This document shows, in pieces, positions 1-21,092 of a stretch of 21,092 nucleotides of DNA (its first letter is position 1; every line of letters begins with the position of its first letter). A program made the position numbers and the translations under genes. Origin of the DNA: a virus; the IMG/VR virus record IMGVR_UViG_3300036828_000816, positions 1 to 21,092 of that record; one strand, written 5' to 3'. Under the pieces are notes generated by a model. That model saw only the letters and a list, made by a program, of their open reading frames with translations. It did no database searches and was not told the DNA's origin.

Positions 1-21
1 ATGACGTCCGAGGCCGAAGGG

Positions 22-53
22 AAAAAGACCGCCCGGGTTGGGGGCTGCCGGTC
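22..53 (-). terminator. Candidate Rho-independent terminator after the HNH gene
   Basis: Read on the minus strand, GACCG (53-49) pairs with CGGTC (31-27) around a GC-rich 17-nt loop and is followed at once by five T (26-22). The upstream arm overlaps the stop codon of the HNH gene. It would end the leftward early operon. The stem is only five perfect pairs, with possible extra GC pairing inside the loop, so strength is uncertain. Confidence 0.5.
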
Positions 54-306
54 ACCAGCGCCGCGACCGCCTCCCCACCCTGCCGGCCCGCCTCTTGGCC
101 TGCGTGATCTGTCCACCACCTCGGCTGTTGCAACTGCGACACAGGCAGCGCAAATTCTCGGGGGCATGCCACCCGCCGTGGGTCAGGGCGACGATGTGAT
201 CGGCGGTGTTGGCCTGCTTGCCGCAGATCGCGCAGCGGTAGCCGGCCGCCTCCAAGGTGGCGAGCCGTGCCGCCTTGTACTGGGCTGACTGGTACGGATC
301 GCCCAT
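52..306 (-). CDS. Small HNH endonuclease
   Basis: An 84-residue HNH-family nuclease that would cut DNA using one metal ion. Visible in order: a zinc-type CxxC pair (C25, C28), the first histidine in ADHI (D36-H37), the central asparagine in PENL (N51), and a second pair C56-x2-C59 followed by N60, giving an H-N-N variant. The C-terminus is short and basic. In many siphophages such HNH genes lie just before the small terminase and take part in packaging; here the small terminase lies at the other window edge, which fits if the genome is circular or if the edges lie near the packaging site. The ATG at 306 follows a 650-bp pentameric repeat and has no clear Shine-Dalgarno. The family is clear; the packaging role is inferred. 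Confidence 0.85.
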   Translation of the reverse strand: MGDPYQSAQYKAARLATLEAAGYRCAICGKQANTADHIVALTHGGWHAPENLRCLCRSCNSRGGGQITQAKRRAGRVGRRSRRW

Positions 307-957
307 GCCCTACCAAGTGTGCCAAGCCGTGCCGAACCTTGCCATACCCGGCGAGACCGAGCCGTACCCAGCCGTGCCTGCCTTGCCATGCCGTGCCGAA
401 CCCCGCCTAGCGACAACCAGCCCAAGACACACCATGCCAAGCCCTGCCACGCCTGCCATGCCGAACCCCGCCTAACCGCGCCAGACCCCGCCGCAACTAA
501 CCAAGCCCAGCCGCGCCAGACCCCGCCGCTACCGTGCCCTGCCGAACCGCGCCTGCCGTGCCATACCAAACCAGACCCGACCGCGCCGTACCGCGCCAGC
601 ACCACGCCGATGCCAAACCGCGCCCTGCCAGACCGCGCCTGCCATGCGACGCCGTACCGAACCGAACCGGGCCCTGCCTATGCCAGCGTCATACCGCGCC
701 AGACCTGACCACGCCGCGCCGAACCCTGCCTGCCACACCGTGCCCTGCCGAACCGCGCCCTGCGCCGATACAGCCGAGCCGCGCCGGACCCTGCGACACC
801 GAACCTTGCCTGCCGTGCCGTGCCGACGCCCGGACTTGCCGAACCGAACCGTGCCCGGACCAGCCGTGCCCTACCGCGCCTGCCGTGCCCAGCCGAGCCC
901 TACCGCGCCAGACCGGACCGCACCTAGCCATAGCGAACCCCGCCGCACCGCGCCGCG
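307..957 (-). repeat. Long degenerate pentanucleotide array, GGYNN on the minus strand
   Basis: The 650 bp between the HNH gene and the gene at 958-1434 are built almost wholly from a 5-bp unit: RCC recurs every five bases on the plus strand (consensus NRCCN), so the leftward transcript reads GGY every five bases. About 130 units fit, with a few one-base phase slips. Longer words such as TGCCGAACCGCGCC recur. The array begins and ends right at the flanking genes. Because CC-rich sequence avoids stop codons, several frames on both strands stay open by chance. I take it as non-coding. GG runs spaced by three bases match the minimal pattern for two-tier G-quadruplexes in DNA or RNA. Confidence 0.85.
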
Positions 958-1434
958 TCACTCCGAAGGCTGTTCACCGGCCACTTCGGCGGCCATTCTG
1001 CGCAGCTCGCGGTAGTAGAAGTCTTGGTGCTTGTACCGCCGTTCGATACCGGCGAGGTCGCGGCGCATCTGGCGTAGGAGCCGTTCTTGGCGTTCGGGGC
1101 TGTCGTTGATGGCGTCTTGGGGCACGTAGGAGCCGTGTCCGACGCCGACGGAGCGGGCTGGTATCCATTCGCGGATTTTGAACTCTTCGGAGTCGCCGTT
1201 GGTGGTGGCGGTGACGAGGATTTGGACGCTGCGGATGAGTTGGCCGGCTTGCCAGACCCGCCAGCGGTGGGCGGCTTCGCTGTCGTCCCATTCGAAGAAG
1301 CCGTGCAACGGGTGTTCGGGTTCGCGGGCGGCGTCGACGACTTCTTCGGGTACGAGCCGTGCGCGTTCTTCCCACATGGACCGCAGCGACGTGGCGACGA
1401 TCTCGACTTTGGTGGTGGGCTGCAGGTCGGTCAC
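958..1434 (-). CDS. Conserved phage early protein of unknown function
   Basis: A 158-residue soluble protein starting at GTG 1434, which overlaps the stop of the upstream gene by 4 bp (GTGA), so translation is probably coupled. The middle segment HGFFEWDDSEAAHRWR followed by GQLIRSV is a pattern I recognise from uncharacterised early proteins of many phages. The C-terminal third (about residues 110-150) is charged and helical, ERQERLLRQMRRDL onward, and may form a coiled coil. No catalytic motif or membrane segment is visible. It lies after the RecT-like gene and the 196-residue gene, which suggests a role in DNA metabolism, but no function is assigned. It ends exactly where the pentameric array begins. 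Confidence 0.8.
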   Translation of the reverse strand: MTDLQPTTKVEIVATSLRSMWEERARLVPEEVVDAAREPEHPLHGFFEWDDSEAAHRWRVWQAGQLIRSVQILVTATTNGDSEEFKIREWIPARSVGVGHGSYVPQDAINDSPERQERLLRQMRRDLAGIERRYKHQDFYYRELRRMAAEVAGEQPSE

Positions 1435-2021
1435 AGTTGGATCTCCTTGGCTTGGACGTTTTCGGCGACTTTGAAGGTGCCGAACTCGGGTCGCCATTCG
1501 CCTACGCCGACGTTGCCGCCCGCGTCGACGAGGGCGATGAGGGAATCGAGGCTGAACTGGTTACGGATGTAGACGATTTGCAGGGTGGCTGTCCACGGCC
1601 AGTACACGGGCCGGTAGCGGAGGTCGGCGACGCCGGTGGCGTTACGGACCGGGTCTTCCCGCATTTTGGGGACGCCATCGATGGCTACGAGCATGTCGGC
1701 GCCTTCGCCTTTCACGAACAACGCCACTTTGAGTCCGGTCATAGTGATTTTGGAGCCGCGGAAGAAGCGGGCACCGCCGACCACAGCCGATTTGAACGCC
1801 ACCGCGGGGTGGCCGTAGCGGTCGCCGGGTAGCCGGTATTGGGCGGCTTCGAACAGGGCGTCGGGGTTTTTCGGTTCGCGTTCGGTGGCGTGCCCTTGCT
1901 GGTGGTCGAGCATCATCTGGCGCGCTTTTTCGGAGAAGCGGTTCTGGATGAGCGGCGCGGTTCCTTCGATCGGGATCTCGGCCATGGATCGGCCGAGTCG
2001 CTTAAGTTGGATTTCTGCCAT
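1431..2021 (-). CDS. Conserved phage early protein of unknown function, glycine-rich C-terminal motif
   Basis: A 196-residue protein of a type I recognise from early regions of phages of several bacterial phyla, without a known function. Family-like landmarks: IEGTAPLIQNRFSEKARQMM near the N-terminus, HPAVAFKSAV at about 71-80, MREDPVRNATGVADLRYRP at about 120-138, and the glycine-rich GGNVGVGEWRPEFGTF at about 168-183. The start is ambiguous because MAEI occurs at residues 1 and 13; I use ATG 2021, preceded by a weak GAAAG. The gene sits downstream of the RecT-like gene, separated by tandem hairpins, and overlaps the next gene by 4 bp. A role in recombination or single-strand binding is possible from context only. 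The glycine-rich loop is loosely reminiscent of RAMP (Cas5/Cas7-type) folds, which is speculative. Confidence 0.8.
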   Translation of the reverse strand: MAEIQLKRLGRSMAEIPIEGTAPLIQNRFSEKARQMMLDHQQGHATEREPKNPDALFEAAQYRLPGDRYGHPAVAFKSAVVGGARFFRGSKITMTGLKVALFVKGEGADMLVAIDGVPKMREDPVRNATGVADLRYRPVYWPWTATLQIVYIRNQFSLDSLIALVDAGGNVGVGEWRPEFGTFKVAENVQAKEIQL

Positions 2022-2032
2022 TGGTCTACTTT

Positions 2033-2086
2033 CTGGTTCTGTCCGCCGGGCGGCGGGACACTGGTTCTGTCCGCCGTTCGGCGGAC
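2033..2086 (-). repeat. Two tandem hairpins with a 16-bp direct repeat upstream of the 196-residue gene
   Basis: CTGGTTCTGTCCGCCG occurs at 2033-2048 and again at 2061-2076, a 28-bp period. Each copy opens a hairpin: GTCCGCCG-TT-CGGCGGAC at 2069-2086 is perfect over 8 bp, and 2041-2059 forms a similar stem with one bulge. They lie in the only sizeable gap of the early operon, 12-65 bases before the ATG at 2021, so they would be in the leader of the 196-residue gene. They lack T-tracts on the minus strand. Attenuator, RNA-processing site or protein-binding site are all possible. Confidence 0.7.
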
Positions 2087-2156
2087 CTGATGTAATGATG
2101 GTTATCGGCGGTCATACGATCCGCTCCAGCGCTAGGAGCTCGTCGAGGCGCGCGAT

Positions 2157-2969
2157 CTATGCGGCGTCGAATGGCCGTCCGGGGTCGGCGTCGTCCCATC
2201 CGTTGACGGCGGGGTCGTCGTCGTGGACGTCGGGCGGTGTGGGTTCGTCGGTGGCGGTTTCGTCGGGGCCGGGGACGTCGAGGGCGGCGAGGATGAGCCA
2301 GGCGAGCCGGTCGCGGTGTAGGTGGGTGAGTCGGGGTCCGTCGATGTTGGGGATCCCGTCGCCCCGGGCGTCGGCGGCAAGCTGGGCGCGGGTGTTGGGG
2401 TGGAGCTCGTCGAGAGCGCGGCGCAGCAGGGCCCGGTCCTCGGGTGATGGCCGGTTTGCGGGTTGGGTGGGGACGTCGAGCTCGACGCCGGCGGTTTCCA
2501 TGCCGCGAAGAACTTCGGGGGCGTAAAGCGACACAGCCAGGGTGGTAGCCCTAGCAGTCAGCATCCGCTCGGGCATTTTGGTGTACATGGCACTGGAGGT
2601 CCACCCGGCCTTTTCGGCTTGGGCCATGGTCACGGTCACGAGGTGGACCTGGCCGCCTTCGCGGCCGATGCCGACGGTGGCTGACTCGGCGGTGGCCTCG
2701 ACGAGCTTGAACCCGTAGCCGGCCCGGGCGAGCAGGGTGCGTTGCAGTTCGGCCATGAGCCCGACGTTGCCGTGGATGACGTAGACGTCGGAGAGGTTGA
2801 GGACGGGGTCGAGGTCTAAGGCGTCGAGGGTGGTGGCGGCGATGATGACGTCGGCGACCTTGACCACGCCGTCTTTTTTGAAGTGGTCGGGGAGGAGTGA
2901 CGATGCCGCCCAGCGGCGTACGGCGACGTCGACGCGGTCGATGCCGGTGGGGACGATCTCGGTACTCAT
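2157..2969 (-). CDS. recT: RecT-family single-strand DNA annealing protein
   Basis: A 270-residue protein that matches the layout of phage RecT-type annealases, which bind single-stranded DNA and anneal complementary strands during phage recombination. Visible family pattern: NLSDVYVIHGNVGLMAELQRTLLARAGYGF (about 58-87), a glycine-rich beta stretch with GREGGQVHLVTVTMAQAEKAGW (about 103-124), and MYTKMPERMLTARATTLAVSLYAPEVLRGM (about 128-157), which is the MxxxRA helix typical of RecT. The last 50 residues are acidic and proline-rich, as in many annealases and SSB-like proteins, and may recruit partners. ATG 2969 overlaps the upstream stop by 4 bp (ATGA). No partner exonuclease of the RecE or lambda-Exo type is seen. 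The call rests on motif recognition, not on a search. Confidence 0.72.
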   Translation of the reverse strand: MSTEIVPTGIDRVDVAVRRWAASSLLPDHFKKDGVVKVADVIIAATTLDALDLDPVLNLSDVYVIHGNVGLMAELQRTLLARAGYGFKLVEATAESATVGIGREGGQVHLVTVTMAQAEKAGWTSSAMYTKMPERMLTARATTLAVSLYAPEVLRGMETAGVELDVPTQPANRPSPEDRALLRRALDELHPNTRAQLAADARGDGIPNIDGPRLTHLHRDRLAWLILAALDVPGPDETATDEPTPPDVHDDDPAVNGWDDADPGRPFDAA

Positions 2970-3136
2970 TCGGTGGCCTTCCGGTTGGTTGGTGTCGCGG
3001 TGTCGCTGTCGCTGTCGCTATCGAACAGGGGGATGGGGCCGTCGAGCTCGGGTATGTCGGCGGGGATTCCGAGCGCCCGGCGGCCGAGGGCGATGTGGAG
3101 GGCGGCGAGGTCGCGTTTGGCTACCGGGTCGCTCAT
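2966..3136 (-). CDS. Small early protein with an SD-repeat tail
   Basis: A 56-residue protein, ATG at 3136 overlapping the upstream stop by 4 bp and itself overlapped by the RecT-like start. The N-terminal half (SDPVAKRDLAALHIALGRRALG) looks helical; the C-terminal half is acidic and contains four SD dipeptides in a row, encoded by a short hexanucleotide repeat (GTCGCT, about 2996-3021 on the plus strand). A longer form from ATG 3166 is possible but would overlap the initiator gene more. No family is recognised. Tight coupling between the replication initiator and RecT genes suggests an accessory role in phage replication or recombination. Confidence 0.65.
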   Translation of the reverse strand: MSDPVAKRDLAALHIALGRRALGIPADIPELDGPIPLFDSDSDSDTATPTNRKATE

Positions 3137-3630
3137 CGGCCGCCCCGTTCCCGGTACTCGCCCCACGTCTCGCCCGGAGCCGGTCCCTTGTGGATAACCA
3201 CCCCGGTGTCGGTGCCGTTGCCGTGCCCAGCGCCGGCCGTCCGCATGGCGGACGAGACGGTCGGCGCGTGTTCTTGATCTGTTCCTTTACCGTTCCGGGT
3301 GCACGTGGTGCCGGGGTGCGCGGCATCTGGTGCCGGGGTCGCGGCACGTGGTGCCGGGGTTACCCCGGCATCTGGTGCCGGGGTGAGCAGGTAGGTGGAC
3401 GATGCCCCGCCCTTGGGGATAACTCTGAGATGGTCGGCGTCGGCGAGCCGGCCGAGGGCGTAGCGGATCGCCCGATCGCTGAGGCCGGTATCGGCGCGGA
3501 TACAGGCGATCGAAGGCCACGCCCGGAAGTCGACGCCGGCCCGGTAGGCGAGGGCGACGGCCACGAACCGGGCCGTCGGGTCGACCTCGGGAGGCAGGTT
3601 GAACGCGGCCCGCACCGCCTGCCAGCTCAT
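3133..3630 (-). CDS. Winged-helix phage replication initiator candidate
   Basis: A 165-residue protein with an N-terminal winged helix of the HTH_36/replication-protein type: MSWQAVRAAFNLPPEVDPTARFVAVALAYRA (about 1-31), then WPSIACIRADTGLSDRAIRYALGRL (about 39-62) as the DNA-reading helices and a wing ending STYLL (about 78-82). From about residue 83 it is low-complexity, with TPAPDA-type repeats, then a short polar tail ending GETWGEYRERGGR. The repeats come from four iteron-like DNA copies (3301-3384), so the gene probably contains the origin the protein binds, as lambda O does. It is short for an initiator and has no ATPase domain. ATG 3630 overlaps the upstream gene by 4 bp. An alternative is a transcription factor. 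Confidence 0.65.
   Translation of the reverse strand: MSWQAVRAAFNLPPEVDPTARFVAVALAYRAGVDFRAWPSIACIRADTGLSDRAIRYALGRLADADHLRVIPKGGASSTYLLTPAPDAGVTPAPRAATPAPDAAHPGTTCTRNGKGTDQEHAPTVSSAMRTAGAGHGNGTDTGVVIHKGPAPGETWGEYRERGGR
3301..3384. repeat. Four 17-bp iteron-like direct repeats, candidate replication origin
   Basis: GCACGTGGTGCCGGGGT at 3301-3317 and 3344-3360, and GCATCTGGTGCCGGGGT at 3323-3339 and 3368-3384, all on the plus strand, with start-to-start spacing of 22, 21 and 24 bp (about two helical turns). The first copy is out of coding frame with the others, so selection on the DNA rather than on the peptide is likely. A 9-bp perfect inverted repeat with a one-base centre (3352-3370) joins copies three and four. 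A less GC-rich stretch at about 3271-3296 lies next to the array and could be the unwinding element. Confidence 0.65.
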
Positions 3631-3812
3631 CGCAGCCAGGTCATTCGTAGGCGGTACAGCACGGCGGTGCGTAGCCGGTCCAGGGCCTGGTGTTCGTGGA
3701 TCTCCAGCCGGCGGCCGTGCCCGCTGCCACGGCCGTTGTAGCGCTCGTCGATCATCTCGACGAGGATCTGGACGTCCTCGACGTCGACTCTGATTTTCCG
3801 CCGTTCGGGCAC
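3627..3812 (-). CDS. Small early protein, unknown function
   Basis: A 61-residue protein starting at GTG 3812, directly after the stop of the upstream gene, and overlapping the initiator start by 4 bp. The sequence is charged and mostly helical: RVDVEDVQILVEMIDERYN in the N-terminal half, and HQALDRLRTAVLYRLRMTWLR at the end, separated by a flexible GRGSGHGRR segment. No family, signal peptide or membrane segment is visible. Position in the early operon just before the initiator suggests a role in replication control, without direct evidence. Confidence 0.6.
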   Translation of the reverse strand: MPERRKIRVDVEDVQILVEMIDERYNGRGSGHGRRLEIHEHQALDRLRTAVLYRLRMTWLR

Positions 3813-3992
3813 TCATGGTCTCCCGGTCCGGTTCGATGGATGGGACCACGCCCCCTCAAGCTGGCGGCGGGCGGCGTGTACCAGCGACGCCAGGGCTTGG
3901 TGTCTGGGGTCGCCGGTCAGGTCGTAGAGATAGGCGTGATAGGCCTCGCGTTGGCGGTACCACGCCACCCGTAGCCGCCGCCCCCAGTTCAT
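3813..3992 (-). CDS. Small basic early protein, unknown function
   Basis: A 59-residue protein, ATG 3992 overlapping the upstream stop by 4 bp (ATGA). It is rich in arginine, tyrosine and histidine: WGRRLRVAWYRQREAYHAYL near the start, then HQALASLVHAARRQLEG. It is probably a small all-helical protein. The HQAL plus arginine-rich helix pattern is shared with the C-terminal half of the next gene (HQALDRLRT), which may hint at a related helix in both or be chance. No function is assigned. Confidence 0.6.
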   Translation of the reverse strand: MNWGRRLRVAWYRQREAYHAYLYDLTGDPRHQALASLVHAARRQLEGAWSHPSNRTGRP

Positions 3993-4393
3993 GACGAGCA
4001 GGCCATCTGGAGGGCGATGGCGTCGCGCAGGGCGGTGAGCTCGTGGGTGTCCATCGGCCCGGGGGCGCGAGTGCCGATGGCTTTGGAGATCCGCCGGGCG
4101 AGCAGGTTGCAGCGCCGCCGGTTGACCGGTTCGATCCCGTCGGGCACGTTGATGTCGTCGCCGTCGATGAGGCGCCATTTGAGGGCGGCTCCGGGGTTCC
4201 CGAAGGGGGTACGGACCCGGTAGACGGTGCGGTCGGTGATCTCGCCGTCGTCGTCGACGGCGATCATCCGTTCGTAGCCGCACACCACCCCGCCGACCGG
4301 TTCGCCGTTGGCGTCGACGACGCTGCGGGACCATATCGACCAGCCCACCCCGATCAGGGAGGCGTCGGCGATGAGGGCGTCGGAGTCCGTCAC
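3989..4393 (-). CDS. Early protein of unknown function
   Basis: A 134-residue protein starting at GTG 4393, overlapping the stop of the Cro-like gene by 4 bp (GTGA). The N-terminal 75 residues look like beta-rich sequence (GVGWSIWSRSVV, GGVVCGYERMIAVDDDGEI, VYRVRTPFGN), and the C-terminal part is helical, with RRRCNLLARRISKAIG and HELTALRDAIALQMACS. There is no recognisable family or catalytic motif. As the second gene of the leftward early operon it would be made immediately on induction. Confidence 0.65.
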   Translation of the reverse strand: MTDSDALIADASLIGVGWSIWSRSVVDANGEPVGGVVCGYERMIAVDDDGEITDRTVYRVRTPFGNPGAALKWRLIDGDDINVPDGIEPVNRRRCNLLARRISKAIGTRAPGPMDTHELTALRDAIALQMACSS

Positions 4394-4602
4394 GCCACCA
4401 CGCCCTCGCCGTTGACCAGGTCACCGAGGGAGACGTCGAGGGCTGCCGCGACGCGTATCAGGGTGTCGAGGCTGGGCACGTTCCGCCCGGTCTCGAGTCG
4501 TTGGATGGTGGAGGTTGAGACGTCGGCGGCGCGGGCGACGTACTCCTGGGAGTAGCCGTTGCGTTCTCGTATCGTTCGGGTTCGATCGCCGATTTGGGAC
4601 AT
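4390..4602 (-). CDS. Xre/Cro-type helix-turn-helix regulator, first gene of the early operon
   Basis: A 70-residue single-domain HTH_3 protein. Helices: RTRTIRERNGYSQEYVARAA, then VSTSTIQRLETGRNVPSLDT with the recognition helix around STSTIQRLE, then a closing LIRVAAALDVSLGDLV. There is no dimerisation or cleavage domain, so it is the size of a Cro rather than a LexA-like repressor. I choose ATG 4602 over ATG 4618-4620 because a good promoter (-35 TTGACG, -10 TAGGTA) lies such that transcription would begin at or within 2-3 bases of 4602, giving a leaderless mRNA; the upstream ATG lies inside the promoter. It heads the leftward early genes and faces the repressor candidate. It could alternatively be the lysogenic repressor. 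Confidence 0.82.
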   Translation of the reverse strand: MSQIGDRTRTIRERNGYSQEYVARAADVSTSTIQRLETGRNVPSLDTLIRVAAALDVSLGDLVNGEGVVA

Positions 4603-4610
4603 GGTCCAAA

Positions 4611-4639
4611 TACCTACCATGGCACCGATGCCCCGTCAA
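4611..4639 (-). promoter_or_regulatory. Leftward early promoter, probably leaderless
   Basis: On the minus strand TTGACG (4639-4634) and TAGGTA (4616-4611) are separated by 17 bp. The -10 ends eight bases before the ATG at 4602, so the predicted start of transcription is at or next to the start codon. An imperfect palindrome (4621-4632) sits in the spacer, where a bound protein would block RNA polymerase. Confidence 0.65.
4621..4632. promoter_or_regulatory. Candidate operator, left copy
   Basis: GGCACCGATGCC, an inverted repeat with 4-bp arms around CCGA. With the flanking CAT it matches the second site (4670-4684, read on the other strand) at 12 of 15 positions: CAT-R-GCAC-S-GATGC-Y. It lies inside the spacer of the leftward promoter. 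Confidence 0.55.
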
Positions 4640-4645
4640 GAGTGC

Positions 4646-4674
4646 TTGCTATCCGCGGAACCGCTCGCTAGCAT
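4646..4674 (+). promoter_or_regulatory. Rightward repressor-integrase promoter, probably leaderless
   Basis: TTGCTA (4646-4651) and TAGCAT (4669-4674) are separated by 17 bp. The -10 ends seven bases before the ATG at 4682, so the transcript should start at or one base before the start codon. The second candidate operator covers the end of the -10 and the start site. Confidence 0.65.
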
Positions 4675-4681
4675 CCGTGCT
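4670..4681. promoter_or_regulatory. Candidate operator, right copy
   Basis: AGCATCCGTGCT, an inverted repeat with 4-bp arms around TCCG, overlapping the -10 box and the predicted start of the rightward transcript. It is the mate of the site at 4621-4632, in opposite orientation, with centres 49 bp apart (close to five helical turns). Confidence 0.55.
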
Positions 4682-5023
4682 ATGGCACACGTGCAGTTGC
4701 GGAGGTTGGGGCCGGAATCGTGGGGGAACCGGCTGCGCCGGGCGCGCCAGGCGGTCGGACTGGAATTCCGTCAGGTCGAGGAAATCCTGTTCCCCCATGT
4801 GAGCAAGTCGGCCGTGGTCCGACTCGAGAAACGCCAGGAGCCGCCGACCTACCGCAAGGATCGGGGCCGGGCCGCGCTCATCGTTCTGCTCTACGGATTC
4901 GAGCTCGACGACTTCGACCTGAGCGACGCCGACATCCCGCCGGCCATCGACATCGAGGTCCTTCAGTCTCTTCGGAGGCGCGTCCCGTCTACCAAATGGT
5001 ATTCGCCGTCGGCGGCAGCATGA
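4682..5023 (+). CDS. HTH immunity repressor candidate with an alanine C-terminal end
   Basis: A 113-residue DNA-binding protein. Residues about 13-75 form an Xre-like domain (WGNRLRRARQAVGLEFRQVE, then HVSKSAVVRLEKRQEPP as turn and recognition helix, then RAALIVLLYGFELDDFDL). The C-terminal 40 residues are an extension ending SPSAAA, which resembles an ssrA-like tag seen by ClpXP. ATG 4682 is chosen because the -10 box lies seven bases upstream and no Shine-Dalgarno is present. Its stop overlaps the next start (ATGA). It shares a promoter with integrase and faces a Cro-like gene, as repressor genes of integration-dependent immunity phages do. Whether this or the minus-strand HTH is the true repressor is inference. 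Confidence 0.75.
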   Translation: MAHVQLRRLGPESWGNRLRRARQAVGLEFRQVEEILFPHVSKSAVVRLEKRQEPPTYRKDRGRAALIVLLYGFELDDFDLSDADIPPAIDIEVLQSLRRRVPSTKWYSPSAAA

Positions 5024-5223
5024 ACGGGTACCCGCTGCGCCTGGCCGAGGAGCGGTTGCGCCGGGTGGAGCAGACGCTCATCAACCTGATCGCCGAGACC
5101 GGCGACCTGGACGGGCCAGCCGAGCCGATCTGGGCCCGCAACCAGCTCCTGGGCGCGCTGGGACTGGTGCAGGACGTGCAGGGCATGCTTGCGGAGGACG
5201 GGGACCTCACAAAGGGGTTGTAA
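5020..5223 (+). CDS. Small helical protein between repressor and integrase
   Basis: A 67-residue protein, ATG 5020 overlapping the repressor stop by 4 bp, with its own TAA overlapping the integrase ATG by one base (TAATG). It is predicted helical: YPLRLAEERLRRVEQTLINL, a short linker, then PIWARNQLLGALGLVQDVQG. There is no HTH or MerR-like motif, so it does not look like a usual excisionase, although a recombination directionality or accessory role would fit the position. No family is recognised. Translational coupling on both sides means it is produced together with repressor and integrase. Confidence 0.7.
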   Translation: MNGYPLRLAEERLRRVEQTLINLIAETGDLDGPAEPIWARNQLLGALGLVQDVQGMLAEDGDLTKGL

Positions 5224-6047
5224 TGCTGCTGTCCGACGCCGTCGCCGTCTACATCGCCGACCGTCACACCCGGGGCGAGGTGACCGCCCTCACCGCCCGC
5301 CATCTCCGCTCCCGCCTCGGGATGCTCGTCGCCGCCTGCCCGGCCGGCGTTGAGCTCGCTCAGCTCGACCGCGACCTGGTTCGGGCCTGGCAGGGCAGCG
5401 TCGGCGGGCTGCGCCCCGCCAGCCGGCGCTCCTATCTGTCCACTGTGCGCACGTTCTGCACGTGGTGCGCCGAGTCCGGGCTGATGACCGCCGACCCGAC
5501 CGTCGGCCTGGGCCGGGTCCGCGAGCCCCGCCACATGCCCCGGGCGTTGTCGGCCGGTCAGATGGCCCGGGTCCGTCTGGTGCTGCCCGACACCCGGGCC
5601 GAGCTCGTCGTCGGACTGATGGCCGGCTGCGGGCTGCGCTGCTGCGAGGTGGCCCGCCTCCAGACCGCCGACTACGACGCCGGGGCCCGCACCGTCTTTG
5701 TGGTCGGCAAACGGGGCGACGAGCGGGTCCTGCCCGTACCCGGGTCGGTGGCCGATCTGGTCGACCGGTGGGCGGCGTCCCGAGAAGCGGGGCGTCTCGT
5801 CGGGCTGTCCGCCTCGAGCCTGTCGAGGATGGTGACGGGGTGGATGGACGAGGCCGGGATCAAGACCGGGCCCCGGGATGGGATCTCCGCCCACGCCCTG
5901 CGGCACACCTTCGCGTCGGACATGTTGGACCGTTGCGGCAACGTCCGCGTCGTTCAGGAAGCACTCGGGCACGTGTCGTTGGCAACCACGCAGCGCTATC
6001 TGCGCCGGGCGTCGCTCGAGCAGATCCGGGCGGCCATGGGCGCATGA
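5223..6047 (+). CDS. int: Tyrosine site-specific integrase
   Basis: A 274-residue tyrosine recombinase that would join phage attP to a host attB site. The N-terminal SAM-like core-binding domain covers about 1-100 (ARHLRSRLGML, RRSYLSTVRTFCTWC). The catalytic domain shows all the expected residues: R139 (GCGLRCCEV), K163 (VGKRGDERVLP), H224 and R227 (HALRHTFASDM), H250 (LGHVSLATTQ) and nucleophile Y259 (QRYL). It is short, with no arm-type DNA-binding domain, as in simple XerC/D-like phage integrases. The start ATG 5223 has a good AAAGGGG Shine-Dalgarno and overlaps the upstream stop. It is the last gene of the rightward operon and converges with the lysis genes. No tRNA-like attP core was found nearby. 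Confidence 0.95.
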   Translation: MLLSDAVAVYIADRHTRGEVTALTARHLRSRLGMLVAACPAGVELAQLDRDLVRAWQGSVGGLRPASRRSYLSTVRTFCTWCAESGLMTADPTVGLGRVREPRHMPRALSAGQMARVRLVLPDTRAELVVGLMAGCGLRCCEVARLQTADYDAGARTVFVVGKRGDERVLPVPGSVADLVDRWAASREAGRLVGLSASSLSRMVTGWMDEAGIKTGPRDGISAHALRHTFASDMLDRCGNVRVVQEALGHVSLATTQRYLRRASLEQIRAAMGA

Positions 6048-6055
6048 TGCTGGCA

Positions 6056-6104
6056 TGTCTGCCCCGGGGCGCCCGGGGCGTGGGTGCGCTCGCCAGGGCA
6101 GACA
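6056..6104. terminator. Hairpin between convergent integrase and lysis operons
   Basis: TGTCTGCCC (6056-6064) and GGGCAGACA (6096-6104) form a perfect 9-bp stem enclosing a very GC-rich 31-base loop that can fold further (CCCCGGGG, GGGGCGCCC). It begins nine bases after the integrase stop and lies 26 bases beyond the end of the last minus-strand lysis gene. It would serve both convergent operons as a bidirectional terminator. No T-tract is present, as is common in high-GC bacteria. The inverted repeat could instead be part of attP. Confidence 0.6.
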
Positions 6105-6130
6105 CCGCCATGGTCACATAGCGGGCCGGT

Positions 6131-6238
6131 TTAGCTGAGTCGCAGGAAGAACAGCACGATGATCCCGGCGACGACGGCGCCGAGGGCGACCAGGCCGACC
6201 AGGGTCAGCCAGAACAGACATCCATCCCAGTAGTCCAA
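6131..6238 (-). CDS. 35-residue single-pass membrane protein of the lysis cassette
   Basis: A tiny open frame from TTG 6238 to TAA, five bases after the stop of the 63-residue gene. It encodes DYWDGCLFWL followed by one long hydrophobic helix (about residues 8-31) and ends RLS. The acidic N-terminus and basic end suggest N-out topology. It is the last gene of the late operon. A holin, antiholin or pinholin-like role is possible from position and structure. The start codon is uncertain, with no clear Shine-Dalgarno, so coupled translation would be needed. Confidence 0.5.
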   Translation of the reverse strand: MDYWDGCLFWLTLVGLVALGAVVAGIIVLFFLRLS

Positions 6239-6243
6239 ATGGG

Positions 6244-6435
6244 TCAGTCGTCGTGGTGGTTCTTACCGTTGACCGGCAGGTTGGTGAGGATGATGGCGAT
6301 CCCGCCCAGGATGCCGATGACGGCCAGGGCGTCGCTGTCGGTGCTGTCGTGGCGGACCAGCACGAAGATGGACAGGGCCAGGACCCCGAAGCCGAGGGCC
6401 ATGAGGTACAGCAGGCGTTTGACCCGCCACGGCAT
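6244..6435 (-). CDS. Holin candidate, two membrane segments
   Basis: A 63-residue protein from ATG 6435, directly after the stop of the 29-residue gene. It has a basic start (MPWRVKRLLY), a first membrane helix (about 9-27, LMALGFGVLALSIFVLV), a charged turn RHDSTDSD, a second helix (about 36-53, LAVIGILGGIAIILTNL) and a polar tail rich in histidine and aspartate. Size, two helices and place just after the endolysin fit a class II holin, which opens the membrane to release the lysin. No sequence family is recognised with certainty. Confidence 0.75.
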   Translation of the reverse strand: MPWRVKRLLYLMALGFGVLALSIFVLVRHDSTDSDALAVIGILGGIAIILTNLPVNGKNHHDD

Positions 6436-6525
6436 CTAGCGGCGGGCGAGTAGGAAGGTGAGCAGGGTGATGAGGGCGATCACGCCGACCTCGGCGATGA
6501 TCCACCACGCCTGGGTGTCGGTCAC
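6436..6525 (-). CDS. 29-residue membrane peptide overlapping the endolysin stop
   Basis: A tiny gene from GTG 6525, overlapping the stop of the endolysin gene by 4 bp (GTGA), with a stop that abuts the ATG of the holin candidate. The product is MTDTQAWW, then one hydrophobic helix of about 18 residues and a terminal ARR. The tight GTGA coupling, uninterrupted frame and clear membrane helix support it as real despite its length. It may be a regulator of the holin or a second pore-forming peptide. Confidence 0.55.
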   Translation of the reverse strand: MTDTQAWWIIAEVGVIALITLLTFLLARR

Positions 6526-7283
6526 GGCCGGGCCAGGTTGGCTTGGACTTCGGGTTCGGACAGGAAATCGGAGAACGCGGCGGACATGCCGGCGTCGTCG
6601 ATGTGTTGGGCCCAGCGGGACAGGGCGTCGGCGTCGGGTTGGCGGTACAGGTATTGGGCGAACCAGGTGATCACCGCGGTTTGGCGGGCGTCGAGGTCAT
6701 TCGTGAACACGGTCATGGGGTACCAGGTGCCTCCTATCAGGATCGGTTCGGGGGGTGGTGGGGTGGGGGTGTCGGTCGTGCCGGCGGCGGCGGCCATGAC
6801 CTGGTCCCAGGGGAAGGCCGGGCCGGGGTCCCAGTGGTTCCCACCGGCTACGCCGAGGTCGACGTGGCCGCACACCCCGGCCGCCCCGGATTGGGCGGCG
6901 GCGGCGTCGAGCTTGACGAGCGGGATCCCGAAGGCGGCGGCCTCTTCGGCGATCCACGCCGCGCAGTTGTCGAGCATGGCGCCGTGGGCGGCCCAGTCGG
7001 CGGCCGTCCAGGCCGCGAAGCCGCACAGCTCGGCGGCCACCGAGTAGGGGTTGGCGTTGCCCTGCGTCCAGGCTTTCTGTTCCCGGGTCACGTACTCGCC
7101 GACGGTGTTGGCGGTGTCGTCGATGCCGACGTGGGACGACACTTGGGAGGACGGCGAGGCGAAGTAGTTCCCGAGGGACTGGTAGGTGAGCGCCCCTTCG
7201 GCGGTGTGGATCACGATCAATCGCACGCCGCTGCCCCGGGGCGACTGGTTGGGGGAGGGAATCCACACCCGGTTCAGGGTCAC
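6522..7283 (-). CDS. Endolysin: N-acetylmuramoyl-L-alanine amidase with C-terminal DUF4214-like domain
   Basis: A 253-residue lysin that would cleave the amide bond between muramic acid and the stem peptide. The Amidase_2 domain spans about 1-160, with zinc ligands H26 (LIVIHTAEG), H140 (GVCGHVDLG) and D152 (NHWDPGPAF), and SSHVGIDDTANTVGEYV plus NPYSVAAELCG as core strands. A proline-rich linker (about 171-180) leads to a C-terminal domain (about 186-253) with YRQPDADALSRWAQHIDDAG and FLSEPEVQ, like DUF4214 repeats, probably cell-wall binding. GTG 7283 overlaps the upstream stop by 4 bp; the longer in-frame extension is arginine-rich shadow sequence. There is no signal peptide, so export needs the holin. 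No LysB esterase gene is seen next to it. Confidence 0.9.
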   Translation of the reverse strand: MTLNRVWIPSPNQSPRGSGVRLIVIHTAEGALTYQSLGNYFASPSSQVSSHVGIDDTANTVGEYVTREQKAWTQGNANPYSVAAELCGFAAWTAADWAAHGAMLDNCAAWIAEEAAAFGIPLVKLDAAAAQSGAAGVCGHVDLGVAGGNHWDPGPAFPWDQVMAAAAGTTDTPTPPPPEPILIGGTWYPMTVFTNDLDARQTAVITWFAQYLYRQPDADALSRWAQHIDDAGMSAAFSDFLSEPEVQANLARP

Positions 7284-7459
7284 TCGTCGTCCTCGGCGAG
7301 GGCGGCGACGTCGGCCCGCCAGGCGTCGACCGTCGGTCCTTCCCAGTCGGCCACCAGTTCGGCCAGGTGAGCCCGGGTCAGTGGGCCCATGGTCCGCAAC
7401 CATCCGAGATTGGGTAGCAGCCCGGTTTGGGGGTCCTCGCCCCATTCGATCGGTTCCAT
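7280..7459 (-). CDS. Small acidic protein between fibre and endolysin
   Basis: A 59-residue protein from ATG 7459 with one of the best Shine-Dalgarno sites in the window (AAAGGAGG, eight bases upstream, inside the end of the fibre gene). It is acidic, with EWGEDPQTGLLPNLGWL at the start and LTRAHLAELVADWEG and WRADVAALAEDDE helices after it. No family is recognised. It may be a small tail-associated protein, a fibre chaperone or a lysin regulator. Its strong ribosome site and GTGA coupling to the endolysin suggest it also sets lysin translation. Confidence 0.75.
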   Translation of the reverse strand: MEPIEWGEDPQTGLLPNLGWLRTMGPLTRAHLAELVADWEGPTVDAWRADVAALAEDDE

Positions 7460-7461
7460 CT

Positions 7462-8319
7462 TCAGGGCCTCCTTTCTATGACGGTGAGGGCGGTCAGAGC
7501 GGCGGCGGTGGACGGCAGCACTTTGATGATCTGGTAGAGGGCGACGAAGGGGGGCATGTTTTCGTGGGCGGCGCCGAGGGTGCCGCCGGCGTCGGTGTTG
7601 GTGGCGGGGATGGTGTGGCCGTGGTCGGCGGACACCCCGCCGGTGACGGTGGTGTGGGCGTGGTCGGCCGAGTTGCCGCCGGAGGTAAAGGCGTGGGTGT
7701 GGTCGACGGAGGCGCCGGCGGTGGCCTCGTCGCCGGTCGACACGAACATGCCGACGGTGTTGCCGGCTTGGGCTTGGATGGAGCTGTGGGCGCCGCCGGG
7801 CACGTTGTGGACGTGGGTGACGGACTGGCCGGCGGTGGTCCCGCCGTGGGTGTGGGACACCGACGCCCCGCCCGAGGTGCCGGTGTGGTTGTGCCCGGCG
7901 GTGGCCCCGGCCGTGGTGAGGGCGAACACGTGTTGATGCACCCCGGTTTGGGCGGCGGTGAGGTCCACCGTCTCCAGCCCGCCGGTGGCGCCCAGCGGGC
8001 GGCTGGTCAGACCGGACCCGGCGCCGGCCGCCACCGGAACCCGGCTGCGCAGGTCGGGCAGGTTGAAGTTGGCGCCCGAACCGCCGTAGAAGTAGCCGAG
8101 CACGGCGAACAGGTCGGGGTAGTTGGCGGCCAGCAGGCTGGACCCGTCGCAGAGCATCCACAGGTTGGGGGCGTTCGGGCCGGCCCAGGCGACGATGGCG
8201 CCGACGGGGGTTTGGGATTCGTGGGTGTGGGAGCGTTCCAGGGATTGCAGGCGTTGGTCGTAGCCGGCCAACCGGTCGACGTACTGGGCGGCGGGGTCGG
8301 TGTGCCCCCGGTCGGTCAT
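7462..8319 (-). CDS. Tail fibre or tip protein with phage tail-collar domain and seven HxH motifs
   Basis: A 285-residue protein. After a short coiled N-terminus (about 10-32, AQYVDRLAGYDQRLQSLERS) comes a tail-collar domain (about 38-98: VGAIVAWAGP, WMLCDGSS, FNLPDLRSRVPVA), a receptor-tip fold that pairs with the C-terminal HENMPPFVALYQIIK (about 252-266). Between them lie seven HxH motifs at about residues 128, 143, 156, 169, 207, 220 and 233, embedded in Gly/Thr/Ser-rich repeats. In the T4 long fibre gp37 tip, seven HxH motifs from three chains hold iron ions; a similar metal-zippered trimer needle is likely here. ATG 8319 overlaps the upstream stop by 4 bp (ATGA). It probably binds the host surface. 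Confidence 0.88.
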   Translation of the reverse strand: MTDRGHTDPAAQYVDRLAGYDQRLQSLERSHTHESQTPVGAIVAWAGPNAPNLWMLCDGSSLLAANYPDLFAVLGYFYGGSGANFNLPDLRSRVPVAAGAGSGLTSRPLGATGGLETVDLTAAQTGVHQHVFALTTAGATAGHNHTGTSGGASVSHTHGGTTAGQSVTHVHNVPGGAHSSIQAQAGNTVGMFVSTGDEATAGASVDHTHAFTSGGNSADHAHTTVTGGVSADHGHTIPATNTDAGGTLGAAHENMPPFVALYQIIKVLPSTAAALTALTVIERRP

Positions 8320-9329
8320 AGCAGCAGCCCGACCCGGACGTGGGTGACGCCGGTGTCGTCCAGGGTGACGGCCAGGTCGGAGACGGTCTGAACGCCCGAG
8401 TAGTTGAGCCGCCCGGATCGCAGGGCAACGGTGATCTGGTCGCCGACGTCGAGGTCGACGGTCGAGGCGACAACACCGGGGCGCAGATCCAAGTTGAGCG
8501 ACGCCCGCCGGTTCAACCATTGGGCGTGGTCGGTGACCGACCGCTCGTCGACGGTGGCTTGCAGTTTGACGTCCGGGTAGCCGATCTGTTGCTCGAACCG
8601 CCCTTCGGGGGTTTGGGTTTCGACCACGTCGCCGGCCGTGGTCGACGCGTCCCCCGACGTGCGGGTCACGTTCGCCCAGGTGGTGGCCGAACTGGCCCGG
8701 GTGAAACCGATGACGGTGCCGCCGAAGTCGGCCACGAACGCGCTGGCGTGGGCCTTGTTGGGCGCCCACAGGTTCATGGCCAGGTTGGGGTCGATCCCGT
8801 AGTCGAAGGCGACGCCGGCCAGCAGGTCCAACGTGGCGCCCACCTCGGCGCCGGCGGTGTAGGCCCGCACCCGGTAGTTGGACGGGTCCTGGGCGGCGTC
8901 GGCCTGCCAGACACCTTGGACGATGCCGAGCCCGCCTTGGGTTTTCGCCTGTGTCTGGGCGACGAGCCCCCAGGCGATCTCGGCGTAGGTGGCGGTGGAC
9001 CAGTTGAGCTGGTCGACCTCGGTGAGCAGCCGCCGGGTGAGCAGCCCCCGGTAGTCGGTGACGTCGGCGGCCACGGTGTGGCTATCCGCGGTCACCGTGT
9101 CGGTCAGCCCGATGACCCGGCCCCGGTAAACGAGATTGTCGTCGGCGTAGACCCACAGGTCGGTCAGCATCTCGGTCAACGCCGACGCCTCGTCACTGCG
9201 GCCGGGCAAGCTGAATTTGGCGGTACAGGGGGCGGTGAGGGTGTAGGTGAGCGACCGGGAGGTGGCCAACGTCAACTCCCGTTGCGGGGGCTGATACCAC
9301 GGCCCGATCACCCACCGCCACGCCGTCAT
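8316..9329 (-). CDS. Minor tail protein, tail hub or tip component
   Basis: A 337-residue protein whose ATG 9329 directly follows the upstream stop. The start (WRWVIGPWYQPPQRELTLATSRSLTYTL) and a strand pattern ending VYRGRVIGLTDTV look like the first barrel of gp27/Gp37-like siphophage hub proteins. A middle part (about 95-190) contains DYRGLLTRRLL and LDLLAGVAFDYGID, and the last 60 residues (VDLDVGDQITVAL, YSGVQTVSDLAVTLDD) match the usual closing beta domain of such proteins. It lies after the Dit-like gene, where tail hub (Tal) proteins are encoded, but there is no C-terminal hydrolase domain. The precise family is not certain. Confidence 0.75.
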   Translation of the reverse strand: MTAWRWVIGPWYQPPQRELTLATSRSLTYTLTAPCTAKFSLPGRSDEASALTEMLTDLWVYADDNLVYRGRVIGLTDTVTADSHTVAADVTDYRGLLTRRLLTEVDQLNWSTATYAEIAWGLVAQTQAKTQGGLGIVQGVWQADAAQDPSNYRVRAYTAGAEVGATLDLLAGVAFDYGIDPNLAMNLWAPNKAHASAFVADFGGTVIGFTRASSATTWANVTRTSGDASTTAGDVVETQTPEGRFEQQIGYPDVKLQATVDERSVTDHAQWLNRRASLNLDLRPGVVASTVDLDVGDQITVALRSGRLNYSGVQTVSDLAVTLDDTGVTHVRVGLLL

Positions 9330-10253
9330 CTACGGGCACAGGTGGACGAGGACGTCGACCCGGTGGTTGTTGCTGTCGGCAAACACGCTGCCGGTGCCGC
9401 CGGAGGTGACGTTGGCGTCGGTGCGGAAAGTGATCTGGGCGCCGTTGTCCTGCTCGTAGATGAGCCGGGGGTTGGCGCTTTCGAAACCGGCGCCCGGGTT
9501 GGTTCGTTCCTCGACCAGGGTGGTCCACACCGGGCCGGGGTCGCCGCGGGCGATGTGCAGCGTCATCCCGGTACCGGAGGTGAGACAGTGGTAGGTCATA
9601 TCGGCGATCCACTTGCACGGATAGGGGCCAACCGAGAATGTGATCAGCCCGGTCAGGCCGACGATCGACCCGGCGTTGCCCAGGAACTGCAGGGGGATCG
9701 GGTCGAAACCTTGTTTGGGGACCCGGCTGCGGGCCCTGACCCGCAGGTCGGTGATGTCACCGGTGGCGAAGGTGGCATTGGTGCCGGCGGCCACGTTGAC
9801 CTGGGCCAGGGGGATCGAGGAGGTGGGCAGGGCGGGCAGGGCCGGCGCCGAGCCCGACGGCACCCCGGTGGCGGCTTTGACGTACCAGCCGTCGGTGCCG
9901 CCGATCCCGGTGGAGGTGTCGACCACCTGGGCGTAGATCAGATCGAGGCGGGTCAACCCCGACGCCGGCCGGGGGGCGATGGCCACGGTGGTCACCGCGT
10001 TGTTGCGGCACACGTACTTGCCCTGCCGGGTCTGATCCGACCCGGCGATCACACACGAGCCGGCGGCCACGTCGACCGACAGGGTGGTGGCGTTCGGGGC
10101 CACGTGCAGATCGGTCGACCCGGGCGGCGGGTTGACCGTCGGCGCGGTCTGGGCGTCGAGGACCCCGGCGGTGAACGCGGTGTCAATCAGGGTCCGGTCG
10201 GCCAGGCTGCTGAACGAACCGGACTGGATCCAGATGGGCGTTTCGAGGGCCAC
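9330..10253 (-). CDS. Minor tail protein, baseplate type
   Basis: A 307-residue protein from GTG 10253, with a good AGGAG site six bases upstream that overlaps the stop of the Dit-like gene. The first 190 residues (TPIWIQSGSFSSLADRTLID, LDAQTAPTVNPPPGSTDLHV, TRLDLIYAQVVDTSTG, PLAQVNVAAGTNATF) match a recurrent N-terminal module of actinophage minor tail proteins that attaches to the tail tip. The C-terminal 110 residues are a separate beta-rich domain (FSVGPYPCKWIADMTYHC, MTLHIARGDPGP, HRVDVLVHLCP). Such two-part layout suggests an adhesion or receptor-binding head at the C-terminus. No enzymatic motif is visible. Confidence 0.75.
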   Translation of the reverse strand: MALETPIWIQSGSFSSLADRTLIDTAFTAGVLDAQTAPTVNPPPGSTDLHVAPNATTLSVDVAAGSCVIAGSDQTRQGKYVCRNNAVTTVAIAPRPASGLTRLDLIYAQVVDTSTGIGGTDGWYVKAATGVPSGSAPALPALPTSSIPLAQVNVAAGTNATFATGDITDLRVRARSRVPKQGFDPIPLQFLGNAGSIVGLTGLITFSVGPYPCKWIADMTYHCLTSGTGMTLHIARGDPGPVWTTLVEERTNPGAGFESANPRLIYEQDNGAQITFRTDANVTSGGTGSVFADSNNHRVDVLVHLCP

Positions 10254-10262
10254 GGGCTGCTC

Positions 10263-11924
10263 CTATAAAAATGCGTCGAACCAGGACACAACGGCGGTGA
10301 CGGACGGGGCGGCGGCGTCGCACACCAGGCGCAGGCTGTTGGTTCCCGGGACCAGTGGCCACCAGCTCGACCGGGTGAAGTCGACGTAGTTGTACCGGCT
10401 GTTGGTCGGGTCGGCGCCCAGGTACACGATGCGGCTGCGCCCGTCGATGGTGAGCGTGTCGGAGGCGGCCAGGGTGAGGGCCAGGGCGTTCGAACCGACC
10501 GCGAACACGGTGCCGAGGGTGTCGTTGAAGATCGCCGGGTTGGTACACGGCCCGGTGATGGTGATCACCGGTTGGGTGTTGAGGGTGCCGTCGTTGACGG
10601 CGGCGGCGCCGACGCCGCCGGTCATGGCCGGATACACCCGGTTCGGCGTCCAGCCCGACGTGGCCGTCGGCGTGGCGGTCTGGGGGGTGGCGTAGACCCG
10701 CCCGAACTGCAGCGTCGAGGGGGACAGGGTGACTTGGTCGACGTCGGTCGTGTAGGCGGCGGGGTCGGGGGCGGTCCAGCCGGCCTGGAAGGCGGAGACG
10801 GTCGGGTTGGTGGCCGGCGCCGACAGGGCGGTGGCCCGCAACACCAGGGTGCGGGGGGCGATGTCGGCGTCGATCTGGTAGGTCAGGGTGGGGCGGGCCC
10901 CGGCGCGCAGGAACGGGGCCAGGGCGTCGAGGACCTTCGAGCGGGACCCCAGCCTGGTGGAAGGAGTGATCGAACCGGAGATGGTGACCGCCCTCGGACC
11001 GGACCAGGCGGTGTCGTCCCACTCGCCGTCCCGGTCCGGGATGGTGGAGGTGTCGGCCCGCGGGTTGGGGAACCCCAAGTCGACCTGGGCGACGGCGAAC
11101 CCGTTGGCCGGGTCCATCAGGTCCAATACCGACGAACCGGAGGACAGGACAAGCATGGCCGGGGTGTTGCAGCGGGGAACGGCCAGGTAGCCGAAAACGC
11201 CGGGCAGGCTGCCACTGACGGGGCCGGTGTAGACGGTCACCGCCGCCCAGTGACCGGCCACACCGGGCGGGGTGACGCAGGTGACGGCGGTGTCGGATAT
11301 CGGTGTCACCGCGGTGGCGTCGGCGGCGTCGAAGGTGACCCGGGTGGCGCCGGTGAACCCGGTGCCGTGCACGGTGACCTGGGTGCCGCCCGCTGGCAGC
11401 CCGAAACTGGGGGTGATACCGGTGACGACCACCGGGGTCTGCTCGATGAACGAGATCCCGTCGACGTAGTGGACCTCGCCGGCCGCGTTGGCGTTAAGCA
11501 AAACGATCAGGTAGCCGGCGTAGGCGGCGTTGGCCGGAGACGTCGCCGTCCAGGTCATTGTCGTCCACCCCGTCGTGGTGTCCGCCGCCCCGCCGAACTG
11601 GGTGACCTGGGTTATATAGGCGCCGCTGCTGTCATACCATTGAACGGCGAGGAAACAGTTCTGGCCCGTGGTAGCGGCCCGACACTGAGCGGAGAAGACG
11701 TACACGGTGTTCGGGATCACCGCCGGACCCGCGGTGCCCCCCGGTGCGGTTTGAGCCCCTATCTGGCCCGAAGCGACTGCGGTCATGGCCAGCGAATGGG
11801 TGCCGGCGAAGGCTTGGGCGGTCGAGTTGGAGACGGTCTGATTAGCGCCGTAGGCCGCCCAGCCGGTGGTGGTGCCGTCCTCTAGGGAGGATTCCTGGGC
11901 GGTGAGCAGCTGGCGGAGGCCCAT
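10263..11924 (-). CDS. Distal tail (Dit-like) protein with N-terminal carbohydrate-binding and IPT domains
   Basis: A 553-residue three-part protein. Residues about 8-162 look like a CBM4/9-type jelly roll (TTTGWAAYGANQTVSNSTAQ, AGTHSLAMTA, HYVDGISFIEQT). Residues about 165-247 are an IPT/TIG Ig-like domain (VVVTGITPSFGLPAGGTQVTV, GTGFTGATRVTF, VTCVTPPG). The rest (about 255-553) has features of siphophage distal tail proteins: RAVTISGSITPSTRLGSRSK, ALAPFLRAGARPTLTYQID and the C-terminal galectin-like half (PVITITGPCTNPAIFNDTLG, LTIDGRSRIVYLG). It would form the ring joining tail tube and tip while adding sugar-binding arms. ATG 11924 overlaps the tape-measure stop (TAATG). Evolved Dits with added carbohydrate modules are known; an N-terminal CBM-IPT pair is less usual. 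Confidence 0.82.
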   Translation of the reverse strand: MGLRQLLTAQESSLEDGTTTGWAAYGANQTVSNSTAQAFAGTHSLAMTAVASGQIGAQTAPGGTAGPAVIPNTVYVFSAQCRAATTGQNCFLAVQWYDSSGAYITQVTQFGGAADTTTGWTTMTWTATSPANAAYAGYLIVLLNANAAGEVHYVDGISFIEQTPVVVTGITPSFGLPAGGTQVTVHGTGFTGATRVTFDAADATAVTPISDTAVTCVTPPGVAGHWAAVTVYTGPVSGSLPGVFGYLAVPRCNTPAMLVLSSGSSVLDLMDPANGFAVAQVDLGFPNPRADTSTIPDRDGEWDDTAWSGPRAVTISGSITPSTRLGSRSKVLDALAPFLRAGARPTLTYQIDADIAPRTLVLRATALSAPATNPTVSAFQAGWTAPDPAAYTTDVDQVTLSPSTLQFGRVYATPQTATPTATSGWTPNRVYPAMTGGVGAAAVNDGTLNTQPVITITGPCTNPAIFNDTLGTVFAVGSNALALTLAASDTLTIDGRSRIVYLGADPTNSRYNYVDFTRSSWWPLVPGTNSLRLVCDAAAPSVTAVVSWFDAFL

Positions 11925-13426
11925 TACAACCGGCCCGCTGCGACCGCGAACTCGGCTTTGGCCATCACCATGTCAACGTCGGCCGGCTGGTTGAAGGTGG
12001 CGTTCTGGATGACCAGCGCCGGGCCGCGGCCGGGCATGCCGTGGCTGAGCGGCACCACCGCCTCCGGGCCGTTCTCGCCGATCAACGCCAGGGTGGGGGC
12101 GGTGACGATGCCACCGGTTTGCAGGCCGATGGCGTGCAGGGCGCCGCCGACCGCACCCGAGCCGGGCAGGGACGGCAGTTTCAGTTTCCCGATGGTGTCG
12201 TTCCAGATGCGGGTGATGGTGTCCAACGCCGCCTTAAACGGGGCCTCCAACACCGATTCGAGGCCGGACCACAGCCCGACGATGAAGTTGAAAGCGTCCT
12301 GCGCCCATGCTTTGACGTCAGACCAGTGCTTGTAGATGAGCGCGGCGGCCAAACCGAACGGCCCGGTCAGCACACCGAGCAGGTAGGGCCAGTTCTGAAC
12401 GATCCAGTTGTAGGCGTCCATCACCGCCGCTTTGACCTGCTGCCAGTGGGTCACCATCCAGGCGATCCCGGCCACCACCGCGGCGATCAGAATCGGGATA
12501 CCCAACAGGGCCAGATTCTCCGCGGCGGCGGCGGCGGCGGCGGCGGCGGCGTCAGCCAACCAGCCCAGCACGGAGCCAACGTGCAGGGCGGTGACCAGTT
12601 GCACGGCGGCGCCGACGCCGGCCAGGACGCTCCCTACCCCGGTCAGGGCCGGCCCGTACTTTTGCCCGAGCGTGGCCGCCATGTCCTCGAAATGGGTTTT
12701 CATGGCGTTCAACTTGCCGGTGAAGGTGTCCGCCGCCGCCGACGCCTGCCCGGCGGTGACCGCCGCCAAGGCTTCGGTGGCGGTCTTGCCGTCCTTGGTC
12801 AACCCGGTCGTCTTGTCGATGACGATGCCGTACTCCTTCAACAGCTTGGTGTTGCCGTTGTAAACCTTGCCGAGCTGGGTGGCTGCGGTGGTCAATGATT
12901 CGTGTTTGGCGGCGGCGATGTCGGTGGCCTCGGACAGCAGGTCGAGCGCCTTTTGGGGGTCGTGGGTGGCCTCGGTCAACTTCGACAGGGCGTTTTGGGT
13001 TTCCGACGCCGAGTCCCCGAACTTTTCCTGGTGCTTGATGGCCTCGTCGACCTTCGACGCGTAGTCGTCGTAGTCCTTCCCGGTGGCCTGCACATCGGCT
13101 TGGAGCTGCTGGTGGGCGGCCTGGTCCTTCGAGCCGAGGGCGGTGAGCCCGGCGCCGACGCCGGCCAGGGCGACACCCACGCCGAGCATGGCTGGGCCGA
13201 GCTCGTGGGCGTGTTCGGCGACCGCCCCTATCGCCTCGTTGATTCCTGACAGGGCCTCGCCGAAGGGGCCGAGCACCCCGGACTGGTTCAGGGCGGCGAG
13301 GGCGGACCCGAACGCGGTGTGAAGCTTGGAGGCGGCCGAGGTGCCTTTGGTGGCGACGTCGTCTAACGCTTTGCCGGCCGGGGTGGTGTCGGCGGTGACC
13401 CGGGCGGCGATCGACGGTCCGGCCAT
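11924..13426 (-). CDS. Tail tape measure protein
   Basis: A 500-residue protein that sets tail length and passes through the tail tube at infection. The first 270 residues are helical and alanine/lysine rich, with a TP901-type core (HQQLQADVQATGKDYDDYAS, SKLTEATHDPQKALDLLSE, TKLLKEYGIVIDKTTGLTKD). A hydrophobic middle (about 265-365) includes a run of ten alanines and membrane-like helices (PILIAAVVAGIAWMV, LLGVLTGPFGLAAALIY). Near the C-terminus is the common GGIVTAPTLALIGENGPEAV motif. ATG 13426 directly follows the T-frame stop. It is short for this family; by the usual 0.15 nm per residue it predicts a tail near 75 nm. No lytic domain is visible. Confidence 0.92.
   Translation of the reverse strand: MAGPSIAARVTADTTPAGKALDDVATKGTSAASKLHTAFGSALAALNQSGVLGPFGEALSGINEAIGAVAEHAHELGPAMLGVGVALAGVGAGLTALGSKDQAAHQQLQADVQATGKDYDDYASKVDEAIKHQEKFGDSASETQNALSKLTEATHDPQKALDLLSEATDIAAAKHESLTTAATQLGKVYNGNTKLLKEYGIVIDKTTGLTKDGKTATEALAAVTAGQASAAADTFTGKLNAMKTHFEDMAATLGQKYGPALTGVGSVLAGVGAAVQLVTALHVGSVLGWLADAAAAAAAAAAENLALLGIPILIAAVVAGIAWMVTHWQQVKAAVMDAYNWIVQNWPYLLGVLTGPFGLAAALIYKHWSDVKAWAQDAFNFIVGLWSGLESVLEAPFKAALDTITRIWNDTIGKLKLPSLPGSGAVGGALHAIGLQTGGIVTAPTLALIGENGPEAVVPLSHGMPGRGPALVIQNATFNQPADVDMVMAKAEFAVAAGRL
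12521..12550. repeat. GGC trinucleotide tract coding for ten alanines
   Basis: Nine GGC triplets plus one CGC on the plus strand encode Ala10 in the tape measure protein, just before its hydrophobic segment. Slippage would change length by whole codons and not break the frame. Confidence 0.9.
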
Positions 13427-13633
13427 CTACCGCTGCCTGGATGCCCGCTGGAGTTCGGTGGCCTCCCGTTGCATGAGCCGGACCATGGCCGCCATGTCCT
13501 CGTCGCTCAACTCGTCGATATCTCGGGGGAGGCACCGCCAGTATCGGCAGAAAGCAGCGCGGGCGTCGGCGAGCTGCCGTTGGTAGGGCTGTCGTCGAGG
13601 AGCTCCACTTCGACGTCGTAGGCGTGGTACCAC
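13427..13633 (-). CDS. Tail assembly chaperone, downstream (T) frame reached by -1 frameshift
   Basis: This frame overlaps the end of the upstream chaperone gene and lies in its -1 frame, immediately before the tape measure gene, the classic lambda G/GT layout. It is probably translated only as the C-terminal part of a fusion. The part beyond the overlap reads DIDELSDEDMAAMVRLMQRE and ends QRASRQR, a helical segment typical of the T part, which binds the tape measure during tail assembly. ATG 13633 lies inside the upstream gene and is not a convincing independent start. Its frame remains open upstream of 13633, so the slip point cannot be fixed from open frames alone. Confidence 0.75.
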   Translation of the reverse strand: MVPRLRRRSGAPRRQPYQRQLADARAAFCRYWRCLPRDIDELSDEDMAAMVRLMQREATELQRASRQR

Positions 13634-13839
13634 AACGAGGTGACGTCCCGGCCGGGGTACTCGCGCAGCAGCACCCGGAACGCTTCGCAGCGGAACGGTT
13701 GGGCCTCGTAGACGTCTTTGTAGGGGCGGCCCTCGGCTTTGGCGATCTCGTCTTGGAGGCGTTGGGGCGGAATGCTCCGTTGCAGCATCGCTTTGGTGAC
13801 CACCACCCGGTTCGGGAGCGCCCCGTCGATCTCAGTCAT
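13507..13839 (-). CDS. Tail assembly chaperone, upstream (G) frame
   Basis: A 110-residue protein encoded between the major tail region and the tape measure gene. It helps wrap the tape measure protein until tail tube subunits polymerise. The N-terminal part (GALPNRVVVTKAMLQRSIPPQRLQDEIAKAEG) and QPFRCEAFRVLLREYPGRDVTSLWYHAYDVEVE are consistent with siphophage chaperones that show low sequence conservation, so the call depends mainly on gene order and the overlapping -1 frame. ATG 13839 overlaps the end of the upstream gene by 8 bp. The last 30 residues are Ser/Thr/Pro-rich and would be replaced in the frameshifted form. Confidence 0.75.
   Translation of the reverse strand: MTEIDGALPNRVVVTKAMLQRSIPPQRLQDEIAKAEGRPYKDVYEAQPFRCEAFRVLLREYPGRDVTSLWYHAYDVEVELLDDSPTNGSSPTPALLSADTGGASPEISTS
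13525..13529 (-). other. Candidate -1 frameshift site
   Basis: On the minus strand the upstream frame reads GCC TCC CCC GAG. The CCC codon lies in a run of five C, so its tRNA can slip back one base and pair perfectly again, after which the -1 frame continues as CGA GAT ATC. Other C-runs in the overlap (CCCT near 13608-13611, CCCC near 13655-13658) are alternatives. No classic A- or G-rich heptamer was found. Confidence 0.4.
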
Positions 13840-14290
13840 GGACGGAATCCGCCGGGGCGTTGTCGGGGTTGGTCCAGCCGAACCCGTCGCACGCCGACTG
13901 GATGGCTTTGGTGTAGCCGGTGGTGACGGTGGAGTCGTGTAGGGCGGACAGCCCGGAGGGGAACAGGAACCGCCCCCTGGAGTCGTAGTCGCGGACCGAT
14001 TCGTGGGGCGCCCGGCGCCGGCCGCCGAACTCGATCCACCCGGCGTAGCGGGTGCCGGAGTCGCCCATGTCGACCTCGCCGCCGGTGCGCAGCGGACGGG
14101 TCCGCACGCTGGCGGCGAGGCGGCCGGTGTTCTGCGGCACCGCCGAGCGGGTCAGGGCGGCGATGGGGGCGACAGCGGCGACCCCGGCCGCCGCCATCGC
14201 CTTGTCGACCGGCCCGCCTTTGGCCCACAGACGGGCCCAGTCGCGCCGCATGGCGTCGACGCCGACCATGGTGACGGTGGCGGCTGCCAT
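13832..14290 (-). CDS. HK97 gp10-like head-tail or tail completion protein
   Basis: A 152-residue protein from ATG 14290, overlapping the major tail protein stop by one base (TGATG). The pattern MVGVDAMRRDWARLWAKGGPVDKAMAAAG, then PIAALTRSAVPQNTGRLAASVRTRPLRTGG and YAGWIEFGGRRRAPH, is that of the HK97 gp10/Gp10-like family: N-terminal helix, then PxxTGxLxxSI-type loop, then Y-x-x-x-x-E-FG. These proteins usually sit at the head-tail joint. Here the gene follows the major tail protein, whereas in HK97-like phages it comes before. A longer arginine-rich upstream extension is shadow sequence. Confidence 0.78.
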   Translation of the reverse strand: MAAATVTMVGVDAMRRDWARLWAKGGPVDKAMAAAGVAAVAPIAALTRSAVPQNTGRLAASVRTRPLRTGGEVDMGDSGTRYAGWIEFGGRRRAPHESVRDYDSRGRFLFPSGLSALHDSTVTTGYTKAIQSACDGFGWTNPDNAPADSVHD

Positions 14291-14982
14291 CACGCTTTCC
14301 CGGCCACCCACGCCGAAGAGCTCCAGTGCGCGGCGAGCAGGTCGGCGGTGATGACGTACTGTCCGGTTGTCCAGGCCGTCGCTGGGGTGGCGGTGATCCC
14401 GGTGAGGGCGGCCAGGTTGGCTGGCACCGCCGCCCCCGACGGCGTGTAAAACCCCGGGGCGCCGGCGGTGGCCCCGGCGGCGGCGACCGCCCCGTAGTCG
14501 ATGCTGGGCGGGCCGGTCAGGTTCCAGTCGATGGCGCATTCCGACGCCGCCCCGGCGTCGCCCATCATCAACGGGAACGGCTGGGGGTTCACCATCCCCG
14601 AGATGGTCGGGTTGGTGGCCGACGCCGCCGTGTTGAAGTAGGGGCGGGCCTTGAAGTTCACCGGGGTTTGGGAGGCCTGGTAGGCGGCCAGGGCGGCGTT
14701 CAGGGTGGCGAAGACCGACCCGGCGGTGAAGTCCTGGTTGAACGTGACCCGCAGGTGATATTTCGTCGACCCGACGACGTCGTACTCCGAGCAGAAGCTT
14801 GTAACAGTTACCAGCTTGTTCTCGGGGAACCCGGCTTCGAGGTGTTTGACGGTGCAGCGCAGGTTGACGCCGCCGAGCTCGAAGTAGCAGTTGTTCATGA
14901 TCAGCGCGTTGACCGGCGGCGGCATCGGGTCGCCGGCTGCGGTCAGGCTGATCTCCGGCGGGTCTTTGGTTGCGTTAGCCAT
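14290..14982 (-). CDS. Major tail tube protein
   Basis: A 230-residue protein with a good GAAAGGA site seven bases before ATG 14982. Position between a terminator-like gene and the gp10-like and chaperone genes, the size and the beta-rich content (NCYFELGGVNLRCTVKHLEAGF, YHLRVTFNQDFTAGSVFATL, SECAIDWNLTG) support the tube subunit. The strong ribosome site after a rare gap in the operon fits a highly expressed structural protein. The last 70 residues are an alanine/glycine/threonine-rich tail (about 160-215) that may be a surface-exposed extension on the tube. Family assignment by sequence alone is moderate; context is strong. Confidence 0.8.
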   Translation of the reverse strand: MANATKDPPEISLTAAGDPMPPPVNALIMNNCYFELGGVNLRCTVKHLEAGFPENKLVTVTSFCSEYDVVGSTKYHLRVTFNQDFTAGSVFATLNAALAAYQASQTPVNFKARPYFNTAASATNPTISGMVNPQPFPLMMGDAGAASECAIDWNLTGPPSIDYGAVAAAGATAGAPGFYTPSGAAVPANLAALTGITATPATAWTTGQYVITADLLAAHWSSSAWVAGKA

Positions 14983-14994
14983 TTCGGGTTCCTT

Positions 14995-15381
14995 TCACAT
15001 TCGGACCAGTAGGACCAGCTCGACGTACAGCAACTGCACGCCGCCCGCCCCGGTCACGTTGCGCCAGTTGCGCTCCTGCTCGCAGTAGGCGGAGGCGACC
15101 GCCCCGCCCAGGGTGGGGTCGTTGTCGACGGCTTTGCGGCAGGCGTCGCGGATGGCGTCGATCAGGTCCTCGCCCTCGGTGCCGCCCACGATGGCCACCG
15201 GCAGGGTGGCCTCGTCGATGCCGAAGGCGGCGGTGGCGTACATGACCACCTGGGGGCGCATCACCACCACGCACATCGGGTTCAGCGTGTTGGGCGGGCT
15301 GTCGTGGATCTGCACCCCCGGGTTGGCCGCCCCCAGCACCGTGACCAAAGCGTCGGCGCAGGTTTGGCGGTGCCAGGTCAT
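14995..15381 (-). CDS. Tail terminator candidate
   Basis: A 128-residue protein from ATG 15381, overlapping the connector stop by 4 bp. The N-terminal helix MTWHRQTCADALVTVLGAA is followed by strand-rich sequence (MCVVVMRPQVVMYATAAFG, ATLPVAIVGG), a helix EDLIDAIRDACRKAV and final strands QLLYVELVLLV. This alpha-beta layout, the length and position just before the major tail protein fit terminator or tail-completion proteins of the lambda gpU/HK97 gp11 class, which cap the growing tube and join it to the head. The sequence is not conserved enough to be sure. Confidence 0.68.
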   Translation of the reverse strand: MTWHRQTCADALVTVLGAANPGVQIHDSPPNTLNPMCVVVMRPQVVMYATAAFGIDEATLPVAIVGGTEGEDLIDAIRDACRKAVDNDPTLGGAVASAYCEQERNWRNVTGAGGVQLLYVELVLLVRM

Positions 15382-15707
15382 ACGACGATGGCCAGGTAGG
15401 CGGCGATCAGCGTCTCAATGTCGGGGTCCTTGGGGCCGACGCGGACCAGGCCCATGTCCCCCCAGCCGATGGTGCCGTCCACGCTGTCGCGGCGGCGGTA
15501 CAGGCGGCCGGCCTCCATGACCGCCACGGTGAAGAGCGGGTTGGGCAGGAAGTTCGGGTTGGCCGGGTTCACCCAGTCGGGGCAGCGGGCGGTGACCCAG
15601 TCGATGGCGGCGGCGAGCTGCTCGGAGATCACCTGATCGTCGGTGGTGTCCGAACCGAGGCGAAGGTATGCCTTCACGTCGGCCAAGGCAGGCCACGCCG
15701 CCGCCAT
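15378..15707 (-). CDS. Head-tail connector (HK97 gp6/SPP1 gp15 type)
   Basis: A 109-residue protein that would form the adaptor ring below the portal. It starts WPALADVKAYLRLGSDTTDDQVISEQLAAAIDWV, the typical connector N-terminus in which VKxYLrl is followed by D-D-x-x-I-x-x-x-L-x-x-A-I-x-x-V, then VAVMEAGRLYRRRDSVDGTIGW and LVRVGPKDPDIETLIAAY, also typical. ATG 15707 lies 14 bases after the capsid stop, with an AAGG upstream. It overlaps the tail terminator gene by 4 bp (ATGA). Confidence 0.87.
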   Translation of the reverse strand: MAAAWPALADVKAYLRLGSDTTDDQVISEQLAAAIDWVTARCPDWVNPANPNFLPNPLFTVAVMEAGRLYRRRDSVDGTIGWGDMGLVRVGPKDPDIETLIAAYLAIVV

Positions 15708-15721
15708 CGCTGGGGACCCTT

Positions 15722-17104
15722 CTACTTCCGCCGGGAGCGGGTTTCGACGGCCTCGTCATCGGCCGCGGGCGGTTCGTCGATGGGGCCGGCTTCGAGAGGC
15801 AGACCCACGACGGGCGGCACGATCGTGAAACGGGACCAGGCCATCGGGTAGCGGGACAGGACCAGGCCCATGTACCCCCACACCCCCAGGCGGATACTCT
15901 CGGGGCCGAGGACCTCTTCGTAGCGGAAGTTGAACGTGGAGGATTCCAACAGGAGGGCGTCGTCGGCCTTGACCACGTAGACCTTGTCGCCGGCCACCCA
16001 GGTGGTGACGACGGGCACCCCGGCGATCTGGCCGGCTACGTGGTTGTACAAAAGTGCGTCGCCCAGGCCGCGGGCGTTCATGGGCCCGGCCCAGTTGGCG
16101 ACCACGATCGGCCGGCCGGTGGTGTCCTTCTGGAGCAGGGCGTTACCCCAGGCGTTCTCCGACATGAGCACCACGGAGGGCGCCATCTTCCGTTTCATAC
16201 GGACGTTGGTGCCGGCGATGATGACGCCGTCGGGGATCTGGCCCTGGGGGGTGGTGGTCATGTCGATGGTGCCGTCGTAGGCGATGTTGGCGCCCACCAG
16301 GGCGTTCATGGCCGTCCACACCGCCGTTTCGATCTGCTCGTTGTAGGCGCCCATGATGTCGGTGTAAACCAGCGAGTCGACGGCCGGGTTGGACCCGTCG
16401 ATCATCTGGCGGGACACGTCCACCTTGCCGGTGTAGGTGCTGGGGGTGACGACGAGCGGGGTCGAGGTGAACGACCCGTCGACGGGCACCGCGTTCTCTG
16501 TGGCCTGCACGCCGACGACCGCGCCCGGGCTGGATTGGATACCGACCGTGACTGGATTCGCGTCGGTTATGCCGATTTTTCGGATGGTGTCGGCCGTGGG
16601 GCGGGCGCCGTGGGCGATCAGGGCGAACTCCTCGAACAGCCAGGTGGGTGGGATGGTGCCGCCCGACCCGCCGGTCGTACTGGCCGCCCGGGTCATCATG
16701 CTGGTGTGCCGCTCCAGGCGGGAACGGGACTCCATGTCGCCGTCGCGTTGGGCGTGGAGCAGGTCCCGGAAGAACGACTGCCGAACCTCCATGGAGGCGT
16801 CGGGCTTGCGGTAGATCTCGACCTCGGAGCGGACCTGGACGACGCCCAGGCGCTCCCCCGCCGGTTCCCGTTCGGGCAGATCCGTCAGAGCCGTCAGGGT
16901 GGACGCCCGGCGGTCCTCGATGGAGCGCAGCTCGACGATCCGCTCGCCCAGCGGTTCCATCTGTTCTTTCAGGCCGTCGAGGATGCCCTGTTCGGCGTCG
17001 GTGGGGTCGCGGCCCTCGGTGGCGCAGCGGTTGAGGATGTCGTCGAAGTCGGCGAAGAGGTGGCTGTAGTCGGCGCCCAGGCGCTCGAGGAGACGGTTCG
17101 GCAT
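15722..17104 (-). CDS. HK97-fold major capsid protein with N-terminal scaffold domain
   Basis: A 460-residue capsid subunit. Residues about 1-75 form a charged coiled-coil delta domain (LADFDDILNRCATEG, LKEQMEPLGERIVELRSIED) that acts as an internal scaffold and is normally removed by the prohead protease. The HK97 fold spans about 140-430 (GTIPPTWLFEEFALIAHGARPTADTIRKIGI, STYTGKVDVSRQMIDGSNPAV, VVLMSENAWGNAL, GIPVVTTWVAGDKVYVV-like stretch, YRYPMAWSRF-like end). The last 25 residues are a flexible acidic tail ending RSRRK. ATG 17104 has a GGGAG site seven bases upstream. The 153-bp gap before it is the largest in the head cluster, holds two AGCCGAAGCC repeats and shows no convincing promoter. 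Confidence 0.95.
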   Translation of the reverse strand: MPNRLLERLGADYSHLFADFDDILNRCATEGRDPTDAEQGILDGLKEQMEPLGERIVELRSIEDRRASTLTALTDLPEREPAGERLGVVQVRSEVEIYRKPDASMEVRQSFFRDLLHAQRDGDMESRSRLERHTSMMTRAASTTGGSGGTIPPTWLFEEFALIAHGARPTADTIRKIGITDANPVTVGIQSSPGAVVGVQATENAVPVDGSFTSTPLVVTPSTYTGKVDVSRQMIDGSNPAVDSLVYTDIMGAYNEQIETAVWTAMNALVGANIAYDGTIDMTTTPQGQIPDGVIIAGTNVRMKRKMAPSVVLMSENAWGNALLQKDTTGRPIVVANWAGPMNARGLGDALLYNHVAGQIAGVPVVTTWVAGDKVYVVKADDALLLESSTFNFRYEEVLGPESIRLGVWGYMGLVLSRYPMAWSRFTIVPPVVGLPLEAGPIDEPPAADDEAVETRSRRK

Positions 17105-17257
17105 TGGAACACTCCCGGTTTCGGGGTGCGCCCAGGGCGCGGCGGCGCAGGATGTCTCACCCTGTCGCCGGTTCCGTGTCGGTCCGGTTCCCCCCGTCCA
17201 AAGCGGGCGGCTTCGGCTCTGCAGGCTTCGGCTGCTGATGCGAAGTGTAGACCCCGC

Positions 17258-18142
17258 TCAGATGAGCAGGCGGAACCGCTCCCGGTCGCCCTCGTAACGG
17301 CCGGCAACATGGGAGCGCACGGCCAGCACCGACGCCCCCGCGTACACTGGCTCGGAGGTGAGGGCCACATGGTCGAGGTGCCCCGAGAGGCGTTCGATGA
17401 CCCCGTCGGCCGTCTTACGACTGCCGGCGCCGGGGTTGGGTTTGAACCCGATGGACAGGCCGGTGATCTCGCCCTCCCGGTACATGGTCAGCGCCGTGTT
17501 CCCGGCCGGGGTGTCGAAGATCCGCCACGCCCCGTACAGGCCGTCGGGCTGCTCCCGCAGCTCCTCGGTCTTGCCGATGTGGGCCCGGCCGGTCAGGCGG
17601 GTCTCATGGCTGTCGTACAGCTTGACGAAACCGTTGGTGGCGGCGGCGAGCTGGCGGGAGAACACGCCGGGCACGAACCGCTCCTTGTAGGACCCCAGGT
17701 CGGCGGTCACGTTGTACGGCACCGCCCGCCCGTACATGAGCCGGCCGTCGCCGGTCACGGTCAGGTCCCGGACCTCCATGACCAGTGAGAAGGTGCGTTC
17801 CTGGTAGCCGAGGGCGTCGGCCGGTAGCGGCGCCGGTCGGGATCGTCCGCTACCCGCCGAGCCCTCGTATTCCTTGGTCACCCCGGACCCGATATCAGGA
17901 TGAGCGGCGGACATCTTCTGCGCCTTGGCCAACGCCTCCCTCCGCTGAGTGGCGGTGATCCCCGTTGCCTGGGGGATGCGAGCCAGGGCGTTGTTGATGT
18001 GGTCGGCGTCCGGCTTCCCGTTCTTGTCCTTGACCGGGAACTTGCGCACCTTGTCGCCCCGGGCGTCGGTGAACACGAGCAGGAAGGCGCTGTCGGGAAG
18101 GTTGTTCTGATAGGCCGTCGACCACACCTCGCGTAGTTCCAT
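17258..18142 (-). CDS. Prohead maturation protease (HK97 S78 type) with an N-terminal extra domain
   Basis: A 294-residue protein. The C-terminal two thirds (about 114-285) are the caudoviral prohead serine protease, with the catalytic histidine H179 (KLYDSHETRLTGRAHIG), the serine S230 (GEITGLSIGFKP) and LDHVALTSEPVYAGA. It would trim the capsid delta domain during maturation. Residues about 1-85 are an added domain (LPDSAFLLVF, RKFPVKDKNGKPDADHINNALARI, RREALAKAQKM) that resembles a small domain, DUF6582-like, found in other phage capsid and protease proteins. ATG 18142 has an excellent AGGAGG site six bases upstream and overlaps the portal stop by one base (TGATG). The longer arginine-rich frame upstream is portal shadow. 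Confidence 0.93.
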   Translation of the reverse strand: MELREVWSTAYQNNLPDSAFLLVFTDARGDKVRKFPVKDKNGKPDADHINNALARIPQATGITATQRREALAKAQKMSAAHPDIGSGVTKEYEGSAGSGRSRPAPLPADALGYQERTFSLVMEVRDLTVTGDGRLMYGRAVPYNVTADLGSYKERFVPGVFSRQLAAATNGFVKLYDSHETRLTGRAHIGKTEELREQPDGLYGAWRIFDTPAGNTALTMYREGEITGLSIGFKPNPGAGSRKTADGVIERLSGHLDHVALTSEPVYAGASVLAVRSHVAGRYEGDRERFRLLI

Positions 18143-19449
18143 CACTTTCCTCCTGGCGGTCCGGCGTTGGCGGGCGGGGCGGGCAGGGTGTCGCCGGCCG
18201 GGAACGGGGTCGCCGTCTCCGGACCGCCGGGCTGGGGCGGCACGTTGGTCGGCACCGGCGGGAGCGCCTCGACGCCGGCGGCAGCCACCTCTTTGGCCAC
18301 CTGGGCTTCGACGATGGCCATCGGGTCCATGTTCTGCTGAGCGCGGACCTCGTCGACCAGCAGCCACGACGACTGCGGGCCGGGTCCGCCCAGGGCGGCC
18401 TGGTACGCCTGGTACTGGGTGAGCGTGTCGGTTCTAAGGCTGGCGCCGAGATCCCATTCGGCGTGCTGGCCCCGAGGCAGCCACTCCAGGGAGATCGACT
18501 GTTCTAGTAAATGAGTCCAGGGGGCGATGGCGTCGTTTCTCGCTTGCACTTCTTCTTGCTGGGCATTTTTGTAGGTGGATCCGCCCACGTTGGCGCCCAG
18601 CTTGGACGGCGGTAACCCCCACATCAGCGCCATTTCAATCAGCCCGAACTGGCGGGACTCGATCATCTGCGAATCGACCGGCTTGTAGGCCATCGGCGTG
18701 AAATCGGTCAGCTCGTTGAGCACGGCGGGGGTCGACGCCCCCGAGTACTTGGCCACCCATTCCGCTTTGGCCGAGTCGGCCTGGGCTTGGGTGATCTCGG
18801 GGCGGTGAATCTTGATGATCCCCGACGGCATTCCCCCGTTGATGAAGTAGTTCGCCGCGTAGGACTGCAACGACTGCTGCATGGTCACCGCGTCCGACAT
18901 CGAATCGATGATCCCCCGCCCGAGCGGCCACCCCGGCCTCGCCAGATGGGACTTGCAATGCCAGATCTGATCGGGGCTGTAGAGCTGCCCGGCCGCGTAG
19001 AACGCCCCGATCCCCGGCGCCATCGGGTTGCCGGTGAAGCGGACCGCCACCATCAGCGGGTGGATCGGCTTCAACGTGGTCGGGTAGCCCAGCCGGTCGA
19101 AGCCGGTGATAATGCAAATGGCGTTGCCGTACAGGCACAGGCTGGCGGCCACCGCCGACCAGAACGCCATCGGGGTTTGATCCGGGTCGGGCTGGGATAG
19201 CACCGCCGGGGCGGGGTCGACCAGCTCGGTGCCCCGGTAGGCGGCCACCGGCAACTCGCCCACCGCCCCGGTCACGTACCGGTAGCCGGCCCAGAACGCC
19301 GGGACGGTCAGGGCGTTGGCCTCCGAGGTGGGGGGCAGGATGTTGCTTGGCGGGTACCAGGGCTGCGGGGAGGCGGGGGTGGGTCCGGCGTTGGGGACCA
19401 TGGAGCCGAAGTTCGGGGAGCTGCGGGTCAGCAGCTTCCCGAGCCCCAT
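18142..19449 (-). CDS. Portal protein (HK97/SPP1-type phage portal)
   Basis: A 435-residue portal subunit that forms the dodecameric DNA channel and docks terminase. It has typical HK97-family landmarks: FWAGYRYVTGAVGELPVAAYRG, AASLCLYGNAICIITGFDRLG, the crown-stem run GIIDSMSDAVTMQQSLQSYAANYFINGGMPSGII, then QFGLIEMALMWGLPPSKLGAN and TYKNAQQEEVQARNDAIAPWTHLLEQ. The final 60 residues are a proline-rich tail. ATG 19449 is favoured over the longer frame, whose N-terminus is arginine-rich shadow, because it overlaps the stop of the membrane-protein gene by one base (TGATG). Confidence 0.95.
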   Translation of the reverse strand: MGLGKLLTRSSPNFGSMVPNAGPTPASPQPWYPPSNILPPTSEANALTVPAFWAGYRYVTGAVGELPVAAYRGTELVDPAPAVLSQPDPDQTPMAFWSAVAASLCLYGNAICIITGFDRLGYPTTLKPIHPLMVAVRFTGNPMAPGIGAFYAAGQLYSPDQIWHCKSHLARPGWPLGRGIIDSMSDAVTMQQSLQSYAANYFINGGMPSGIIKIHRPEITQAQADSAKAEWVAKYSGASTPAVLNELTDFTPMAYKPVDSQMIESRQFGLIEMALMWGLPPSKLGANVGGSTYKNAQQEEVQARNDAIAPWTHLLEQSISLEWLPRGQHAEWDLGASLRTDTLTQYQAYQAALGGPGPQSSWLLVDEVRAQQNMDPMAIVEAQVAKEVAAAGVEALPPVPTNVPPQPGGPETATPFPAGDTLPAPPANAGPPGGK

Positions 19450-19637
19450 CAGCCCTGCCCGATTTCGGCGACGGTCCCGGCGACCACCAGGCCGAGCCCG
19501 CCGACGACCAGACCGGCCCACACGGCCAGCATCCCGAACCCGACCGCCATCGCCAGGACACCGAGTAGTTGCGCGAGCACCGATGCATATCGTCGCACGT
19601 CGTGCGCCCCGACGCTAGGACGGTCGGGGTCGGTCAC
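19449..19637 (-). CDS. Small two-helix membrane protein between terminase and portal
   Basis: A 62-residue protein from GTG 19637, which overlaps the terminase stop by 4 bp (GTGA) and whose stop overlaps the portal ATG by one base. After a polar start (TDPDRPSVGAHDVRRYAS) it has two adjoining hydrophobic segments (about 19-38, VLAQLLGVLAMAVGFGMLAV; about 40-55, AGLVVGGLGLVVAGT) and a short acidic end. It cannot be a structural head protein of known type. Small membrane proteins in this place occur in other actinophages, with unknown role. Roles in superinfection exclusion or lysis timing are possible. Confidence 0.75.
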   Translation of the reverse strand: MTDPDRPSVGAHDVRRYASVLAQLLGVLAMAVGFGMLAVWAGLVVGGLGLVVAGTVAEIGQG

Positions 19638-21052
19638 AGGATCTGGTACCCGCCGTCGCCGGCCTTGACCAGACCATACCGGGCCAGTGTGACCGCCACC
19701 AACGGGCTGACGTCGCCCCCGGAGCGGCGAGCCCACGCCCACGCGTCCCCCAACACCCGCTTGCGGGCCGCCCGCACCGCCGCGTTGAGCACCGGCTGAT
19801 CGAGGTGGCGGACCTCGCCGCCCACCACCGCGTCGTAGAACTGGCCGCACGCCGCCGCGTACTCCCTCGCCCCCGTCGTCTCCGCTTTCACGGAGAGGCC
19901 CCTCAGGTCGATCAGGAGGCTGTAAGCGGGGCTACCGGCGTCGAGGACAACCGGCCACGGGTTCCAGCGCTCGTAGAGCTCCCGGAGCCGCCCCGGCACC
20001 CAGTCGACCCCGGGGCGGTGCTCGACCACCTCGACGTGAATCTTGCGGTCCTCCCGGCGGCCGGCCACCCCAATGCTCGCGAACGCCCGGTCCGGGGTCA
20101 CGTCGATGGCGAAGCACGGGGTATCGGCGAAGCGCGAGCTCGGCGAACAGGCGTCGGCCCAGGTGCCGGCGTCGAACACCGGGCGACCGCCGCCGGTGCG
20201 CCGGTTCAGGTAGGCCCGGGCGAACTCGCCGGCGTCCATCGAGTCGTGATCGGTGCGGATCACCTCCTCGGTCACGGTGTGCCCCAACGCCGGCATGCAG
20301 CGCCACCAGGTGGCCGGGTCGTCGGGGTCGTCGTCATCGCCGGCCGACCACTCGAAGTACGCCACCCCGTGCCGGTCGTCGGCCTCCACCCGAGCCCGGC
20401 CGTCGTCCACCCGGTCGTGCAGAAACGTCGACTCCTCGGTCCCCATCGTCGACACCACCCACAGCTGGGCTGACGGGCGGGTCAGCATGGCCGGGCGGAA
20501 CGCCTGCACCAGGCGCTCGTCGCGCTGGGCGAACGCCTCGTCGATCATCCCCAGGTCCAGGGTCTGGCCGTGCCCCGAGGTTCCCTCCGACGCCGTGATC
20601 CCGATCGTCGAACCCGTCGCCTTCCACACCATGCGTTCCAAGCCGGTCTGGCGGCGCACCATGTACGCCTTGCGTAGCGTCGTGGCCGCCAGCAGGTCGC
20701 ACTGCTCCTCCCACTTCGACCGGGAGTTGTTGCGGTCCTGGGCCGCGTACAAGGTGCGCTGCCTGGGCCCCCAGGACAACGACCGGTCGACCTCGACGAC
20801 CAAGATCAGCGTCGTCTTGCCCGACTGGCGGGGCACGGTGACCCGAACCTCCCGGTAGGCCGGCAGCCCGGTGTCGGGCATCACCTCGCCGGCCACGTTG
20901 GCGACCTGGGCCTGCCACGGCATGAGCGGCTGGCCGATGATCTTGGCCAGGCGCCCGAGCCGGCCGCCGTTGGTCGGCCGCTCAGGACTCCTGGGCGTCG
21001 CCCATCGGGCCCGACAGAGCTGCGACGAGGTCAGCGAGCCCGTCGTCGTCAT
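19634..21052 (-). CDS. terL: Terminase large subunit
   Basis: A 472-residue packaging motor with ATPase and nuclease. The adenine-motif region is QPLMPWQAQVANVAGEV (about 41-57); Walker A is PRQSGKTT (about 74-81); Walker B plus catalytic acid is LGMIDEAF (about 167-174); the coupling motif is VVSTMGTEES. The nuclease half has AIDVTPDRAFASIGVAG and VVLDAGSPA with acidic metal ligands. It would translocate and cut DNA at the portal. ATG 21052 has an AGAGGA site about 10 bases upstream and overlaps the small subunit gene by 71 bp, longer than other overlaps here, but no other start codon lies before the conserved N-terminal region. Confidence 0.95.
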   Translation of the reverse strand: MTTTGSLTSSQLCRARWATPRSPERPTNGGRLGRLAKIIGQPLMPWQAQVANVAGEVMPDTGLPAYREVRVTVPRQSGKTTLILVVEVDRSLSWGPRQRTLYAAQDRNNSRSKWEEQCDLLAATTLRKAYMVRRQTGLERMVWKATGSTIGITASEGTSGHGQTLDLGMIDEAFAQRDERLVQAFRPAMLTRPSAQLWVVSTMGTEESTFLHDRVDDGRARVEADDRHGVAYFEWSAGDDDDPDDPATWWRCMPALGHTVTEEVIRTDHDSMDAGEFARAYLNRRTGGGRPVFDAGTWADACSPSSRFADTPCFAIDVTPDRAFASIGVAGRREDRKIHVEVVEHRPGVDWVPGRLRELYERWNPWPVVLDAGSPAYSLLIDLRGLSVKAETTGAREYAAACGQFYDAVVGGEVRHLDQPVLNAAVRAARKRVLGDAWAWARRSGGDVSPLVAVTLARYGLVKAGDGGYQIL

Positions 21053-21092
21053 CGGCGCCGGTTCCTCTCAGAGTGCGAAGGGTGGACAACTG
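20982..21092 (-). CDS. Terminase small subunit, C-terminal fragment cut by the window edge
   Basis: An open frame entering from the right edge codes for 36 residues ending LADLVAALSGPMGDAQES and a TGA at 20984-20982. It lies directly upstream of and overlaps the large terminase, and its acidic aspartate-rich tail (GADDDDGLADLVAAL) is usual for actinophage small terminases, which recognise the packaging site. The DNA-binding part is outside the window, so the call depends on position. The frame does not find a start if the two window edges are joined directly. Confidence 0.6.
   Translation of the reverse strand, partial: QLSTLRTLRGTGADDDDGLADLVAALSGPMGDAQES

What the first reader, a model, noticed from the sequence alone, without database searches (positions are those of the whole stretch)
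307..957. 650-bp pentameric GGYNN array between two early genes: a potential string of two-tier G-quadruplexes
Seen: RCC recurs every 5 bp on the plus strand with few phase slips, giving about 130 GGYNN units on the strand that is transcribed from the early promoter; edges coincide with the flanking genes. Known: G2N3 tracts are the minimal two-tetrad quadruplex pattern. Inferred: the array could form quadruplex RNA or R-loops, act in replication or packaging, or be a long untranslated leader for the HNH gene. It is not a tandem satellite of one word but a periodic composition kept over 650 bp, which suggests selection for period and GG spacing rather than for sequence. I know of no described function.
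Basis: partly seen in the sequence, partly recalled or inferred. Interest (0 to 1): 0.78.

Follow-up and report, generated by a model that had tools for sequence, protein, structure and literature searches.

The report
Phage-encoded VIPR guide-RNA array
The odd 650-base stretch of five-base repeats is very probably the guide-RNA array of a VIPR system, a CRISPR-like RNA-guided weapon described only in 2026 that phages carry and appear to use against rival phages.

Summary
The lag-5 signal at 307-957 is far above shuffled sequence. The array is not a string of quadruplexes or a leader. It is the guide-RNA (vrRNA) array of a VIPR system, as described in a 2026 preprint (PMC13142463): GGY/NN repeats read by a small RAMP protein, Vipr. 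The gene at 1431-2021(-) is Vipr. A profile of its family finds the solved SUSP1 Vipr structure at E=1e-12, and its predicted fold is a CRISPR Cas7/Csm3 RAMP (Z 11.5). Of 93 loci found by Vipr homology, 73 carry a same-strand GGYNN array within 2 kb; 0 carry one on the opposite strand and 3 have one further away. A conserved accessory-type gene (958-1497(-)) sits beside Vipr in 84 of 93. New detail: these continuous arrays are cut into guides of about 8-14 units by a recurring 4-base unit, GGCA|GGY (545 of 667 such slips). Near-identical mycobacteriophages differ by 59 or 113 bp, the length of one or two such modules. The window holds about eight guides. Their natural targets were not established. 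New member of a very recently described kind.

The parts
303..964 (-). vrRNA array: about 130 GGYNN units forming about eight guide modules
   Evidence: Lag-5 test, unit chain, Y at third position 92/93, same-strand arrays in 73/93 Vipr loci
881..956 (-). guide module 1 (NN: GC GC GG TC AT TA GC CC CT GC AG TC TG AC, then GGCA)
   Evidence: parse; junction at 880
811..880 (-). guide module 2 (70 nt, one 6-nt unit)
   Evidence: junctions 880 and 810
731..810 (-). guide module 3 (80 nt, irregular units inside)
   Evidence: junctions 810 and 730
640..730 (-). guide module 4 (91 nt)
   Evidence: junctions 730 and 639
554..639 (-). guide module 5 (86 nt)
   Evidence: junctions 639 and 553
454..553 (-). 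guide module 6 (100 nt)
   Evidence: junctions 553 and 453
379..453 (-). guide module 7 (75 nt)
   Evidence: junctions 453 and 378
307..378 (-). guide module 8 and end of the array, running up to the HNH start codon
   Evidence: junction 378; parse of 319-378
1431..2021 (-). vipr gene, 196 aa RAMP protein (phrog_4652) with glycine loop GVGEWRPEFG
   Evidence: SUSP1 Vipr structure 36pp by profile E=1e-12; same PHROG as SUSP1 agp039; AF2 pLDDT 90.5; Cas7/Csm3 folds Z 11.5
958..1497 (-). vap-like accessory gene (phrog_15946); function unknown, weak winged-helix resemblance
   Evidence: beside Vipr in 84/93 loci; model pLDDT 87.9, best Z 6.3 only

Best explanation
The region is the vrRNA array of a VIPR system carried by a small temperate actinophage-like virus. 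The early operon on the minus strand would make one RNA containing vipr, the accessory gene and about eight GGY/NN guides joined head to tail at GGCA|GGY junctions. Vipr, a Cas7-like RAMP protein, would coat each guide, holding the GGY triplets out of pairing and presenting the NN pairs. The complex would then bind DNA of a competing phage or prophage that matches the NN pairs with one skipped base between them, and block its transcription. Shown here: array, Vipr family membership and fold, conserved linkage, guide-sized modules gained or lost in relatives. Inferred from PMC13142463: RNA production, binding, the one-base skip, and repression of rivals. Not known: what the window's own guides target.
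For: Repeat grammar as published (9-16 YNNGG repeats, conserved GGY, free NN). The protein matches the SUSP1 Vipr chain 36pp at E=1e-12 and shares a PHROG with SUSP1 agp039, which in the SUSP1 record is flanked by GGTNN stretches. Cas7/Csm3 RAMP fold. Same-strand arrays at 73/93 Vipr loci, 0/93 antisense, 3/93 elsewhere. Accessory gene in 84/93. Junctions spaced mostly 39-69 nt, i.e. 8-14 units. Module-length indels of 59 and 113 bp between phages otherwise 100% and 99.7% identical over the compared stretch; neither is a multiple of 3. One-base-skip matches of 19/20 or better: 2 real guides against 0.18 expected from 76 shuffles, and none for skips 0, 2, 3. Both lie with the skipped base at the codon wobble position, one of them in another phage's vipr gene.
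Against: No natural target was established for the window's guides. One 25/28 match of guide 1 in a primase-like gene (L110) lies in DNA of 57% GC and cannot be told from chance. Scans with other guides gave no hit or low-GC hits that look like chance. The skip signal across relatives is modest. The window array has more 6-nt and mutated units than L016, so part of it may be decaying. No conserved 3' tail like SUSP1's was found. The accessory gene is a different family from SUSP1's neighbour (phrog_15946 vs phrog_5926).
Confidence: 0.93

Rival explanations
1. A degenerate or partly inactive VIPR array: the same origin, but most of the window's guides no longer work.
For: Several units have a mutated GG or 6-7 nt spacing, and modules 3 and 4 are irregular; L016 is far cleaner.
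Against: The vipr and accessory ORFs are intact and conserved. Seven regular junctions remain. L014, L015 and L044, relatives with long arrays, show similar irregular units.
Confidence: 0.15
2. A string of two-tier G-quadruplexes or an R-loop element acting in transcription, replication or packaging.
For: G2N3 spacing fits the minimal quadruplex pattern; GG lies on the operon strand.
Against: A pyrimidine is fixed at the third position 92/93. The arrays follow the Vipr family and have guide-sized modules with a fixed junction word.
Confidence: 0.02
3. A repeat-rich protein-coding gene; several phage records annotate short 'hypothetical proteins' here (UmaThurman gp40, Pipp gp43, BobaPhett gp51, Pippy gp47).
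For: Short ORFs exist in and beside the array, and depositors called genes in homologous arrays.
Against: All six frames have stops in the window and in the 3.9-kb L044 array. Natural indels are 59 and 113 bp, not multiples of 3. Periodicity is 5, not 3.
Confidence: 0.01
4. An untranslated leader or origin-like iteron region for the HNH gene or for replication.
For: It lies between two early genes and next to a RecT/replication operon.
Against: Position relative to neighbours varies: after the accessory gene, between it and vipr, or before vipr, while linkage to vipr is constant.
Confidence: 0.03

Closest known systems
VIPR system of Escherichia phage SUSP1 (type II in PMC13142463; Vipr structure 36pp)
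   Same: Homologous RAMP protein (same phrog_4652), GGY/NN repeats flanking the operon on the same strand, small accessory gene beside vipr.
   Different: SUSP1 has separate guides of about 100 nt, each with a structured 3' tail; the window has a continuous array joined by GGCA|GGY with no tail found between modules. The accessory gene belongs to another family (phrog_15946 instead of phrog_5926).
Staggered or overlapping VIPR arrays mentioned in PMC13142463 (fig. S18)
   Same: Long uninterrupted runs of GGY/NN with several guides.
   Different: The supplement was not readable here, so whether the GGCA junction arrays are that type cannot be said.
CRISPR class 1 RAMP effectors (Cas7, Csm3)
   Same: Fold of the protein (Z 11.5 over 160 residues) and an RNA-guided logic.
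   Different: About 12% sequence identity; no CRISPR repeats and no cas genes named in the family scans made; guides carry noncontiguous NN pairs.
Arrays in Mycobacterium phages of genus Cheoctovirus and in Gordonia phages UmaThurman, Pipp, ODay, Ecliptus
   Same: Same Vipr family (44-54% identity), same accessory family, same GGCA|GGY grammar.
   Different: Array position relative to vipr, and guide content.

Membership tests
VIPR | Vipr protein homologous to known Vipr | tested here: met
   hmmsearch of family profile hits PDB 36pp 'SUSP1 Vipr protein' at E=1e-12; phrog_4652 shared with SUSP1 agp039
VIPR | RAMP fold (RRM core, glycine-rich loop, thumb) | tested here: met
   AF2 pLDDT 90.5; top folds all Cas7/Csm3-type; GxGEWRPxFG loop conserved. 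The thumb was not examined separately
VIPR | vrRNA with conserved GGY alternating with variable NN, 9-16 units per guide | tested here: met
   Y at third position 92/93; modules of about 8-17 units
VIPR | Array in or next to the vipr operon, same strand | tested here: met
   in the window; 73/93 homologous loci, 0/93 antisense
VIPR | Accessory vap gene | tested here: inconclusive
   A conserved neighbour gene (84/93), but not SUSP1's neighbour family, and its fold match is weak
VIPR | Structured 3' tail on the guide | tested here: inconclusive
   Hairpins follow some arrays (e.g. L026, L061) but not the window's, nor most
VIPR | DNA targets follow the one-base-skip rule | tested here: inconclusive
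   Modest enrichment among relatives with wobble phase; no sure target for the window's guides
VIPR | Guide RNA expressed and bound by Vipr | not testable with these tools
   needs small-RNA sequencing and pull-down
CRISPR-Cas | CRISPR repeats and cas genes | tested here: not met
   No CRISPR-like direct repeats reported by the tandem-repeat scan; no cas family among the window proteins scanned

The most novel reading that the evidence does not exclude
These tail-less, continuous arrays are a distinct VIPR architecture in which the 4-nt unit GGCA|GGY is itself the guide boundary that Vipr or a host nuclease reads. Whole guides are gained and lost as units, so arrays can grow to some 4 kb and dozens of guides (L044), a simple form of updatable memory without Cas1.
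Probability: 0.3. Interest if true: 0.8.

Novelty: new member of a known kind. Interest (0 to 1): 0.55.

Why it matters
VIPR was described in one 2026 preprint, in which the systems tested in most depth were from an E. coli phage and a Pseudomonas prophage. The same system here occurs in a small actinophage-like virus and in cultured phages of Mycobacterium smegmatis and Gordonia terrae, where it could be tested at once. The junction grammar says how to read long continuous arrays guide by guide, and the module-length differences between sister phages suggest that arrays change one or a few guides at a time. Several annotated 'hypothetical proteins' in these phages are probably guide arrays.

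Tried and rejected
Rfam had no match in 1-6300. PADLOC 2023 knows neither protein. BLAST hits in plasmids included a perfect GCCGT microsatellite in a Cellulosimicrobium plasmid (L010), rejected as unrelated: one word repeated, no Vipr homologue in the part compared. The Rhodoplanes plasmid array (L011) was real, with Vipr at 37% identity. Target scans: window guide 1 gave one hit in IMG/VR (L110), 25 of 28 guide bases with wobble phase, but at 57% GC and not distinguishable from chance given the size of the collection; a second window guide gave none; a conserved Cheoctovirus guide gave seven hits, all in 37-49% GC DNA, taken as chance; the L053 guide gave none at full length; Faecalibacterium guides gave nothing better than chance. 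Two searches failed because 'of' needs a genome handle; one alignment failed on a stop codon in L044. Foldseek and VIA-align gave only weak winged-helix matches for the accessory protein. Folding array ends did not reveal a shared tail. SUSP1 Vipr was not among the fold-search rows listed, whose library ends in April 2026; it was found by sequence.

Full report
What is there. The window (a 21,092-bp virus record) encodes a small temperate siphovirus-like genome: HNH nuclease, RecT, replication protein, repressor, integrase, tape measure, capsid and large terminase. Between the gene at 958-1497(-) and the HNH gene at 52-306(-) lies a stretch with CC every five bases on the plus strand. The lag-5 count is 93 against 33.3 +/- 4.7 in 1000 dinucleotide shuffles, with a maximum of 51. 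The chain of units spans 303-964. Read on the operon strand, the unit is GGYNN. The third base is C or T in 92 of 93 units that are followed by another GG five bases on, and the last two bases are free.

Relatives. BLAST showed similar stretches in Cheoctovirus mycobacteriophages, in Gordonia phages UmaThurman, Pipp and Ecliptus, and in a Rhodoplanes plasmid, usually next to a homologue of the window's gene at 1431-2021(-). A literature search then found PMC13142463 (read). It describes VIPR: a RAMP protein of about 20 kDa (Vipr), an accessory gene (vap), and guide RNAs of 9-16 YNNGG repeats with fixed GGY and variable NN. The NN pairs match DNA with one base skipped between them. Vipr with such a guide represses transcription, and most predicted natural targets are competing phages, satellites and prophages.

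Is the neighbour a Vipr? A profile of 80 family members led by the window protein hits one solved protein with significance, 36pp 'SUSP1 Vipr protein', E=1e-12. The window protein and SUSP1 agp039 fall in the same PHROG, and agp039 lies between GGTNN stretches in the SUSP1 record. The AlphaFold2 model (pLDDT 90.5) matches CRISPR Cas7/Csm3 RAMPs: Foldseek E 1.5e-6, best Z 11.5 over 160 residues. The C-terminal glycine loop G-GVGEWRPxFG is conserved down to SUSP1.

Is the linkage general? From 12 seed proteins, 308 relatives were found in IMG/VR (the best 80 kept) and 13 in reference genomes. Of 93 loci, 73 have a same-strand GGYNN array within 2 kb of vipr, none has one on the opposite strand, and 3 have one on either strand further away. 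One array (L044) is 3,954 bp with 673 chained units. An accessory-type gene of the window's kind (phrog_15946) lies within 4 kb in 84 of 93. Its model (pLDDT 87.9) resembles winged-helix proteins only weakly (best Z 6.3), and it is not the family of SUSP1's neighbour gene (phrog_5926). I therefore call it vap-like.

Anatomy of the array. In the first parse, segments ended again and again in a 4-base unit. Over 111 arrays there are 667 4-nt slips, of which 545 are GGCA|GGY. Intervals between them have a median of 54 nt with most at 39-69 nt, and 346 of 470 are 4 modulo 5, that is, whole units plus one short one. The window has seven such junctions and so about eight modules of 70-100 nt. Sister phages show what the modules are. 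Donkeykong and Brocalys (L003, L012) are 99.7% identical over 340 aligned bases except for one 113-bp gap, and BobaPhett and ByChance (L006, L008) are identical over 297 except for one 59-bp gap. The parsed modules in these arrays are 59 and 54 nt long, so the gaps equal two modules and one module. Neither gap is a multiple of three, which also speaks against a protein. Whether the preprint's supplement already describes this junction could not be checked.

Targets. 282 guides of ten or more units from all loci were compared with the fetched DNA (arrays masked) under skips of 0-3. Skip 1 gave two guides at 19/20 or better, against 0.18 expected from 76 order-shuffled sets; 10 against 5.5 at 18 or better; 77 against 62.3 at 17 or better. 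Skips 0, 2 and 3 gave none at 19. This is suggestive, not strong. Both 19/20 sites put the skipped base at the codon wobble position, as the preprint reports. One lies in the vipr gene of another phage (L053 guide, L044 gene, peptide EKKGDMGTFM), the other in a portal gene (L096 guide, L045). For the window's own guides no target is established: the best candidate, in L110, is compatible with chance.

How it most likely works. Shown: array, Vipr, conserved linkage, modular grammar. Inferred from the preprint: transcription with the early operon, guide production at the junctions, Vipr binding, DNA recognition with one skipped base, and repression of rival phages. Marked as unknown: whether junctions are cleavage sites, what the accessory protein does, and which phages are targeted.

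Verdict. The quadruplex reading is not supported. It is a new member of a very recently described kind, with a junction grammar that may or may not already be in that work's supplement.

Noticed in passing
window 1-306 and 19634-21052: The 21-kb record begins with an HNH gene and ends with the large terminase gene, both on the minus strand; in relative L014 an HNH-like gene is followed by terminase-like sequence. The record may be a nearly complete, unusually small siphovirus genome cut near its ends.
   Followed up: no
L044:10700-14640: Longest array found: about 3.95 kb and 673 chained GGY units, on the order of fifty guides.
   Followed up: partly
L045:6192-8825 (-): The portal gene matched by an L096 guide appears to carry an in-frame intein-like insertion.
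   Followed up: no
L071-L074, downstream of vipr: Several arrays in this group end in a shared sequence GGAACCTGGG.ACGTTCG.AAACTGCCCAC that could form a hairpin and may be a guide tail.
   Followed up: no
L010:3008-3194: Cellulosimicrobium plasmid pCPRO01 has a perfect run of 37 GCCGT units upstream of a parA-like gene; unrelated to VIPR.
   Followed up: partly
L002:2986-3309, L004:2915-3184, L006:2988-3152, L007:2993-3181, L008:2998-3156: Annotated 'hypothetical proteins' in these phage records lie inside guide arrays and are probably not genes.
   Followed up: partly
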